Source: Maritimibacter sp.
GTDB taxonomy: Bacteria; Pseudomonadota; Alphaproteobacteria; Rhodobacterales; Rhodobacteraceae
Direction of reading: 5' to 3'
DNA: 64,000 nt
NCBI GenBank assembly: GCA_002695005.1
Contig: NZNT01000019.1
Span: 1 to 64,000 of the forward strand
This document shows positions 1 to 64,000 of this stretch, one piece after another. A program made the translations under genes and the position numbers. The notes below the pieces were generated by a model. That model made no database searches. It had not been told where the DNA came from and saw nothing but the letters and a program-made list of their open reading frames with translations. The stretch's first letter is position 1. Each line of letters begins with the position of its first letter.

Positions 1-53
1 ATTGATTTCGTAATGGAGGGTTTCTGGCTCATCGTAACCGCCAAGGAGTGGAG

Positions 54-365
54 ATGAGACAGAAACCCGGAAGACAGAAAGAGCCCGCCGAGAAAGTCGG
101 CGGCGCCATAGGAGGGGTAATCGGGCTCCTCATTGTTATCGTGATTGGGGCCATTGTCGGATGGCTCGCGAGCCTGATCGTGAAAGGCAGCGGTTCAGGC
201 CTCCTAATGGACGTGATCTTCGGAATCGGTGGGTCGATCCTCGCAGGCTACGTCCTGCCCCTCGTCGGCATCAATTTGGGCGGTTGGGCCGGCTCGTTCA
301 TCGCGGCCCTCGTCGGTGCAATCATACTTATCCTGATTGTCCGGCTGATCCGCAAAGGAGCTTGA
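54..365 (+). CDS. GlsB/YeaQ/YmgE-type small membrane protein
   Basis: About 103 residues. A short charged N-terminus (Lys/Arg/Glu-rich) is followed by three hydrophobic stretches rich in Gly, Ile, Val and Leu. The pattern IGGVIGLLIVI, then GWLASLIVKGSG, then FGIGGSILAGYVLPLVGI is typical of the transglycosylase-associated / GlsB-YeaQ-YmgE stress-response membrane family, which are small inner-membrane proteins of unclear mechanism. I prefer the ATG at 54 over the GTG at 48 because AAGGA at 43-47 is a good ribosome site for 54 and overlaps the other start. It heads a run of four same-strand genes coding for small membrane or secreted proteins. Confidence 0.8.
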   Translation: MRQKPGRQKEPAEKVGGAIGGVIGLLIVIVIGAIVGWLASLIVKGSGSGLLMDVIFGIGGSILAGYVLPLVGINLGGWAGSFIAALVGAIILILIVRLIRKGA

Positions 366-413
366 TGATCAGGCCGTATGACGCCGCAAGACTACTTAGA
401 AAGGACGCAAATA

Positions 414-1316
414 ATGCAGGGCCATTTCAGGACCAGATTTCCAACTCTATGGAGCGCCCTTATCATCTCGTTGCTCGGCACGATGAGTTCCGCTCAGACG
501 CCGTCGCTCATGCAAGATGCCTGTGCCCGCGCTGCGCAAACCTATTTCCACGACTACACCGCCAAGTCCAACATGACCTACAACGGCACGCGCACCGACG
601 GTACCCAAGCAATCAATGGTCGCATCTTCCTCGAGACCCGGTTCGAGGACGTGGCATGCTCTTTCGATCGCAGCGGTCGGCAGATGGTCGAGTTCTTTGC
701 CGAGGGTCAATACCAGCCGGCGATGGTCCATACGAGTACCGGCACCAACACGACCGTGACAGGCGTGTCCGCGAACGACATCCTGAACGTGCGTAGCGGA
801 CCGGGCGTCAGGTACAAAGTCGTGGGGGCTCTCGGGAACGGGTCGCGCGTGCGCATGCTTGACTGCGCGATGCAAGGCAATGCGCGCTGGTGCCAGATCG
901 AAATGCTGACGGACATGCGCGAACGCGGCTGGGTAAATGCCCGCTACCTCTCCACTGGAGCGGCGGTTCAACAACCCAGCCCGCCTGCTGCCGATGTCGG
1001 CGGAACGACGACAGAGCGTGTGCGGTTCGTCTCAGGCACTTCTGGTGCCGAGTTATCTGGTGCTCTGCCCCCGGGAGCGTCCCGCCGTTATGAGCTGGGT
1101 GCCAGCGCGCGACAGATGCTGAACGTTCGCCTGTCTCCGAACAGGTCCGGCCTGTCGTACCAGATATTCAATCCCGACCGCTCGTCGCTCGTGTCCCAGA
1201 TACCCGCGTCTCAGCCTTATCGAGGGCAGCTCTGGCAGACCGGCGATCATGTGATCGAGGTCATCAATCGCTCCAACCGCAGACTGAACTACAAAGTCGA
1301 GGTCTGGATCCGCTGA
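414..1316 (+). CDS. Secreted SH3-domain protein
   Basis: About 300 residues. The start at 414 is preferred over 378 because it follows AAGGACG at 401 and begins a signal peptide (hydrophobic LWSALIISLLG, Ala-Gln cleavage region near residue 27). A bacterial SH3 (SH3b) domain is encoded at roughly 757-945: VSANDILNVRSGPGVRY is the classic core, ending in GWVNARYL. The C-terminal third (1015-1313) has the layout ALPPGASRRYELGA ... HVIEVINRS, like the beta-sandwich domains annotated as inhibitor of g-type lysozyme in related proteins. Likely periplasmic and possibly cell-wall binding; no catalytic motif is seen. The same two domain types recur in the larger protein at 2032-4056. Confidence 0.7.
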   Translation: MQGHFRTRFPTLWSALIISLLGTMSSAQTPSLMQDACARAAQTYFHDYTAKSNMTYNGTRTDGTQAINGRIFLETRFEDVACSFDRSGRQMVEFFAEGQYQPAMVHTSTGTNTTVTGVSANDILNVRSGPGVRYKVVGALGNGSRVRMLDCAMQGNARWCQIEMLTDMRERGWVNARYLSTGAAVQQPSPPAADVGGTTTERVRFVSGTSGAELSGALPPGASRRYELGASARQMLNVRLSPNRSGLSYQIFNPDRSSLVSQIPASQPYRGQLWQTGDHVIEVINRSNRRLNYKVEVWIR

Positions 1317-1354
1317 CAAACTCAACAGAAAAGACTGATCAAGAAGGAAGCTGA

Positions 1355-1663
1355 ATGCAGAATATTGAAAGATGGATGATTGGTGGCGTGGCTCTGCTCG
1401 CGCTCGCTGCCTGCGACGACACGATGACCGGCTCGGCAGATACCGGTCTGAGCGGCACGCAAGCGCAGTTCACCGCGATGGAAGCGCCATGTACCAGCCA
1501 AGCCGCCCGTCTTACTGGCGCATCAGCCGCGTCAGTCACGGTCCTCGACCAAATCCAGACGGGCGGCGGTCCTATCCTGACGCTCGCGGCTGGCGGCTCG
1601 AACTATACCTGTCGCCTCGAGGCAGATGGCTCCGTCACCGTGTTCAGCGAATTCGCGAACTGA
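1355..1663 (+). CDS. Small putative lipoprotein
   Basis: 102 residues. The N-terminus MQNIERWMIGGVALLALAAC is a lipoprotein signal with lipobox LAAC (Cys20), so the mature protein is probably lipid-anchored in the outer membrane or periplasm. The remainder is small, Thr/Ala/Gly-rich and carries two further Cys (residues near 48 and 88) that could form a disulfide. AGAAGGAAG at 1341 provides the ribosome site. It lies 38 bases after the SH3 protein gene and 19 bases before the next small membrane protein, probably in one transcription unit. I do not recognise a family. Confidence 0.65.
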   Translation: MQNIERWMIGGVALLALAACDDTMTGSADTGLSGTQAQFTAMEAPCTSQAARLTGASAASVTVLDQIQTGGGPILTLAAGGSNYTCRLEADGSVTVFSEFAN

Positions 1664-1682
1664 GAGAGCCAAGGGGATTTTT

Positions 1683-1955
1683 GTGAACCGGACGTGCCGC
1701 ATCGTCATCAACTTGTTCGCAATCGCGTACCTCGTTGCTCTCGTCTTGTTGGCTATCGGCACGTTCGGATTGCTGGGTCAAGAAGAGGACCCGCTCTCTG
1801 GCGTCTTTCTTCTGCCCCTGGGTTTGCCGTGGAACCTTATGATCGATCCCGGCGACGGCAGGGCGCTGGTGTGGGTTGCCATACTAGCGCCGCTCGTCAA
1901 TGTTGCGATCCTGATCGTGCTTTGCCGCTTCATCGGCAAGAGGAGAGCGTCATGA
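1683..1955 (+). CDS. Small integral membrane protein, unknown
   Basis: 90 residues from a GTG at 1683, placed 7 bases after AAGGGGA (1670-1676). An upstream ATG at 1626 lies inside the preceding gene and would add a non-conserved, polar extension. Two or three hydrophobic segments are visible: VINLFAIAYLVALVLLAIG, a middle LPLGLPWNLM region, and LAPLVNVAILIVLCRFIG, with a basic C-terminus. No family recognised. It probably belongs to the same operon as its neighbours. Confidence 0.6.
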   Translation: MNRTCRIVINLFAIAYLVALVLLAIGTFGLLGQEEDPLSGVFLLPLGLPWNLMIDPGDGRALVWVAILAPLVNVAILIVLCRFIGKRRAS

Positions 1956-2031
1956 ACGCTCTGCCTTGTCCACCAAACATCACGTCGTGTGCCCGGCCGT
2001 CTCCGGGCGTCATTTCAACGAAGGACCAACC

Positions 2032-4056
2032 ATGAGAATTTTGCTATTTCGCATCCTGCTCGCCCTGACGATGGGCTTGCCTGTCGCCGGGCCATCTTTC
2101 GCCCAAGTCGACGATCTGACCCACCGGCTCCACTTCGGCGGTTGGTCCGGGGTCGTAAAGGAAGGCACTATCAAGGGCCGGCGTACCATCACGTACGACG
2201 TTTCGGCCGAGCGGGGACAGACGTTGACCGTGCGGCTGTATTCCGACAACTCCGCGACCTATTTCAACGTATACGCCCCCGGCGACGGGCCGGGAGACGC
2301 GGTGCTCGCGAACAGCAGCCTCGTGTCCAACATGGTGCCAGACGTCAACGAATTCACGGCGGAACTCCCGGAGACTGGCACCTATCGCGTTTCCGTCTAC
2401 CTGTTTCGCGCTGCTGCGCGTGCAGGCGAGCCATCCAACTTTTCCGTGGAATTCGACCTTGTCGAACCATCGGTCGCCAGCAATCCGAGCGCCGACTACG
2501 CGATGTTTCAGGTGCGCACGCGATCCACGGGAGGCCACCTCAATGTGCATTCGGGCCCATCCGAGGACTCCCCGCGCGTCGGTCGTTTCCCAAACGGCTC
2601 ATTGCTTCGCAATATCGGCGGATGCAGCGCGAATGAAGGCCGTGACTGGTGCGAGGTCATGGCAGACGGTGGCGGACTCGTGGGGTTTGTCGCACGCAGC
2701 TTTCTCGCCGGGGTGACAGAGCATCACGACCCCGGCGTCACACAGCCGCAGGCAAGCTTTTCCAGTATGGCGGCGAACCCGACCGTTCGCCGCACCATCA
2801 ACGCGGCTTCCGAGTTTTTCCATGTCCACCTCGCGCATCCGGACGCACATCTGAATATCCATGCCTCGCCTTCAGCCGCTTCGCCACTGATTGGCCGGCT
2901 CATGGACGGCACCGACCTGCGAAACATGGGCGGCTGCGTCGAAAGCGAAGGGCGGGCCTGGTGCGATGTCATGATGGCCGGCGGTGGTACTTCCGGCTGG
3001 GTCGCTGCGGCATACCTGCGCGACGGACAGTCCCCTGCCACTCATGTTGTGCCTCCGACCATGCAGCGCACAGCGCAACAGGCACCTGCGGCGACGGCAC
3101 CGACCGCTGCCTCCGACTATTGGCGCGTCGCGCTCAATCGTTCGGGAAGCAGCCTCAGGGTCCATACCAATCCATCGACGTCGGCCCCGATTGTTGGTCG
3201 GTTCCATGACCGCGCGGTCTTGAAGAACGTCGGCGGATGCCTTGTCCATCAGGGGCGCGAATGGTGCAATGTAAGTTCGGTTTCGGGTGCAGTGTCTGGC
3301 TGGGTCTCGACCGACTTTATCGAGCCGACGTCTGAGCCGGGTATGGCCACCATCGACACGCCAGCGGCCATTCCCACTGCGTCCGGCCCCAGCTACGACG
3401 GAACCGGCGAGATCCAATGCACAGCGGATCGCGACGCACCTGATGCGACCTGCACCTACGGCGTGGTTCAAGAGGGCACCGGCAACGGCTATCTTCAGAT
3501 CACTTCGCCCGGCTACGGCATGCGCTCGATCTCCTTCGAACATGGCCGCCCAGCCTATTTCGACAAGTCGCAGGCTGACGGCGACATCCAGATGCGCGCC
3601 AATCTCGACGGTGACAACTGGATCGTCTTCATCGGCGACGCCCGGTTCGTGATCCCTTCGGCATTGTTCTCAACCGGAGATCAGACGGGCATGGCGACAC
3701 AATTGCCCCTTGCACCGGGCGAGGCGCCAGTGGCCGAATCCGAAGACGCGATGGTTCCCGGCACAGATTTCAACGCAACCTCAATGATTCCTTGCGTGCG
3801 TGATCGGGATGCGGCGGATGCCTCATGTGAGGCTGGCGTCGTGCGAGAAGGAAACGGAAATGGGTATGTCCAAGTGACCTGGCCCGATGGCGGCGAACGG
3901 GTGATCTTCTTCGAAAACGGGACGCCCGTCAGTTATGACCAATCGCAGGCGGATGGCGATGCCGAGATGACCGTTACACGCGACGGCGATACCTTCGTTG
4001 TCTTCGTTGGCGAAGCGCGGTTCTCAGTCCCCGAGGCACTTCTGATCGGCGGATAA
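2032..4056 (+). CDS. Secreted protein with three SH3b domains and two C-terminal repeats
   Basis: 674 residues from the ATG at 2032, which follows AAGGA at 2021-2025 and starts a clear signal peptide (ILLFRILLALTMGLP, cleavage after SFAQ). Domain order: an N-terminal beta-sandwich like the g-type lysozyme inhibitor group (GRRTITYDVSAERGQTLTV ... TGTYRVSVYLF), then three SH3b-like modules encoded near 2506-2715, 2818-3024 and 3118-3324. Each has the pattern LNVHSGPS / GRF / GGC / G..WCEV / GWV. Two copies of an about 85-residue repeat follow (3415-3675 and 3790-4047), both starting IxCxxDRDAxDAxC and containing SQADGD and VFxGxARFxxPxAL. The architecture suggests a periplasmic binding protein; no enzyme motif is seen. 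Confidence 0.7.
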   Translation: MRILLFRILLALTMGLPVAGPSFAQVDDLTHRLHFGGWSGVVKEGTIKGRRTITYDVSAERGQTLTVRLYSDNSATYFNVYAPGDGPGDAVLANSSLVSNMVPDVNEFTAELPETGTYRVSVYLFRAAARAGEPSNFSVEFDLVEPSVASNPSADYAMFQVRTRSTGGHLNVHSGPSEDSPRVGRFPNGSLLRNIGGCSANEGRDWCEVMADGGGLVGFVARSFLAGVTEHHDPGVTQPQASFSSMAANPTVRRTINAASEFFHVHLAHPDAHLNIHASPSAASPLIGRLMDGTDLRNMGGCVESEGRAWCDVMMAGGGTSGWVAAAYLRDGQSPATHVVPPTMQRTAQQAPAATAPTAASDYWRVALNRSGSSLRVHTNPSTSAPIVGRFHDRAVLKNVGGCLVHQGREWCNVSSVSGAVSGWVSTDFIEPTSEPGMATIDTPAAIPTASGPSYDGTGEIQCTADRDAPDATCTYGVVQEGTGNGYLQITSPGYGMRSISFEHGRPAYFDKSQADGDIQMRANLDGDNWIVFIGDARFVIPSALFSTGDQTGMATQLPLAPGEAPVAESEDAMVPGTDFNATSMIPCVRDRDAADASCEAGVVREGNGNGYVQVTWPDGGERVIFFENGTPVSYDQSQADGDAEMTVTRDGDTFVVFVGEARFSVPEALLIGG

Positions 4057-4067
4057 CCTGAAAATAC

Positions 4068-4094
4068 GGGCCCCGGTATATCTGGCCGGGGTCC
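4068..4094 (+). terminator. Possible transcription terminator hairpin
   Basis: GGGCCCCGG at 4068-4076 pairs with CCGGGGTCC at 4086-4094 (one mismatch) across a 9-base loop, 12 bases after the stop codon at 4056. There is no strong T-run, so this is a candidate only. Confidence 0.4.
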
Positions 4095-4212
4095 GATCCA
4101 GAAATCGAAACGTGCGCGTTCAGACGGCCTGACACCAACAGCTCTAGCTCGCAGTGGGCTTGTCTGAGGCACTTGGCTTGAGGCGGGGCAGGGCGCTGGC
4201 CAGGTTTGAAGC

Positions 4213-4420
4213 ATGCCCAAGCCAAGTCCATTCCGCTACTGCAAGGCTTCGCCAGGGATCCGGTTGGCGGTGATGCTATTCGTTCGGTTTTAGCTTTCGC
4301 TCCGCACCGTCGAAGACCTCCTGCATGAGCACGGGATTGACGTGAGCCACAAGACGGTCCGATATTTGTGGCGTCGGTTCGGGCCAGTGTTTGCCACCGA
4401 AATCAAGAAGTGCCGGGTTC
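4213..4420 (+). pseudogene. Decayed IS6-family transposase, N-terminal remnant
   Basis: Reading from the ATG at 4213 gives MPKPSPFRYCKASPGIRLAV, a hydrophobic turn, an in-frame TAG at 4291-4293, then LSLRTVEDLLHEHGIDVSHK and TVRYLWRRFGPVFATEIKK. This matches from memory the start of IS6-type transposases of alphaproteobacteria (zinc-finger-like start, then the helix-turn-helix segment VEDLL.ERGIDVSHETVR). After about 4420 the similarity stops before the DDE catalytic core, so it is a dead, truncated copy. No terminal inverted repeats were recognised. The rest of 4095-4673 holds nothing I can identify. Confidence 0.75.
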
Positions 4421-4673
4421 TAGGCATCCGGTCCAACAGCGGGAAACGTGTTTGTCGGTTGTCAGAGAAGTATCCAAAACGCGCCGACTGGCGCTGCACT
4501 TGCGAAAAGAAACGGTCTTCGACAGACTGACACTCAACCAATTGGATATGAACGTCTCCGCCGCTCACCATCCATATGGAGTCTTTGATGGTCTGGCCTG
4601 GTGACCCGGATGCACCTCGTTTGGATCATGGGCGCGAAGACCGGGCGATGTCACTGACGCAAAGGAGCGATCC

Positions 4674-5249
4674 ATGCGATTTCTGATGGTCCTGAGTGCA
4701 TGCCTGTTTTCAGGCGCAACGATGGCACAAGCGCAGGAACCGGAGGATGTGGTTTGCCAGTTGACCGCGGAGGATTGGGCCGTCTTCTCCGATGCCTTCG
4801 AAGGAACCTGGAGTGCCAACAATATGGCCGGTTTCTCTCGGATCGGGTCAATGGCTATGCCGATCCCCCCAAGTCCGCCCGAGACTGTGACGGTGACCCC
4901 GCAGGGCGACGGGTCGCTTCATGTGACCCAAGCCGGCTATCCCGTGACGTTTGAATTCGAACCCGTTCTGAACGACGAGCGCTGGTTGTTCGAGGATTCG
5001 GATATCACCGACAAGCTGCCCGGACCGATTTTGAATGACGAGGATTTGGCGCTTTTGGTCGGTTGCCCCAACGAAGACCTCCCTCGGTTGATAGCTCAGC
5101 ACACCGTCGAAACCCCTGAAGGGGATTTCGATTTCACTTACTATCTCATGATCACAAGCGCAGACGCGCTTTATGGTCTTCTCAAAGGCATTTCGGTCAC
5201 TCCGAACGGCACAATCGAAGCTTGGCGCTCGATCAGTCTAACACGTTGA
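4674..5249 (+). CDS. Secreted protein of unknown function
   Basis: 191 residues with a signal peptide (MRFLMVLSACLFSGATMAQA) and a good ribosome site, AAAGGAG, just upstream of the ATG. The mature part is acidic, with two Cys (ahead of QLTAEDW and in LVGCPNED) and beta-rich segments such as TVTPQGDGSLHVTQAGYPV. No family recognised. It stands alone between the IS6 remnant and the oxidoreductase gene. Confidence 0.65.
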   Translation: MRFLMVLSACLFSGATMAQAQEPEDVVCQLTAEDWAVFSDAFEGTWSANNMAGFSRIGSMAMPIPPSPPETVTVTPQGDGSLHVTQAGYPVTFEFEPVLNDERWLFEDSDITDKLPGPILNDEDLALLVGCPNEDLPRLIAQHTVETPEGDFDFTYYLMITSADALYGLLKGISVTPNGTIEAWRSISLTR

Positions 5250-5355
5250 ACACGGGCCAAGGCGGTGACAGTCTGGAGCTCAAGTGGCGCTTTCGGTTCA
5301 CTCGGGAGGCCAACAGTTTATTTTCGTCGAACACCTGAACTTTGGAGGTTTCGCT

Positions 5356-6462
5356 ATGGCGACCACGGGCAAGCAACTGTTTACGACACTGGAAGCGGAC
5401 GGAACCCTGACCGTTGCGCTCGAGGGCGTGACCCATCCGGATCCGACCGGCAACCAGGTGTTGGTGAAAATGGAAGCTGCACCGATCAATCCGTCGGACC
5501 TTGCCATTCTGGTCGGTGCGGCCGACGTGAAAAACGCGAGCTATTCGCCCGGGAAATTCGTGGCGTCTGTGCCTGAGCCGTTCAATACGGGGTCCAAGGC
5601 ACGGCACGGGCTCAAGCTGCCTGCCGGGAACGAAGGGGCCGGCACCGTTGTCGCCGCCGGTGACGGTGCCAAAAAACTGGTGGGACAGCGGGTGTCCTGC
5701 GTTCCGGGCAATGCCTACAGCCAGTACTGTATCGCCGATGCTGCCATGTGCCTGCCCCTCGGCGATCACTCGGCCGAGGATGGCGCGAGCGCCTTCGTCA
5801 ATCCCATGACGGCTTTGGGGTTTGCCGAGAATGCCAAAAGGGACGGGCAAGATGCGATCTTGCACACCGTCGGGGCATCCAACCTTGGCCAGATGCTGAC
5901 GCGCATCTGCAACGAAGACGGCTTGGGCCTGGTCAATATCGTGCGCAAGGACAGTCAGGCAGACTTGCTTGCCGGGCTTGGGTCCACGCATATCGTCAAC
6001 TCTTCGCATGAGGATTTCATGGCCCGGCTGAGCGCCGCGATCGCGGACACCGGCGCCTTTTACGGCTTCGATCCGATTGGTGGCGGCAAGATGGTCGACA
6101 ATGCCTTCAAGGCGATGGAGCAGGTCGCCGTGAGCCAGATGACGGAATATTCGCGCTACGGCTCGAACCAGCCGAAACGCATGTTCATTTATGGACGTCT
6201 TGATACCGGTCTGACGACGTTGTCACCGAGCTACGGCTTTGGCTGGACACTCTCGGGTTGGCTGCTGTTTCCCTTTCTCCAATCAGCCGGAGGAGACGCC
6301 GTCAGCCGCATGCGCAAACGTGTGCTCGAGGGCCTCACGACCACCTTTGCGAGTCAGTACAAGAAGCGGGTCAATCTCGAAGAGATGCTGACCAAAGAGG
6401 CTATCACGGATTACCGCGCGATGAAGACGGGGGAGAAGTATCTCGTGACGCCTTGGTCGTGA
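5356..6462 (+). CDS. MDR-family NAD(P)H:quinone oxidoreductase / zinc-independent alcohol dehydrogenase
   Basis: 368 residues from the ATG at 5356, 7 bases after GGAGGT (5344-5349); the upstream in-frame extension from 5284 lacks this support. The N-terminal GroES-like half shows VLVKMEAAPINPSDLAIL and GNEGAGTVVAAGDGAKKLVG, the usual MDR pattern, without the catalytic zinc Cys-His set. The cofactor half has AILHTVGASNLGQMLTRI, where the normal AxGxxG nucleotide loop reads VGASNLG. Likely a cytosolic NADPH-dependent reductase of quinones or enones; the substrate cannot be told. It is followed by a perfect inverted repeat that may end transcription. Confidence 0.75.
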   Translation: MATTGKQLFTTLEADGTLTVALEGVTHPDPTGNQVLVKMEAAPINPSDLAILVGAADVKNASYSPGKFVASVPEPFNTGSKARHGLKLPAGNEGAGTVVAAGDGAKKLVGQRVSCVPGNAYSQYCIADAAMCLPLGDHSAEDGASAFVNPMTALGFAENAKRDGQDAILHTVGASNLGQMLTRICNEDGLGLVNIVRKDSQADLLAGLGSTHIVNSSHEDFMARLSAAIADTGAFYGFDPIGGGKMVDNAFKAMEQVAVSQMTEYSRYGSNQPKRMFIYGRLDTGLTTLSPSYGFGWTLSGWLLFPFLQSAGGDAVSRMRKRVLEGLTTTFASQYKKRVNLEEMLTKEAITDYRAMKTGEKYLVTPWS

Positions 6463-6477
6463 CGGTGCGCCACCGAA

Positions 6478-6502
6478 GTGACCCTGATCCAATCAGGGTC
6501 AC
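6478..6502. terminator. Perfect 11-bp inverted repeat after the MDR gene
   Basis: GTGACCCTGAT (6478-6488) and ATCAGGGTCAC (6492-6502) are exact inverted copies around CCA. The position, 15 bases after the stop codon at 6462, fits a terminator hairpin. No T-run follows, so an operator-type palindrome is the alternative. Confidence 0.5.
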
Positions 6503-6856
6503 AATGGACCGCTTGGAATGGCGATACCCCGTGTTGCGGGCGGACATTGGCCCTCGGCCCCAGGCGGGAAGGATGGCTCGCCGTGTCGGATGGCGAAGTT
6601 GGCAAGCTCGGTCATTGAGTGGCCGCGCCTTAGCGCCTCGTGATCGGCATTGTCGCCTTCCATGGTTCCGCGCTAGCCATCCGGTGCTTTGTCGGCATAG
6701 CTGAAGACGCAGGCCGTATGGTTTGCCAGCTGTCGCAGGGCTATCCCGTTGATGTAAGTCCGATCAACGGTCAGTAAATGACTGGCTCTGAGTGAGCGCT
6801 TTTCCCGGACTTGCCATGAACGCCCTCCGGCGGCACCATCAAAGGGTCTTTGTCGC
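6503..6856. other. Non-coding stretch, nothing recognised
   Basis: About 350 bases between the inverted repeat and the ribosome site of the CoA-ligase gene. Short open frames on both strands here have no ribosome sites and no recognisable protein features. The promoter of the polyketide-cluster ligase should lie here but no clear -35/-10 pair stands out. Confidence 0.4.
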
Positions 6857-6868
6857 AAGGGGGCGCGG

Positions 6869-8509
6869 ATGCTGGGGCCGAGTGGTCATGTCGATACGTT
6901 CTGCAGGGACAACCTCCCGGCAGCCGCCAACTGGCCGGACCTGATCAACCTCCCGACCTACCCCGACCATGTGAATGCGGGCGTGGAATTGTCCAACGCC
7001 CTTGTTGCCGCCGGTCACGGAGACCGGATCGCGCTGCGCGGCGCGGAGGACGTCTACACCTATGGCGAACTCGCGGTCTGGTCGGACCGGATCGCGCAAC
7101 GCCTCGTGGACGACCTGAGCCTCGTGTCCGGCAATCGGGTGATGGTTTTCGGTGCCAACACGCCCGCGCTCGTCGCCCACTGGCTGGGTGTATTCAAGGC
7201 CGGGGGCGTCGTCGTCGCAGCCATGCCGATGCTGCGCGCCGGAGAGCTTTGCGAGATCATCTCGAAAGCCGCTGTGTCCCATGTCGTCTGCGATGCGCGC
7301 CTTGTGGGCGAGATCGACGCCGCGGTCGCAATGTCCGGCCGGCGGATTTCCGTTCTCTCCTTCGACGCCAGGGGGCGGGAAGGGGGGACCGGCGAGGCCG
7401 ATAGGGAGCCCCCTCGGCCCGCCGTAGCAGCGCCCACGGGGCGCGATGACGTGGCCTTGATCGCGTTCACCTCCGGGTCGACGGGCAATCCCAAGGCGGC
7501 GATGCATTTTCATCGGGACATTCTGTCCATGGCGGACGGGTATGCACGCGACGTGCTCGCGATGTCTGCGGATGATATCTGCATCGGGACACCACCTGTC
7601 GCCTTCGCATACGGTTTCTGTGGGCTCGTCGCTTATCCGCTCCGCAACGCGGCCTGCGCGGTATTGCGCGACGATCTCTCCGTGGACGCCTTGCCACAGG
7701 CGATCGCGCACCACCGCGCCACCGTTCTTTTCTCCGGTCCAACCGCCTATCGCAAGATGCTCGCGACGGGTCTGTCCGGGGCAAACCAGTCCTCCCTGCG
7801 CGTTGCGGTGTCGGCCGGTGAGACGCTGACGGCGCAGACACAGGATGCCTGGACCGACGCCGTGAGGGTGCCGATCCTCGATGCCATCGGTTCGACCGAG
7901 ATGCTGTCGTTCTTCCTCACCAACCGCATCGGGGACAGCATCGCCGGAACCACCGGCCGCCCGGTCGAGGGCTACGAGGTTCGGATCGTGGACGAGGCCA
8001 TGCGAACGCTTCCCCGAAACACGCGCGGACGCTTGGCCGTTCGGGGCCTTACCGGCTGCCGCTACCTCGCGGATGGGCGGCAGGAGGAAACCGTGCGGGA
8101 TGGCTGGACCTTGACTGGCGACATCTTCCTCGAGGACGATGACGGGCGCTTCCACTGTTTCGGCCGGGCGGACGACATCATCCTGTCCGCGGGCTACAAC
8201 ATCGCCGGGGCCGAGGTCGAAGCGGCGTTGGCCAGCCACGCCGCCGTGCAGGAATGCGCGGTCATCGGCGTTCCGGACGACGAACGCGGTCAGATTGTGG
8301 AGGCTGTCGTCGTTCTGAACGCGGGGTGGCATGCTGATGACGCAACGGCCGAAAGCCTGCAGGCGCATACGAAGGAAGAGATCGCGCCCTACAAGTATCC
8401 ACGCTCGATCCGCTTCGCCGATGTTCTGCCCAAGACGCCTTCGGGCAAGATCCAGCGCTTCCGTCTGCGCCCTAGCGAAGATGCAGCATCGGCCTCCGGA
8501 GCTGCGTGA
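6869..8509 (+). CDS. Aryl/acyl-CoA ligase (2-aminobenzoate / benzoate-CoA ligase type)
   Basis: 546 residues from an ATG 5 bases after AAGGGGG (6857-6863). An ANL-superfamily adenylate-forming enzyme that would activate a carboxylic acid with ATP to an acyl-adenylate and then the CoA thioester. Motifs seen: P-loop FTSGSTGNPKA (near residue 200), GSTEMLSFF core, GDIFLEDDDGRFHCFGRADD hinge with its Asp/Arg, and the C-terminal catalytic lysine in PKTPSGKIQR. The N-terminus MLGPSGHVDTF ... LPAAANWPDL resembles 2-aminobenzoate-CoA ligases and the benzoate-CoA ligase clade. Its place beside the megasynthase suggests it supplies a starter or a tailoring acyl group. Its 3' end overlaps the convergent GNAT gene by 38 bases. 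Confidence 0.8.
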   Translation: MLGPSGHVDTFCRDNLPAAANWPDLINLPTYPDHVNAGVELSNALVAAGHGDRIALRGAEDVYTYGELAVWSDRIAQRLVDDLSLVSGNRVMVFGANTPALVAHWLGVFKAGGVVVAAMPMLRAGELCEIISKAAVSHVVCDARLVGEIDAAVAMSGRRISVLSFDARGREGGTGEADREPPRPAVAAPTGRDDVALIAFTSGSTGNPKAAMHFHRDILSMADGYARDVLAMSADDICIGTPPVAFAYGFCGLVAYPLRNAACAVLRDDLSVDALPQAIAHHRATVLFSGPTAYRKMLATGLSGANQSSLRVAVSAGETLTAQTQDAWTDAVRVPILDAIGSTEMLSFFLTNRIGDSIAGTTGRPVEGYEVRIVDEAMRTLPRNTRGRLAVRGLTGCRYLADGRQEETVRDGWTLTGDIFLEDDDGRFHCFGRADDIILSAGYNIAGAEVEAALASHAAVQECAVIGVPDDERGQIVEAVVVLNAGWHADDATAESLQAHTKEEIAPYKYPRSIRFADVLPKTPSGKIQRFRLRPSEDAASASGAA

Positions 8510-9527
8510 CGTCCAGATCCGGTGCGACGAAGGCGAAGAGGAGGCGGTAAGGCGCGGGCATCGGGAGGAACCCGGCGCGCAAGCGCGAAGCCGTGCTCAT
8601 GCCGGCGGATGTGGGACAGACGACGAGCGCGTGGCCGGCCTTCTTCATGCTTTGCAGCGTCGCATCGAGGAGCTGCCGTTCAACGTGCCTGTCACCGCCC
8701 TGCGCCACGAGGTGATCGACCTGTCCGGCTGTGAACCGTTCGCGCCCGCGAAACCGGATACGATGGAAATTGGTCAGCCCCCTGATCTTGCCGTCGTCGT
8801 AGACGAGCGTGGTCGGAATCCCCTCGTGATCGAGTTGGAGTGCCAGCCTCTCGGGTGTCCAGTCAAAGCAGAAATCGGACCCGGCTTCCTTCGCCAGGAT
8901 AAGCTCCAGGCAGGCATCGAGGTCGCGCGGCTCGAAGGGGCGCAGGTTGCCGGTGGCCCGCGCCGGAACCCGGTCCAGCCGCGCCAGACCGGCCACACGC
9001 GCCGCCGCACGTTCGTAACGCGCAGCGGACACCCGTGTCAGGCGCCGTGCATCCAGCGGCCTGATCCACGGTCGAATCCCGTCCGCACGTTCCCCTTTCT
9101 GACTGCCGAGCCAGAATTTCGGTCCCAGACTGCCGGGCGTCGGCACTTCGAACCCCACGTCGAACGCGTAGCCCTCCTGCTGGACGCGGCGAAACAGTTC
9201 CGACGCGATGGTCTTGGCCACCCCCTGGCCCTTGCGGGCAGGGTCCGCGGACAGGAAGGACGAAAAGACCCCCTGAACCACGCGGTCCCCGCAGCGAAAC
9301 CCAAGGGCTTCTCCGAAAATGAACCCGACCAGTTCGCCGCCGTCATAGGCCGCGAGGAGCATGTTGTCGGGATTGCCGAAGACCGCCCAGGCGAAATACT
9401 CCGCATCCCATTGGGGACAGGTGACGTCTTGCGGAAACTGGCCGTCCCAGCACTTGCTGACGAAGGCCGCGAGTTCGGCGGGGGAGCCGCGATACTCGAC
9501 GACCTCGAAACCGGAATTGCTGGCCAT
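8472..9527 (-). CDS. Two-domain GNAT N-acyltransferase
   Basis: About 351 residues if started at the ATG at 9527 (MASNSGFEVVEYRGSP); an in-frame upstream start at 9638 would add 37 unconvincing residues. The first half shows a GNAT core with the acetyl-CoA loop motif SADPARKGQGVAKTI (the R/Q-xx-G-x-A loop) after a beta-strand VQGVFSSF. The second half begins LRPFEPRDLDACLELI and repeats a GNAT-like pattern, ending in a SAGMSTASRLRAGFLPM motif. Such proteins transfer acetyl or longer acyl groups from CoA to amines. It diverges from the megasynthase gene across 313 bases, so N-acylation of a polyketide amine is an attractive but unproven role. Confidence 0.7.
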   Translation of the reverse strand: MASNSGFEVVEYRGSPAELAAFVSKCWDGQFPQDVTCPQWDAEYFAWAVFGNPDNMLLAAYDGGELVGFIFGEALGFRCGDRVVQGVFSSFLSADPARKGQGVAKTIASELFRRVQQEGYAFDVGFEVPTPGSLGPKFWLGSQKGERADGIRPWIRPLDARRLTRVSAARYERAAARVAGLARLDRVPARATGNLRPFEPRDLDACLELILAKEAGSDFCFDWTPERLALQLDHEGIPTTLVYDDGKIRGLTNFHRIRFRGRERFTAGQVDHLVAQGGDRHVERQLLDATLQSMKKAGHALVVCPTSAGMSTASRLRAGFLPMPAPYRLLFAFVAPDLDVTQLRRPMLHLR

Positions 9528-9840
9528 GTCGGGTCGTTCGCTTTGTGACAGTGGGTTCGGATCGGTATCCGGGTAGAAGACCACCGATGGCCCGTGAGCG
9601 CAACACGCGGGCCGCTGGATGAAACCCGAGCCGTTCACACTGCACCAGGGCGGGATGCCGTGAGCGTAATCCGTATTTCGATGGTCCTGAGGAGGCTATT
9701 TCCTGCACCGCCGCTGGTCGCGCGCGCCGGGACGCCGATGGTGATCGTTGATCGGCGCAGCCTTTTGTAACAAGGTTACGGGGCGGAATGTCGCTTTTTA
9801 TCAGGCCGTATCCAAGGTCACGGAAAGGGAGTTGCCCGGT
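9528..9840. promoter_or_regulatory. Divergent intergenic region of GNAT and megasynthase genes
   Basis: 313 bases separating the divergent GNAT and megasynthase genes, so both promoters should lie here. I see no convincing sigma-70 pair. AAGGGAG at 9825-9831 is the probable ribosome site of the megasynthase. Confidence 0.4.
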
Positions 9841-12800
9841 TTGAACGGAATGGCATTAGACAACGATGTTGCGATCGTGGGTATTGCCTGCCGTTTGCCT
9901 CAGGCCAACAACCCGGATGAAGCTTGGGCTTTGATGACCGAAGGCCGCCACGCGATCACCAAGGCCCCGAAAGAGCGTTGGGCGACAAAGATGCGCGTCG
10001 CCCAGCAAAAGGGCCCGCGCACGCAACCGATCCCGGAATATGGCGGATACCTCGACGACATCGCGGGTTTCGACGCCCGCTTTTTTGGGACCACCGCCCG
10101 GGAAGCGCGCCTGATGGACCCGCAACAGCGCCTGCTGCTCGAGGGCGCGTGGGAGGCGATCGAGGCTGCAGGGATAGACCCTGCCGCGATGAAGGGCAGC
10201 CGCACGGGCGTGTTCGTCGGGATCTCCACGTCGGACTACCTTCAGCGGCAGATCCTCGATTCCGACCTGATCACGGTGGACGCCTATTCCGGCCTCGGTA
10301 TCGCGCAATCTATCGCCGCCAACCGGATCAGCTATTTCTTCGATTTCAAGGGGCCGTCTGCCGCGAGCGATACGGCCTGTTCCTCGGGACTGGTCGCGCT
10401 GCACCTCGCGCGCCGGAGCCTTGCCAACGGGGAATGCGACTATGCCATCGTGGGCGCTGTAAACGTGATCGTCTCACCGCTTTCCACGATCTCGTTCTCC
10501 AAGGCGCGGATGCTTTCGCCCGACGGTCGGTGCAAAACGTTCGACAAGTCGGCCGATGGTTACGTGAGGTCCGAAGGCTGCGCCACCCTGCTGCTCACGC
10601 GCGAGGATCTCGCGCTGCGCAAGGGGCACCGGATCGAGGCGCTGGTCCGGGGGTCGGCGATCAATCAGGACGGCAGGACGCTGTCGATCACGACGCCCAG
10701 CGAAGCGGCGCAGGCGCAGGTTTTGCGGGATGCTCTGGCCGATGCGCGCCTCGCGCCCGGCGACCTCGACCTGATCGAGGCGCATGGGACCGGCACGGCG
10801 GTGGGCGACGGGATCGAGATCGGCGCGCTGCGTGAGGTGTTCGGAAAAACGCCGCGCGAGCACCCGCTGATCCTCGGCGCGGCCAAGCCGCATTTCGGGC
10901 ATCTCGAAGCGGCCTCCGGTCTTGTCGGCGCGATCAAGGCCGTGCGGGAGTTGCAGACCGGGCTGGTTCCGTCCTTGCCCTTCCTCGCGGATCCGATCGA
11001 CCCGGATGCGGAGGGACGCATCGTCATCGCAGACCACGAGATGCGGTTGCGCGACACGCCGCGGGCATTGAGGGCCGGGCTTTCGTCCTTCGGGTTCGGT
11101 GGCACCAACGCCCACATCATCCTCGAAGCGCCGACCGAGCCGGTTCACAGCCGGGCCGGCAAACGACCGCCGCCGCCCGCGCAGCGTGTCCTGCCGGTCG
11201 CGGGACATACCGCGTCCACTCTGCGCGCCACGGCCGCGGACTACGCCGCGATGATCGAGGCGGATCCCGAGTTCGACCTCGACGCCCTGTGCCGAAGCGC
11301 CGACGAGGTCCGGGCGCGGCACCCGTTCCGGCGCGCAATTGTCTTTGGCGACCGCAATGAGGCCGTGCAGCGTCTGCGGGCAGTAGCGGGGGAAACTCCG
11401 CGCGCGGGTGACGCGTCCGCGCCGAAACCGGGCAAGCTCGCGCTGTGCTTTTCGGGGCAGGGCGCGCAATCGCCGGGGATGTGCCGCCGCCTGATGAAGC
11501 AGGACCCTGTCTTTGGCGATGTGATGGCGCGGCTGGATATGATGGCGCGGGACGAAGGGTTCCCGGGCCTGATCGACACGATCCTTGACGAAAGCGCCGG
11601 GGCCGGTGCGCGTTTGAGCGACACGGCGACGGCGCAACCAGCGCTCTTCGCCGTCGGCCTGGCTTTGGCGCGAAGCTGGATGGCACGCGGCGTGGTGCCG
11701 GATTACGTCCTCGGGCACAGTCTGGGCGAGATCACGGCCGCCTGCCTCGCCGGTGTGATGGACGAGCGCGCGGCCATGCGCCTCGTCATCCTGCGCGGAC
11801 GTCTTATGGCCGACGCGCCCGGCGACGGCGAGATGGCGGTGCTCTCCGGCACTGCGGACGCCGTCGATGCCTTCGTCGCCGAACTGCCGGCGGGGCTCGA
11901 GATTTCCGGACGCAACACGGCGCGCAGCATCACGGTATCCGGCACGCGTGACGCCGTAGCGCTGGGCATCCGGCGCGCCGAAGCGGCGGGATTGAAGGTC
12001 ACGCCGTTGTCGGTATCGCACGCTTTCCATTCGTCACTGATGGACCCGGTCCTGAACCGCTTTGCCGACGCCCTGAAGGGCGTCGCGTTCTCCCCGCCGC
12101 GCATCCCTGTGATCTCGAACGTGGCCGGCACACTCGTGGGGCCGGACACGCCAATGGATGCCGCCTACTGGGTGCGTCATCTGCGCTCTGCGGTGGAGTT
12201 CGGTGCCGCGGTCGAAACCCTGCTGGAGTGTGGCGTGGGAACCATCGCCGAAGTCGGACCGCGCCCGATGCTCCTGCCGTGGTTGCGCCAGTTGACGGGC
12301 GACCGGGAAACGGTGGGCCTCGTGCGCGCAATCGCGGGGGGACAGGATGATATGGCCGGACTGCTCGGCGGTCTGGGCGAGCTCTGGTCGCGGGGACACA
12401 CGGTCGATTGGTCGAAAGACCGCCGGGCCGATGCGGGTCAGGTCCGACTGCCGCCGTTCCGGTTCGCGCGCGAACCTTTCTGGTTCAAGACGGCCGCCCC
12501 CGAACCCGACGAGCGGCCCCGGGAAACCGTCAGCTCCGGCGCTGCGCTGGTCACCCGCCAGATCGACGAAGGCGGACTGGCAGATGTCCTTGACCAACAC
12601 AGGGTCGGCGGACGCGCGGTGGTGCCGGGGGCGCTCTACCTAGACATGATGACCGACGCCGCCCTCAAGCTGATCGGACCCGGCCGGTCGTTCCAGCTTG
12701 TGGACTGCCGCCTGCCGCAAGCCCTCGCGCTCTCCGAGGTGCGCGGACATGCCTTGTCCGTGCGGGCCGAAACGCGAGGTGAGGAGGGCTGGTCCCTCGT

Positions 12801-15800
12801 CGCGGTGGCGCCCGGTCGTGACGGAGCCGACGAAAAACTTCTGGCCCATGCGCTCGTGCGTCCCTGTGACGCGACACCATCGGCGCGCCTTTTCGCGCAT
12901 CTGCCGCCCGGCAAGGCGGCGGTTGCCGGTCCCGATCTTTACACCGCGCTTGAAGATCACGGGTTGACGTATGGCCCGGCGTTTCAGGGTATCCGGTCGG
13001 TCGAAAGCGGCAACGGGCAGGCTGAGGCGCGCTTCGAGGCTACGGGTGGCGCGGCACCAGGCGCGGCAATGCTCGATCCCGCCCGGTTCGACGCGGTGTT
13101 CCACCCGATCGCACTGGCGCTCAGGACGGTCGACGCGGAGGCCGCCGCCGGGCTCTGGATCCCGACGGGCTTCGAGAGCCTGACCGTTCATGCGTCGATG
13201 CCGGGGGAAGCCGTCGTGCAAGCGGCCCTGGTGGATGGCCCGCACATGCCCGACCTAAAAAGCTTCGACCTTTCCGTGCGCACGCCCGAGGACGTAGAGG
13301 CCATCTCGGTCAAAGGATTGCGCATCCGCCGCATCGACGGACGCGCGGGCGCAGCGTTGCCGACGGGTCCGCTGTTTGCGACCTCGTGGGCGCCGCTGGA
13401 AACGTCGCATGACACGAGCGGCGTCTGGGTTGTCGAAGAATTCGGCGGTAGCGGTGATCTTGCCGAGAGCCTGAGGGTCGAAACCGGGTCGCCCCGCGGC
13501 CCGCTGGTCCTCGCGATTGATTGCAGTGAAGTTGCTCAGGGACAGGATGCGATTACGGCCCTCGCCATGCGCCTCCGTCATCTCGCGACCCGCGAGGCGG
13601 ACAGGCCGGAGCGCGTGCTCGCCGTTTATCTCGAAGATCCGGATCGCACCAATCCGGCGGCGGAGGCGATGCGGGCGGCGATCCGGGTCTTTCGCAACGA
13701 GGTGCCGGCACTCTCAGCAGCGAACCTGACGCTCCCGCGTGACCTCCCCGAAGAGCGAAGGCGGGAGGTTCTGGCTCAAGCGCTTGCCAATGGCACCGAG
13801 AGCGACCTGTGCTGGCGCAACGGCACGCTCGCGGGGCTTCGGCTGGAGCCGACCGTGCCGGGTGGGCAGACCTGGTCGCCGCCAGCTCACGGGCGGGAGG
13901 TGCGCGTGCTGGTCCCGGGCGCGCGGGCCGGACCTCGCGGTCTGAGCTTCGACCCGCGCCCGGCCATCGAACCGGGGCCGACCGATGTGCAGATCACCCC
14001 GCGCGCGGCCGGTCTGAATTTCCGCGATGTCCTCAAGACCAAGCGGCTTTATCCCAACCGTCCCGGCCTGCCGCTCTGGCTTGGGGACGAATGTGCCGGG
14101 ATCGTGCGGGCTGTCGGCAAGGATGTCAGGGGTGTCGCGCCGGGGGATGCGGTGGTCGCGGTCGCGCCGCGTGCCTTCGCGTCCGAGGTCGTGGCACCCG
14201 CGACTGCGGTTGTGCGCAAGCCGCAAGCGCTTTCGTTCGACGAGGCTGCGACCTTGCCCATCGCCTTCTCGACCGCGTGGTATGCTCTGATGGACCTCGC
14301 CCGGATCGAGCCCGGACAATCCGTCCTCGTGCACGCGGGCGCGGGCGGGGTCGGACTGGCCGCGTTGCAGATCGCCCGAAGCCGGGGCGCACGCCTCTTC
14401 GCGACCGCGGGAAGTGAGGAGAAACGCGCCTACCTCGCCCGGTTGGGCGTGGAGGCTGTCGGTTCCTCGCGGGATACGAGCTTTGTCGACACGATCCGCG
14501 AGGCCACCGGGGGCGAAGGGATCGACGTTGTTCTGAGTTCGCTGCCCGGCCGAGAGATGATCGAGGCGAGCCTCGACCTCCTGCGCCCCTTCGGATGCTA
14601 TGTGGACATCGGGAAACGTGACATCGTCGAGAACACCGAGATCGGGATGCGCGTTCTGCACAAGTCGCTGAGCCTGCACACGGTCGATATGGAGTTGCTC
14701 TTCGCAAGCGCGCCCGAGAAAGCCGGGCGCATCCTGCGCGATGTGATGGCGGCGGTCGAAACGGGTGACTTGGCCCCCCTGCCTTTCGAACGCTTCGAAA
14801 TGTCGGACCCTGGTGCGGCGTTTCAGAAGATGGCTGGCGCGGGTAATATCGGAAAGATCGTTCTGGGCCTGCCCGAAGATATGGACACGGCGCCGGTCAC
14901 GCGCACCGACATCTCAGTCGGGGCAGCGCTCGTGACCGGGGCGTTCGGGGGGATCGGCCTTGACCTCGTGGACGCACTGGCCGCGGCCGGTGTTCGCGCC
15001 TTCGTGCTTGTGGGCCGGTCCGCCCCCGCCGGCGCAACTCTGGCGCGGGTCGTTGCATGGCGCGCGTCCGGTCTGGACGTGATGACGGCGCAGGTGGATG
15101 TATCGCAGTGGGGCCCGGTCGCGGCCGTGTTCGACGAGGCGAAGGCAGCAGGGTTCGACATCCGCCATGTGTTCCACGCAGCGGGCGTTCTGGCCGACAG
15201 GCTCATTTCGGACGTGGAGCCCAAGGATATTGCCGCGGCATGGGGCGTGAAGGTGGACGGGGCCCTCAACCTAGATGCGGCGAGTCAGGGCCGCGAGATC
15301 GACACGTTCGTCTGCCTCTCATCTATCTCGACCCTCCTGGGCTCACCGGGGCAGATGGCATACGCCGCCGCGAATGCTGGGATGGAGGCGATCTGTGCCC
15401 GGCGCCGTGCGGCGGGGCTCGCGGGTCAGGCAATTGTCCTCGGGCCGTGGCAGGCCGGACTTGGCGTGAGCAATGCAGGCACGACAGACCGATTGGAGCG
15501 GTTGGGGCTGCGCAGTTTCAGCCGGGTCGACGGGATCAATGTGCTGAAGAAAGCCCTCACGGCCAACGCGACCGCCCCGGTTGCAGCGCGGTTCACGTTA
15601 GGATGGCAGGGCACACCCGTTCCGCCGGTCGCGCAACTGTCGATCTGTGCCGACTTGTTCCCGAAAGGGGCGGGCCGGGCGGGTCTATCCGCCCATGGGC
15701 GTGCGGGCATCCTTGCCGATCTGGCGAAGGCTGCGGTGCCGGAGCGTCCCGGGCTTCTGGCTGCATACCTGCGCGATCGCCTCGCGAATGTTACAGGGCA

Positions 15801-18669
15801 GGGGGCAGACACCATGCCGCTGGACGCCCCACTACAGGCGCTAGGTTTCGACAGTCTTTCCGGGTTGGAATTCGGGATGCTGGTGGAAGAGGAGATCGGC
15901 GCCGGCGTCCCGCTGGACCGCATCGACGACGCCACGTCGATTTCCGATCTCGCCGCGCTGTTGCTCTCGCGGCTCGATCTGGATGCACAGACCCTGATCG
16001 AAGCGCCCGCGCCGCCTCCGGCACAAGAAGACCCGAAGCCCGCGTTGCCGGCCCCGGGCGCGATCCCCCCCCAAGCGGAGGCGACGGCGGAGGATTACAT
16101 CAAGAACGTCAGGCCGGACTTCACACGGAACCTTCCGGTCCTGAAACTCGACGCGGATTACGACCGGGCGGCGGGCATGACGCTCTCAGGGATGCTCGAC
16201 GGCACGCGGCGTGATGTGCTCGACTTCGTAGGCGGATACGGAAGCGGCCTGTTCGGACACAACCACCCGGATATCGTGGCGGCCGTCACCCAGACGCTGA
16301 CCACCGGCCGTCCGATGCAGGTGCAAGGCGCGGCGCGACCCCTCGCAGGCCGGCTCGCTGAGGACCTCGCGGCGGCCCTGCGCGACGAGACCGGCTTGGA
16401 CTACGTCACCACGTTCGCCAATACTGGCGCCGAAGCGGTCGAGGCGGCGCTGAAACATGCGCTGATGGACTACGCCGACCGAATGGAGCGGGCGGGCGTC
16501 GACCTTTCGATCCTGTCGGACGAGGCGGCGTCGGACTACGCGCCCGCGATCATGACCGTCGAAGGATCCTACCACGGTAAGACCTTGTCGGCGCTGTCCA
16601 TCGGGCATTTCCGCGGATGGCCCAAGGGGCGGGCGGGGTTCCGCGTCATTTCGGTGCCGCGCGACGACCCGGACGCCATCACGCGCGCCATCGCTGCCGA
16701 AACCATCAGGGTCGGAGACCGCGACATCTCCCGCATCGCAGGGGCCTTTGCCGAACCGGTTCAGGGAGAAGGCGGCATCCATCCGCTGCCCGAGGACGTG
16801 TTGCGCGCGCTGAGGGACGGGGCGGATGCCGGGGGCTTTCCGCTCGTCTTCGACGAAATCCAGTGCGGTTTCTATCGCTGCGGCGCCCTCTCGGCGGCAA
16901 GCCGGAAGGGCGTGGTCGCGGACTATTACACCTTCGGCAAGAGCCTTGGCGGCGGCGTTGCCAAGATCAGCGCGTTTCTGGTTCGGCGCGACCGATACCG
17001 CGACGGCTTCGGCGCGCTGCAAAGCTCCACATTCGCCGAGGATGATTTTTCTTCCCGCGCAGCCCTCGCTGCGTTGGCGGTCGCTCGCCGCGACCGGGTG
17101 GGCGACCTTGCTATAGAACGCGGCAATGCGCTGACCGCGCGTCTGGGGCAGCTGGCGTCGACCTACCCTGACATTGTGCGGGAGGTGCGCGGCGAGGGGC
17201 TCATGGTCGGGCTCGAACTGGCGGATCTGTCCGGCAGTCCGACCGGGCTGATCGCCGATGCGGTCACGCATGAGTTTCTCGGCCAGATCGTGACCTCACA
17301 TCTTCTGTTGCGGTCGGGCGTGCGCGTTGCCACGACGCTGTCGGCCCCGAATACCTTCCGCCTTCAGCCGTCGGCGTATGTCACCGAGGCGGAAATCGCG
17401 CGGCTCGTGAGTGCGTTGGAGCGTGTCTTCGTCGCCCTGCGCATGGGAGACGGGGCGTTCCTCGTTTCCCATCTCCTCGAGCGGGCGGACTGGCTCGACG
17501 CGCCGCGGGATTATCCCGACGTGGCGCCTGACCGGAAATATGGCACGGGCGAGGGTGCGGCGGATACGCGGGTGGCGTTCGCCGTACACATCACCGACAG
17601 CGATGCGATCGCGCGCTGGGACGCGTCGTGGGAGCGGCTCCCGCCGGACGCCCGTGAGGCGCTGGTCGCCCGTTTCGCCCCTGTGGTCGAACCCATGCCG
17701 CTCCGGGTCGAGCAGGTGACATCCGCCAACGGCGCCAAGGTCGACATCCATTTTTGGTCCGTCTTCGCCACGGCGAAAACGATCGAAGCGGCCATGCGGC
17801 AGGGGGACACCGACTGGCTCACCCGGAAAGTCGCCGCTATCGCGCAGCAAGCCTCCGAGGCTGGCTGCAACGTGCTCGGCCTTGGCGGGTTCCTGTCCAT
17901 CGCGACGCGGAACGGGCTGCGGGTCCAGACCCCGCGCATCGGGATCACCACGGGCAACGCCCTGACCATCGCGGCGGGTTTGGCCGGGGTGGAGGCCCAG
18001 ATCGTTCGCGTGCTCGGGGGCGCGAAGCCACGGATCGCGGTCGTTGGCGCGGCGGGCAACATCGGGCGAACATGGGCGCGCGCGCTGGCGCAACGGTTCG
18101 GCGGGCTCACGCTGGTCGGTCGCCCGGGGACGCAGGGACGGTTGAAGGCCCTTGCGGACGACATTCGTATGGACAGCCGCGAGCACGGGGCCGAGGCGCC
18201 CGATCTGACGCTTGCGGACACCCTCGACGCCTTGTCGGATTGCAATGTGATCGTCGCGGCGACCAATGCCAGCGCGCCCATCGTGTTCGCCCACCACCTC
18301 GGCCCCGATCCGACCCTCTTGTTCGACCTGTCCGTTCCCGGCGCCGTGGACCCGGCTATCGCAGAGGGCAGGAACGATGTCGCCCTGCTGTCAGGCGGCG
18401 TCACCGGTTTGCCAGAGGGCAACGAAACGGACCTGGCGTATTTCGGATTGCCCAAACGCCATGTCTTCGCCTGCATGGCCGAGACGGCGATCCTCGGGCT
18501 TGATGGGCGGTCTGCGGATTTCAGCATCGGCGACGTCGATCTCAGCCAGGTCAACGAGATCAGCGCGCTGGCGACCAGCCACGGATTCGACATCACGAAC
18601 GTGAGCGAAGTCTCGAACGCGTCCGCCCATGGCGAGGGCGACGTGCCCAGGGTCCAGGCCGCGACCTAG
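9841..18669 (+). CDS. Reducing type I polyketide synthase with aminotransferase and acyl-ACP-reductase-like domains
   Basis: About 2942 residues from TTG 9841 (9 bases after AAGGGAG); ATG 9850 and TTG 9748 are alternatives. Residue numbers use 9841. Domains: KS (8-430; DTACSS Cys180, EAHGTGT His315, FGHLEAASG His354); AT (535-840; GHSLGE Ser627; HAFHS, the malonyl-CoA signature); DH (890-1175; HRVGGRAVVP, His920; DAVFH); a KR-like structural linker without methyltransferase; ER (1365-1675; HAGAGGVGLAALQ); KR (1693-1905; TGAFGGIG, Ser1828, Tyr1841); ACP (1965-2045; GFDSL, Ser2005). A class III PLP aminotransferase follows (2085-2545; FDEIQCG Asp2338, TFGKSLGGG Lys2367). The C-terminus (2580-2920) resembles cyanobacterial acyl-ACP reductase: LGLGGFLSIAT, ITTGNALT, VVGAAGNIG, and VFACMAETAILGLDG with Cys2878. 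All key residues are present, so it looks functional: one fully reducing module whose product could leave as an aldehyde and be aminated. Confidence 0.9.
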   Translation: MNGMALDNDVAIVGIACRLPQANNPDEAWALMTEGRHAITKAPKERWATKMRVAQQKGPRTQPIPEYGGYLDDIAGFDARFFGTTAREARLMDPQQRLLLEGAWEAIEAAGIDPAAMKGSRTGVFVGISTSDYLQRQILDSDLITVDAYSGLGIAQSIAANRISYFFDFKGPSAASDTACSSGLVALHLARRSLANGECDYAIVGAVNVIVSPLSTISFSKARMLSPDGRCKTFDKSADGYVRSEGCATLLLTREDLALRKGHRIEALVRGSAINQDGRTLSITTPSEAAQAQVLRDALADARLAPGDLDLIEAHGTGTAVGDGIEIGALREVFGKTPREHPLILGAAKPHFGHLEAASGLVGAIKAVRELQTGLVPSLPFLADPIDPDAEGRIVIADHEMRLRDTPRALRAGLSSFGFGGTNAHIILEAPTEPVHSRAGKRPPPPAQRVLPVAGHTASTLRATAADYAAMIEADPEFDLDALCRSADEVRARHPFRRAIVFGDRNEAVQRLRAVAGETPRAGDASAPKPGKLALCFSGQGAQSPGMCRRLMKQDPVFGDVMARLDMMARDEGFPGLIDTILDESAGAGARLSDTATAQPALFAVGLALARSWMARGVVPDYVLGHSLGEITAACLAGVMDERAAMRLVILRGRLMADAPGDGEMAVLSGTADAVDAFVAELPAGLEISGRNTARSITVSGTRDAVALGIRRAEAAGLKVTPLSVSHAFHSSLMDPVLNRFADALKGVAFSPPRIPVISNVAGTLVGPDTPMDAAYWVRHLRSAVEFGAAVETLLECGVGTIAEVGPRPMLLPWLRQLTGDRETVGLVRAIAGGQDDMAGLLGGLGELWSRGHTVDWSKDRRADAGQVRLPPFRFAREPFWFKTAAPEPDERPRETVSSGAALVTRQIDEGGLADVLDQHRVGGRAVVPGALYLDMMTDAALKLIGPGRSFQLVDCRLPQALALSEVRGHALSVRAETRGEEGWSLVAVAPGRDGADEKLLAHALVRPCDATPSARLFAHLPPGKAAVAGPDLYTALEDHGLTYGPAFQGIRSVESGNGQAEARFEATGGAAPGAAMLDPARFDAVFHPIALALRTVDAEAAAGLWIPTGFESLTVHASMPGEAVVQAALVDGPHMPDLKSFDLSVRTPEDVEAISVKGLRIRRIDGRAGAALPTGPLFATSWAPLETSHDTSGVWVVEEFGGSGDLAESLRVETGSPRGPLVLAIDCSEVAQGQDAITALAMRLRHLATREADRPERVLAVYLEDPDRTNPAAEAMRAAIRVFRNEVPALSAANLTLPRDLPEERRREVLAQALANGTESDLCWRNGTLAGLRLEPTVPGGQTWSPPAHGREVRVLVPGARAGPRGLSFDPRPAIEPGPTDVQITPRAAGLNFRDVLKTKRLYPNRPGLPLWLGDECAGIVRAVGKDVRGVAPGDAVVAVAPRAFASEVVAPATAVVRKPQALSFDEAATLPIAFSTAWYALMDLARIEPGQSVLVHAGAGGVGLAALQIARSRGARLFATAGSEEKRAYLARLGVEAVGSSRDTSFVDTIREATGGEGIDVVLSSLPGREMIEASLDLLRPFGCYVDIGKRDIVENTEIGMRVLHKSLSLHTVDMELLFASAPEKAGRILRDVMAAVETGDLAPLPFERFEMSDPGAAFQKMAGAGNIGKIVLGLPEDMDTAPVTRTDISVGAALVTGAFGGIGLDLVDALAAAGVRAFVLVGRSAPAGATLARVVAWRASGLDVMTAQVDVSQWGPVAAVFDEAKAAGFDIRHVFHAAGVLADRLISDVEPKDIAAAWGVKVDGALNLDAASQGREIDTFVCLSSISTLLGSPGQMAYAAANAGMEAICARRRAAGLAGQAIVLGPWQAGLGVSNAGTTDRLERLGLRSFSRVDGINVLKKALTANATAPVAARFTLGWQGTPVPPVAQLSICADLFPKGAGRAGLSAHGRAGILADLAKAAVPERPGLLAAYLRDRLANVTGQGADTMPLDAPLQALGFDSLSGLEFGMLVEEEIGAGVPLDRIDDATSISDLAALLLSRLDLDAQTLIEAPAPPPAQEDPKPALPAPGAIPPQAEATAEDYIKNVRPDFTRNLPVLKLDADYDRAAGMTLSGMLDGTRRDVLDFVGGYGSGLFGHNHPDIVAAVTQTLTTGRPMQVQGAARPLAGRLAEDLAAALRDETGLDYVTTFANTGAEAVEAALKHALMDYADRMERAGVDLSILSDEAASDYAPAIMTVEGSYHGKTLSALSIGHFRGWPKGRAGFRVISVPRDDPDAITRAIAAETIRVGDRDISRIAGAFAEPVQGEGGIHPLPEDVLRALRDGADAGGFPLVFDEIQCGFYRCGALSAASRKGVVADYYTFGKSLGGGVAKISAFLVRRDRYRDGFGALQSSTFAEDDFSSRAALAALAVARRDRVGDLAIERGNALTARLGQLASTYPDIVREVRGEGLMVGLELADLSGSPTGLIADAVTHEFLGQIVTSHLLLRSGVRVATTLSAPNTFRLQPSAYVTEAEIARLVSALERVFVALRMGDGAFLVSHLLERADWLDAPRDYPDVAPDRKYGTGEGAADTRVAFAVHITDSDAIARWDASWERLPPDAREALVARFAPVVEPMPLRVEQVTSANGAKVDIHFWSVFATAKTIEAAMRQGDTDWLTRKVAAIAQQASEAGCNVLGLGGFLSIATRNGLRVQTPRIGITTGNALTIAAGLAGVEAQIVRVLGGAKPRIAVVGAAGNIGRTWARALAQRFGGLTLVGRPGTQGRLKALADDIRMDSREHGAEAPDLTLADTLDALSDCNVIVAATNASAPIVFAHHLGPDPTLLFDLSVPGAVDPAIAEGRNDVALLSGGVTGLPEGNETDLAYFGLPKRHVFACMAETAILGLDGRSADFSIGDVDLSQVNEISALATSHGFDITNVSEVSNASAHGEGDVPRVQAAT

Positions 18670-19154
18670 CGCGTGAAGGTAATGTCCGACATCGAGACCG
18701 AGCGATCGGCCCGGTCGACGGACCGCATCCGGAACCCGTTGCCGACCAGACGCAACTCGACGTTCTGGTCGAGCTGACGCCCCGTGGCGGGGTCCTTGGC
18801 CGAATAGGTGAACGCGACGAAATCCTCGCCGGAATGGCCCGCGATCCGCACCTCTCCCAGACCGTCGGGGTTCGACCAGCGACCGGAAATCGCGGCGCTG
18901 TCATCGCGCGCCCGGATGGTGCCGGAGAGATCGAGCCGCCGCCCGGCTGTCACGCACATACCGCTCATGGTCAGTTCCAGCCGCTCGGGCGCATAGCTGT
19001 TGGTGATCCGGCAACGGACCGCATCCAGCTCCGCCTCGGGCACTTCGCGCGCGGTGCCGCTTCCCGTCCAGTCACCTGCCAGCAACGGCAGAGGGTCGGC
19101 TGTCGCCGCGATGGCTGGCAGGACGAACATCAGCGCGGTGAGCAGTCGGTACAT
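18666..19154 (-). CDS. Small secreted beta-rich protein
   Basis: 162 residues with a signal peptide (MYRLLTALMFVLPAIAATA). The mature part has LLAGDWTGSGTAR at its start, a motif typical of lipocalin-like or DUF1579-type beta-barrels, two Cys and alternating beta-strands. Its ATG directly follows the stop codon of the RND exporter gene upstream (19155), with GGAG as ribosome site inside that gene's end, so translation is probably coupled. The stop codons of this gene and of the convergent megasynthase overlap by four bases. A periplasmic carrier of a lipid product is possible but is inference from context. Confidence 0.6.
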   Translation of the reverse strand: MYRLLTALMFVLPAIAATADPLPLLAGDWTGSGTAREVPEAELDAVRCRITNSYAPERLELTMSGMCVTAGRRLDLSGTIRARDDSAAISGRWSNPDGLGEVRIAGHSGEDFVAFTYSAKDPATGRQLDQNVELRLVGNGFRMRSVDRADRSVSMSDITFTR

Positions 19155-21314
19155 TCACTCAGCTCCGTTTCTGCGAAGTGACAAGAGCGCGGGCAGGACG
19201 AGCAGGTCCGCGACGAGCGCCGCCCACAGGATCGCCACGATCAACCCGCCGAACAGCCAGATCGGCAGGAAGCCACTTGTCAGCGTAACGGCGAGGCCTC
19301 CGGTCAACAAGAGCGTGGTAAGCACCATGGACTGCCCCGCGCTCGACGTTGCGAATTGAAGCGACCGTTCCGTGCCCGCGCCGCGTGCGCGCGACCTGTC
19401 GAAACGCCCGAGAAAATGAATCGTGTCGTCGATGGCGATCCCGAACGCGATGGTCAGGCCGAGGACCGCGGTCGGTGTCAGTTTGCCTCCCGCGATGATG
19501 TGGAGCGAGGCCCCCGCCAGCATCAGTGGCAGGACGTTCACGATCAGCAAGAGCGGGATGATGCGCAGCGACCGGAACGCGAAGGCGACGAACAGCGACG
19601 CGCCGAGCGATGCGATGACGAGGCTCCGTGTCAGTTCGGCGATGAGGCTGAGACCTTCTTCATGCATGAGTACCGGCGTCCCGAAGACCCGATCCGCGCC
19701 GCCCGCAACGGCGGCGTCATGGACCCGGCGGTAGCGCGACAAGGCCGCGTCGTCGCTCATCGGTTCCGCCAGCGAAATCAGTATGCGGTGGGTCTCCTCA
19801 TCGGGCCGCACCATGTTTACGAGAGCGGGCGGAAACGTGTCGAGGTCATCCGCCTGCGGCTCGCCACGCCCGAGGCCGCGCCACCTTGCCAATCCGGGCT
19901 CCGACAGCACGGCTTCGGGTCCGGCGACATCGACCAGCGTCTCCGCCAGTTCCACGGTGCGGCTCCAATCTCCGTCGACCTCCACGATCATCTGGAACAC
20001 GCCAGAGAAATCCCGCGCCACCGCCGCGTTCGCGGCCCGCACCTCGCTGCCGCGGGGCAGGTTGTCGTCGAGAACCACCCAGGGTGTCGTTTTAATAAAG
20101 CCGTAGCCCGCCAGCACCAACAGGGCGAGCGCCCCGACCACGACCAGTCGCGCGTGGGTCGTGCCAATCCCTGTGAGCCATCGGGCCAGCCCCGTCCCGG
20201 CCTGCGACGGCTTCACGGACCGCCCGCCAAGCACCAGTGCCATGAGGGAGAACGAGACCAGCGATATCGCGAAGGCAAGGAGAGTGCCCATCGCGCCGAG
20301 GATGGCGAATTCGCGCACCTGCGTGTTCTCGGTGATCATGATCGACGCGAAGGCCAGTGAGGTCGTGATTGCGGTCAGGGCTGAGGCCGGGCCAATCTCG
20401 CGCAGCGTTTCCTCGACCTTGCCCGAGCCGTGTCGCAGGTGACGGGCAAGGTGCAGGCAGTTGGCCCCGCCGAGGACGAGCAGCAGGATCGGGATGACGT
20501 TCGTCAGCATCGTGATTGGGTAGCCGAGCCAGACCGACAGGGCGAGCACACTGGCCGCTCCGCCAAACGCGGGGACGACGATCAGAACCGTCATGCGAAG
20601 ATCGCGCAGAAGGACCATCGCGGACAATGCGACGAGCAGGGCGCCGACAGCGTTAAGCCGGAATAGGTCGTTCGTGAGCCCCTCGACGACGGCGATGCTG
20701 ATGATGTCCTCGCCGGTCAGTTGCAGGGTCATACCTTCTGGCAAGGCGCCGACGATCGTCGACTCGATCCGGTCGCGCGCCTGTGGGACCGTCGTGGCAT
20801 CCGCATCGACCGATACGGTGACAAGGATCGCGCGGCCCTGATCCGCGATATAGGTCGGCAGGCCTGTCTCCAGCGCCCGGAATGCCGCCAGATCTTCGCG
20901 GTAATCGGACCCGATTGTCGCGCCGAACACCGGGCGGCCCGATGGCGCGTCCTCGCTCGGCGGCAGGCGAAGGATGAACGGCGATGCGACGGCCGTCACC
21001 CCGTCCGCGAACTCGAGGTCCAGCGCGATGTTGCGCAACCGCGACAGGTCGTCGGGAGAGAACGGCTCAGGAGAACTGATGTGCGCCAGGATCGTGCGTG
21101 TCGGGGCATCCGATCCAGTTTCCAAGTCGCGCTGCATTTGCGAAATCGGACTGTCGCTCAGGAAAACGCGGTTCATGTTCTGATCGAACTGAACGAACGG
21201 CAGACTCGCGAAGATGACCGCGAGGAAACCCACAAGGAGCGACGTCGCCAGCCGTGGCCGCGCGACCGCCGCAAGCGCCAGCTTTTCGATGCCGAAACTG
21301 ATGCTCTTCGCCAT
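19155..21314 (-). CDS. RND-superfamily (MMPL-type) exporter
   Basis: 719 residues. The layout is that of MMPL/SSD-type RND permeases: an N-terminal membrane segment (LATSLLVGFLAVIFASL), a large periplasmic loop, a block of five or six segments (VGALLVALSAMVLL ... ITMLTNVIPILLLVLGGANC), a second loop, and a matching C-terminal block. Two Asp-rich polar spots in the membrane blocks, including FGIAIDDTIHFLGRF, fit proton relay. Proteins of this kind export lipids, hopanoids or polyketide lipids. The coupled gene downstream encodes a secreted protein, and the convergent megasynthase gene is next to it, so export of the polyketide product is a reasonable guess. Confidence 0.8.
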   Translation of the reverse strand: MAKSISFGIEKLALAAVARPRLATSLLVGFLAVIFASLPFVQFDQNMNRVFLSDSPISQMQRDLETGSDAPTRTILAHISSPEPFSPDDLSRLRNIALDLEFADGVTAVASPFILRLPPSEDAPSGRPVFGATIGSDYREDLAAFRALETGLPTYIADQGRAILVTVSVDADATTVPQARDRIESTIVGALPEGMTLQLTGEDIISIAVVEGLTNDLFRLNAVGALLVALSAMVLLRDLRMTVLIVVPAFGGAASVLALSVWLGYPITMLTNVIPILLLVLGGANCLHLARHLRHGSGKVEETLREIGPASALTAITTSLAFASIMITENTQVREFAILGAMGTLLAFAISLVSFSLMALVLGGRSVKPSQAGTGLARWLTGIGTTHARLVVVGALALLVLAGYGFIKTTPWVVLDDNLPRGSEVRAANAAVARDFSGVFQMIVEVDGDWSRTVELAETLVDVAGPEAVLSEPGLARWRGLGRGEPQADDLDTFPPALVNMVRPDEETHRILISLAEPMSDDAALSRYRRVHDAAVAGGADRVFGTPVLMHEEGLSLIAELTRSLVIASLGASLFVAFAFRSLRIIPLLLIVNVLPLMLAGASLHIIAGGKLTPTAVLGLTIAFGIAIDDTIHFLGRFDRSRARGAGTERSLQFATSSAGQSMVLTTLLLTGGLAVTLTSGFLPIWLFGGLIVAILWAALVADLLVLPALLSLRRNGAE

Positions 21315-21606
21315 GCGTCAGGAACGCCGGCTGCCGGCACATTCGCCTGTTGTCACAGAACTCCCCCGCATGGCTGGGCCCACTTGTCTGTCGAGCGTAG
21401 CAACTGGGCCCTGCCAAGACAAACACAGGTCTGGCCCTCCCTACGACAGCCAGAAAGGTGCGATGTCCAATTTCCCTGATGCCGGAGGTGTCAAAGGAAC
21501 GTCGCCTGAGACTGCGGCCCAAGCGTCGACACTCAATTCAAGGATTGCTCATGCGTAGCGGTGTCTGGCGAAGCCCGAACAGGGGAGCCGTTAACGGTTT
21601 CCAGCC
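21315..21606. other. Intergenic stretch, nothing recognised
   Basis: 292 bases between the RND gene and the aldehyde dehydrogenase remnant. It should hold the RND promoter. I see no RNA gene or clear promoter motif. Confidence 0.3.
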
Positions 21607-21613
21607 ATGAACG

Positions 21614-22392
21614 TTGATCCGAGGTTTCCCGATTGCGCCATTGGCGAAGGGTCACTTGGGGGTGACCGCCTATGCCATGGCGCGTTTGGGCGAAGAGGCC
21701 GGCGTGCCGCCGGGCGTGGAGAATGTTCTGACGACCTCCAGTCCCGGTCCGGTCACGGCCGGGATGCTGGCCGACCCACGGGTGCGCAAGCTGTCTTTCA
21801 CCGGTTCGACCGGCGTCGGGCGCGTGCTGCTGGCGGAAGCCGCGAAAACGGTTGTGAGCTGCTCGATGGAGCTGGGCGGCAACGCGCCCTTCGTGGTGTG
21901 CGACGATACCGACCTTTCGGCGGCACTCGACCGATGATCACCACCAAGGCGGTCGACAAGATCCACCGTCTGGTGTCCGAGGCCACGTCGCGCGGCGCGC
22001 GGGCGACCACGGGTGGCGCGCCTTTGGAGGGCAACGGCTACTACTCCCCGCCGACGGTGCTGGAAAACGTGCCGACCGACGCCGCGCTGGCGCATGAGGA
22101 GATCTTTGGCCCCGTTGCCGCCGTCTATCGCTTCGAGACCGAGGAAGAGGCGATCCGGCTGGCCAACGACACCGAATACGGGCTTGCGGCCTATGTCTAC
22201 TCGGAGGATATCATGCGGGCGATGCGTGTCGGTCGCGGGATCGAGACCGGGATGGTCGGCATCAACCGCGGACTGATGTCGGACCCGGCGGCCCCCTTCG
22301 GCGGCGCCAAGCAGAGCGGTCTGGGGCGCGAGGGCGGCGTTACGGGCATTCTCGAATTCATGGAGCCCAAATACTTCGCCGTCGAGTTCTGA
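21614..22392 (+). pseudogene. Succinate-semialdehyde dehydrogenase remnant (gabD-like)
   Basis: Two pieces of one NAD(P)-dependent aldehyde dehydrogenase in different frames. The first, to about 21937, carries RLGEEAGVPPGVENVL, KLSFTGSTGVGRVL and the ELGGNAPFVV segment with the general-base Glu. The second, from about 21934, resumes at KAVDKIHRLVSEATSRGA and continues through EEIFGPV, NDTEYGLAAYVYS and PFGGAKQSGLGREGG to the normal C-terminus. The roughly 60-70 residues between, which normally hold the catalytic Cys, are missing, and so is the N-terminal half of the protein. The gene is therefore dead. It may once have served the catabolic cluster downstream. Confidence 0.85.
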
Positions 22393-22410
22393 CGGCGGGA
22401 AAGGACGAAG

Positions 22411-23250
22411 ATGGCGGCGCGTGACCTCTACCGCAACCGGGACTTCATCCCCGATTTCGACGCGATCATGGCCGAAACGGAGGCGCGCAGCCGCGCCTTC
22501 GCCGACACCGTGCGTGTCGAGCGGAACCTGAGCTACGGGGCGACTCCACGACAGAGCTTTGACCTCGTCTTCCCACCCGATCCAGCGCCCGGCGCGCCGC
22601 TGCACATGTTCATCCACGGCGGATACTGGCGCGCGGGCGAGAAGGAGGCTCACACCCTCGTCGCGGCCCCAGTTGTCGCGGCCGGGGGAATTACCGCGTT
22701 GATCGGTTACGACCTCATGCCCGGAACCCGGCTGGCCGAGATCGTCGCACAGGTGCGCCGCGCCGCGCGACACATCGTGGATCTCGCGCCCGAGATCGAC
22801 GCGGATGCGGCCCGCTTTACTGTGAGCGGCCATTCCGCAGGGGCGCATCTCGCCTCGCTGCTCGCGGCAGAAGCGCCGGGAGACAAGGGGGCGCTCGACG
22901 TTCCGGACTTGCGCGCCATGCTGTTGGTCAGCGGAGTATACGACCTGTCCGGCATACCCGGCTCGTTTCTCAGGGATGAGGCCGGGATGCGCGACGACGA
23001 GGCGGAAGCGTGGTCGCCGCTGCGCGCCCGCCACATGCCTGGCCCACGACGCATCATCACGCGCGGCGAAACGGAGACCGCGCCGTTTCAGGAGCAGGCG
23101 GTTGCGTTGGGCGCGCTGCTGGACCGTGAAGCCCCGGATGTTGAGGTTCAAACGGTGCCTTCGGCCAACCACCTGACCGTCGTCTTCGAGCTTGGCAACC
23201 CCACGGCACCCCTTGGCAGAACGCTGAGCGGTCTGGTCCGGTCGTCTTGA
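22411..23250 (+). CDS. Alpha/beta hydrolase, kynurenine-formamidase-like
   Basis: 279 residues; start supported by AAAGGA just upstream of the ATG. Motifs: oxyanion-hole signature FIHGGYWRAGEKE (near residue 66), nucleophile elbow SGHSAGAHLASLL (Ser near 144), and a C-terminal ANHLTVV for the catalytic His. This combination is typical of arylformamidase/kynurenine formamidase-like esterases of the HGGxW group. It starts 18 bases after the dead aldehyde dehydrogenase gene. It may hydrolyse an amide or ester intermediate in the aromatic pathway encoded nearby; the substrate is not determined. Confidence 0.75.
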   Translation: MAARDLYRNRDFIPDFDAIMAETEARSRAFADTVRVERNLSYGATPRQSFDLVFPPDPAPGAPLHMFIHGGYWRAGEKEAHTLVAAPVVAAGGITALIGYDLMPGTRLAEIVAQVRRAARHIVDLAPEIDADAARFTVSGHSAGAHLASLLAAEAPGDKGALDVPDLRAMLLVSGVYDLSGIPGSFLRDEAGMRDDEAEAWSPLRARHMPGPRRIITRGETETAPFQEQAVALGALLDREAPDVEVQTVPSANHLTVVFELGNPTAPLGRTLSGLVRSS

Positions 23251-23351
23251 GTTAGAGGCGGGCGGGCCGGGGTCCGAGCACGCCTGGGCCAAGCCCGTCC
23301 CGCGACATGAAAAGCTGTCCTATTCGCAACCGTTTGCCAGCCAGCCAGCCG

Positions 23352-24089
23352 TCAGTCCGCCGTCACAGCCATCCCATCGGACAGTCGGGAGCCGGGAGGA
23401 TAGGTCTTGTCGAAGGCGTCGAGCCGCGTGACCTGCGACCACCAACGCGAAACGCCCGGACGGTCCGACCAGCGGTCGCCGTAGCCCAGATCGCGCATCC
23501 GGTCGAACGTGGGGATGACCGCGATGTCGGCAATCGAAAAGTCGTCCCCGGCAACCCAGCGGCGCGAGGCCAGCGCGCGTTCCATCCGGTCGATCGTCAT
23601 GTCGAGCCGTTCCATCGCCTCGGCCAGCCGCGCCTCGTCGATCCCGTCTTCCATCGACTGATAGAAACTCCTGCGCAGCGTGCGTTTGTCGGAATTCGCC
23701 CCGCGCTCGTCCGGGGTCATCTTCTCGACCGGCTTCAACAGCACATGCTTGAAACTGGGAATGCGGATGGCGACTGTCGGCACCTCCTCGAAAAACCTGA
23801 GCCAAGTGCGCACCTCGGCCCGTTCGAGCGGTGTGCGGCCCGACAGGCGCGGTGTGTCGAAGACCTCGTCGAGATATTCCATGATGACCGAACTGTCCGT
23901 CACCACCTGTCCGTCATGGCGGATGGTCGGGACGACACCGTTCGGGTTGAGCGCGAGGTAGTCGGGCGCAAGGTGCTCGCCAAGCGACAGGTTTACCGGC
24001 CGCTCGACGAAATCCAGCCCCTTTGTGTGAAGGCACATCCGCACCTTCTGGGAGCAGGTCGACTTGAGGAAATTGTAGAATTCGATCAC
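23352..24089 (-). CDS. Glutathione S-transferase family protein
   Basis: 245 residues from a GTG at 24089 with GAGAGGGGT upstream. The N-terminal thioredoxin-like domain shows STCSQKVRMCLHTKGLDF, NPNGVVPTI and the glutathione gamma-glutamyl-binding DSSVIMEYLDE. The C-terminal all-helical domain contains WVAGDDFSIADIAVIPTFDR, the standard GST N-capping/Asp motif. Cytosolic glutathione transferases of this type act in isomerisation or detoxification, including maleyl-product isomerases in aromatic catabolism, which fits the context. It is on the minus strand with the TRAP binding-protein gene upstream (35 bases), likely one operon. Confidence 0.8.
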   Translation of the reverse strand: MIEFYNFLKSTCSQKVRMCLHTKGLDFVERPVNLSLGEHLAPDYLALNPNGVVPTIRHDGQVVTDSSVIMEYLDEVFDTPRLSGRTPLERAEVRTWLRFFEEVPTVAIRIPSFKHVLLKPVEKMTPDERGANSDKRTLRRSFYQSMEDGIDEARLAEAMERLDMTIDRMERALASRRWVAGDDFSIADIAVIPTFDRMRDLGYGDRWSDRPGVSRWWSQVTRLDAFDKTYPPGSRLSDGMAVTAD

Positions 24090-24124
24090 GTCGACCCCTC
24101 TCTCTTTACAGTTTCAGATGGCCG

Positions 24125-25117
24125 TCACTCGGACGGCGCAGCCTCGACAGCCGCGTTCATGGCGTCGATCAGCGCCTGATCGCCCGCACCGTTTTCAAGC
24201 CAGTTCGTGCGCAGCGGTTCCAGCGCCGCCTTCCATGCCGCAGACTGCTCGGCCGACAAGTCGACAATGTCCTCTGCGGTGGTGGAAGCGAGCCCTTCGC
24301 CTTTCTGCGCCTGATCGTTCAGGAAGCGTCCCATGTGTTCGGCCAGCGCCGCGCCGCTCACTGACATGAGTTCGGACTGCGCCTCCTCCGACAGACCGTC
24401 ATAGGCCGCGCGCGACATGAAGATGAACGCCGTGTTCCCACCGAGCGAGGTCTTGTAGTAGTGCGACACGACCTCCTGAAACCGGAACGCGGGCACGGCG
24501 GTAAACGCCACGACAGCCCCGTCGATGGTCCCGCGGCTGATGGCCGGATACCAGTCGGGAATGCCCATCGACACGGGGATCGCGCCAAGTGCCTCGGCGG
24601 CGGCATACATGGTCGGGTTCTGGGCCGACAGCTTCAGACCGGTGAGCATCCCGTCCTCGGGCAGCGGCTGCGACAGGATGATCGAGTTGTTCGGAAAGGC
24701 GAACATGCCAAGCACGACGACGTCGTCGTATTCACCGCTAAGTTGACCATCGTCATAAAGCGATTGAAGCGCGATCGACCCTTCGAGCGAGGTGTCGAAC
24801 ATGAACGGCAGTTCCGCGACAGAGGTTTTGGGGAACCGGTTCGGGTAGTAACCTTGGAAATCCCACCCAATGTCGACCACGCCTTGCGTCACACGGTCGA
24901 ACACCTGTCCGTGCCGCCCCAGCGTGCCGCCGGCCACCACATTGACGGTAACCGAGCCGTCCGTGGCCTCACCGACCTTTTCCGCCCATTGCATCAGCGC
25001 CTGGTTGAGCGGTGCGGGGGCGGGGGCCGGTGATCCGAACGTAAGTGTCGTCTGCGCCTGTGCGCTCCCACCGATCATGACAGCGCCCATGACGCAAAGT
25101 GCCCGTGCAAATCCCAT
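24125..25117 (-). CDS. dctP: TRAP transporter solute-binding protein (DctP family)
   Basis: 330 residues with signal peptide (MGFARALCVMGAVMIGGSAQA) and a strong ribosome site (GGGAGGAG). DctP features include LTFGSPAPAPAPLN, GTLGRHGQVFDRVTQGVVDI, VAELPFMF and the ligand-cleft region SRGTIDGAVVAFTAVPAFR followed by VSHYYKTSLGG. The protein would capture a carboxylate or related organic anion in the periplasm and deliver it to the DctQ/DctM membrane unit. That unit is encoded 4.5 kb away on the other strand (29632-31569), so the transporter is split between divergent operons that flank one regulatory region. Confidence 0.88.
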   Translation of the reverse strand: MGFARALCVMGAVMIGGSAQAQTTLTFGSPAPAPAPLNQALMQWAEKVGEATDGSVTVNVVAGGTLGRHGQVFDRVTQGVVDIGWDFQGYYPNRFPKTSVAELPFMFDTSLEGSIALQSLYDDGQLSGEYDDVVVLGMFAFPNNSIILSQPLPEDGMLTGLKLSAQNPTMYAAAEALGAIPVSMGIPDWYPAISRGTIDGAVVAFTAVPAFRFQEVVSHYYKTSLGGNTAFIFMSRAAYDGLSEEAQSELMSVSGAALAEHMGRFLNDQAQKGEGLASTTAEDIVDLSAEQSAAWKAALEPLRTNWLENGAGDQALIDAMNAAVEAAPSE

Positions 25118-25462
25118 GTCTGACTCCTCCCTGAGTAGATTCGATTGCGCCCGTGTCTAGTCGCGGGCCTGCGAGCCCCAGACTAGGCTGCGCGCCGCGA
25201 ATCCTCTTAGCCAAGAGAGCGTCGGACATTGTCTCATAGTGCGACAGCAGGCGAAGGTGTCCAAGGACGGAGCGGGCGGCGCAGCCGGCGAAAACCGCTG
25301 CATCCTTGGGGAATGGAGCGCCGCACCCGGCCCGGCGCTCTCAAAGTGCCCCTGCTGCAACCCGAAGATCGCGCTTGGAGACAAGTCGGCTCGCACACGC
25401 GGGCCAGCCAAATCGCCGCCCGGTCTGCCAGTTTGAGCCCAGACAACAGGGAGGACACAGGC
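25118..25462. promoter_or_regulatory. Divergent regulatory region between dctP and the hydrolase/ligAB operon
   Basis: About 345 bases between two divergent transcription units (dctP-GST leftward, the ring-cleavage operon rightward). AGGGAGGA at 25448 is the ribosome site of the rightward unit. It is the natural site for the AraC-type regulator encoded at 31573-32541 to act, but I could not define a repeat pair. Confidence 0.4.
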
Positions 25463-26587
25463 ATGCCGGAAATGGCCGGGCCCAGATCGCTGGACGATGC
25501 GAAAGAGTGGATGCGCACGAAGCTCGACGCGCGGGTGCACCCGATGGCGCTCACCGATATCGACGCGACGCGGGCGGTCATCGACGGCCTCACGGGACTG
25601 GACGGGGCCACATGGGCCGCCGCCTGGACCGCGACGGGCGATGCCTATTCAGACAAGGCGCGCACGGCCGAAGCGGCGGGTGACACCGGCACAGCACGTG
25701 ACAACTGGTATCAGGCCTACGGCTTCTATTTCCTCGGACGCTTTCCTTGCCCGAACCACCCCGACAAGCTCGCGAGTTACGAGAAAGAGGTCGCGGCCTA
25801 CCAGAGCTTCGGCAAATTCGCCGATCCCGTGATCGACGTGGTGACGGTCCCGTTCGCGGGCAGATCGGGCGAGGGGGACGATATCACCTTCTACGTCCGC
25901 ATGCCCGAGGGGATCGACAGTCCGCCGGTCATCGTCATGTGGGGCGGTGTCGATGCGTGGAAGGAAGAGATGACGATCCTGACCGAGGGCCTCGCCGCGC
26001 GCGGCTTCGCCACGGTCGCGCTCGACAACGTCGGCACCGGCCAATCGCCGATCAAGGCGGGACCGGACGGAGAACGCCAGTTCATGCCAGTGCTGGACTG
26101 GGTCGAGGGATGTGGCAGGTTCGACACCGATCGCATCGCCATCGTCGGCCGCTCCTTCGGTGGCCACTGGGCCACCAAGCTCGCCCACCTGATGCCCGAG
26201 CGGTTCCGGGCGGCGGTGAACTGGGGCGGCGGCATCCACTACATGTTCCAGCCCGACTGGATCGAGAAATCGCGCTATCCCGACAGCTACCTGATGGAAC
26301 TGGTCGAGACCCGGTCGCGCATGCTCGGTGCGACGAATGACGAGGAATACATCCAAGGCTTCAAGGTCCTGTCGCTTCTGGATCAGGGCCTGCTGGATCA
26401 GCCCTGTGCGCCTCTCCTGCTCATCAACGGCAAGAACGACACCCAGTGCCCGATCGCCGACATCGAACTGCTCACCGAACATGGCGACCCCAAGTCCGTC
26501 CGCCTGTTTGCCGGTCGCGGGCACATGGGCTTCGGCCCCGGCACCGTGGACACAATCATCGACTGGCTCAAAGCCCGTCTCGCCTGA
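25463..26587 (+). CDS. Alpha/beta hydrolase, FrsA / pseudooxynicotine-hydrolase-like
   Basis: 374 residues from the ATG at 25463 after AGGGAGGA; longer in-frame starts to 25229 are unlikely. The N-terminal 120 residues are helical (a cap domain with YQAYGFYFLGRFPCPNHPDK). The C-terminal alpha/beta-hydrolase core has VIVMWGGVDAWKEE, a nucleophile elbow IVGRSFGGHWATKLA, LLINGKNDTQCP for the acid and AGRGHMGFG for the His. The layout is that of the FrsA / 2,6-dihydroxypseudooxynicotine hydrolase group, some of which cleave C-C bonds of ring-opened compounds. First gene of the rightward catabolic operon, 12 bases before the LigA-like gene. Confidence 0.75.
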   Translation: MPEMAGPRSLDDAKEWMRTKLDARVHPMALTDIDATRAVIDGLTGLDGATWAAAWTATGDAYSDKARTAEAAGDTGTARDNWYQAYGFYFLGRFPCPNHPDKLASYEKEVAAYQSFGKFADPVIDVVTVPFAGRSGEGDDITFYVRMPEGIDSPPVIVMWGGVDAWKEEMTILTEGLAARGFATVALDNVGTGQSPIKAGPDGERQFMPVLDWVEGCGRFDTDRIAIVGRSFGGHWATKLAHLMPERFRAAVNWGGGIHYMFQPDWIEKSRYPDSYLMELVETRSRMLGATNDEEYIQGFKVLSLLDQGLLDQPCAPLLLINGKNDTQCPIADIELLTEHGDPKSVRLFAGRGHMGFGPGTVDTIIDWLKARLA

Positions 26588-26599
26588 TCGGAGGACGCC

Positions 26600-26908
26600 A
26601 TGGCCAACTGGCAGGAAATGATGCCCAGCACCCGGGCCTACCTGATGAACAAGGTGCTCTACGAACTTCACCACAAGCCCGACCATCTCGAGGCCTACAA
26701 CCAGGACGCCGACGCCTATCTCACGCGGTTCGATCTGCCGCAGGACCTCGCCACCTCGATCAAGTCGAACGACGTGGCGGGGATGTATCTGTCGGGCGTA
26801 AACCCCTACCTGCTGCGCGCCCATTGCATCGGGGTGAAGATCCCCGAGGACGAAAGCCTCGCGGCGCTGCGAAGCCTTCTGGACCACGAGGATTACAACG
26901 ATGGCTGA
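26600..26908 (+). CDS. LigA-type small subunit of extradiol dioxygenase
   Basis: 102 residues with GGAGG upstream. All-helical pattern MPSTRAYLMNKVLYELHHKP, then EAYNQDADAYLTRFDLP and GVNPYLLRAHCIGVKI, which is the alpha (LigA) subunit of protocatechuate 4,5-dioxygenase-type enzymes. LigA caps the active site of LigB and helps hold substrate. It overlaps the LigB-type gene by 8 bases, so the two subunits are translationally coupled. Confidence 0.85.
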   Translation: MANWQEMMPSTRAYLMNKVLYELHHKPDHLEAYNQDADAYLTRFDLPQDLATSIKSNDVAGMYLSGVNPYLLRAHCIGVKIPEDESLAALRSLLDHEDYNDG

Positions 26909-27725
26909 GATCACTGGCATCTACACGGCGTCTCATACGCCGGTCATGCTGAACTTCCCTGACCGTATCCCGGCCACTTTGAAGGACGAGATATTCGGGG
27001 CTTACAAGGCGATGGGCGACGATTTCATGGCCGGGAAACCGGATGCGCTGGTCGTTCTGTCGAATGACCACCTGCACAACTTCTTTCTGGACAATTTTCC
27101 GGCCTACTGCATCGGCTGCGCGGAAAGCTACGAAAGCCCCATCGAGCACTGGCTGCACGCCAAGCGGCGGACCTTTGCGGGGGATCAGGCCTTCGGCTCC
27201 TACCTGTTGCAAAGCGCGCTCGAGGCCGACTTCGACCCGTCCTTTTCGATGGAGATGGTGTTGGACCACGGCTCGCTCACACCGCTGGAACTCGCAGGCG
27301 TCGACCCGGACCTTCCCATCGTCCCGGTGCTCATCAACTGCGTTCAGCCGCCGATGCCGACCATGCGCCGAAGCTACAACCTCGGTCGGTTTCTCGGGCA
27401 TGCCATCGCGGAATACGACGCAGTCGACCGTGTTGCGATCCTCGCCACCGGCGGGATCAGCCACGACATCGCCACGCCGCGCATGGGCATGGTGAACGAG
27501 GAATTCGACGAGACCTTCCTCGGCCACATGGAAAGCGGCGACATAGACGCCACGATCCAATACGCGACCGACTTCGTCCATACGGCGGGTAACGGCTGCG
27601 AAGAGATCCGGATGTGGATGGCGGCGATGGGCGCCGCGAAGGGCGCGGCGTTCGAGCGGACTTACTACAAGGCCGTCAACGACTGGTACACGGGGATCGG
27701 CATCGGCCGGTTCAAGGTGTCCTGA
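26901..27725 (+). CDS. LigB-type class III extradiol ring-cleavage dioxygenase
   Basis: 274 residues. Non-heme Fe(II) enzyme that opens a catechol-type ring next to the hydroxyls using O2. Likely metal ligands and catalytic residues by analogy with LigB: His12 in ASHTP, His57 (or His59) in SNDHLHNFF, a Glu in GNGCEEIRMW, with the catalytic His in ATGGISHDIA. Length and motifs fit the LigB fold (protocatechuate 4,5-, gallate or methylgallate dioxygenases). Its stop codon overlaps the ATG of the monooxygenase gene (TGATG at 27723). The exact substrate cannot be read from sequence. Confidence 0.85.
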   Translation: MAEITGIYTASHTPVMLNFPDRIPATLKDEIFGAYKAMGDDFMAGKPDALVVLSNDHLHNFFLDNFPAYCIGCAESYESPIEHWLHAKRRTFAGDQAFGSYLLQSALEADFDPSFSMEMVLDHGSLTPLELAGVDPDLPIVPVLINCVQPPMPTMRRSYNLGRFLGHAIAEYDAVDRVAILATGGISHDIATPRMGMVNEEFDETFLGHMESGDIDATIQYATDFVHTAGNGCEEIRMWMAAMGAAKGAAFERTYYKAVNDWYTGIGIGRFKVS

Positions 27726-28846
27726 TGCCGGCCTTTACCAACGCCCTCATCATCGGGGGCGGGATCGCGGGTATGTCGGCGGCGTTGTCCCTGACCGAAG
27801 CAGGTGTACGCGTCCGGCTGATCGACCGTGATGCCCACTGGGGCGTCTCGGGCGCCGGGATCACCATCACCGGGCCGACCCTCAGGGTGATGAAACGGCT
27901 CGGCATCCTCGACGAGGTGCTGAAGCAGGGATGGACCTCGGCCGACATCCGGGCCTGCGACCCCGACGGGAACATCCTGTCGGAGATCGCGGGCAAGACC
28001 TCGGGCGGGGACGGCATCCCAGGAGCGGGCGGGATCATGCGACCGACCCTCCACCGGCTGCTCGCCGAACGCGTTAAAGCCGAAGGTATCGACGTGTCGC
28101 TCGGCCTCACGGTGCAGGATATCCCCAAGGGCAGGCCCAAGACAGTCACGTTCTCCGATGGGACCGAAGCGACATACGACCTCGTGGTCGCGGCCGACGG
28201 CATCTTCTCGGACACCCGCAAAGCGCTGTTTCCAGAGGTCGATGGCCCGAAATACGTCGGGCAGATCTGCTGGCGGCTGATGGCCCCGCGCCATCCCGGC
28301 ATCGACCGGCGCACCTATTTCCTCGGCGGTCCGATGAAGATCGGCATGAACCCGGTGTCGCCTGACGAGATGTACATGTTCCTGCTGGAGCCCGTCGAGA
28401 CGGTCGAGTGGATACCGGACGAAGAATTGCCGGCACGGCTGGCAAAGCTGATGGAGAGCTACGGCGGGATCGTCGCCGACGTGCGCGACTCGCTCACCCC
28501 CGACAGCAATATCGTGGCGCGGCCGCTGGAAACCGTCGTTTGCCCCGCACCGTGGTATCGCGATGGCGTCGTGCTGATCGGCGACGCGGCCCACGCGACC
28601 ACCCCGCAGCTCGCCTCGGGGGCCGGAATGGCGATGGAGGACGGGGTCGTGCTCGGCGAATGTGCCGCGTCCGAAACCTCGGTCGAAGCCGCGCTGGAGG
28701 CCTTCATGGCCCGCCGCTTCGATCGCTGCGCCTTCGTCGTGGACAAGTCTCTGACCCTCGGTCGCCTCGAAAAGGCAGGGTCTTCGCCCATCGATCAGAT
28801 CAAGGTCGTGGAAGAGGCGCTCGCCGAACTGAATCAGCCATATTGA
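27725..28846 (+). CDS. FAD-dependent aromatic monooxygenase
   Basis: 373 residues from the ATG at 27725 that overlaps the LigB stop; an upstream frame start at 27614 lies within ligB and is rejected. Motifs: Rossmann NALIIGGGIAGMSAALSLTE near the N-terminus, the DG motif LVVAADGIFSDTRKAL, and the FAD-ribityl GD motif VLIGDAAHATTPQLASGAGM. This is the salicylate hydroxylase / hydroxynicotinate monooxygenase group (class A flavoprotein hydroxylases), which add OH to an aromatic acid with NAD(P)H and O2. It most likely makes the dihydroxylated substrate for the LigAB enzyme. Confidence 0.85.
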   Translation: MPAFTNALIIGGGIAGMSAALSLTEAGVRVRLIDRDAHWGVSGAGITITGPTLRVMKRLGILDEVLKQGWTSADIRACDPDGNILSEIAGKTSGGDGIPGAGGIMRPTLHRLLAERVKAEGIDVSLGLTVQDIPKGRPKTVTFSDGTEATYDLVVAADGIFSDTRKALFPEVDGPKYVGQICWRLMAPRHPGIDRRTYFLGGPMKIGMNPVSPDEMYMFLLEPVETVEWIPDEELPARLAKLMESYGGIVADVRDSLTPDSNIVARPLETVVCPAPWYRDGVVLIGDAAHATTPQLASGAGMAMEDGVVLGECAASETSVEAALEAFMARRFDRCAFVVDKSLTLGRLEKAGSSPIDQIKVVEEALAELNQPY

Positions 28847-28853
28847 GGCACGC

Positions 28854-29645
28854 ATGTTCCTGACCATCAACGAACACACCCTGCACGTCTCGGTTTGCGG
28901 CGACCCTGACGCCCCCGCTTTGGTGCTCCTGCATTCACTGGGCACCGAAGCGGCGCTCTGGGACGCGCAGACGGCGGCCCTCAGTGCTCGTTACCGTGTC
29001 ATCCGGCCCGATTTCCGGGGGCACGGCCTGAGCGCGGAAAGCCGCGCGCCCCTGACGTGCGAGGCGCTGGCGAAAGACGTTCTCGCGATCCTCGACGCGC
29101 TCGACGTAGACCGTTTCGCCCTCGCAGGCTGCTCGCTCGGCGGCGTGGTCGCGCAACTTGTCGCAGCCGGGGCAGGGGCGCGCGTTCAGGGGCTCGCCAT
29201 CTTTGACAGCTACGTCAAAAGCCTCGATCCCCAGATGTGGCGCGACCGGGCGGCGACGATACGCAAGGACGGCCTTGCATTTATCGCGCCGGGTGTCCTT
29301 GGATTGTGGATGACCGGGGACGAGGCGGAGACGCCCGAAGGGAAGGGGCTGAAACGTATGCTGGAGCGCGTGACGGATCAGGGCTACGCGGCCGCTTGCG
29401 ATGCGCTGGCTCTGGCCGACTGCACGCAGGAAGCGGCACGGATCGACTGCAAGACCATTGTCGCCTACGGGTCCGAGGACAAGGCCGCACCGCGCCCCGC
29501 GGCCGAGGCACTGGCGCGGGCCATCCCCGGCGCAGAATTGCGCGAAATCGCCGGGGCCGCGCACCTCCCGTTGCTGCATCATGCCGAGGTCTGCACCGCC
29601 ATTCTGACCGACATCCTGCCGGAGACGCCCGATGGCCGAGCATAG
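28854..29645 (+). CDS. Alpha/beta hydrolase, 3-oxoadipate-enol-lactonase-like
   Basis: 263 residues. Compact alpha/beta hydrolase: LVLLHSLGTEAALWDAQ at the oxyanion region, RPDFRGHGLSA, nucleophile elbow LAGCSLGGVVAQLVA (Ser near 95), acid in YGSEDKAAP, His in IAGAAHLPLLHH. This matches PcaD-type lactonases and related ring-fission product hydrolases. Seven bases after the monooxygenase stop, and overlapping the TRAP permease start by 14 bases, so in the same operon. It likely acts late in the pathway; a true PcaD role would require an ortho-cleavage pathway, which is not seen. Confidence 0.75.
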   Translation: MFLTINEHTLHVSVCGDPDAPALVLLHSLGTEAALWDAQTAALSARYRVIRPDFRGHGLSAESRAPLTCEALAKDVLAILDALDVDRFALAGCSLGGVVAQLVAAGAGARVQGLAIFDSYVKSLDPQMWRDRAATIRKDGLAFIAPGVLGLWMTGDEAETPEGKGLKRMLERVTDQGYAAACDALALADCTQEAARIDCKTIVAYGSEDKAAPRPAAEALARAIPGAELREIAGAAHLPLLHHAEVCTAILTDILPETPDGRA

Positions 29646-31569
29646 CGTCACGGCGTCCGGGTTCGACATGGAGCGCCTGACCGCGCGCGCGGAACGCGTG
29701 ACGCGCTACGTCGCGGCGGTCGGGGTGCTCTCCATCGTGCTGATCGCCTTTCTGACCCTTTTCGACGTGGGGCTCAGGACCGTGTTCTCGACCACGATCC
29801 GCGGTCTGAACGAAATCCTGATCCTCGCGCTCGGTGTTGCGATCACCGCCTGTCTGCCCTCCGGCGCGGCGCGGGCGGTCCACATCTCGCTCGACCTGCT
29901 GACCGCCCGGCTGCGTGGCGGCAGGGCGCGGGCGTTCAAGCTGTTGGGCGTCTTTCTCCTGACGCTGTTTCTGTATGTCGTGGGGTCGGAACTCTTCGAA
30001 GTGGCGCGGCTCCTCGATCAGCGCAACCAGACTTCGCTGATCCTCGGGTGGCAGATCGCGCCATTCCACTATGCAATGGCGGTCTTCGTGCTGTTCTGCC
30101 TGCCGATCCAGCTTATCCATCTGCTGGGCGTCGTCCTCGACATCCTCGAAAACGGGGAAGGGGCCTCGCGCTTCCTCGCCTTCGTGCCGGCGCTGCTGGC
30201 GCTGATCGTGGCAGGGTTCGTGGCTTTCGACTCCTTGTCGCTACTGCCCGGTTTCGACTGGATCAAGTCGATACAGGCGGGCATCGCCGCGTTGGTATTC
30301 TTTGCTGGCATGTGGGTCCTGATGGTGCTGGGCGTGCCGCTCGCCGCGTCGATGGGGATCGTCGGGTTTCTAGGCACCGCGATCCTGATCGCCGCCGGAC
30401 CCGCAGGCTCCGTCGTGGGCACCGAGGCGGCGAAGTTCCTGACGAGCGAGACGCTGGCCGTCCTGCCGCTGTTCTTGCTGATGGGCGCCTTTGCCTCCAT
30501 CGCGGGTCTGTCCGCCGACATCTATCGTTTTGCCAACGAACTACTGCGGCCCCTGCGCGGCGCGCTCGCCCATGCGACCATCGCGGGCTGCGCGGGCTTC
30601 GGGGCGCTGACAGGCTCCTCGCTCGCCACCGCCGCCACCTTCGGAAAGGTCGCGCTGCCCGAGATGCAGGCCCGCGACTACGACGAGGCGCTGGCGACCG
30701 GGAGTGTCGCAGCGGGCGGCACGCTGGGCAGCCTCGTCCCCCCGTCGACGGCGCTCATCCTCTATGCACTCCTGTCGGAGCAATCCATCGGCCAGCTGTT
30801 CGTCGCCGCGATGATCCCGGCCGCGCTGGCCATCGCGCTCTATCTCGTCGCGATCAAGGTCCTGCTGACGCTGCGCCCCGGTCTGGCGCCCGAGGGCAGC
30901 GCCATCGACAGCCGCGCGCTCTTGCAGGCCGCGCGGCGCTGCATCGGAGCCTTCGTCCTGTTCGGCGCGGTCATAGGCGGCATCTACACGGGCGTCGTGA
31001 CGGATGCCGAAGCCGCCTCGGTCGGCGCAGTCGGGGCCTTTCTCTTTGCACTTTTCCGGGGCCGGCTTGGTGCGGGCCAACTGGGGCAGGTGATGGCCGA
31101 AACCACCACGACCATCGCGCTGATCTACACGCTGATCTTCGGGGCCGTGACGTTTTCGTTTTTGATCGCCTTCACGCAGGTCCCGGCGCTTCTGTCCGGC
31201 TGGATTTTCGCGATGGATGTCGGGCCCTACGGTGTGCTCGTGATGCTGGTGGCCGTCTACCTGATCCTCGGGATGGTGATGGACAGCTACGCGATGATGG
31301 TCATCACCGTGCCGATCTTTCTGCCGCTGGTCATGCAGATGGGCTTCGATCCGGTCTGGTGGGGCGTCGTGACGGTGATCTGCGTCGAGATGGGGATGAT
31401 CACGCCGCCTTTCGGCATGAACATCTTTGTTCTCTCCTCGATCGCGAAACGCACACATATTACCACGATCTACCGCGGCGTCGCGCCCTTCGTCCTCGTT
31501 GATCTGATCAAGGTGGCCGCTCTCATCGCCTTTCCGGCGCTCGCGCTCTGGCTGCCCAGCCACATGTAG
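29632..31569 (+). CDS. Fused TRAP transporter permease (DctQ-DctM)
   Basis: 645 residues, a fusion of the small and large membrane subunits. The N-terminal approx 200 residues have the four-segment DctQ pattern (FLTLFDVGLRTVF, ILILALGVAITACLP). The remainder is DctM-like with about 12 hydrophobic segments, including GFGALTGSSLATAATFGKVA, GTLGSLVPPSTALILYALL and YLILGMVMDSYAMMVITVPI, which are characteristic. It uses the Na+ gradient to move the solute captured by the DctP protein. Last gene of the rightward operon; its stop is 3 bases from the end of the convergent AraC gene. Confidence 0.88.
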   Translation: MAEHSVTASGFDMERLTARAERVTRYVAAVGVLSIVLIAFLTLFDVGLRTVFSTTIRGLNEILILALGVAITACLPSGAARAVHISLDLLTARLRGGRARAFKLLGVFLLTLFLYVVGSELFEVARLLDQRNQTSLILGWQIAPFHYAMAVFVLFCLPIQLIHLLGVVLDILENGEGASRFLAFVPALLALIVAGFVAFDSLSLLPGFDWIKSIQAGIAALVFFAGMWVLMVLGVPLAASMGIVGFLGTAILIAAGPAGSVVGTEAAKFLTSETLAVLPLFLLMGAFASIAGLSADIYRFANELLRPLRGALAHATIAGCAGFGALTGSSLATAATFGKVALPEMQARDYDEALATGSVAAGGTLGSLVPPSTALILYALLSEQSIGQLFVAAMIPAALAIALYLVAIKVLLTLRPGLAPEGSAIDSRALLQAARRCIGAFVLFGAVIGGIYTGVVTDAEAASVGAVGAFLFALFRGRLGAGQLGQVMAETTTTIALIYTLIFGAVTFSFLIAFTQVPALLSGWIFAMDVGPYGVLVMLVAVYLILGMVMDSYAMMVITVPIFLPLVMQMGFDPVWWGVVTVICVEMGMITPPFGMNIFVLSSIAKRTHITTIYRGVAPFVLVDLIKVAALIAFPALALWLPSHM

Positions 31570-31572
31570 CGT

Positions 31573-32541
31573 TCAGTTCAGGTTTTTCGGCTCCGTCAGC
31601 AGCCCGGTGTGAAGCGCCCGGTAACGTGCGGGAGGCATACCGAACGCCGCCTTGAACTGGCGTGAGAAATGCGCGGCCTCGTTGAAGCCCCATTCAAAAG
31701 CGATGGTCGACACGGGCTTGTGCAGCAGGTTGCCATTCTCCAGATCGGCCGCGATCCGCGCCAGCCGTCGTTGCCAGATATGGCGCATGAGCGTCGTTCC
31801 GGTCCCGCTGAAGACCGCGTGAAGCTGGCGCACCGACAAGCCGACTTCCCTGGCGATCAGGGTGCAGTCCAGCTCCGGGTCCGACAGGTTGCGATAGATC
31901 GCGTCATGGATACGGTCCAGCGTCTGGCTCGCCCCGGCCTGTGCGGCTGGGTCCATCGGCTTGCCCGTAACCATCGACACGGCTAGTAGGTTGGCAAGGC
32001 AGCCGGCGAGCCGCTGCATCGTGCGGTCGTGAATGTCCCAGCTCATGTCGAAGATCTCGTCGACCATGGTCTTGCAGGTGTAGCCCATGCCGCTGTCGCA
32101 TTCGAGAGCGGTCGCCGTGTAGAACTCACGCTCCGGAAATATCTCGCGCCAGAAATGCGAGTCGAGATAGATCGACCGCGTCCGGATCTCGTCCGTTTCG
32201 ATCTCGAACGGCTGCGTCGTGTCGATGAAGAAGATCTGGTTTGGCCCGACGACGGATTCGCGACCGCCCTGACGGACCCGTGCATGACCCTCGATCTGGT
32301 GTGAGACGAGGAACGAGTGGCCCTCCCGCGAAGGGCGGCCGGCCTTCAACCGCGTCGAATGCGGAGAAAACACGATGTCGGCAAGGCGCAGGTGATCCGA
32401 GACGTAGGACTTTCGGATTTCCCCGTCATAGGGCCGCGCTCCATTCGAACTGAGTTCGAACCGCGTACGGAGCAACCCGTTCATCTGGCGCTGGAATGCG
32501 GCACCTGACGCCCGGACCACGGGCGTGCTCATGTCGTTCAT
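31573..32541 (-). CDS. AraC-family transcriptional regulator
   Basis: 322 residues from the ATG at 32541, which directly follows GGGAGGAG; the open frame continues to 32736 but those residues are not supported. The N-terminal half resembles the AraC-binding-like domain (SFLVSHQIEGHARVRQGGRE). The C-terminal two helix-turn-helix motifs are DCTLIAREVGLSVRQLHAVF and VSTIAFEWGFNEAAHFSRQF, followed by FGMPPARYRALH. It is the obvious candidate regulator of the adjacent aromatic catabolism operons; the effector may be the aromatic substrate. Confidence 0.85.
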   Translation of the reverse strand: MNDMSTPVVRASGAAFQRQMNGLLRTRFELSSNGARPYDGEIRKSYVSDHLRLADIVFSPHSTRLKAGRPSREGHSFLVSHQIEGHARVRQGGRESVVGPNQIFFIDTTQPFEIETDEIRTRSIYLDSHFWREIFPEREFYTATALECDSGMGYTCKTMVDEIFDMSWDIHDRTMQRLAGCLANLLAVSMVTGKPMDPAAQAGASQTLDRIHDAIYRNLSDPELDCTLIAREVGLSVRQLHAVFSGTGTTLMRHIWQRRLARIAADLENGNLLHKPVSTIAFEWGFNEAAHFSRQFKAAFGMPPARYRALHTGLLTEPKNLN

Positions 32542-32857
32542 GTCTCCTCCCATACCCTCGCTCTTCCGGCGGGGTTCTTTCAGTCTAGGATAGAACAAAA
32601 CACGCTTCCAGTCGCGGGAAACGTCCATTTGTGTCGCTTGCCGGCAAGCATGGAAACCAATCCGGGCTTGTGTTCGCCTAGGGATTGCAGGCGCGGCGTC
32701 CTTGCCGGTGCCCCCGGCGGCCGACAAATACCTCAACCGCGATCTTTCCGTCCCTTAAGAACAGGCGTCGGCGAAAAATGCTTTGAAAATACGAAGCATA
32801 TCGCGAAGAAACCTCCGCAATCTACAGATAAAATACTGATATAAAAAGGTAAATAAC
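32542..32857. promoter_or_regulatory. AraC / small-peptide divergent intergenic, AT-rich leader
   Basis: 316 bases. The left 200 bases are ordinary GC. From about 32755 the sequence turns A/T-rich (TTGAAA at 32783-32788, several TATAAA/TAAAAT-like tracts at 32826-32845), unusual for this window. This probably contains the promoter for the small peptide and ATP-grasp genes downstream. AAAAAGG at 32843-32849 is the ribosome site of the peptide gene. Confidence 0.45.
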
Positions 32858-32971
32858 ATGGCTTTATTGTTTCCCTTGCAAAGGATCATGACGTGGTTAG
32901 GTTTGATGGAAAGCGACATCCGGTGTGATCATGCCAAAGTTGAGCGCCTCGACGCGCTCGACGCGCCGTGA
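32858..32971 (+). CDS. Small peptide gene upstream of ATP-grasp ligase
   Basis: A 37-codon open frame too short for standard calling. ATG at 32858, stop TGA at 32969-32971, with AAAAAGG 8 bases upstream. The N-terminal half is hydrophobic (MALLFPLQRIMTWLGLM) and the C-terminal half is charged, with one Cys in DIRCDHAKVERL and ending in LDALDAP. It lies 51 bases before the ATP-grasp start, within an A/T-rich leader. It may be a precursor peptide for modification, a small membrane peptide, or a leader peptide. Coding is supported only by the ribosome site, position and lack of alternative; confidence is moderate. Confidence 0.4.
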   Translation: MALLFPLQRIMTWLGLMESDIRCDHAKVERLDALDAP

Positions 32972-33022
32972 GGCGCGCATGAGGTGGCCGTCTCGATGTT
33001 GCACCCAACAGAGGAGCACAAC

Positions 33023-34249
33023 ATGAACGATTATGACCCCGAAAAAGGCTACGTCGCCCTGCTTGGCTGGAGTCTCAACGCTATTGACGCCGCGGACCGG
33101 TTCGATCGCAGGTACATCGTCGTCGCGCCCTCATGGGCCGAGGAATACTGCTCGCACAACGACATCCCGTTCATAAGCTGGGACTTTGACAGGCTCAACG
33201 AACGCTCCCACGAGCTTGCGCACAGGCTCAAGGAAGAAGGGGTCGACGTCGCCATCCCGCTCTATGAAGAGACCGTGGAGTGGGCAGGTGCCATCAATTC
33301 GGTCCTGATGGACAACCCGCGCCTGCTGGGTCAATCGATGCTGTTCCGTGACAAGTCCCTGATGAAGCGGCGTGCTCAACTTGGCGGCATCCGTGTCGGC
33401 GTCTTCGAGGAAGCGCATGACCGGGGCGACGTGATCCGGTTCCTCGTGCGCGTGAACCAGACCTTGCTCAAGCTCGACGGTGATCCGAACGACCCGATCC
33501 ACTTCAAGGCGTTCGACAAGTCGGGCACCGCCGGCCACCGCGTGATCCGGACCCCGGAGGACGTCGACAACATTCCGGATGAGGAGTTTCCGGCGCTGCT
33601 GGAAAGCCATCTCGACGGATGGGAGTTTGCGGTCGAGGCTTGGATCAAGGACCGCAAGATCCAGTTCCTCAACATCTCTGAGTATGTGACGCTCGGCTAC
33701 TCCGTTTTCGTTCCGGCCACGCCCGAGCTCGAGGCGCACCGTGAACGGATCACCGAGGAGATCGAGAAGCTCATCGAGACTTTCGACATCGACTTCGGGT
33801 TCATCCATCCGGAGTATTTCCTGACCAACGATCAAAAACTCTACTTCGGGGAGGTCGCCTACCGGCCGCCGGGCTTCAAGGCGCTCGAACTGATCGAGCG
33901 CGCCTACGGGTTCAGCGGGTATCAGGGTCTCATCGTCGTATTCGACCCGAAGACGACACAGGAAGAACTCGAGGCGTTCTTCCCGGAACCGATCACCGAC
34001 GCGAAAGGGCATGCCGGTTGCTTCGGCGTCTATCCGCGCCGCCGGGTCGTGAGCAAGCTGGAAGTGCCGGAAGAGACCCAGAACGACCCCTATTTCGAAT
34101 TCCATGAACTCTCGGAGCCAATGGAGCAGAAAGTGACCAAGCGCACGGCGTTCGGCACCCACTGGGGTCTGGCCTTCTTCTTCGGCGAGGACCCGCACCG
34201 TTTGCGCGATCTGCTGAAAACCCAAGAAGACCTGGACTTCTACGTCTGA
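33023..34249 (+). CDS. ATP-grasp ligase-like protein
   Basis: 408 residues from the ATG at 33023 after GAGGAG; the open frame begins 13 codons earlier without support. ATP-grasp features: an N-terminal Rossmann-like part (VALLGWSLNAIDAADRF), a central ATP-binding region (HFKAFDKSGTAGHRVI, EFAVEAWIKDRKIQFLNI) and the metal-binding end KLYFGEVAYRPPGFKALELI, where Glu and Arg fit the E-x-x-R/N motif. ATP-grasp enzymes join a carboxylate, activated as acyl phosphate, to an amine or thiol. The substrate is unknown. It lies between a possible 37-residue peptide gene and a 671-residue protein gene with a possible Cys-His-Asn triad, probably all in one operon. Confidence 0.75.
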   Translation: MNDYDPEKGYVALLGWSLNAIDAADRFDRRYIVVAPSWAEEYCSHNDIPFISWDFDRLNERSHELAHRLKEEGVDVAIPLYEETVEWAGAINSVLMDNPRLLGQSMLFRDKSLMKRRAQLGGIRVGVFEEAHDRGDVIRFLVRVNQTLLKLDGDPNDPIHFKAFDKSGTAGHRVIRTPEDVDNIPDEEFPALLESHLDGWEFAVEAWIKDRKIQFLNISEYVTLGYSVFVPATPELEAHRERITEEIEKLIETFDIDFGFIHPEYFLTNDQKLYFGEVAYRPPGFKALELIERAYGFSGYQGLIVVFDPKTTQEELEAFFPEPITDAKGHAGCFGVYPRRRVVSKLEVPEETQNDPYFEFHELSEPMEQKVTKRTAFGTHWGLAFFFGEDPHRLRDLLKTQEDLDFYV

Positions 34250-34314
34250 TCTTTTCGCGCATGACCCGGGCGTGTAAAGACACTCCCGATAAGCATCGGT
34301 CTGGAGGCTGATCC

Positions 34315-36330
34315 GTGACCAATGGCGAACACCAAGGTGCAAGACTTGCAGAGACACTGCAGGTCTTGTCCGCGCGGCTTGACGAAGCGCGACCTTTTGC
34401 GAAATCCCGTCATCAATCGGCCGTTCTCGATGTGATCGGGCGGTTGATCGCGCAGCCCGACGGGCTGCACTACCTGTTCGACGCGGCAAACCGCCTCGAC
34501 AAGGCCGGGTTGTTCGCGGGCTCCGACTGGGACATGCCCGAGGCGCTCCTGCCACAACTGGCGGGCCAGACTCTTGGAAGCGAAGACCGCACGCTCGTTG
34601 CGCTGGAAGCGGCGAGCCTCATGCGCCTGCTCGCGGTCGCCACCGGGCAGGGCACGCACCGGAACCTGCATGCCGACGCGGCCCGACATTTCCTCACGCA
34701 GGTGCTTGCCCACAACCTTCGGTTCTTCTTTGCGACGGTCAGCGAAGCCGACCGGCAAAAGGACCCGACCGACCTGCGGCCAAGACTGTTCCGCTTTATC
34801 GTCGAGCGGATCGGGTTTGGCGACGTTCTGGGAACACTCGTTGAAGAGATCTGGCGCATCCTCGAGCAGCGCCCGGTCCAGGTCGGGCCGGTCAAGGAAA
34901 TGATCATGCAGATCTCTCTGGCCATGAGCGGCGCGGAGATTGAAGCAGGGCAGGAGCGCATCGGGGCCGACCGGCTCGTGAGTGCTCTGTTCGGCCCGAC
35001 GACGGCCAGCATGGACGATCCGGGCATAGATGTCTTTCTGGAACGGATATCCCATCTCGACGACACCGGCCTTCAGCGCGAGGCGCTCGGGTTTTCCCGC
35101 GCCATGCATGACACCGGTCTGGTGTCCGCGTATCACGCGGAGTTTCTCAGGTGGATCGCCCAGAAAGTCGATGCAGATTTTCTGCCTGATACGCTTGGGT
35201 TGGGACCGACCGGGGTGGACTCGCTGCGCCGGTGGCGCGGACTGGTGGCGGACCTGATCGAGAATGCGGTCTCGGCGCATACTCCGCAGGCCGTCTATGG
35301 CCTCGCGCTCCTGCTTGAGCGCGGCGTCCTGCACGCGCCTCCAATCGCACCCGCCCTTCAGCGGCAGATGCGTTCGACGTTAACGCCACCGGTGGCCGAG
35401 CGCCTACAACTCGCATTCGGGGGCGCGGTGGAGCCGGAGCGTCTCTTGCTCGCCGGCACACTCAACATCCTTGGTCAGCCTTTGGGGTTGGGGCAGGGCG
35501 CGAACCCGCCCTGCCAGTCGGCGCGCGCCATTTCGATGTGGTCGTTCAACGATCCGGACTATGTGCTCCATGTCATCCGGCAAGTGAGCGAAACAGACAG
35601 CATTCTGATGCATTTCGAAGGCCACCCGATCAACTCCAAGGACTTGCCCGCAGGTCTCGCACTGGGTGCGCCGATCGATGCCGACCCGGTGTCGGTCGTA
35701 CTGGTCCCGCATCTGGACAAGATTTATGCCGAGATGGGGCGCCGATGCGTCGGGCGCGAAGGCGACCCGCATCGCTGGGTGAACCCGGAGTTTCACGGCT
35801 GGTGGGTCGCCCGCGAATGCCTTGTGGCAGTGGATGTCGCGACCGGAATGCTGAACGAATACGACGCCTTCGTCAGCCGGTTTCATCAGAGTTATCACCC
35901 GCGTTACAACGGCGGTCGCCCGGTCATTCATCCGCAACCGGCGGGGATCGCCGTAACGGACTCATCGGCCAGGTTCGTCGGATGGCATGCCATCGCGATC
36001 CTGCGTGTGGACGAGGATCAGCACGGGACCTTCCGCGTCTATTTCTTCAATCCGAACAATGACAGCGGCCAGGATTGGGGGGGCGACGTGATTGTGTCGA
36101 CCAGCGGACATGGTGAACGGCACGGGGAAGGGTCGCTTCCCTTCGACCAGTTCGTATCCCGGCTCTATCTGTTTCACGACGATCCCAACACGGCTGATCA
36201 CCAAGCCGAACTGCCGCCGGAGATCATAGAAGGCATCGAGGCGCTGGCGCTGGCAAGCTGGGCTGTCGGGCGAAACGCGCAGGAGGCGGGCCAGATGGTT
36301 GGCGCGTCCGACCCGTCGACCCTTTCCTGA
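34315..36330 (+). CDS. Large protein with possible papain-like Cys-His-Asn region
   Basis: 671 residues from a GTG with GGAGG at 34303. The N-terminal 380 residues are helical and carry no motif I recognise. The C-terminal part has GANPPCQSARAISMWS (Cys400 at a helix N-cap), FVGWHAIAIL (His558) and VYFFNPNNDSGQDWGG (Asn579). The order Cys, His on a strand, then Asn/Asp on the next strand is that of papain- and transglutaminase-fold enzymes. It has no signal peptide or membrane segment, so it acts in the cytosol unless exported otherwise. The gene follows the ATP-grasp gene by 65 bases on the same strand, so hydrolysis or transfer of an ATP-grasp product is possible. Confidence 0.6.
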   Translation: MTNGEHQGARLAETLQVLSARLDEARPFAKSRHQSAVLDVIGRLIAQPDGLHYLFDAANRLDKAGLFAGSDWDMPEALLPQLAGQTLGSEDRTLVALEAASLMRLLAVATGQGTHRNLHADAARHFLTQVLAHNLRFFFATVSEADRQKDPTDLRPRLFRFIVERIGFGDVLGTLVEEIWRILEQRPVQVGPVKEMIMQISLAMSGAEIEAGQERIGADRLVSALFGPTTASMDDPGIDVFLERISHLDDTGLQREALGFSRAMHDTGLVSAYHAEFLRWIAQKVDADFLPDTLGLGPTGVDSLRRWRGLVADLIENAVSAHTPQAVYGLALLLERGVLHAPPIAPALQRQMRSTLTPPVAERLQLAFGGAVEPERLLLAGTLNILGQPLGLGQGANPPCQSARAISMWSFNDPDYVLHVIRQVSETDSILMHFEGHPINSKDLPAGLALGAPIDADPVSVVLVPHLDKIYAEMGRRCVGREGDPHRWVNPEFHGWWVARECLVAVDVATGMLNEYDAFVSRFHQSYHPRYNGGRPVIHPQPAGIAVTDSSARFVGWHAIAILRVDEDQHGTFRVYFFNPNNDSGQDWGGDVIVSTSGHGERHGEGSLPFDQFVSRLYLFHDDPNTADHQAELPPEIIEGIEALALASWAVGRNAQEAGQMVGASDPSTLS

Positions 36331-36404
36331 CGCTGCCACGGATTGATCTTAGCTTCGCCATCCAAAGCCGAACGCTGGGACCGTGTGGTCACTCGGCGTC
36401 GAAC

Positions 36405-37289
36405 CTAACCGCCGATGAATTCGGACCGCCGCTCCAGAAGTGCGGCGCAGATGTAGTCGACGAATAGTCGGACGCGGCGCACGCGACGAAGGTCGGAGTG
36501 GAGCAACACCCAGATCGACCGGCTTTCGTCCAGCTTCGTGCCGGGGACGCGCTGAAGTTCCGGAAAGACATCCTGAGCCCAAGCCGGAAGGATCGTCATG
36601 CCCGCGCCGGCGCGGGCGAGGTGCAAGTGCATCTCGGGGTCCGGGATCGTGTGCCGTATCCTCGCTTCGGGGTACGGCGAATTGCGGACGGCGTCGAGGA
36701 GTTGCGTCACCGGACCATACCCGATCCACTGAAGTCCCTGACCCTTCGGGCCGGCCTTTGGGAGCATCCGGTCAATGTAGTCGCGTGCGGCGAAGATGCC
36801 GATGGACGCCGGGAACAGCTTGCGCCCCACCACGTCCTCGTCCACCTCGGCCATTGTGCGAAGAGAGATGTCGGTTTCAAGCTTCTCGATTGAATCGATC
36901 TCGAACGAGAGTCGAAGTTCTATGTCGATCTCCGGGTAGAGCGCCGAGAACTCGGCCAGCACCGGCGCGAGCAGGAAATGCGCGTTGACCGGGTCTGCGG
37001 ACAGTCGGATGAGACCTGACGCCTCCCTGTCCAACCCCTGAACGGCATTGAACCCCTGAAGCAGGGCTTCTTCTGCGCTCAACGCCTGCGGCAGCAAAGT
37101 CCGCCCGGCTGCGGTAAGCTGAAACCCGTCGGCGCCGCGCCGAAAAAGCTGAACGCCGAGTTGCGCTTCGAGCGCCTCGACCTGCCGCCGCACCGTTGCG
37201 TGAGTGCCGCCCAATTGGTCGGCTGCGGCGCGCAGCGACCCTTGGCGGGCGACGGCGAGAAAAGCGGGAAGAGATTTCCAATCGAGCAT
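36405..37289 (-). CDS. LysR-family transcriptional regulator
   Basis: 294 residues from the ATG at 37289 (MLDWKSLPAFLAVARQGSLR). The N-terminal winged helix-turn-helix shows AAADQLGGTHATVRRQVEALEAQLG. The C-terminal effector domain is a two-lobed periplasmic-binding fold (LIRLSADPVNAHFLLAPVLA, ALYPEIDIELRLSFE). It is divergently oriented from the MDR dehydrogenase gene at 37391 with about 100 bases between, the classic arrangement in which LysR controls its neighbour and itself. Confidence 0.87.
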   Translation of the reverse strand: MLDWKSLPAFLAVARQGSLRAAADQLGGTHATVRRQVEALEAQLGVQLFRRGADGFQLTAAGRTLLPQALSAEEALLQGFNAVQGLDREASGLIRLSADPVNAHFLLAPVLAEFSALYPEIDIELRLSFEIDSIEKLETDISLRTMAEVDEDVVGRKLFPASIGIFAARDYIDRMLPKAGPKGQGLQWIGYGPVTQLLDAVRNSPYPEARIRHTIPDPEMHLHLARAGAGMTILPAWAQDVFPELQRVPGTKLDESRSIWVLLHSDLRRVRRVRLFVDYICAALLERRSEFIGG

Positions 37290-37390
37290 CAGTGGAACGT
37301 TTTCAATCCATCGTGGGGTATTTCGGTCAATATCCGGGTTAATCCTGATCCGGTACGTCTTCCGCGTCAAGCAAACGAAGGAGACGACCA

Positions 37391-38380
37391 ATGGACCAAA
37401 CGACCCCAACCCTGACTGCCTGGAGCGTCACTGCCTATGGTGGCCCCGAGACGCTCGCCCCGGTCACGCGCGACATGCCGACGCCCGCGCCGACCGAGGT
37501 TCTCATCCGTATCCGCGCCTCGGCGGTGACCCGCGCCGATGGCATGATGCGCGCCGGTGTGCCCCGTTTCGCCCGGCTGGTCATCGGCTGGTCGCGCCCG
37601 CGTCACGACCTGATCGGCACCTGCCTGTCGGGCGAAGTGATCGCCGTCGGCCCGGACGTAACCCGCTTTTCGGTCGGGGAAGAGGTCTACGGCATGGCCG
37701 GGCTGTCATTCGGCGCGAACGCGAGCCACATCTGTCTGGACGAGGCCGGGGTGCTGATGCGCAAACCGGCCTCTCTCTCGCACGAGGAGGCGGCGGTGAT
37801 GGGGGATGGAGCGACCACGTCTTTCAACTTCCTGCACCACATTGCGGAGCTGCGTGCGGGGGAGAGGGTCCTGATCATCGGAGCAGCGGGAAGCCTCGGC
37901 ACCGCCGCCGTGCAGATCGCCGCCGCAATGGGGGCCGACGTGACCGGAACCTGTAGCGCCCGGAACGCGGGAATGGTGGCGTCGCTTGGTGCGAACCGGG
38001 TGATCGACTACACGGTCGAGGACTTCTCGAAATCCTCGGAACGCTACGACGTGATCTACGACACGCTCGGCATCAGTTCCTTTCGCGAGGCCAAGCGCGT
38101 GCTGACCCGCTCCGGTCGTTATGTGTGCCCGGTTCTCAACCTCGGCCTGCTTTTCGCCGCCCTTCGCACCACGGCTTTCGGTGCCCGCAAGGCCCGCTTC
38201 TCGGCCACCGGCATGCTCAAGCCCGAGGTCCATCGCGCCATGCACGAAAAGCTCGTCGATCTGGTCGAGGCGGACAGGTTCGCGCCGGTCATGGACCGGA
38301 CCTATCCGCGCGCGGAACTTGTCGAAGCGCATCGGTACATGGAAACCGGCCACAAGCGCGGGAACGTCGTCGTCGTCTGA
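37391..38380 (+). CDS. MDR-family NAD(P)-dependent oxidoreductase
   Basis: 329 residues with GAAGGAG upstream. GroES-like domain: EVLIRIRASAVTRADGMMRAG, GTCLSGEVIAVGPDVTRFSVGEEVYGM. Cofactor domain: AGERVLIIGAAGSLGTAAVQIAAAMGADVTGTCS, then YDVIYDTLG. Zinc ligands are absent, so this is the quinone-oxidoreductase/QOR-like or enoyl reductase-like subgroup. Probably controlled by the divergent LysR gene. A membrane protein of the DUF4386 type follows 84 bases downstream. Confidence 0.82.
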   Translation: MDQTTPTLTAWSVTAYGGPETLAPVTRDMPTPAPTEVLIRIRASAVTRADGMMRAGVPRFARLVIGWSRPRHDLIGTCLSGEVIAVGPDVTRFSVGEEVYGMAGLSFGANASHICLDEAGVLMRKPASLSHEEAAVMGDGATTSFNFLHHIAELRAGERVLIIGAAGSLGTAAVQIAAAMGADVTGTCSARNAGMVASLGANRVIDYTVEDFSKSSERYDVIYDTLGISSFREAKRVLTRSGRYVCPVLNLGLLFAALRTTAFGARKARFSATGMLKPEVHRAMHEKLVDLVEADRFAPVMDRTYPRAELVEAHRYMETGHKRGNVVVV

Positions 38381-38464
38381 TGGACGCCCGGACGACTGTC
38401 ATCCGATCCACATTTCCAACAAACGCGTCCCGAGCTGCGCATCCCCGAAAGGGAGTTTAAGACC

Positions 38465-39142
38465 ATGTCTCAAGACCTGAAATCCCACCGCCTCGCCGCA
38501 CGTCTGTTCGGTATCTTCTTCATCCTCGCTTTCGCCAGCTACGGCGCAGGCTCGGGCCTTGTCGCTTCGGTCACGGGCAACGTCCTTGGGCTCGAAGGCG
38601 TGGCCGCGCACAAGACCACCCTGATGATTGGCGTGATCCTTATGGCGACCGTCCATTCAGTGGTAACTATCGGCTTGTCCGTGCTCGCCTATCCGGTGCT
38701 GAAGACGGTAAGCGGATACTTTGCGCGCGGCTACTTCGCGGCAGGGATCACGGCGACGACGACAGCGGTGATCGGCGCGCTGTTCCTCGCCCTGCTGGCG
38801 CCGTTGAGCGATGCCTACGTCGTCAACGGCATCGAAACCGGGTCGTACGACGCCGTCGCGCTCGTCCTCGAACGGGGCGGCTTCTACGGATACCAACTGA
38901 GCATGACCCTCTGGGGTGTCGGTGGCCTGATCCTCTGCACGTCGCTGCTCATCGGGCGCCTCGTGCCGCGTATGCTGGCCGTCTGGGGGCTGGTCGGATA
39001 CGTCGTCTTCATGGTCGGAACGACCGCCGAGATGTTCGGCTACGGCATAGGCACGATGCTGGCCTTGCCCGGCGGTTTGTTCGAAATCAGCCTGAGCCTC
39101 TGGCTCATCTTCAAAGGCTTCCGACTGCCGACGACCGCATAG
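38465..39142 (+). CDS. DUF4386-type membrane protein
   Basis: 225 residues with AAAGGGAG upstream. Six hydrophobic segments (FGIFFILAFASYGAG, MIGVILMATVHSVVTIGLSV, GITATTTAVIGALFLALLAP, WGVGGLILCTSLLIG, LAVWGLVGYVVFMVG, and a final SLSLWLIFKGF). The spacing and the FGIGTMLALPGG pattern fit the DUF4386 family, membrane proteins of unknown function. Likely in the operon with the MDR oxidoreductase. Confidence 0.75.
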   Translation: MSQDLKSHRLAARLFGIFFILAFASYGAGSGLVASVTGNVLGLEGVAAHKTTLMIGVILMATVHSVVTIGLSVLAYPVLKTVSGYFARGYFAAGITATTTAVIGALFLALLAPLSDAYVVNGIETGSYDAVALVLERGGFYGYQLSMTLWGVGGLILCTSLLIGRLVPRMLAVWGLVGYVVFMVGTTAEMFGYGIGTMLALPGGLFEISLSLWLIFKGFRLPTTA

Positions 39143-39228
39143 AACCATGTGCCGGGTCGCGCGAACGGAACCCGACCCGGCCAGCCATGGTTTGAGATAC
39201 AGTCCACTCGAAATCCGGTGTTCAAGAA

Positions 39229-39570
39229 TGAGCCAGCTGAATATCGCCCTTGCCATTTCGGGTCTCGCCGTCGTTCTGATCGGGATGGCAGGCCCTCGGA
39301 TGGACCGGCCTTGTCCTGGCGGCAGCCATTCTGCTCCTCCGCCGTCCGGTGACGCTGCTGATCTGCGGCCCGATCCTGCGCGGGGGGCTCGGGCGCTCTG
39401 ACGTCGTTTTTCTGGGATGGTTTGGGCCGATCGGCGTCGCCGCACTGTACTACGCCCTCCATCTGAAGGAGGCGACCGGCGAAGCGGTTATCTGGCACGC
39501 CGCCAGCCTCGTGATAGCGGCCTCGGTGCTGGCGCACGGGTTGACGTCCATTCTGGGCCTGCGGTGGTAT
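39229..39570 (+). pseudogene. Internally deleted Na+/H+ antiporter (CPA1-like) remnant
   Basis: A piece of an N-terminus at 39229 (MSQLNIALAISGLAVVLIG) is followed at about 39296, after a frame change, by the last two membrane spans of a cation:proton antiporter: GWTGLVLAAAILLLRRPVTL, then VVFLGWFGPIGVAALYYALH and AASLVIAASVLAHGLTS. The WFGP motif and the final LAHG are typical of CPA1-type antiporters. The 300-plus residues between, with the transport core, are absent, so the gene is dead. The following stretch to 39821 holds nothing I can identify. Confidence 0.8.
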
Positions 39571-39821
39571 CCAACACGCGACTCCGGGGCAGAGGCCGGC
39601 CGCGTTGAAGGGGAGCGGAGCACTGGAAAGCGAGTGCTCCGCGCTGGCGGCTTACCGACGCCGGGCTCAACCCGTCGATGGAAACGTGCCTCGACCTTGC
39701 ATCGGAGGCGAACCGATGCTTGCGCACCTGATCCGGCTGGCGGCGACTGCCTCTTGGTAGAACGCGAACCCGAAATCGCCGCGTCCCGGACACACAGGTG
39801 CGTGTTGAAGGTCACAGGAGG

Positions 39822-40436
39822 TCAGAGGACCCCTGCTCCTTCCTTGATGCGGCGGTCGTGTGCGTCGCAGGCCGCTTTCAGTTCGGGATCGAACGCACCG
39901 TCGGTGAGAACGAAAAGCATCCGCGCGATCTGGTCGGTCCGGTTTGTCCAGGCGTGGATCGTGCCGCGCTGAACCACCATGTCACCACGTTCAAGCACGA
40001 CCTCTTCGTCGTCGAGCAAGAGCACGATCTGCCCTTCGAGCACGATGCCGTAGTCGATGCTTTCGGTCCGGTGCATGAGCGGGTGGCGTCCCGGGATTGT
40101 ATGTTCGGCGTTCTCTGCGAGCCCGACCTGTTCGAACAGCTCACGCGCGGTTTCCTTGTCGAACTCCGGGCCGTCCTGCCCTTCGGGCGGGATGTCGACC
40201 ATGCGGATGATCGTGCCGTTCGGCGGGGGCGCGGTTTCGGTGTAGCCGTCGGTCGGTTCCGGCTGGGCCCGCGCGATCGGCGCCGGGGAGGCATCGGTAT
40301 GCCACAGTTCGTGAAACGCAAGCCCCGGCTGGTGTTTGGGTCGGATCACGTTAGGAGGGCTGCCATCCGAAAGGACGATTGCGCGCCCGGTGCTGTCATG
40401 CCCCGTCACCACCCGGCGGACGTTCTTCGAAACCAT
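39822..40436 (-). CDS. Cupin-domain protein
   Basis: 204 residues from the ATG at 40436 (preceded by AAGGAGG); an ATG 15 bases upstream would overlap that ribosome site. Cupin core: IVLEGQIVLLLDDEEVVLERGDMVVQRGTIHAWTNR, where G(X)5HxH-type positions are partly replaced; His in TIHAW is a likely ligand. The N-terminal half (GLAFHELWHTDASPAPI) is also cupin-like, giving a bicupin layout. Cytosolic, possibly binding a metal or a small ligand. Next to the TetR gene on the same strand. Confidence 0.75.
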   Translation of the reverse strand: MVSKNVRRVVTGHDSTGRAIVLSDGSPPNVIRPKHQPGLAFHELWHTDASPAPIARAQPEPTDGYTETAPPPNGTIIRMVDIPPEGQDGPEFDKETARELFEQVGLAENAEHTIPGRHPLMHRTESIDYGIVLEGQIVLLLDDEEVVLERGDMVVQRGTIHAWTNRTDQIARMLFVLTDGAFDPELKAACDAHDRRIKEGAGVL

Positions 40437-40618
40437 CGGTTCCTCCTTCATTGGTCGGTTGATCAGTTAGTTGCGCAGTTTGGTCGCCTGTTCAAGTAAG
40501 AAAGGAGCGATGAAGATGCCCCGCGCCGCGGTTCTTTTGGAAGTCATGCAAGGCGCCACGAGATGTAAGTGGTTGGACGCAATTGCGCGGCTTTCCATTT
40601 GCGCGGGAAACTTGGCGG

Positions 40619-41287
40619 TCAGTGTTGCGCCATAAGGGCCGATATCCCTGCCGTGCAAAAATCGAGCAGCGCGGGATAGGCGGATTGCAGGTCCTTCGCC
40701 GTGACCTTGCCACCCGTGAGCGTGGTGACGCGGCCGTTTTGCGAAACGGTTGCAAGCATCGCCTGGAGCGCCATGGCGAAGCCCCGAGCCACTGCGTCGG
40801 GGAGCGCGCCCGCGGATTTCTCGAGCAGCCGGGCGAGGAATATCTGTCCGACGCCGTCGTAGTACCGTTCAAGCAAAGGGAGCCAGTCGTCGCCTTCTCC
40901 AAGACGGGCGAGGAGCCGCAGGTAGGCTGACATTCCCGGATCGTCGAGGGCTGCCATCTCGAAGAGGGGGGCCATGAAGGCGTCGAGAATGGCGCGCGTG
41001 TCCGGGTCCTGAAGTGCTTCGAGGCGCCGCAGGCGTTCGTCACCAAGCCGGGCGGCCCGACGCGCGACCACGGCTTCGAAAAGGTTTTCCTTGGTCCTGA
41101 AGTGATAGGAGGCGAGTGCTAGCGTGACCTCGGCCGCCCTGGTGATGTCGCGAAGCGACACGTTGGCGAAGCCGTGTTCGCCGAACAGGCGTTCCGCCGC
41201 GTTCAAGATCTTATCACGCGTCTGGTCTCCGTTGGCCCGGGTCGACTTGGTCCCGCGCGGTCGGGCTTGAGGGGGAGGGTTCGCCAT
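40619..41287 (-). CDS. TetR/AcrR-family regulator
   Basis: 222 residues. N-terminal TetR helix-turn-helix: RDKILNAAERLFGEHGFANVSLRDITRAAEV followed by SYHFRTKENLFEAVV. The C-terminal part is all-helical as expected for a ligand-binding domain (DAFMAPLFEM, LLARLGEGDDWLPL). It lies upstream of, and on the same strand as, the cupin gene and may control it and its own expression. Confidence 0.87.
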   Translation of the reverse strand: MANPPPQARPRGTKSTRANGDQTRDKILNAAERLFGEHGFANVSLRDITRAAEVTLALASYHFRTKENLFEAVVARRAARLGDERLRRLEALQDPDTRAILDAFMAPLFEMAALDDPGMSAYLRLLARLGEGDDWLPLLERYYDGVGQIFLARLLEKSAGALPDAVARGFAMALQAMLATVSQNGRVTTLTGGKVTAKDLQSAYPALLDFCTAGISALMAQH

Positions 41288-41541
41288 ATGTCACTGTTCC
41301 GCTGTGCCGTCGTGCGCTGAATGTGTCCGCGAAACCGATATGTCTGCACGACACATACGGTTTGGGCTTACTTGGGCAAATGTATAATTAAGGGAAGAAG
41401 AAAGGAAAGAGGGTGAGCCCCCTCGAGTGGTTCGGCTGTTTTCTCCGGGGCCAGCCATGTCTCACACGACACGTCAGAAGGTGGACAACATCCTGACCGA
41501 CGAGGCGCTGGAAGCTTAGTTCAGTGAAACGGCAGAGCGCC
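41288..41541. other. Junction region between TetR gene and integrase remnant
   Basis: 254 bases. It contains an A/T- and purine-rich stretch (TATAATTAAGGGAAGAAGAA). A motif GGTGGACAAC (41479-41488) also occurs near the tRNA-Cys 3' fragment at 42879-42888. It probably marks the left end of the decayed element whose integrase follows. The 20-codon frame at 41458 is not credible. Confidence 0.35.
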
Positions 41542-42831
41542 TCAAGATCCTTGCCGGTCTCCATTTTTCGGCAACGCCCGGCGAATTCTGACCACGGAAG
41601 GCCCCTTCGGCTTTGGCAAGACGACGCCTTTCATGGCACGGAGCTCGAGGCGCCAGACCCGGGGAAATTGATCTTCGATGTTTGGGCCGAGCAGACGGTA
41701 AGGCTGGATTAAGTCTGTCTGCCAACGGCGATTGGCGTCGAAGTACGCTACCCTGCCAGTGTGGCCGTGGGCGCTCAGGCGAGCGCTCATGAGGGATCCG
41801 GCGTCACCAACAAGGGGGAGAAAGCGGACCGCGTTGGACGACTTGCCTTCGCGGATATAGGTCCCTGAAGCATCGGGTTCGACGTCGCCCAACTCAAGCA
41901 ACACTATCTCGTTGATCCGGGCTCCGGTTGCGAGAGCGAGGCGGAAAGCGTCTCCTCCACGGGTACCCCTTGGCGTGGCTGCCAGCAGCGCTTGTACCTC
42001 GGACGCTGTGAATGCTTTGCGCGTTACCTCGTCACGCTTCTTGTCCCTTGGAACAGAGCGACCGAAGTCCCACGGGTTCGAGCTGTACTTGGCGGACGTG
42101 AGTTCACGGTCAGAGATCGCCCAGTCCCATAGCTTCCGGAGCATGGTGACGTACTTCTCGGCGGTGCGAACTGCCATCGGCTTCATGGTCGTCTTGGAAG
42201 TGATCGAGGGCAAGTAGTCCTGACGAAACGACCGCGCGAGCTTCGGGGTCACATCCTCTAAGCAGGCCGCATCTTCTGTGTCCTCAAGGAAGCCGCGGAG
42301 GTGTTTGACCGCAATCTCCATTTCCTTCACGGTGGCGCGTTTCAGTGGCTTGAAGCCAAAGGGGTTATCGGGGCTCCGCTCCCGGATGTACTGTGGAACC
42401 GCCTCAGACAACGGGAAATGGCTCCCCTGCGCGACGTTCCTCAACCGGCGAAAGGCACGAGCCGAGGGCGCGTCTGGCCGCTTGTGTTCCCGCCGTAGCA
42501 GATCTGACAGCGCAAGCTTAAGCATCTCGGTCTTGAGGCCGTTGGGGTTGGCTTCCTTCGCTGCGGCGATGTTTTCACGCCATGCGAGGGCCGACTGCAT
42601 CGGGAAGGTGTCCGCTTCTTCGGCTCCCAGCTCAAGCGCCCGTATCTCACCAACTATCACGTCACGGCGCTGCTGCGCTGTGGGGCGGTGACGGTTGTTC
42701 AGCCCATTCTTGATCTCTTTACCGAACGGCTTGCCGGTCCACGGATTTTCGGTGCCCCTCAGATTTTCCGGGGTCACCATGCGGAAGATGTACCCGCTCC
42801 CTTCGCCTCTGGCTTGCTTGAGGTAGCGCAT
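41542..42831 (-). pseudogene. C-terminally truncated tyrosine recombinase (integrase)
   Basis: 429 residues are open. The N-terminal arm and core-binding regions are present (YLKQARGEGSGYIFRM ... AEKYVTMLRKLWDWAI), and the catalytic domain begins normally (FRLALATGARINEIVLLELG, with Arg in ARINE). After about the FDANRRWQTDLIQP region the sequence stops matching this family, and neither the HxxR motif nor the active Tyr is visible. The gene therefore seems to have lost its catalytic C-terminus by deletion. It is 97 bases left of the tRNA-Cys 3' fragment, so it belongs to an older element (island B) inserted at this tRNA gene. Confidence 0.75.
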
Positions 42832-42927
42832 TCACCTGTGTCCTTCCCTTGGATGTGGTCTATGTTGGACAACTTCTTGGTGGACAACAGGCGGCTTTCC
42901 TCAGCGTTTTCAGGGTGATGGGGGTAT

Positions 42928-42971
42928 TGGAGGCGAGTACCGGAATCGAACCGGTGTACACGGATTTGCAA
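42928..42971 (-). repeat. attachment-site copy: tRNA-Cys 3' fragment
   Basis: 44 bases identical to 50881-50924, which is the 3' part of the intact tRNA-Cys gene (anticodon loop through CCA). It is the left boundary of island A. The identity stops on both sides, as expected for the att repeat of a tRNA-targeting element. Confidence 0.9.
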
Positions 42972-43195
42972 GAGTAGGCATGGGTTTGAAATTGTTGGGG
43001 TTCGTGTTTAGAGAAAGACCCAAAATAGCAAGAACGTATCGTGAATGTTTAGACGGACTTTTCCGTGAATTCCACTATTCGAACCACACTCAATCGATGT
43101 GCGGGCGCTATCCGATAGCGGAGCGTTCGTAATAAGTGGATTGCAGCCAACGGAACCGCTAACGGTTAGGCAGACCGGTTGAGGAGGCCGTTCGG
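42972..43195. other. Island A left end, non-coding
   Basis: 224 bases between the att repeat and the NERD gene. It holds ATGTTTAGAC at 43045-43054, a 10-base motif found twice near the other att copy (50812-50821, 50824-50833), and a related GTGTTTAGAG nearby. These may be integrase binding sites. GAGGAGG at 43181-43187 is the NERD gene ribosome site. Confidence 0.4.
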
Positions 43196-43948
43196 TTGGA
43201 AGCCGTAATCATAATTTTTTTCCTTCTAGTTTTTGCGTTGGGCGTCTACCTGCGCTCGCCGTCCTTCAAGGGAGCGGCGGGCGAAGCTCGTGTTGAGCGC
43301 GTCCTTGGACGTTCTCTCCCCGCGGACGAATATCATTCATTGAGAGATATCACTTTGCCCACGATTAGAGGTGGTACGACACAGATTGATCATGTCGTGG
43401 TGTCTCGCTACGGCGTATTCGTGGTCGAAACGAAAAATATGGCGGGTTGGATATTTGGTGGTCCGAACCAAGCGCGCTGGACACAAACTCTTCATCGCCA
43501 CAAACAACAGTTTCAGAACCCGCTCAGACAGAACTACAAGCATGTAAAGGTTTTGCAGGATCTGCTAGGACTTCGCGAAAACCAAATCTTCAACGTTGTT
43601 GCGTTCGTTGGAGATGCCATTCCAAAGACTCCAATGCCCAGGAACGTGGTTTGGAGCGAAAGACAGCTTGCTCAGTTCATCAATTCGCAGCGCGTTGCAG
43701 TTCTCGAGGGTGCTGAAGTCAATTCGATCAAGCGCCGCATTCGGGAAGCTGCCTTGAAATCGAATCGCAGTACGCGGCAAGCCCACATCCAAAATGTCAA
43801 AGCGGCGAAACTTACACCCAAACAGACCGCGTCCGCGTGTCCCCGCTGTGGCGCAAACATGGTTGAGAGAACAAATAAGAGATCTGGTGATACGTTTCTC
43901 GGTTGTTCGCGGTTTCCTCAGTGCCGAGGAACGAGGCCTGCGGGCTGA
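43196..43948 (+). CDS. NERD-domain nuclease with C-terminal zinc ribbon
   Basis: 250 residues from a TTG start placed 8 bases after GAGGAGG (43181). An N-terminal membrane anchor (IIIFFLLVFALGVYL) is followed by the NERD domain, a PD-(D/E)xK-like nuclease: GAAGEARVERVL (Glu30), TTQIDHVVVS (Asp65) and FVVETKN (Glu78, Lys80). The C-terminus is a topoisomerase-type zinc ribbon with CPRCG, GCSRFPQCRG. NERD-plus-ribbon proteins occur often in mobile regions and are thought to cut or bind DNA. First gene of island A, more A/T-rich than the surrounding chromosome. Confidence 0.85.
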   Translation: MEAVIIIFFLLVFALGVYLRSPSFKGAAGEARVERVLGRSLPADEYHSLRDITLPTIRGGTTQIDHVVVSRYGVFVVETKNMAGWIFGGPNQARWTQTLHRHKQQFQNPLRQNYKHVKVLQDLLGLRENQIFNVVAFVGDAIPKTPMPRNVVWSERQLAQFINSQRVAVLEGAEVNSIKRRIREAALKSNRSTRQAHIQNVKAAKLTPKQTASACPRCGANMVERTNKRSGDTFLGCSRFPQCRGTRPAG

Positions 43949-44082
43949 CGCCGTAGGTGCGTCCGACAGTCTCCTTGAGCGAGGGTGATTGAGCGCTTCC
44001 GGCCCAAAGCCGACATTGAGCACTGGTTTCTAAGGCCGCGTTCGCAGCCCGCATTGCAGACATTCTTCTGATAGCCCCTCAA

Positions 44083-44397
44083 TCAGGAGATTGTTGGGTT
44101 GCTGGCCTCATACCATTCCCTGATTGTTCTCGTCAGCGTTGACAGCGCAAAGCCTCGGCTCATGCGCACATCAAGTGATGCGAAGTGTTCAGTGAATTTT
44201 AAAGCGTCTTCCCCCAAAGCTGAAAACTCAAAACGACCGCCGGAATACTCATCATCTGGATCATAGCCAACAACGCGCCACTTGCCGATGATCTCCCCGT
44301 TGCGAGTGATGACATCGCCGTGCGACAAGCCCGGGTCGTACCCGCTGTTCATCCACTCATCGTGGCCAACAAAATAAATGGGGTAAGTGTATTCCAT
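44083..44397 (-). CDS. Hypothetical protein, island A
   Basis: 104 residues if started at the ATG at 44397 (a TTG at 44442 is an alternative); neither start has a good ribosome site. Acidic, Tyr-rich N-terminus MEYTYPIYFVGHDEWMNSGY, then IIGKWRVVGYDPDDEYSGG and a helical C-terminus ending REWYEASN. No family recognised. Oriented against its neighbours in island A. Confidence 0.5.
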   Translation of the reverse strand: MEYTYPIYFVGHDEWMNSGYDPGLSHGDVITRNGEIIGKWRVVGYDPDDEYSGGRFEFSALGEDALKFTEHFASLDVRMSRGFALSTLTRTIREWYEASNPTIS

Positions 44398-44584
44398 GGC
44401 GGAAAGGATAGCCTGTCCACCTGTCTGCGCAAGCCGATCCAAGGTGAAATTGGAATGTCAGCCCGATAGGTGCTTTAATCGCCACCCGTTGCGCCGTTGC
44501 CCGGCACGCCATGGCACCATATGTTGTGGTAAACCCTAGAGTCGCCGCAGCATGCGTCCGGGCACCCTCTAAACGAGTACAGTG

Positions 44585-47500
44585 ATGTCCCTATCCAATC
44601 GTTCACTGCCGAAGCCCGAAAACTGGCAAGATTTCGAGCACCACGCTTGGCTGCTTTTTAGGGCTGAGCTGCAAGACCATGCGACAGAAAAGAATGGGCG
44701 GCAAGGCCAAGCTCAACACGGCGTCGATGTCTACGGCAGAAGAAATCGCACGCACTGGGTCGGAGTTCAGTGCAAGCAAAAAATGGATGAAGCTGTTACT
44801 GAAATTGAATTGCGTGATGAAGTTGAGAAAGCGAAATTGTTCTCACCAAAAATTAAAGAGTACATTCTTGTTACCACGGCTCGTCGAGATGCTGCCATCC
44901 AAAAAACGGCTAGGGAAATCACAGACGAACTCGCAGGCACGGACGATGAGTTCTCTGTTTCTGTTTGGGGATGGGATCAATTCCAAGAGCACGCTTCCCT
45001 GTATCCCGACGTTTGGGATCAGATTGACCCAACATACGATCCATTTTCAAAGAGAGGCCTTGAACAGGTCGCTGTCAAAATTGATGAGGTGAAAGACCTT
45101 GTAACGTCTGCATTGCCAGACGCTCAAAATGATGTCCGTCCTCCCAGCTTCAACGCTCAGGCGGAAAATGAAAGCTCTCCACGACATACGAAGATCACGA
45201 TCTTCGTGGAGATGATAGAAAATGGCAATTTGGAAGTGGGCCGCACGGGTCTAGCTGATTTGAGAGAAGCGGATTGGGAATCCGCCACTTCATCAGAGAA
45301 GTATCGAGTTCTGATTGGCCTTGCGTCAGCCGCATTGAAGATGGGGGACGACAACGAGGCGTATTCGCTAATGGAGCGCGCCTATGACATTTGCCCAGAA
45401 CACAAGACGGCAAAGAGGAACCTTGCGACGTCGAAGTTGTTGCAGGGTGAATACGATCAAGCGAGGAAGTTGGCAGGAGAGGCTGTACATGCGCGACCTG
45501 ATGACGACATCGCTGCAGCCGTGCTTGTTCAAGCTCGAAGCTTCTTCCCTGCCGATGATCTGTTGGAGGGACTTTCAGAGAGTGTGCAAGGCAAGTCGGC
45601 TGTAAAGGCGGCTTTGTGCCAGGCATATCGAAATCGCGATGACACAGCTTGGCTTACGATGGCAGTCGAGGCCTACCAGTCCGACCAATCCGACGATCAG
45701 ATTCGTTTGAACTGGGCGGAGGCTGTTCTGGAGCTTGAAATTCAGAACAATGCTAAAAGCGCACAAGGTGGCATCAGTGAATTCCCTAGCTTTCAGGACC
45801 TGAACTCCGCTGCCGAAGAACTATACCAGGCGTGTATTTCGCGACGGTCACGTTTTTCCTTGGCTACAATCCACAATGCAGGTTTGGCACTGCGCCTTGT
45901 TGATCGAAACGACGAGGCCAAGCAGGTATTGGAAATGGGGCTCGCCCTTTGCTCTGGGGAGCCATCAATATCGCTTCAGCTAGCCATAATTGCCCATGAG
46001 GATCGAGATTTCGGCAGAATCCTAGAGCTTCTCGACGAGGGCAGCGAGCACCCTGAGGTCATTTCGCTAAGAACTGAGGCGACGGCTCACATATTGAGCC
46101 CGTCTGACGCGTTAGAAGCAATTGATCGCATCGATGCTACGAACTGGTCCGTAGAACATCGGCTGATGCTGCTTTCGTCTGAGCTGACCTCCCTTTCGAA
46201 GATGGCAGATTGGACCACGGCTATCGAGAAATGTAGGCAGGGGCTTGCAGAAAACCCCGACTCGCTTCGTTTCAAGATAGTGTTGGCGAGGGTTCTTCGG
46301 CTAAGCGGAGATGTTGAAGCGGCAATTTCTCACCTTGATCAGATTGTAGCCAGTCTCGCGCCGGATGCTACGATGGCCGAACGGGTAGAAATCGCCACAG
46401 AATACCGACAACTTGGCAACCATGACCCAATCGTAGTTTTGCTGGAGGATCAGGTTTCAACACAACACGACAGTGAAGCACTTCGGTTGTTGCTTAGCGC
46501 ACTGATCTCGGGCCAAAAGCACCGTGGGGCGCTGAATCTATTCAGTGTATTCCCGCCAGAACTCTCAAGTGATGAATGGTACCTTCGCGCAAGATCAATC
46601 CTAGCGATCAATTCTGGCGCTGCGGATATTGAGAACCACCTTAACGCCTACCTTCGGGTCGAACCCAACGACTTAGAAATGCAAATTTCGAGGCTGGGGC
46701 TGTGGCAACTGCAAGGCCGCGAGAGCGAAATCCGACGGAAACTGCGGACTTTTGAGACGAGAATTCCTGACGGCAACTCACTGGAACGTATGCGCCTCTG
46801 TCACCTTGCCGTCCAGTACGGGAACAGAAAGTGGGGAGTAGATACAGCCTATCAAGAGTTGATTTCAAACTGGGGTGATCCCGCCATTCACCTAGCCTAT
46901 CAAGGCCTTATCCTGATGTATGATGACTTGGAGGACGCAATCCCCAAGTCCACGACGATACAAGAGAAGTGCGTTTTCGAGGCAATGTCCAGTGATGGTG
47001 TTCGACGCGCTCGTATTGAAGGAACGAATGCTCACAATTTTGAGGCTGAAAGACACGCGCCGACCAGCGAATTCGCGAAGGCTTGCATTGGCAAAACTGT
47101 AGGCGAGAAGTTTGTTATCGCCACTCAGTATGAAAGCATCGAGTTCGAGGTCTTGTGGATCAAGCCGAGAGCTCTCGACCTTCTTCATAAGTCTCTGGAG
47201 GAATTCAATAAGAGATTCCCGACGAACTCGGGTATGCAGCGAATGACCTTCGACTTCCAGGCAGACAATCCTCTCGTCGACATGGAACGTATCACCAAAG
47301 CAGCACATGATCGCGACCAATCCGTTTTGGACAATTACGCTGCAAACGCCCTCCCATTCTGTTTTGTTGCTGAAGCGCTTGGGAAGGACGTAGTTGACGG
47401 TTGGGCGGGCCTTCCCGGAGTAGGTATCCAGCCACGTGTTTGTATTGGCAGTCGCGACGAGCGCAACAATGCAATCAAGGAAATCCAGTCCAAAGCCGAA

Positions 47501-48526
47501 AGTGGGTGCGTGCTTGACCCGATCACCGCCGCTCTGGCTTCGGACTTTCATCTTTGGGAAACTATTTCGAAAGTTTGCGGCCCAGTTCACGTTACTCAAT
47601 CAACGCTGGAGGTCTTTGCAAAACGGGAAATTGAGGCAAAGAACAACATCGACCGGCGATCCGGAATAACGTCTTGGCAAGACGGTCGTTTCACGATGAT
47701 TGAGATTACGCCTGAGCAGAACCAAATCGATTTCGAAGTCAAGAAACGTCAACGCGAAGATGTTCTAGCTCACTGCAAAATCGCTACTTCCGTTCCACAG
47801 GCCGATCTAGAAGGCCAAAACCTTGAGATATCTGAGGTTCTAGGCTCTTCGGCGAGAGACAGTGTCTTGGCGGCTGAGGGGAATGGTTTGCTGTTGCTAT
47901 CAGAGGATCAAGGATTGCGACAGTGGGCGGCAGCCGCGTTTGAGGTCGGATCAAGTTGGCTGCAGCCTGTTCTACTGCTTGCCAAAGATCGAGGCTTGGT
48001 CTCGATTGAGGACTACACCAAATTCATCGTAGACTGCCTGAACCGCGACTTCACCTACGTGTCAATGGACTCTCAAACTTTGCTAATCCAGGCGAAGACT
48101 GAAGGGTTCAGCGGGCAAAGTACTGCGAAGAGGATGTTAGAAGTGGTTGGCGGGAAGAACGCGGACTTGGAAACCAACACTGGTGTCGCTGCCCTGTTCC
48201 TTGACTTGGTGTTCCGGGAAACGAAACAAGAGCACCTGCGAAACCGCTACGCAAGTCTGGTTCTAGAGGCATTCTGTGCACCGCGTAGGGACAAAACGAT
48301 CGAAGTCATAAAGTCGCTGACCGCGCAGGTCTCCATTCGCGTATTTAACTTGATTGAGCACGCCTTTTGGTGGCTTGTTGGTCGAGGACTTGGAACACGG
48401 AATTTCCATCAGCAAGTTGAAGAAGCAAAGAAATCTCAGCTACAGCGGCCGGTGTCTCTTCCTCCTGCCATTCGATTTCGTGTGACGGAAAAGATTAGGC
48501 TACTCGGTTCGTGCATCCCAAACTGA
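44585..48526 (+). CDS. REase-TPR-GreAB-C-PIN conflict-type protein
   Basis: 1313 residues from ATG 44585 (GTG 44582 is also possible). N-terminal restriction-nuclease-like domain (about 12-150): NWQDFEHHAWLLFRAEL, HGVDVYG (Asp48), VGVQCKQK (Gln62/Lys64), which matches the D...QxK core of Mrr/REase folds. A long helical-repeat region follows (190-720), with TPR-like alternation (ALKMGDDNEAYSLMERAYDI, LQGEYDQARKLAGEAV). Around 835-865 is ACIGKTVGEKFVIA..YESIEFEVLWI, resembling the GreA/GreB C-terminal domain. The C-terminus (about 970-1180) looks like a PIN nuclease: CVLDPITAALASDF and LLLLSEDQGLRQWAAAAF. TPR-GreAB-C-PIN proteins have been proposed as RNA-targeting conflict systems. Codon usage is more A/T-rich than that of the host. 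Confidence 0.75.
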   Translation: MSLSNRSLPKPENWQDFEHHAWLLFRAELQDHATEKNGRQGQAQHGVDVYGRRNRTHWVGVQCKQKMDEAVTEIELRDEVEKAKLFSPKIKEYILVTTARRDAAIQKTAREITDELAGTDDEFSVSVWGWDQFQEHASLYPDVWDQIDPTYDPFSKRGLEQVAVKIDEVKDLVTSALPDAQNDVRPPSFNAQAENESSPRHTKITIFVEMIENGNLEVGRTGLADLREADWESATSSEKYRVLIGLASAALKMGDDNEAYSLMERAYDICPEHKTAKRNLATSKLLQGEYDQARKLAGEAVHARPDDDIAAAVLVQARSFFPADDLLEGLSESVQGKSAVKAALCQAYRNRDDTAWLTMAVEAYQSDQSDDQIRLNWAEAVLELEIQNNAKSAQGGISEFPSFQDLNSAAEELYQACISRRSRFSLATIHNAGLALRLVDRNDEAKQVLEMGLALCSGEPSISLQLAIIAHEDRDFGRILELLDEGSEHPEVISLRTEATAHILSPSDALEAIDRIDATNWSVEHRLMLLSSELTSLSKMADWTTAIEKCRQGLAENPDSLRFKIVLARVLRLSGDVEAAISHLDQIVASLAPDATMAERVEIATEYRQLGNHDPIVVLLEDQVSTQHDSEALRLLLSALISGQKHRGALNLFSVFPPELSSDEWYLRARSILAINSGAADIENHLNAYLRVEPNDLEMQISRLGLWQLQGRESEIRRKLRTFETRIPDGNSLERMRLCHLAVQYGNRKWGVDTAYQELISNWGDPAIHLAYQGLILMYDDLEDAIPKSTTIQEKCVFEAMSSDGVRRARIEGTNAHNFEAERHAPTSEFAKACIGKTVGEKFVIATQYESIEFEVLWIKPRALDLLHKSLEEFNKRFPTNSGMQRMTFDFQADNPLVDMERITKAAHDRDQSVLDNYAANALPFCFVAEALGKDVVDGWAGLPGVGIQPRVCIGSRDERNNAIKEIQSKAESGCVLDPITAALASDFHLWETISKVCGPVHVTQSTLEVFAKREIEAKNNIDRRSGITSWQDGRFTMIEITPEQNQIDFEVKKRQREDVLAHCKIATSVPQADLEGQNLEISEVLGSSARDSVLAAEGNGLLLLSEDQGLRQWAAAAFEVGSSWLQPVLLLAKDRGLVSIEDYTKFIVDCLNRDFTYVSMDSQTLLIQAKTEGFSGQSTAKRMLEVVGGKNADLETNTGVAALFLDLVFRETKQEHLRNRYASLVLEAFCAPRRDKTIEVIKSLTAQVSIRVFNLIEHAFWWLVGRGLGTRNFHQQVEEAKKSQLQRPVSLPPAIRFRVTEKIRLLGSCIPN

Positions 48527-48869
48527 GCCATTTAATACTGGCGTGAACGTCCGCTTTATGACCTACCCAACTCGCGGTGCTCGCGTGCAGCGAACGTCCG
48601 CTTCCCGCCCTTCGGGTAGATCATTGGGAACGCCATTCAGGGCACTAAGACGCTGGCAGCATCTTCCAGCAATCGAACGCGCTCACCCGGCTACCTGAAA
48701 TCAGCGGAGAGCCGTTTAGACGCCCCTAGAGGCTCGCCGATGGCTTTCAGGGCCGCAACGGCCCGCAAGAGGCGAGAAGATCGCTCAGGGGCCTGTCTTG
48801 CGAGGCCTGACGTTACCGCGACCCAATAGCCCGTAAAACAGGACCCTGAGAGCGGCTCTCAGCACAGCT

Positions 48870-48908
48870 CCGGCCCTCCGTAGATTCCATCTATCGGAGG
48901 AGGGCCGG
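48870..48908. terminator. Strong GC hairpin
   Basis: CCGGCCCTCC (48870-48879) pairs perfectly with GGAGGGCCGG (48899-48908), leaving a 19-base loop. It is 340 bases after the end of the conflict-type gene, so it may be a terminator for a longer transcript or part of a structured element. Confidence 0.4.
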
Positions 48909-48937
48909 GGCGGGCAAAAAGCACCATTCTTGTATGA

Positions 48938-49183
48938 CTATGCACTTAGTGACACGCTACCGCCTCGAATTGTCGGACCAAGGACGACCGCTCTTGGTTC
49001 GCGTAGCGTGTCACAAGTGCCAGAAACGGGCTGGAAGAGCGGCTTCGAATGAGCCGCGACTTCGCGTTCTTGCGTGCCGTTTTGCGCTTCGGGAAAGTCC
49101 AGAAAATTTTTCGCTGAGCGTTGCGAAACACTCCCGCATGGTGCGGTGGCGCAACAAATGTCCTATGCACTTAGTGACACGCT
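48938..49183. repeat. Repeat family GCACTTAGTGACACGCT (three copies)
   Basis: Two identical 21-base direct copies, at 48938-48958 and 49163-49183, starting CTATGCACTTAGTGACACGC. Between them, at 49003-49020, is an inverted copy lacking one base. The first and third of these form a 19/18-base imperfect inverted repeat. They lie in the non-coding region upstream of the integrase operon. Confidence 0.75.
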
Positions 49184-49342
49184 CCGCCAACCTGGGCCTA
49201 AATCGCCAGACCTTTCTTGCTCGCTGAATCCGGCCTTCTTAGAATTCACCCACGCCGAGTTTGCATGCCGCTACCAAGCGCATTCACCTCATATGGGTGC
49301 GCAAGCTTCGGCCCGGCAATGCCGACTACTGAGGGTGGATTG

Positions 49343-49519
49343 ATGGCGGGAATGAAGATCGAGGAAAAGGCGCTTTCCTTGCTCCGTGCGTTCGAAGGGT
49401 CTGGAAGGCCCGTGAGCAGCATAGTGATCGATGGCCGCAAGATCGAAGTCGTTCTTCGTCAATCTCTTCACGAGCGAGACGAATTCGAGGGGATAGATAT
49501 GCGGCATGGCAAAACGTGA
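49343..49519 (+). CDS. Small protein ahead of integrase
   Basis: 58 residues from the ATG at 49343 (GAGGGTGG upstream); longer in-frame starts reach 49217 but lack support. Sequence begins MAGMKIEEKALSLLRAFEGS, then IVIDGRKIEVVLRQSL. It overlaps the integrase ATG (49506) by 14 bases, an arrangement often seen in alphaproteobacterial integrative elements, so it may be a small DNA-binding or excision-type partner. Not a recognised family by sequence alone. Confidence 0.6.
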   Translation: MAGMKIEEKALSLLRAFEGSGRPVSSIVIDGRKIEVVLRQSLHERDEFEGIDMRHGKT

Positions 49520-50522
49520 GCTGCCCAAACACGTCTACAGACAGCGCAACGGATTGTATTTCCAACGGCGGGGCTGGAAGACCCGGAAGATCAAGGCTGA
49601 CTTCGGGACGCCGGACTTCTGGAAAGAGTACGCGGACCTGATCGCGGGTATGTATGGAGCGCCGAAGGTGTCCACTCGGACATTCGGGGCGCTGATAAAG
49701 GACTATCACAAATCGCCCAGGTATCGGCGTCTCAAGCCCCGCACTGCGCTGGACTACGATAAGTATCTCGACTTTTTCCAGGCGATCATGGCGGACGCCA
49801 ATCCTGCAAATATGCAGCGTAAGGACGTCATTCGGCTGCGGGATACCAATGCGGAAAAGCCGTACTTCGCAAACTACTCGTTGCGCGTTCTGCGAGTGCT
49901 CATGGAGCACTGCGTCGATCTAGGCTGGCGCGAGACGAACCCAGCGAAAGGGGTTCCTGAGATCAAGACGGAGAAGGCCGGGCGCGAGCCTTGGCCGCGT
50001 GAGCTTCTTGAAGCTTTCCGGAGCGAGTGTGTTATCGGCACTCGGGAACGACTCGTCATGGAATTGTGCGTCGGTACCGGTCAACGGATCGGTGACGTGC
50101 TCGAAATGCGCTGGTCTGATATTCAGGACGGCGCAATCGTGGTGAAGCAAAGCAAGACCGGCAAAGAGCTATGGGTGCCGATCCTGCCCGAGCTTCAAGC
50201 CGCGCTCGATGTCGCGAGCCGCCATTCCGTTTACCTGGTGACGAATGAGCGCGGTACAAACCGGTGGTCCTATCGCGGTGCATCACACGCGGTTAGGACC
50301 GTGCGGGAGAAGATCGGCGCGCTGGACTATGACATCCATAGCTGGCGCTACAATGCGGCGTGCGAGCTGCTGGAAGCTGGCTGTGAGGACGATCTGATCG
50401 CATCGGTGACGGGGCAAAGCCCCGCAATGGTGCTTCACTACACCAAGAAGGTTCGCCAGCGCCTCCGCGCGACCCAAGCCCAGACCATGCGGGCACAGAA
50501 CAACCCGCCAAGGGCGCGTTGA
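49506..50522 (+). CDS. Tyrosine recombinase (integrase) of island A
   Basis: 338 residues. A SAM-like core-binding N-terminal half (LKPRTALDYDKYLDFFQAIM) precedes a complete catalytic domain: MELCVGTGQRIGDVLEMRW (Arg), SKTGKELWVPI (Lys on the beta hairpin), YDIHSWRYNAACELLEAG (HxxR), VTGQSPAMVLHYTKK (Gln in the usual His place, active Tyr in HYTKK). The gene lies next to the intact tRNA-Cys, the expected position for the recombinase that integrated island A there. Confidence 0.88.
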   Translation: MAKRELPKHVYRQRNGLYFQRRGWKTRKIKADFGTPDFWKEYADLIAGMYGAPKVSTRTFGALIKDYHKSPRYRRLKPRTALDYDKYLDFFQAIMADANPANMQRKDVIRLRDTNAEKPYFANYSLRVLRVLMEHCVDLGWRETNPAKGVPEIKTEKAGREPWPRELLEAFRSECVIGTRERLVMELCVGTGQRIGDVLEMRWSDIQDGAIVVKQSKTGKELWVPILPELQAALDVASRHSVYLVTNERGTNRWSYRGASHAVRTVREKIGALDYDIHSWRYNAACELLEAGCEDDLIASVTGQSPAMVLHYTKKVRQRLRATQAQTMRAQNNPPRAR

Positions 50523-50562
50523 CTATCATGCGCACCGCATTTGGCAATCGCGGGGGCCAATC

Positions 50563-50754
50563 TTGGAAGCCTTAGTAAATCTGATCCTCTTCGGCCTCTT
50601 CGCCTTTCTCGTCGTCTGGGTCTACTTCTTCCTGCCCGCGGGTATGGCCTCCCGCCGCAACCGCAGCCCGGTCATCTGGGTCTTGATTTCGTTGGTAGGA
50701 AGACCACTCCTCGCGATTTTGCTCCTGCTCGCCTTGGGTGAAGATCGCTCCTGA
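50563..50754 (+). CDS. Small membrane protein, island A
   Basis: 63 residues from a TTG start. Two hydrophobic segments: VNLILFGLFAFLVVWVYFFL and VIWVLISLVGRPLLAILLLL, with a basic loop MASRRNRSP. No family recognised, and the ribosome site is weak, so expression is uncertain. Confidence 0.5.
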   Translation: MEALVNLILFGLFAFLVVWVYFFLPAGMASRRNRSPVIWVLISLVGRPLLAILLLLALGEDRS

Positions 50755-50811
50755 GTGCGCCGTTCGCCATCGTCACTCGAGGCCGGAGAACGTGAACAGA
50801 ACAAAAACAGA

Positions 50812-50833
50812 ATGTTTAGACAAATGTTTAGAC
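50812..50833. repeat. Tandem ATGTTTAGAC motifs beside the tRNA-Cys att site
   Basis: ATGTTTAGAC at 50812-50821 and again at 50824-50833, separated by AA. A third copy is at 43045-43054 near the other att copy. Their placement around both att repeats suggests integrase arm-type sites. Confidence 0.5.
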
Positions 50834-50880
50834 GCTCTCGCGCCGGAGCGCGAAAAATCGTCTAAGTCATTGAAAGTAAA

Positions 50881-50954
50881 TGGAGGCGAGTACCGGAATC
50901 GAACCGGTGTACACGGATTTGCAATCCGCTGCGTCACCACTCCGCCAACTCGCC
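50881..50954 (-). tRNA. tRNA-Cys (GCA)
   Basis: 74 bases read on the minus strand, starting GGCGAGTTGGCGGAGTGG, with anticodon loop ATTGCAAAT (GCA), T-arm GGTTCGATTCC and encoded CCA. Acceptor arm pairs GGCGAGT with ACTCGCC. The 3' 44 bases are repeated at 42928-42971. Its 5' part differs at three positions from the remnant at 59886-59927, suggesting the present gene is a hybrid made by integration. Confidence 0.95.
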
Positions 50955-51042
50955 GAAGTGAAGGGTTTGATAGGGTTCAGGGCCGAGGGCGTCAAGCGGT
51001 TATCAGGCGAGTTTTCAGGTTTCCTTTCTGTGCCTGCTCTGT

Positions 51043-51489
51043 TCACTGAAGCTTTTCCCAAGCCTGCTGTGCCCGCATCATTTTCCGAGCCTGGCCGGCA
51101 TATTTCCGGATCATGTCTTTGGAACTGTGCCCGCTGTAGCTCGCAATCTCGTCGTCATCGCATCCGGCCGAAGCCAGTTCCATCACGCCACGATAGCGGA
51201 GCGCGTGGTCGAAAAGGTCGAGGCGATTGCGTTCGGCACTCATGATATGTGCCATGTGGCGACAGTCCATGGGCGACCCACTGCGACGGGTCAGGATCGT
51301 CAGCCCGTCGTGAGCCGCACTGTCCAGCAAGGCTTTGAGCAGCCCTGTGCGTTGGAACCACAGGGCCTTGTCGGTCTTGCCCTATGTGAGTCGAAGTCTC
51401 ATGCCATCATAGTCGTTCAAGCGGAATCTTGTCCAATCGCTGGCGCGCTGCACACTACCGACACCAAGTTCGACAATCAGTCGGGGCAG
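51043..51489 (-). pseudogene. Tyrosine recombinase remnant of island C
   Basis: C-terminal half of a site-specific recombinase. Reading on the minus strand from about 51489: ELGVGSVQRASDWTRFRLND, then an amber stop (51382-51384) where Gln is expected in LRLT*GKTDKALWF, then LLDSAAHDGLTILTRRSGSP, HIMSAERNRLDLFDHALRYR, a helix GVMELASAGCDDDEIASYSG, and HSSKDMIRKYAGQARKMMRA with the Tyr. The upstream two-thirds is missing. It sits 88 bases from the tRNA-Cys 5' end, opposite island A, and marks a second element. Confidence 0.8.
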
Positions 51490-51713
51490 AGGTGCGGCCA
51501 CAACCCGCCATTTCTGCACCGCTCAATCCGGCCAAGGGATAAGCGGTTGTTCGTTCGACCCCAGGCCTCTGCTTTTTGCAAGTACTTCGGGCGGCAAAGG
51601 CCGCGATTTAAATCGGCAGCACCTGTTGCTTGCGCGCCCCTGTTTGGCCGCTGACGGTGCGTGTGATACAATTGGTCCATTACGGGTCCAGCGGATCGGG
51701 ATGTGACCTCAAG

Positions 51714-52715
51714 ATGTTTAGCAAAGCCATTCTTGCAACCCTCGGCTTCGTTTTCAGCTATGGAAGCGTGTACGCCCAGAATACTCCGAGTGATTTCCCG
51801 GGCCTGACCGAGGCGCGTGAAGCTGTCAAAAGACACCTTCCAACCCGGCAGATGCACTGGATTCTGTTCGGAGCCGGGAAGGGCAACACGCCCTTCGTCG
51901 CTTACTGTGCCGACTATGTCGGGGCACGGTCCGATCTCCAGGGTCTCGTCGTTGCCGCGCGCCCGAACTCGCGCGCCTTGTCTTTCTTCACGTCGGTTAC
52001 GTCCCGTCAGGCACAGGTCCTGCCGTCGGACATGCTGGATACGGCCATCGAGACCGACATCATCGACTGCGTCGGCTTCGGCGGCGATCCCGCACCTGGC
52101 TCTTCCAGCTCTCAGGCCGGGGCGGCGCTGTACGACCTGGAGGAAATCCGGCAGGTTGCGGCCCGGCTCGGCGTCCCGCTCGACGACGACACGTTCCATA
52201 CGCGACCCGGCGTCACTGGCTGGTACCTCTACCGCGTGGTGAACGGGGACGTGCTGCAAACCCAGCAATTCCTGCGGAGCGTTCGTATCGAGAGTCAGCG
52301 TCGCAACCAGCCCGCCTTCGACCACTTCGCGGGTTTCCTCGCCGTCCGGGCGTTCGAGCGTGTGGCCGACCCCACCGTGCTTGCACAGGCTGGAGAAGGG
52401 CGCGCGGCGCGCGGTGAGTGTCAGGAAGATTACATGATCGAGTTCTGCAAAGGCATCCAGATGGAGCTGAAGCGGATGGGCGTCTATACCGGCGCCATCG
52501 ACGGTATTATCGGGGGCGGGACTCAGGCCGCGATCCGCCGTATCGCTGACACGCGACCTGCCGCGAACCCGGCCGACCTGATCTCGATGAACGACATGAT
52601 CGGCCCGCCCGGCGGCAGCCCGCCTGCTGACGCTCCGGCGAACGCGCCGGCATCTCCAGCGTCGTCCGGGTCAGATGGCGACCTGCTCGGCGCCGGGTCG
52701 CTCGATGATTTCTAG
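51714..52715 (+). CDS. Secreted peptidoglycan-binding-type protein
   Basis: 333 residues from the ATG at 51714, which begins a signal peptide (MFSKAILATLGFVFSYGSVYA); the frame opens earlier at 51630 without support. The middle is unrecognised (two Cys in ATETDIIDCVGFGG style segments). The C-terminus carries a PG_binding_1-like segment, IQMELKRMGVYTGAIDGIIG followed by GGTQAAIRRIAD, then a disordered Pro/Ala/Ser tail. Likely periplasmic. The next gene overlaps it by 11 bases and is also a secreted protein, so the two may act together. Confidence 0.65.
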   Translation: MFSKAILATLGFVFSYGSVYAQNTPSDFPGLTEAREAVKRHLPTRQMHWILFGAGKGNTPFVAYCADYVGARSDLQGLVVAARPNSRALSFFTSVTSRQAQVLPSDMLDTAIETDIIDCVGFGGDPAPGSSSSQAGAALYDLEEIRQVAARLGVPLDDDTFHTRPGVTGWYLYRVVNGDVLQTQQFLRSVRIESQRRNQPAFDHFAGFLAVRAFERVADPTVLAQAGEGRAARGECQEDYMIEFCKGIQMELKRMGVYTGAIDGIIGGGTQAAIRRIADTRPAANPADLISMNDMIGPPGGSPPADAPANAPASPASSGSDGDLLGAGSLDDF

Positions 52716-55700
52716 GGCGATCTTTCCGCTCCTGACCATTTGGGTCGCCTGCGTCATATCCCTGATGGTCGCCGCGCCCCTGACCGCCCAAACGAGGTTC
52801 TCCAGCGTCCTCGACGGTGTGGGCCGACCGAATGCCGTCAAGATCAGCTATCCGGTGGACCCTTGTGGCGATCTCTACGCGGCATTGTCGTCGCGGCTCG
52901 CCGAAACGGAACTCAGGTTCGAGAAAGCGACCCTCGATACCGAGACCTTCTTTCTGCATTTTTGCAACCAGAAGAAGGATCAGTGGATCGCACAGGTCAC
53001 CGAAGCCGTCACGGGGCCGGTGACCTCGCTTCAAACGCAGCTCAACGCGGCGGTGGATCGGGAGATCGGCGAACTCACGGGCGGGTTCTGGAAGTTCGTG
53101 GCCGAACAACTCTACCCGCTCCTGCCACCGGAAGCGCAGGCGCGGTACGCGCCCGGCTCGCCCGAGATGCAGGCGATGGCCGTGGAGTGGCTGAACAACG
53201 CTCCTGCCGAGGCGCAGGCCTACGCGCTCGCCTATTTCACGTCGGGCGAGGAAAACGCGTGGGTCCTGTCGGCGTGGAAAACTTATGTGGACCTGACGAA
53301 CGGCCAGTCCGCCGAGATCATCGCGGGCCTGCGGGGGCTGGCAACCACCGCACAGACGCGGGTGAACCAGCTTCTTCGTGCGGGGGAGGAGCTGGACGCG
53401 GCGCCGCCCAGCACGCCCACCGCGGATGTGTTGAGCAAGGTTGGGCTGTCCGGGGAATGGCTGGACCGGTTCAAATCACGCGAGGGCGAGTTGCGTGCGT
53501 TGAACGAGACCTATGAGATCGGGCGGGCGGTCTCGGTGATCTACTCCGCCGTGGGGACCGAAGAACCCGTGTCCCAGGTGCAGGCGTTCTTCGGCCTGAT
53601 GCGGATCGGCGGAGAGGTCGCGGGCAAGGTGGGCGGACCTCTCACTCAGTTCATGGGCGACATCGTCCTCGCCTATGCAGACGCTGCTGATCAACTGCTC
53701 GCAGCGACCCTCGCGCTCGAACAGAAGATCAACAAGCGCAACGGATTCTGCCTTGGTGTCGGCGTGCCGTCGCGCGACCCGAAGGCGACATTCTTCAACG
53801 ACAAGGGGCTTCTGGCCTGTCCGCTGAAATACGGCACGTGGCCGTTCAAGCACGTCTACGTCACGCAAGGGGCCCAGACCCCGGTCTACTATTTCTACAA
53901 CGGCCAAAGCTTCATCGAAGGCACCAACGCCACGGGGCGAAAGGGCGTCCTTGCTGCAATGGAGTTGATCGACGCGGGCGTCGAGTTCGGCTATCCGATC
54001 ACCCGCGATCCGGACGGGCATGTGAACCGCATCGGGTCCGTTTACAACACGTCGCCGCCGGGCGGTCCTATCGCGCTTCTGGAGGAGGCGCGGGAGATCG
54101 TCGAAGAGATCGAAGGGGGCATGGACGCGATCCGGACCCTCGTGCTGCCAGGCGACCGTTGTTCGCTGGACCAGATCGTTTCGTCCGCCGCGGCTGCGAT
54201 GGGCGAAACGCCGGAAAGCCTCGCCCGACCGCTGGCCGAGGGGGGCGAACGGCTCGCCAAGGTCATCGCGGCCTCCTTTGTCGCCTTCGAAGGCGGGTTC
54301 GGGCCCGCTGTGCGCCGCGGGGGCGCGGCGATGGAGACCTATTCGGACCTTGCCGAGAAACTGGGCGGCCTGTCCGTCGTGATCCTTGAGGGCCGCGTGC
54401 TCGACGAGGACGGCCGTCCGGTCCCCGGCGCGATCCTGAACGTGTCGGTATCCAACGGGGAAGAAGTTCGGGGCTGCGAGGCGTGGCAAGCGGACCTGTC
54501 CGGGCGCTTCTCGATCACGGCTCTGTCGACGGGACGGTTTCCCGTCGTGACTGCCTCTGCCGAGGCGACTGCGGGCCGAGGCTCGAGCGAGACCTTCCGG
54601 CGTGGCTACGTCCGGCGTAATGCGCTGTTCTACGAACGCAGAAACGGCGGCATAACCGCGCGCACAGAGATCGCACTTACAGTACCGGCAGAAGAGGCGG
54701 ACGATCCGGACCCGGCGGAGGGCGAGGACACCGGGGGCGGGGCGACGGTCGGCCCGACACCCGACGAGCCGGAGCCCGAAACGCCGAACCCTGAGGTCAT
54801 CGCCGCCTGTGCCGCGCTCGAACGCGGCCTCGTCGAGACGGAGGCGCAGCTTCTGTCGGCTGGAGACATGCTGTTCAACCGGGTCTCCCAACGGATCGAC
54901 CCTCATGCCGAGGCGACGGGTCAGGGCGCTCTTTGCGAACCGCCGCTCGGCAATCGACTCGCGGACCTGCGCAACAGGGTGGATGAAGCCCGGCGTGTCA
55001 CACAACTCGCACGCGACGCTTTGCAGGGGTGCGATCCCGGCGCCCTTGCCCGGGCGACGTCTGAAATCGCAGCGCTTTCTGGTGTACGTCTCGGAGCGTT
55101 GGGTGATCACGTCAGGCAGGCACGCACACTGGTCGATACCTTCGAGACGGCGCGCAGCGCTTACCAGTCCAACCAGCTCGAACCGGCAGCCTCCGGCCTG
55201 AGACGTGTGCTGGACATCTCGCGGTCCGCCAACCCGCCGCTCTGCGCGGCCTTCGCTGATCGCGCGCAGAGAGGTCTCGACCAGATCGCCACGCTGGAAG
55301 CTTTCCGCGCGCGCGTGGACGCTGCCATCGCGGCCTGTGATACCCCGCTCATGGCGCAGCTCTCCGAGGCCAGCCAAGGACGTGACCATCCGATGTTCCG
55401 GGATGAGATCGCTCGGATGGCGTCAGCGAGGAAGCAGTGTGACGCGGCCGACCAGGAAGCAGCTGGTGCCAGGGCATTGTGTTCGGCCTTGACGGTGCGC
55501 CTGGACTCGGCACGTGCGGACTACCGCGCTAACCAGCTGGGCCGGGCCGACGCGAAACTGGCCGAGTTGAGGGCGGCCCTGAATGGGCGTGCGGGGCAAT
55601 GCGACGGGATGCTGTCCCGGGTGAACGCCGGGCTGTCAAACATTGCAAAGTTGCGCACGCTCGAAGGTCAGCTCTCGGCCGCGATGTCTGCTTGCGATAC

Positions 55701-56673
55701 CGGGACGATGGACCGGATCGAGACACGGGCGCGGGGCGAGGGGCACCTCTGGTTCCAGACCGCTCTGACGCGCATCGCCAGCGCACGCCGCAGCTGCGAG
55801 GCACAAGCCAGCCGCCCGAACGTATCCGACCCATGTGCGGAGCTTTCCCGTATGGAGGGCTACGTGGCGACCGCGGCTGATCGCGGGAACTGGGGCGAGG
55901 CCCGCGACCTGCTGGCCCGTGCCATGAGCCTTGCTTCGATGCCGGAGGCCCTCTCGGACTGTCCCGAGCAACGCAGCCGGGTTCAAGGGGCTGTTTCCGC
56001 CATCGCGACGCTTCAGGGGGCCATAGCAGACGTCGACCGCGCGGTTGCGTCGTGTTCCGGCGATTTCGATGCCTTGGCAGTGCGGCTTGACGGGATTTCC
56101 TACAACGTGGCGGCCCTCGACCGCGCCCGGGCACGTCTGGATGCGGCACGGCGAGATTGTGCCTCGGTTGGTCAGGAAAGCGTGGAAACCCGTCCGGCAC
56201 CAGCCGCTGCACCGACGCTGGTTCCGGGCGGAAATAGCCTGACGTTCGACGGCTCGTGGCGTGGCACCGGACAGATCAGCATAAGTGCGGAAGGCAAAAC
56301 CTTCCCGCTACCGCTCGAGATCAGGATCTCAGTGCAGAACGGAGTCGCTGGTGGAGACATCCTTACGGAGAGTGGTGGAATGCCGGTCGAAGGTCGCGTG
56401 TCCGGGGATACGCTGATGCTGGAGGGGTTCATGTCCCAGGACGGCGTGAGCGTCGCGGTGACTTACCAGGTGACGCTGACAGGTGAGAACTCGATGAGCG
56501 CCCAAGGCACGGCCCGGATGCCGGACATGGCCTGTGCTTTGTCAGGGATCGGTGAGGCCATAGGTGGTGCCATAGCCGGGGCCACGTCGCTGGGATTGAT
56601 CGAAGAGGACGAACCCGAAGAGCCCGATTGCCCGACGGCCAACTACGACAGTCGTTGGACGGCAACGCGGTAA
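52705..56673 (+). CDS. Giant secreted helical protein with Cys-containing repeats
   Basis: 1322 residues from the ATG at 52705, beginning a signal peptide (MISRAIFPLLTIWVACVISL). The first 540 residues are helical with YFYNGQSFIEGTNATGRKG-type loops. Next comes a carboxypeptidase-regulatory-like beta domain (LEGRVLDEDGRPVPGAILNV), then a Pro/Glu/Gly linker. Residues about 700-1160 are several alpha-helical repeats, each having a spaced Cys and QxD/ARR-type helices (ARLDAARRDC, ELRAALNGRAGQC), so disulfide-linked coiled repeats are likely. The C-terminus is a beta-rich domain, FDGSWRGTGQISIS..MPVEGRVSGDTLMLEGFM, similar to small secreted barrels. Function unknown; possibly a cell-surface or toxin-like protein. 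Confidence 0.6.
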   Translation: MISRAIFPLLTIWVACVISLMVAAPLTAQTRFSSVLDGVGRPNAVKISYPVDPCGDLYAALSSRLAETELRFEKATLDTETFFLHFCNQKKDQWIAQVTEAVTGPVTSLQTQLNAAVDREIGELTGGFWKFVAEQLYPLLPPEAQARYAPGSPEMQAMAVEWLNNAPAEAQAYALAYFTSGEENAWVLSAWKTYVDLTNGQSAEIIAGLRGLATTAQTRVNQLLRAGEELDAAPPSTPTADVLSKVGLSGEWLDRFKSREGELRALNETYEIGRAVSVIYSAVGTEEPVSQVQAFFGLMRIGGEVAGKVGGPLTQFMGDIVLAYADAADQLLAATLALEQKINKRNGFCLGVGVPSRDPKATFFNDKGLLACPLKYGTWPFKHVYVTQGAQTPVYYFYNGQSFIEGTNATGRKGVLAAMELIDAGVEFGYPITRDPDGHVNRIGSVYNTSPPGGPIALLEEAREIVEEIEGGMDAIRTLVLPGDRCSLDQIVSSAAAAMGETPESLARPLAEGGERLAKVIAASFVAFEGGFGPAVRRGGAAMETYSDLAEKLGGLSVVILEGRVLDEDGRPVPGAILNVSVSNGEEVRGCEAWQADLSGRFSITALSTGRFPVVTASAEATAGRGSSETFRRGYVRRNALFYERRNGGITARTEIALTVPAEEADDPDPAEGEDTGGGATVGPTPDEPEPETPNPEVIAACAALERGLVETEAQLLSAGDMLFNRVSQRIDPHAEATGQGALCEPPLGNRLADLRNRVDEARRVTQLARDALQGCDPGALARATSEIAALSGVRLGALGDHVRQARTLVDTFETARSAYQSNQLEPAASGLRRVLDISRSANPPLCAAFADRAQRGLDQIATLEAFRARVDAAIAACDTPLMAQLSEASQGRDHPMFRDEIARMASARKQCDAADQEAAGARALCSALTVRLDSARADYRANQLGRADAKLAELRAALNGRAGQCDGMLSRVNAGLSNIAKLRTLEGQLSAAMSACDTGTMDRIETRARGEGHLWFQTALTRIASARRSCEAQASRPNVSDPCAELSRMEGYVATAADRGNWGEARDLLARAMSLASMPEALSDCPEQRSRVQGAVSAIATLQGAIADVDRAVASCSGDFDALAVRLDGISYNVAALDRARARLDAARRDCASVGQESVETRPAPAAAPTLVPGGNSLTFDGSWRGTGQISISAEGKTFPLPLEIRISVQNGVAGGDILTESGGMPVEGRVSGDTLMLEGFMSQDGVSVAVTYQVTLTGENSMSAQGTARMPDMACALSGIGEAIGGAIAGATSLGLIEEDEPEEPDCPTANYDSRWTATR

Positions 56674-57340
56674 GCCTGAGATTGGATGAGGGCGAATCCG
56701 ACCTCCGCGCCGGTGCCATAGCGCTGTGGAGGCAATCTCCAGGTTCAGGCTCAGATTCGAATCTCAGAGTCAGCCGGTCAATAGAGGGCCATCGGCGCCG
56801 GGCCTTGGCGCGCAGGTCAAGAACCAGAGCGCAGGTCCCAGTGGTGTTGAAAGGTGTACACGTATTTTTAGCAGTAAATCAGGGGCTTGCGGGGCCAACC
56901 GTCTCGAACCAATTCCGACTTATGTCCAGGAAAGGAACCATTTCAACAGGCCGCGAATGATGTACGGCTCTACGCGTGGAAGGCGGAAAAGTCGCATGGT
57001 CCCGCGGAATTGGAGTTGTGTAAGCAATGCCGTCCCCTGACGTTTCTGTCATGAGGTTGACCACGCCGCACTTGCACTAGATCGGCGAACGGCCCATAGC
57101 TGCCGTTCCCCCAGCCGTAAACGCGCGACCGCATTGGGTTGCCAAGAGCGCCTGCAACGGCGATCAGCTTGATCGGAGTATTGCTATACTAAGGCCGTCG
57201 GTTCACACCGTCGCAAGCCAAGGCAAAATGCTCCGGACGGTTAAGTGCGCTCAGGATTGCGGTCGTCGCACATAAATTTTGCCAAGTATTGTGAGACATT
57301 AAAAAGCAATATCCGTTGCGAAGGTACGCCAAATTGCTGG
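56674..57340. other. Non-coding stretch, nothing recognised
   Basis: About 667 bases between the giant secreted protein gene and the convergent HEPN gene. Base composition changes from GC-rich to A/T-rich along it. I see no gene, RNA or repeat that I would support. Confidence 0.35.
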
Positions 57341-58126
57341 CTAAACGATACAAGGCCTCGCAAGTTCGTCCAGAGCTTCAATCATGGCCTCCAAAAAATC
57401 GATTGCCCCATTCAGGTCAGATTGTTCTACAGTGGCGCTTAAATCGCCATGGATCAGAGTATTTCTTACCCCAACCACTTCCTGAAGCTTGTCTTTAGCA
57501 AGCTTGGCTGCTGATGTATGGCGCGCCTCTCCAAACACTTTCTTAATCGCTCCGCTTCGACCCACACCCGGATTGAACGGTTCTGGGAGGCCAATCTTTT
57601 CGAATAGGTTTTCCAATCGATCAGGCGTCACATTCCCCATCATCAATGTGAATACTTCGGGCATGATCGAAAATGTGTCGAAATCGGAAAAACACTGCCC
57701 CAATGCATTTGTAAGGCGGCCGAAGTCGAACTTCTGGCCGGCGAGCGTCCCTGTCTTCATGTGCTGAAGGATTTGGCCGGACAAGTGAATGTGCTGAAGG
57801 CGAAAGTTTTCTGGCAACTCGGAATATTTCGTGGCCTTAGAGGCCATGTTCTCTGCGACTATCGAGGAGAGGTCTCGGACATATGCCTCAAAAATGGAAT
57901 TGGCCTGAACGAAGAGGCCACGGTAGAGAGCGGCTGGAGGGGTGGCTTTGAGCCTCGCCGCTTCAGTCAGACGCGCCCGAACTGCCGCATCGTATCCGAA
58001 CGCACCCATAAGTTCACCATTTCGTCCAATAATGATCTCAGAGAAAAACTGCCGAACAGCTAAAGTTTCGCGAAGTTCCGATAAATATGAGAATGCGCGC
58101 TTTTTTGCGCTATCAAGCTGCGCCAT
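57341..58126 (-). CDS. HEPN-type protein (RiboL-PSP-HEPN / MAE_28990-like)
   Basis: 261 residues, largely helical. The C-terminal half has the HEPN signature GVRNTLIHGDLSA, where Arg221 to His226 forms the R-x4-H motif of HEPN ribonucleases. It follows the DUF262 gene with an overlap of 14 bases, so the two are cotranslated. DUF262 plus HEPN pairs are suspected RNA-cutting defence or toxin-antitoxin-type modules. Composition is distinctly more A/T-rich than the chromosome. Confidence 0.75.
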   Translation of the reverse strand: MAQLDSAKKRAFSYLSELRETLAVRQFFSEIIIGRNGELMGAFGYDAAVRARLTEAARLKATPPAALYRGLFVQANSIFEAYVRDLSSIVAENMASKATKYSELPENFRLQHIHLSGQILQHMKTGTLAGQKFDFGRLTNALGQCFSDFDTFSIMPEVFTLMMGNVTPDRLENLFEKIGLPEPFNPGVGRSGAIKKVFGEARHTSAAKLAKDKLQEVVGVRNTLIHGDLSATVEQSDLNGAIDFLEAMIEALDELARPCIV

Positions 58127-59339
58127 TGCCGATCACGCCCTGGATGGCGGCTATTACCGCGGCAATCCGTTCTTTGATCGTGGCAGCCGTGTTCCCGCGG
58201 CCGACCATAAGTTCGTATGTCTCGCGGTCCGGTTGTGCCAAATTCATAACAGCTTCCTTTATCGCAGGAGCTGAGGCGCGAATATCCTCAGCGCGATCGA
58301 AGAGCCTAAAAAGTGCAATTATTTGTGCATCATAGAGCGGTTTCGACAGCTTCCCTTTTCCATCACCAACGCCGGGCAACCGGAAAGCATCATCTCCGAA
58401 AACCTCACTGGCAAGGGACAGCGTATCAAGAAACTGCCCTTTTGAGATTTCAATCTGCTCTTCCTTCATATTCCGATTAGACTTCATAGCAGCATCAAGC
58501 ATTGAGCGAACCGAGCCAGAAATTCTGTCATCTTGTTGAAACGCGAAGAACCGCAAAACAATCTCAACATCAGTCATTCGTTTATATAGGACATTCTTCT
58601 TGAGGGCCTCTGCAACGCTTCCGTCAGCCAGTGTATTTTCTTCGTGATCAGGAATGCCCCAACTGTCCGTAAATGACTTTTCCTTCGAAAGAGTTATAAT
58701 CATATCATTGAAGGGGCCTGAATAAAGCGAATTTCTAAGCTCCTGTGCGTTCAACTGTTCCCCACCAGTATTTAGCCTTTCGAATACCTGAGCTCTAAGT
58801 TCAATGCTGTTGTCTTCTCCCCCGGATGTATCGGACATCAATGTGATGGCAGAAATCTTGGCGCGTTCTAACCCCCGGCGCACAAGTGGTGGTAGCTGTG
58901 CGTAAGTCCGGCCATTCAAGGCAGCCCAAATCTTCAGACCTTCCAGCTCGAAGCTCCCTGCCCAGAACTCGGAAATCGCATTGAGGCGCTGCTGACCATC
59001 CATGACCTCGAATTTCCCGAGGGTCTTCTCATAAAGAAAAATCGGCGGAACGGGGATGTTCATGATAAAGCTCTCGATGAGCTTGCTTTTCTTCTTATTG
59101 TCCCATCGAAGACGACGCTGATACTCTGGCCTCAGGTTGGTCCATACACGGCTCTCGCTGGTGCCTTGAATGAAGTCGAGGACATGTGACAGGAAGATGT
59201 CGTTCTTTTCCTGTACGACCCTGAGACGCCCAATCTCAAAGTGCTTTTCGATCTCTTTGTCTGAAGCGCCGGCCGGGATGACCATGTTCCCGACATCAAG
59301 CGGTTCGTCGTCGTCTTGGAGGCCCTCGATTTCAGCCAT
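58113..59339 (-). CDS. DUF262 (ParB/Srx-fold) protein
   Basis: 408 residues. The N-terminal DUF262 domain shows PEYQRRLRWD (71-80), KSKLIESFIMNIPVPPIFLY and EVMDGQQRLNAISEF with the DGQQR motif (114-118), then VFERLNTGGEQLNAQELRNS, the diagnostic pattern of the GmrSD/GmrS-like and DNA-phosphorothioation-type DUF262 proteins. It likely binds and hydrolyses a nucleotide. The C-terminal half is helical. The gene precedes the HEPN gene in one operon. The ATG at 59339 has no strong ribosome site. Confidence 0.82.
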   Translation of the reverse strand: MAEIEGLQDDDEPLDVGNMVIPAGASDKEIEKHFEIGRLRVVQEKNDIFLSHVLDFIQGTSESRVWTNLRPEYQRRLRWDNKKKSKLIESFIMNIPVPPIFLYEKTLGKFEVMDGQQRLNAISEFWAGSFELEGLKIWAALNGRTYAQLPPLVRRGLERAKISAITLMSDTSGGEDNSIELRAQVFERLNTGGEQLNAQELRNSLYSGPFNDMIITLSKEKSFTDSWGIPDHEENTLADGSVAEALKKNVLYKRMTDVEIVLRFFAFQQDDRISGSVRSMLDAAMKSNRNMKEEQIEISKGQFLDTLSLASEVFGDDAFRLPGVGDGKGKLSKPLYDAQIIALFRLFDRAEDIRASAPAIKEAVMNLAQPDRETYELMVGRGNTAATIKERIAAVIAAIQGVIGNGAA

Positions 59340-59885
59340 TTAGTTCGACCTTTTTCGCCATTCACCAATTAGCTTTATACCACATGTTCTTTTTGACCAT
59401 GCAGGATTAGGCTTGTTGCGCACGTTATTGGCGAGCGTATAGCGAAGATCTCGGCGGCGAAAGGCACAAAATTCTATATAGCGGACCTCCGTGTACGGAG
59501 CCGCGAACGGCAGTTACCCGCCCAGATTGAAAGCCCGCCTTGCTAAGGCGGAAAGTTCACCATCAGCATCTAGCGGCGCTCTGCGCGACAAGGCCCGATC
59601 TTGCTTGGTCACGTTCGTATTAATCTGCTGGGACCGAACAGCGCTCCGCCAAGTATTCCGTGCGCCAGTATCTGAGACGATTCAGCATTGAAGACCCGAT
59701 CGAGCCAAATCAAAAGGGCATTCGGGTTTGCTTCACAGCCCAGTCCGAACTTGAACTGCAACGAGCACTTTGGCGCCGGATCGGTGCCGAAGGATACAAT
59801 TGTGCGGTTTTCAGTTTCTGCCATTGTTCGGCATCTGTCCCGATAGCCAAGGCTACCTGATATGATGAATTTTCTTGGGAAATTG
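59340..59885. other. Island C right end, non-coding
   Basis: About 545 bases from the DUF262 gene to the tRNA remnant. It has A/T-rich upstream sequence for the DUF262 promoter. I see no credible gene; short frames at 59491 and 59660 have no ribosome site or features. Confidence 0.35.
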
Positions 59886-59927
59886 ACGGATCTGCAATCC
59901 GCAGCGTGACCACTCCGCCAACTCGCC
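59886..59927 (-). pseudogene. tRNA-Cys 5' half remnant
   Basis: 42 bases matching the 5' half of the intact tRNA-Cys, with three differences: the D-arm/anticodon-stem part reads GGTCACGCTGCGG rather than GGTGACGCAGCGG, and the loop reads TTGCAGA rather than TTGCAAA. It ends at the anticodon stem, where the 44-bp att repeat also ends. The 3' half is missing, so it is not functional. It is the likely original host end beside pcm. Confidence 0.85.
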
Positions 59928-60055
59928 GAAGGGTGCGGGGAAATCTCACGGGCGCCGACTGTGCAAGGGGGGTCGCGAGGCGCTTGGCGTTGCGGCCCCC
60001 GGGTTTCTGTGGCAAGACCCACGAAGAGCTACGGAGCCAGACAGGACGCCTTCCC

Positions 60056-60709
60056 ATGAGCGACTTCGAGACACGCCGCCGCATGATGGTCGACACACAG
60101 GTTCGGCCGTCCGACGTGACCAAATACCCCATCATTGACGCCATGTTGAGCGTGCCGCGCGAGGACTTCGTGCCGGACGATCAGCGCGAGGCGGCCTATA
60201 GCGAGACGCAGATCTCGCTGGCGCCGGGGCGGGTTCTGCTGGAAGCGCGGTGTTTCGCGAAACTCCTCGATGTCCTGTCGATCCAGCCCGACGAACTGGT
60301 GCTCGTTGTGGCGGCCGGTCTCGGTTACGGCGCGGCGGTTCTGGCCCAGCTTGGCGATTTCGTTGTCGCGCTGGAAGAAGACGATGGGCTCGCAGGCGAG
60401 GCCGAGTCGCGTCTGGCGGGTGAGGGGGTCGACAATGTGGCCGTCATCAACGAGGCGCTGACCGCCGGGGCGTCCAAGCATGGCCCCTACGATGTGATCC
60501 TCATCGAGGGCGCGGTGGAGACGGTACCGCAAGTGATCCTTGACCAACTGCGTGAAAATGGTCGCATTGCCACTATTTTTTCCGAGGACAATCTTGGAAT
60601 CGCGAAAATCGGGCACAAGATTGATGGAGCCGTAAACTGGCGCTTTGCATTCAACGCATCTGCACCGGTCCTGCCGGGGTTCACGGCGACAAAAGAATTC
60701 GCGCTCTGA
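60056..60709 (+). CDS. pcm: Protein-L-isoaspartate O-methyltransferase family
   Basis: 217 residues from the ATG at 60056 (MSDFETRRRMMVDTQVRPSD); longer frame starts upstream cross the tRNA remnant and are rejected. The family is shown by DVTKYPIIDAMLSVPREDFVP, LEARCFAKLLDVLSIQPDEL and VILIEGAVETVPQVILDQL. The usual S-adenosylmethionine motif (E/D-xGxGxG) reads LVLVVAAGLGYGAAVLA, lacking the acidic residue, so activity may be altered. In Rhodobacteraceae this gene commonly sits beside tRNA-Cys and tolC, as here. Confidence 0.8.
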   Translation: MSDFETRRRMMVDTQVRPSDVTKYPIIDAMLSVPREDFVPDDQREAAYSETQISLAPGRVLLEARCFAKLLDVLSIQPDELVLVVAAGLGYGAAVLAQLGDFVVALEEDDGLAGEAESRLAGEGVDNVAVINEALTAGASKHGPYDVILIEGAVETVPQVILDQLRENGRIATIFSEDNLGIAKIGHKIDGAVNWRFAFNASAPVLPGFTATKEFAL

Positions 60710-60737
60710 GGCGCGACGCCACAGGGACGAGAGTACC

Positions 60738-62195
60738 ATGCAAAATATTAAGTCGGGTCTTGTCAGGCGCGTGACGGCCATTTGCCTGTCGGCATTGCTG
60801 GTCTTGGCCCCTGTCGCGGCCAGCGCCGAGACGCTGGCCGACGCGATGGTCGCAGCCTACAAGAACTCCGGTCTTCTCGACCAGCAGCGCGCACTTTTGC
60901 GGGCCGAGGACGAGAACGTCGCTGTGGCCGTTTCGGCCCTTCGCCCGGTTCTGTCTTATACAGCGCAGGGATCGTGGAACTTCAACAACCCGTCAGTGGG
61001 CGGCACGACGCCTGCGGCCTCGGAATCGGTCAGCGGATCTCTCGCCCTGACGGCATCGCTCCTGCTGTTCGATTTCGGCGCGACCGACAAGCGGATCGAG
61101 ATCGCGCGGGAAAACGTGCTGATGACGCGTGAGGCGCTGGTGGGCGTGGAGCAGAACGTGCTGCTCAATGCCGTGAACGCCTATCTCAATGTGTTGTCGG
61201 CCAGTGACACCGTTGCCCTTCAGGCCAACTCTGTGCGCCTCATCACGCAGGAGCTGCGCGCGGCGCGCGACCGGTTCGAGGTGGGTGAGATCACGCAGAC
61301 CGACGTGTCGCTCGCCGAGGCACGGCTGGCGGCATCGCGGGCTGCCGAAGCGTCTGCGCAGGGCAACCTCCTTGTCGCGCGCGAGGCCTACAAGGCCGCG
61401 GTCGGCCGGATGCCGGGGCGTCTGTCACCGCCGCCGAACCCGCCTTCGGTCCCCTCGACTGTCGAGGCCGCCAAGTCGCAAGCGCGGGGACGTCACCCCG
61501 ACATCAAGGCGGCGCAGCGTTCGGTGAGCGTGGCCGAGATGTCCATCGAACTGGCCAAGCGCAGCACGATGCCAACGCTGAACGCGCAGGTGCAGGCGAC
61601 GACCGGTCTGCGCTCCACGACGACCTATTCCCCACCGCCGATCGGGACCACGACGTCGAGCGGGCCGAACGCGGGCGTCTCGGGCAGCCTCACGCTTTCG
61701 GGGCCGATCTATTCGGGCGGGCGGCTGTCGGCACTTTACCGGCAAGCGCTTGCGCAGGCCGAGGCTGCGCGGGCTGGCCTTCACGTCACGGTGCTGAACG
61801 TAGAGCAGGCGGTGGGCAATGCCTGGGCCCAGCTTGCCATCGCTACGGCCAGTCTTCAGGCGACGGATCGGCAGATTCGTGCCAGTACGGTCGCCTTGCG
61901 CGGCGCGCGCGAGGAGGCGACGCTCGGTGCACGCACAACGCTCGACGTGTTGAACGCGGAGCAGGAGTTGCTGGATGCGCGGTCTTCGGCGATCCAGGCC
62001 CGGTATGACCAGTACCTTGCGATCTACAATCTCCTTGCGGCCATGGGCCTGCTGACCGCCGACCACCTGCGTCTGGGGATCGCCACCTACGACCCGTCTG
62101 CGTACTTCAACACGGTCCAAAATGCGCCGTTGCGTACGGTGAGCCCTCAGGGCGAAAAGCTGGACCATATCCTCGAAGCGCTCGGAAAACGCTGA
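60738..62195 (+). CDS. tolC: TolC-family outer-membrane efflux protein
   Basis: 485 residues from the ATG at 60738 with GGGACGAGAG upstream. Signal peptide MQNIKSGLVRRVTAICLSAL ... ASA. The TolC repeats are seen twice: helical segments DAMVAAYKNSGLLDQQRALL and EAAKSQARGRHPDIKAAQRS, and the conserved GPIYSGGRLSALYRQALAQA. The C-terminal part has TTLDVLNAEQELLDARSSAI, diagnostic of this family. It forms the outer-membrane channel for tripartite efflux and type I secretion. It follows pcm by 28 bases. Confidence 0.9.
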   Translation: MQNIKSGLVRRVTAICLSALLVLAPVAASAETLADAMVAAYKNSGLLDQQRALLRAEDENVAVAVSALRPVLSYTAQGSWNFNNPSVGGTTPAASESVSGSLALTASLLLFDFGATDKRIEIARENVLMTREALVGVEQNVLLNAVNAYLNVLSASDTVALQANSVRLITQELRAARDRFEVGEITQTDVSLAEARLAASRAAEASAQGNLLVAREAYKAAVGRMPGRLSPPPNPPSVPSTVEAAKSQARGRHPDIKAAQRSVSVAEMSIELAKRSTMPTLNAQVQATTGLRSTTTYSPPPIGTTTSSGPNAGVSGSLTLSGPIYSGGRLSALYRQALAQAEAARAGLHVTVLNVEQAVGNAWAQLAIATASLQATDRQIRASTVALRGAREEATLGARTTLDVLNAEQELLDARSSAIQARYDQYLAIYNLLAAMGLLTADHLRLGIATYDPSAYFNTVQNAPLRTVSPQGEKLDHILEALGKR

Positions 62196-62308
62196 GATTT
62201 TAAGGGTTTCCTAACTGAAGCGTGGGTTAATGCGCATGTGCGGATTGCCCCAGAGGGCTGCGCTGGGTATTCTGTGGACCGGGGCTAGATCGAGGCGGTA
62301 ACGAATCC

Positions 62309-63280
62309 ATGTCGGAACCTGTAACCAATGCGGAAATCGAGGACGTGCTGTCGGCAGTCCGGCGGCTTGTCTCGGAAACCGGTGCGCCGCGGCGTGAGGA
62401 ACGTGCGAGCGAGATGGCCAGCAAACTTGTCCTGACGCCCGCATTCCGCGTCGACACGGCGCCGGCGGCCGAGCCGGAAGTGGCGCCGGTGCCGGAAGCG
62501 CCGATGGAAGAGGACGTGCCCGAAACGCGCGATTTTTCCGTCGAGACTCTGGTGCATGATGCCGTGGAGACGTCCGATACGCCGGACACTGACGCGAAGC
62601 AAACGCCGACGCCCGATGATAGTCATCCGGACCCGCTCAACGCGGCGCTTGCCGCTTTGAGCGGAGAAACCACCACCCACGAGGCGCCGGAACAGGAGCC
62701 TGTGGCGGACACCGTCGCGCCGCAGGAGGACGTGGCCGGGATCACCGAGTCACTCGAAGATCGGATCGCGGAACTTGAGGCCGTGGTCACATCTCCTGCG
62801 TCGGAAGATTGGGAGCCTGACGGGTCCGAGGAGCCGGATACGCCCAAGACGGTCCTGTTTCGTCATACCTCGCCCTTCGACAGGCCCGCTGCGGCGGAGT
62901 CGGAGGCAGACGCGCTCGCAGAGGAGGCGTCGGAGGCTGAAGACCACTTCGACGATCTGAGCGCGGCGTCCGAGGCGACCGACTGGGAAGATGTCGAGGA
63001 CGAGAACATCGCGTTTTCCTCTGAGAGCGAGACACTAGAAACGGAAGACAACACGCTCTACGCCGACGCTGATTACAACGATCCGGACGTCGCGGCTGGT
63101 TTGAGCGGCGACGAATCCCCGGATGACATGGTGATCGACGAGGACATGCTGCGCGAGATCGTGGGACGGCTGGTGCGCGAGGAGCTTCAGGGCACCATGG
63201 GCGAGCGGATCACGCGTAACCTGCGCCGCATGGTCCGGCGCGAGATCGCCCGCGCGATGGCGCTCAAGGACTTCGACTAA
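62309..63280 (+). CDS. DUF2497 / PopZ-like pole-organising protein
   Basis: 323 residues. The N-terminus SNAEIEDVLSAVRRLVSETG-like segment (VTNAEIEDVLSAVRRLVSE) and the C-terminal DMLREIVGRLVREELQGTMG plus ITRNLRRMVRREIARAMAL are the two conserved helical ends of DUF2497/PopZ proteins. The long middle is acidic, Pro/Glu/Asp-rich and probably disordered, as in PopZ. Such proteins organise the cell pole and bind chromosome-segregation partners. It has the usual position after tolC. Confidence 0.8.
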   Translation: MSEPVTNAEIEDVLSAVRRLVSETGAPRREERASEMASKLVLTPAFRVDTAPAAEPEVAPVPEAPMEEDVPETRDFSVETLVHDAVETSDTPDTDAKQTPTPDDSHPDPLNAALAALSGETTTHEAPEQEPVADTVAPQEDVAGITESLEDRIAELEAVVTSPASEDWEPDGSEEPDTPKTVLFRHTSPFDRPAAAESEADALAEEASEAEDHFDDLSAASEATDWEDVEDENIAFSSESETLETEDNTLYADADYNDPDVAAGLSGDESPDDMVIDEDMLREIVGRLVREELQGTMGERITRNLRRMVRREIARAMALKDFD

Positions 63281-63324
63281 GTTTTCCAAGATAGCGGCGC
63301 GCCTTCGGCGCAAGTCCATGCCTC

Positions 63325-63347
63325 GCGCCTGTCCGGTGGACAGGCGC
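63325..63347. terminator. Perfect terminator-type hairpin
   Basis: GCGCCTGTCC (63325-63334) and GGACAGGCGC (63338-63347) are exact inverted copies around GGT. It lies between two convergent genes (DUF2497 and cobQ), so it may end transcription from both sides. Confidence 0.7.
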
Positions 63348-63375
63348 TCACGTTGGCGCGGGCGGTGACGATACG

Positions 63376-64000
63376 TCAGTGCGCGAGGGCAAGAAGCGCG
63401 TCCACGTCAAGGTGGGTTTCGAGGTGTTCGGCGAGGGCGTCCAGAGTAGCCTCGACCGATGCACCATAGGACATTTCCGATGTTGTTGCTCCCAAACGGG
63501 CGAGGAACGCCCGCCGAAAAGCGTCTGAATCGAACATTCCATGCAAATAGGTGCCGCGCACGCGCCCGGTTGGGTCTTGGGCCCCTTCGGGCCGCGCGTC
63601 GATGGTGAGCCAGGGCCGGTCGGTCCCGGGGCCGGTCGTCGTGCCAAGGTGGATCTCGTAGCCCGTGAGCGTTTCGCCGGTCTCGATGTCACGCGCCTTT
63701 GTCAGGGAGAGCCTTTTTTTCAGCTGGAGCCGGGTCGTGACATCGAGAAGGCCAAGGCCGGGAACGGCGCCTGGTTCGCCCTCAAGACCATCGGGGTCCT
63801 CGATCCGCGTGCCGAGCATCTGGTAACCGCCGCAGACACCCAGCACATGTCCGCCGCGACGGACATGAGCGGTGAGGTCGATGTCCCAGCCCTGCGCCCG
63901 GTAATGGGCGAGGTCGGCGATGGTGGATTTCGAGCCGGGCAAGAGAACGAGGTCGGCGTCGCCGGGGAGCGGGCTGCCGGCCTGGACGATCTCTACTGTC
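63376..64000 (-). CDS. cobQ: Cobyric acid synthase, C-terminal part (runs off window)
   Basis: Partial gene on the minus strand; the open frame continues beyond 64000. The class I glutamine amidotransferase-like region shows VLLPGSKSTIADLAHY, then GGHVLGVCGGYQMLG with the Cys, GLGLLDVTTRL, TGYEIHLG and TYLHGMFDSDAFRRAFL with the His. This is CobQ/CbiP, which amidates cobyrinic acid derivatives in cobalamin synthesis using glutamine and ATP. The 5' end is not visible. Confidence 0.9.
   Translation of the reverse strand, partial: TVEIVQAGSPLPGDADLVLLPGSKSTIADLAHYRAQGWDIDLTAHVRRGGHVLGVCGGYQMLGTRIEDPDGLEGEPGAVPGLGLLDVTTRLQLKKRLSLTKARDIETGETLTGYEIHLGTTTGPGTDRPWLTIDARPEGAQDPTGRVRGTYLHGMFDSDAFRRAFLARLGATTSEMSYGASVEATLDALAEHLETHLDVDALLALAH

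Follow-up and report, generated by a model that had tools for sequence, protein, structure and literature searches.

A type I polyketide synthase fused to a transaminase and an AAR-type reductase: a probable one-chain route from polyketide to primary amine

Background

Polyketide chains usually leave their synthases (PKSs) as acids or lactones or, by way of SDR-type reductases, as aldehydes. In systems like those for coelimycin and zeamine, the thioester reductase has an SDR-type fold and the activities reside on separate proteins. Both pathways are described as reductive release of the assembly-line chain followed by transamination (coelimycin, PMC9594044; zeamine, PMC3547906), and in the amine route a separate enzyme aminates the aldehyde (PMC6498172).

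Both activities are also described on one chain. TamH consists of a transaminase followed by a reductase of the type of cyanobacterial acyl-ACP reductase (AAR) and, together with the ligase-ACP protein TamA, converts a C12 acid through the aldehyde to the C12 amine in vitro with NADH; C12-CoA gave no detectable amine (PMC9594044). For KecF, a transaminase followed by an AAR-like domain, the proposed role is reduction and amination of a chain from a type II PKS, leading to a tetrahydropyridine; its authors set this against the established route, where the activities come from two genes and the reductase forms the end of a type I PKS (PMC6498172). In PigE, the thioester is reduced and then transaminated by domains standing in the reverse order (PMC8341465).

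Here we analyse a 64,000-nucleotide stretch of DNA from Maritimibacter sp. (the window), part of a 4.27-Mb genome in 30 contigs, in which one reading frame joins a transaminase-AAR (TA-AAR) pair to a PKS module (Table 1).

Results

A single frame from ketosynthase to reductase

The frame is free of stops from TTG 9841 (or ATG 9850) to 18669 on the plus strand and encodes 2942 amino acids, counted from TTG 9841. This start is reasonable because a ribosome-binding-like run, GGAAAGGGAG, ends 9 bases upstream of it; other candidates are the ATG at 9850 and the TTG at 9748, which is the longest open start. By Pfam, the domains succeed one another as ketoacyl-synt, Acyl_transf_1, PS-DH, ADH_N/ADH_zinc_N, KR, PP-binding and Aminotran_3, placing KS, AT, DH, ER, KR and ACP on a single chain, as in type I fully reducing PKSs. 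A first-pass annotation made from the sequence alone had read KS-AT-DH-ER-KR-ACP, then an aminotransferase and then an AAR-like domain in one frame, and the Pfam order and the stop-free frame bear it out. Its further statement that every catalytic residue is in place holds for the motifs examined: those in KS, AT, DH, ER, KR, ACP and TA align with a fused homologue from another genus of the same family (G111), 52% identical overall.

The AT carries HAFH, which under the known specificity rule is a malonyl-type motif, and the extender is therefore probably malonyl-CoA. The sole genome-wide match to PF01648 is a frame of 143 codons, the size of AcpS. As a one-module, fully reducing type I PKS, the protein would build an acyl chain on its own ACP.

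Table 1. Positions of the predicted features in the window and the evidence for each
Feature	Position	Strand	Evidence
Type I PKS with C-terminal transaminase and AAR-type reductase	9841..18669	+	Open frame; Pfam domain order; relatives L024 (in G111) and L069/L070 (in G1367)
KS	9862..11136	+	PF00109/PF02801; DTACSS, EAHGTGT, FGHLEAA; motifs kept in G111
AT	11431..12300	+	PF00698; GHSLGE, HAFH; motifs kept in G111
DH	12556..13365	+	PF14765/PF21089; H and D motifs kept in G111
ER	13936..14880	+	PF08240/PF00107
KR	14911..15540	+	PF08659
ACP	15751..15975	+	PF00550; GFDSL motif kept in G111
Class III PLP aminotransferase	16066..17445	+	PF00202 E=3e-54; Lys2367 at 16939-16941
AAR-type thioester reductase (predicted; borders taken from the folded region of the model)	17566..18588	+	TIGR04058, SeAAR, model, Foldseek; VVGAAGNIG; Cys2878 at 18472-18474
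Acyl/aryl-CoA ligase, benzoate-CoA-ligase-like	6869..8509	+	PF00501/PF13193; TIGR02262 below cut-off
Double-GNAT N-acyltransferase (predicted)	8472..9638	-	PF00583 1e-5; divergent from PKS
MMPL/HAE3-type exporter (predicted)	19155..21314	-	PF03176 3e-9; TIGR00921 3e-19, below cut-off; convergent with PKS

The release domain has a predicted AAR fold

Pfam finds only Shikimate_DH (4e-7) and a weak Semialdhyde_dh match (0.007) in the C-terminus. Among NCBIfam models, the isolated C-terminus matches PigE at E=1e-31, aligned to the N-terminal, reductase half of that protein, and the AAR model TIGR04058 at E=1e-15, with 57.8 bits against a cut-off of 449.7. The HMM search against AAR that the first-pass annotation had proposed thus gave a significant match, though below the curated cut-off. 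When the whole TA-AAR part is compared with the PigE model NF053554, it scores 297.4 bits against a cut-off of 850, the transaminase aligning to the second half of the profile and the C-terminal domain to the first. With both scores far below their cut-offs, substrate specificity cannot be transferred from either family.

A phmmer search of the PDB with the C-terminus returned PigE (4ppm, 3e-17) and the Synechococcus AAR, SeAAR (6jzq, 2e-8), and in the alignment Cys2878 stands in register with the AAR cysteine. The structure prediction, likewise proposed at first pass, gave an AAR fold. In a Foldseek search with the model of this domain (pLDDT 82.6, built from the window and seven loci), ranks 1-7 were all AAR chains, with E-values down to 1e-22 and target TM-scores of 0.75-0.80, the best being 6jzu (0.80); they were followed by the TAD of the carmabin pathway and then by glutamyl-tRNA reductase. 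The first-pass annotation would have been refuted by the lack of a significant AAR match and of an NADPH-binding fold, or by close homologues without the cysteine; instead, the AAR and Rossmann matches are both significant, and the cysteine is retained in the close homologue G111.

Residues 2367 and 2878 are lysine and cysteine, as had been claimed, and the four C-terminal motifs quoted with them are all present. An SDR-type terminal reductase was considered and rejected, as no NAD_binding_4 was found among the 19 Pfam families with matches at E<=0.1; together with the AAR match, this upholds the original call of AAR-type rather than SDR-type release. Judged by profile matches and the predicted fold, the C-terminal domain is an AAR-fold thioester reductase, which by score lies outside the curated AAR family.

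The transaminase probably acts on the released aldehyde

Aminotran_3 spans residues 2105-2529 (Pfam). The best PDB match of this domain is CrmG (5.6e-66), followed by putrescine aminotransferases (1e-37) and PigE (7e-33). A Foldseek search with a model of both domains (pLDDT 76) likewise placed CrmG first, and since all 50 of the matches listed were aminotransferases, it is uninformative about the AAR half. These relatives use aldehydes or small amines as substrates, in contrast to the beta-aminating domains considered next.

In-line PLP aminotransferase domains that aminate the growing chain have been described in MycA, and the zeamine pathway is proposed to use one as well (PMC3547906). The transaminase might likewise act in mid-assembly and place a beta-amino group on the ACP-bound chain, leaving the AAR domain merely to release an aldehyde. 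This appears very unlikely. The nearest relatives are CrmG, the putrescine aminotransferases and PigE, with no glutamate-1-semialdehyde-type model among the best 25 of 77 NCBIfam matches, and the transaminase is fused to an AAR domain as in TamH and KecF, an arrangement found also in proteins without a PKS.

We favour instead amination after release. The acyl group would pass from the ACP onto Cys2878 and be reduced with NAD(P)H to the aldehyde, and the class III transaminase, with PLP on Lys2367, would convert the aldehyde to a primary amine. A terminal amine had been predicted from the start, and the domains and the known chemistry of TamH support it. From sequence, model and this analogy, we infer that TamH-like chemistry runs here in cis, and we hold it quite probable that the release-and-amination core takes the PKS chain through the aldehyde to the primary amine on one polypeptide.

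The fusion is rare and forms one clade

AAR-domain matches were found in 5 of 394 genomes of the family, 8 of 390 of the order, 1 of 385 of the class and 7 of 398 of the phylum, in draws that overlap and each count the window's own genome. Frames of more than 2,000 codons with an AAR domain occurred in these draws only in that genome and in G111. By blastp, the G111 protein shows 49% identity over 2,969 columns; the figure from MAFFT is 52%. Identity is highest in KS (65%) and lowest in DH (44%). A third fused copy was identified within the window's genus, in G1367, with 61% identity over 2,623 columns. It is split over two contigs: the PKS fills the first and breaks off early in the AAR domain, before the cysteine, and the second contains the PKS start together with the GNAT and ligase genes. 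The PKS-TA-AAR fusion in cis is thus found in three genomes, all of one family. In the six other same-genus genomes searched, matches were listed only in the aminotransferase half, at no more than 34% identity.

Such rarity, with the fused PKS in 2 of the 8 genomes of the genus searched (the window's and seven more), might suggest a decaying or non-functional gene. We find this hardly credible, as frames of about 3,000 codons have stayed open, and their motifs intact, in two genera whose proteins are about 50% identical, and the third genome, G1367, contains a 2,614-codon stretch that is stop-free across its whole contig.

Seven further loci encode the TA-AAR pair unfused, in Planctomycetota (three), Deltaproteobacteria, Desulfobacterales, UBA6915 and Pseudomonas subflava. 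None of the seven showed a PKS domain match in the TA-AAR frame; they came from a contig scan that required exact matches to short peptides, including one with the Cys motif, which makes this weak evidence for absence of the fusion and biases the scan loci towards the cysteine. Among plasmid records, 41 had a match, mostly to the aminotransferase half only, and none of three examined was fused. G491 has a TA-AAR protein with a ligase joined directly to it, and this ligase falls into one broad family with the CoA ligase next to our PKS.

Both the lysine and the cysteine are kept in all 13 aligned TA-AAR rows. These comprise the window and G111, six loci of the contig scan and five solo proteins, of which three belong to the window's family and the others to Rhodovulum and Haematobacter; L021, a Photobacterium protein and the solo proteins added later lie outside this alignment. 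The window, G111 and the five solo proteins were retrieved without the Cys pattern, and cysteine conservation is therefore judged more fairly from G111 and the solo rows.

In a tree of 21 rows, the three fused forms make up one clade (100/100). Solo proteins from the window's family group separately, together with the Rhodovulum and Haematobacter ones. The nearest outside group to the fused clade is that of the Planctomycetota, at a weak 88/92, and four rows are long-branched and of uncertain placement. A single fused clade apart from the solo clade of its own family suggests that the fusion has one origin: it seems to have arisen once among the forms compared, from a lineage other than the family's own solo proteins.

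The solo proteins showed a further association. All six genomes carrying solo TA-AAR also encode XrtD, as against 43 of 197 in the background (Fisher P=1.6e-4, related genomes not being independent). XrtD lies on another contig than solo TA-AAR in G297 and G355 and about 83 kb away in G466, and two genomes with the longer TA-AAR-ligase form are without XrtD. In the reverse test, TA-AAR was found in none of 80 genomes, 40 with and 40 without XrtD; with no positive control among these genomes, the result carries little weight.

A predicted N-acyltransferase accompanies all three fused PKSs

Upstream of the PKS, on the opposite strand, lies a gene for a double-GNAT protein; GTG 9638 is its longest start, and homology begins further inside. 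Its homologues adjoin the PKS in all three fused loci, with 43% identity in G111 and 44% in G1367. Pfam places only GNAT families above cut-off. A profile built from five homologues matches human N-myristoyltransferase 2 (NMT) at 3.4e-7 over part of the chain, with weak matches to Eis (0.009) and YpeA (0.001). The overlapping plus-strand frame 8331-9548 was rejected as a neighbour gene: it has no family match, and the conserved gene is the GNAT on the opposite strand. PADLOC gave no match for the TA-AAR part or the GNAT, and a role as a defence system was set aside.

A search of 72,556 plasmid records with the GNAT gave two matches, both from Deinococcus, which cover 86-87% of its length at 28-29% identity. 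Both operons are annotated with type I PKS, thioester reductase, class III aminotransferase, GNAT, KAS III and ACP. A like order of steps accompanied by the same acyltransferase, there in separate genes, speaks for the amine as the substrate of the GNAT, whose conservation beside the PKS suggests that the pathway goes on beyond the free amine. In our reading, the NMT-like double GNAT would follow the transaminase and N-acylate the amine, a step to which we give about an even chance from sequence evidence. Its resemblance to NMT is only distant, so even a group as small as acetyl could be the one transferred.

The acyltransferase also bears on the fate of the amine. After the same release, the amine might cyclise onto a ketone left in the chain and give a cyclic imine or tetrahydropyridine alkaloid like koreenceine, and it is for such a cyclisation on a type II PKS chain that KecF, with the same TA-AAR pair, has been proposed (PMC6498172). 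Here it is an improbable outcome, as the complete DH-ER-KR set, conserved in the motifs examined, favours full reduction, and an N-acyltransferase next door has no obvious role for a cyclic imine.

A CoA ligase and an exporter leave two views of chain length

The gene preceding the GNAT encodes a CoA ligase whose score below the TIGR02262 cut-off leaves its substrate uncertain. In G1367, a ligase with 53% identity to it occupies the corresponding position next to the GNAT and PKS genes and points the same way; no homologue was found in the stretches examined around the G111 PKS. Pfam detects no loading domain in the PKS chain, and given this lack and the adjoining ligase gene kept in the same-genus genome G1367, the protein may not be the self-contained synthase it was first taken for. 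The long chain proposed at first pass is likewise a possibility, as sequence gives no measure of chain length. By sequence, the ligase could supply either the PKS starter or an acyl donor.

At the other end, an MMPL homologue lies directly 3' of the G111 PKS (26% identity, E=6e-25), on the plus strand there and on the minus strand in the window. From its family, the MMPL protein would export the product, which we judge about as likely to be right as wrong. N-acylation, export and the part of the ligase, like everything on chain length, are what we infer.

Two products of different length may be weighed. One is an arylalkyl or short-chain amine, made with the same release chemistry after the PKS has extended a ligase-supplied aryl or short acyl starter once or a few times. 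It would account for a PKS without a loading domain; the ligase resembles benzoate-CoA ligases and keeps its order and orientation in G1367, and the ligase fused to TA-AAR in G491 belongs to the same broad family. The ligase missing from the stretches around the G111 PKS, its sub-threshold score and an adjoining MMPL exporter, which suits a lipid better, speak against such an amine; we regard it as a sizeable possibility, though short of an even chance. The other is a bacterial double-chain lipid of a new class, for which the locus would be a compact factory: a long-chain amine made by the PKS would be N-acylated in NMT-like fashion to a ceramide-like amide and exported by the MMPL protein. 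Taken as a whole, we put this forward tentatively, as possible but unlikely. The likeliest product is a PKS-derived primary amine, possibly N-acylated and exported.

Discussion

If the proposed core is right, one polypeptide would perform every step from the acyl chain to the primary amine. This would open tests of aldehyde channelling between adjacent domains and make AAR-type release a candidate for a swappable module in PKS engineering, while the conserved acyltransferase and the exporter point to an uncharacterised product of amine or amide type. Across the proteins surveyed, the TA-AAR pair recurs with different loaders: a type II PKS in KecF, a ligase-ACP protein in TamA/TamH, a fused ligase in G491 and a type I PKS here.

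Among described systems, TamH (Pseudoalteromonas tunicata, tambjamine YP1) resembles our protein in its N-terminal class III transaminase, AAR-type reductase, GxxGxxG motif and catalytic cysteine. It differs in being a free-standing protein of 941 residues fed by TamA, whereas the window's pair shares its chain with a complete type I PKS module that includes an ACP. KecF (Pseudomonas koreensis, koreenceine) likewise has a transaminase followed by an AAR-like (COG5322) domain, proposed to act on a polyketide-ACP, but works in trans on a type II PKS. The window's protein therefore shares with the TamH/KecF type the TA-AAR order and the lysine and cysteine, and not the free-standing form acting in trans. 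PigE (prodigiosin, PDB 4ppm) also unites an AAR-type reductase and a class III transaminase on one chain, but in reverse order and without a PKS, and the window's protein stays below the NCBIfam PigE equivalog cut-off.

SeAAR (PDB 6jzq, 6jzu and 6jzy) agrees in fold, nucleotide motif and the column of the catalytic cysteine, but is a stand-alone enzyme providing fatty aldehyde for alkane synthesis and shows 22-26% identity to the window in the Foldseek matches. The carmabin-pathway TAD (PDB 9e4x, 9e50 and 9e4u), by the titles of its entries an NAD(H)-binding domain, has an AAR-like fold (Foldseek E down to 4e-15), but is only 14-16% identical. The coelimycin and zeamine systems, with an SDR-type fold and separate proteins, differ from the AAR fold and single chain of the window. 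The Deinococcus plasmid clusters (NZ_CP092189 and NZ_CP097152) share a PKS, a thioester reductase, a class III transaminase and a homologous double GNAT, and the PKS of NZ_CP092189 matches the window's KS, AT, DH, ER and KR; they differ in having separate genes, NRPS-type parts and a reductase annotated as a thioester reductase domain.

The TA-AAR pair is thus already known, from TamH and KecF and, reversed, from PigE. The first-pass remark that no described system has such a domain order stands for the whole chain and fails for its TA-AAR half. Searches of open-licence papers listed no type I PKS fused to TA-AAR, and what appears to be new is the fusion, in cis, of this pair to a type I fully reducing PKS.

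Genes accompanying the polyketide synthase

Two further genes accompany the polyketide synthase (PKS) of the window, and their coordinates are listed in the table below together with those of genes adjoining unfused TA-AAR genes (class III aminotransferase plus acyl-ACP-reductase-like domain, the predicted amine-releasing pair) in other loci. The small protein matches no Pfam family, and homologues of neither product were found within the examined stretches around the fused PKS of G111, a relative of another genus.

Genes near the window PKS and beside unfused TA-AAR genes
Feature	Locus	Positions	Strand
ADH-like MDR protein, upstream of ligase	window	5284-6462	+
Small protein with signal-like start, between PKS and MMPL genes	window	18666-19154	-
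PPDK_N/PEP-utilizer protein (phosphotransferase-like)	L018	1591-4140	
PPDK_N/PEP-utilizer protein (phosphotransferase-like)	L020	7374-9926	
Two consecutive PPDK_N/PEP-utilizer proteins (phosphotransferase-like)	L022	12950-18219	

The sole match to phosphopantetheinyl transferases (PF01648) in the genome of the window lies in a short, AcpS-sized frame (C20:118780-119055), which is unexpected in a genome carrying a type I PKS.

TA-AAR proteins in other contexts

TA-AAR is also joined to a loader in cis in another way: a frame of 1,403 amino acids in genome G491 (L073:8261-12469) unites it with a benzoate-CoA-ligase-like AMP-binding enzyme in one chain, and a frame of equal length is present in G569. 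Both genomes were searched for the VPLPA-CTERM exosortase XrtD, which is absent from them.

XrtD co-occurs with solo TA-AAR proteins (those without PKS; loci L025, L026, L047, L048, L071, L072) of the window's family, being found in all six genomes concerned (G159, G297, G355, G466, G502, G581) versus 43 of 197 others (Fisher P=1.6e-4, the related genomes not being independent). It lies within about 7 kb of the solo gene in G159, G502, G581 and a plasmid of Rhodovulum P5, and not within this distance in G297, G355 and G466. VPLPA-CTERM-like genes are present in L025, L047, L048 and L071. This system for sorting proteins might make use of a lipid amine.

Among the loci with phosphotransferase-like neighbours, L020 also contains a UbiA gene. 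In Pseudomonas subflava (L023:12963-15779), the TA-AAR gene is followed by one whose product bears the C-terminal domain of phosphatidylglycerol lysyltransferase, possibly a transferase onto amine or lipid, again adjoining an amine-forming enzyme.

Comparison with other assembly lines

An operon type on Deinococcus plasmids (L056, L057, L068) combines PKS, thioester reductase, class III aminotransferase and double GNAT with a radical SAM or coproporphyrinogen-III-oxidase-like gene, KAS III and ACP; a search of open-licence papers found none on it. In the carmabin pathway, the TAD domain (PDB 9e4x, 9e50, 9e4u) resembles AAR in fold, with Foldseek E values down to 4e-15; sequence searches may therefore understate how common AAR-fold domains are among the assembly lines for natural products.
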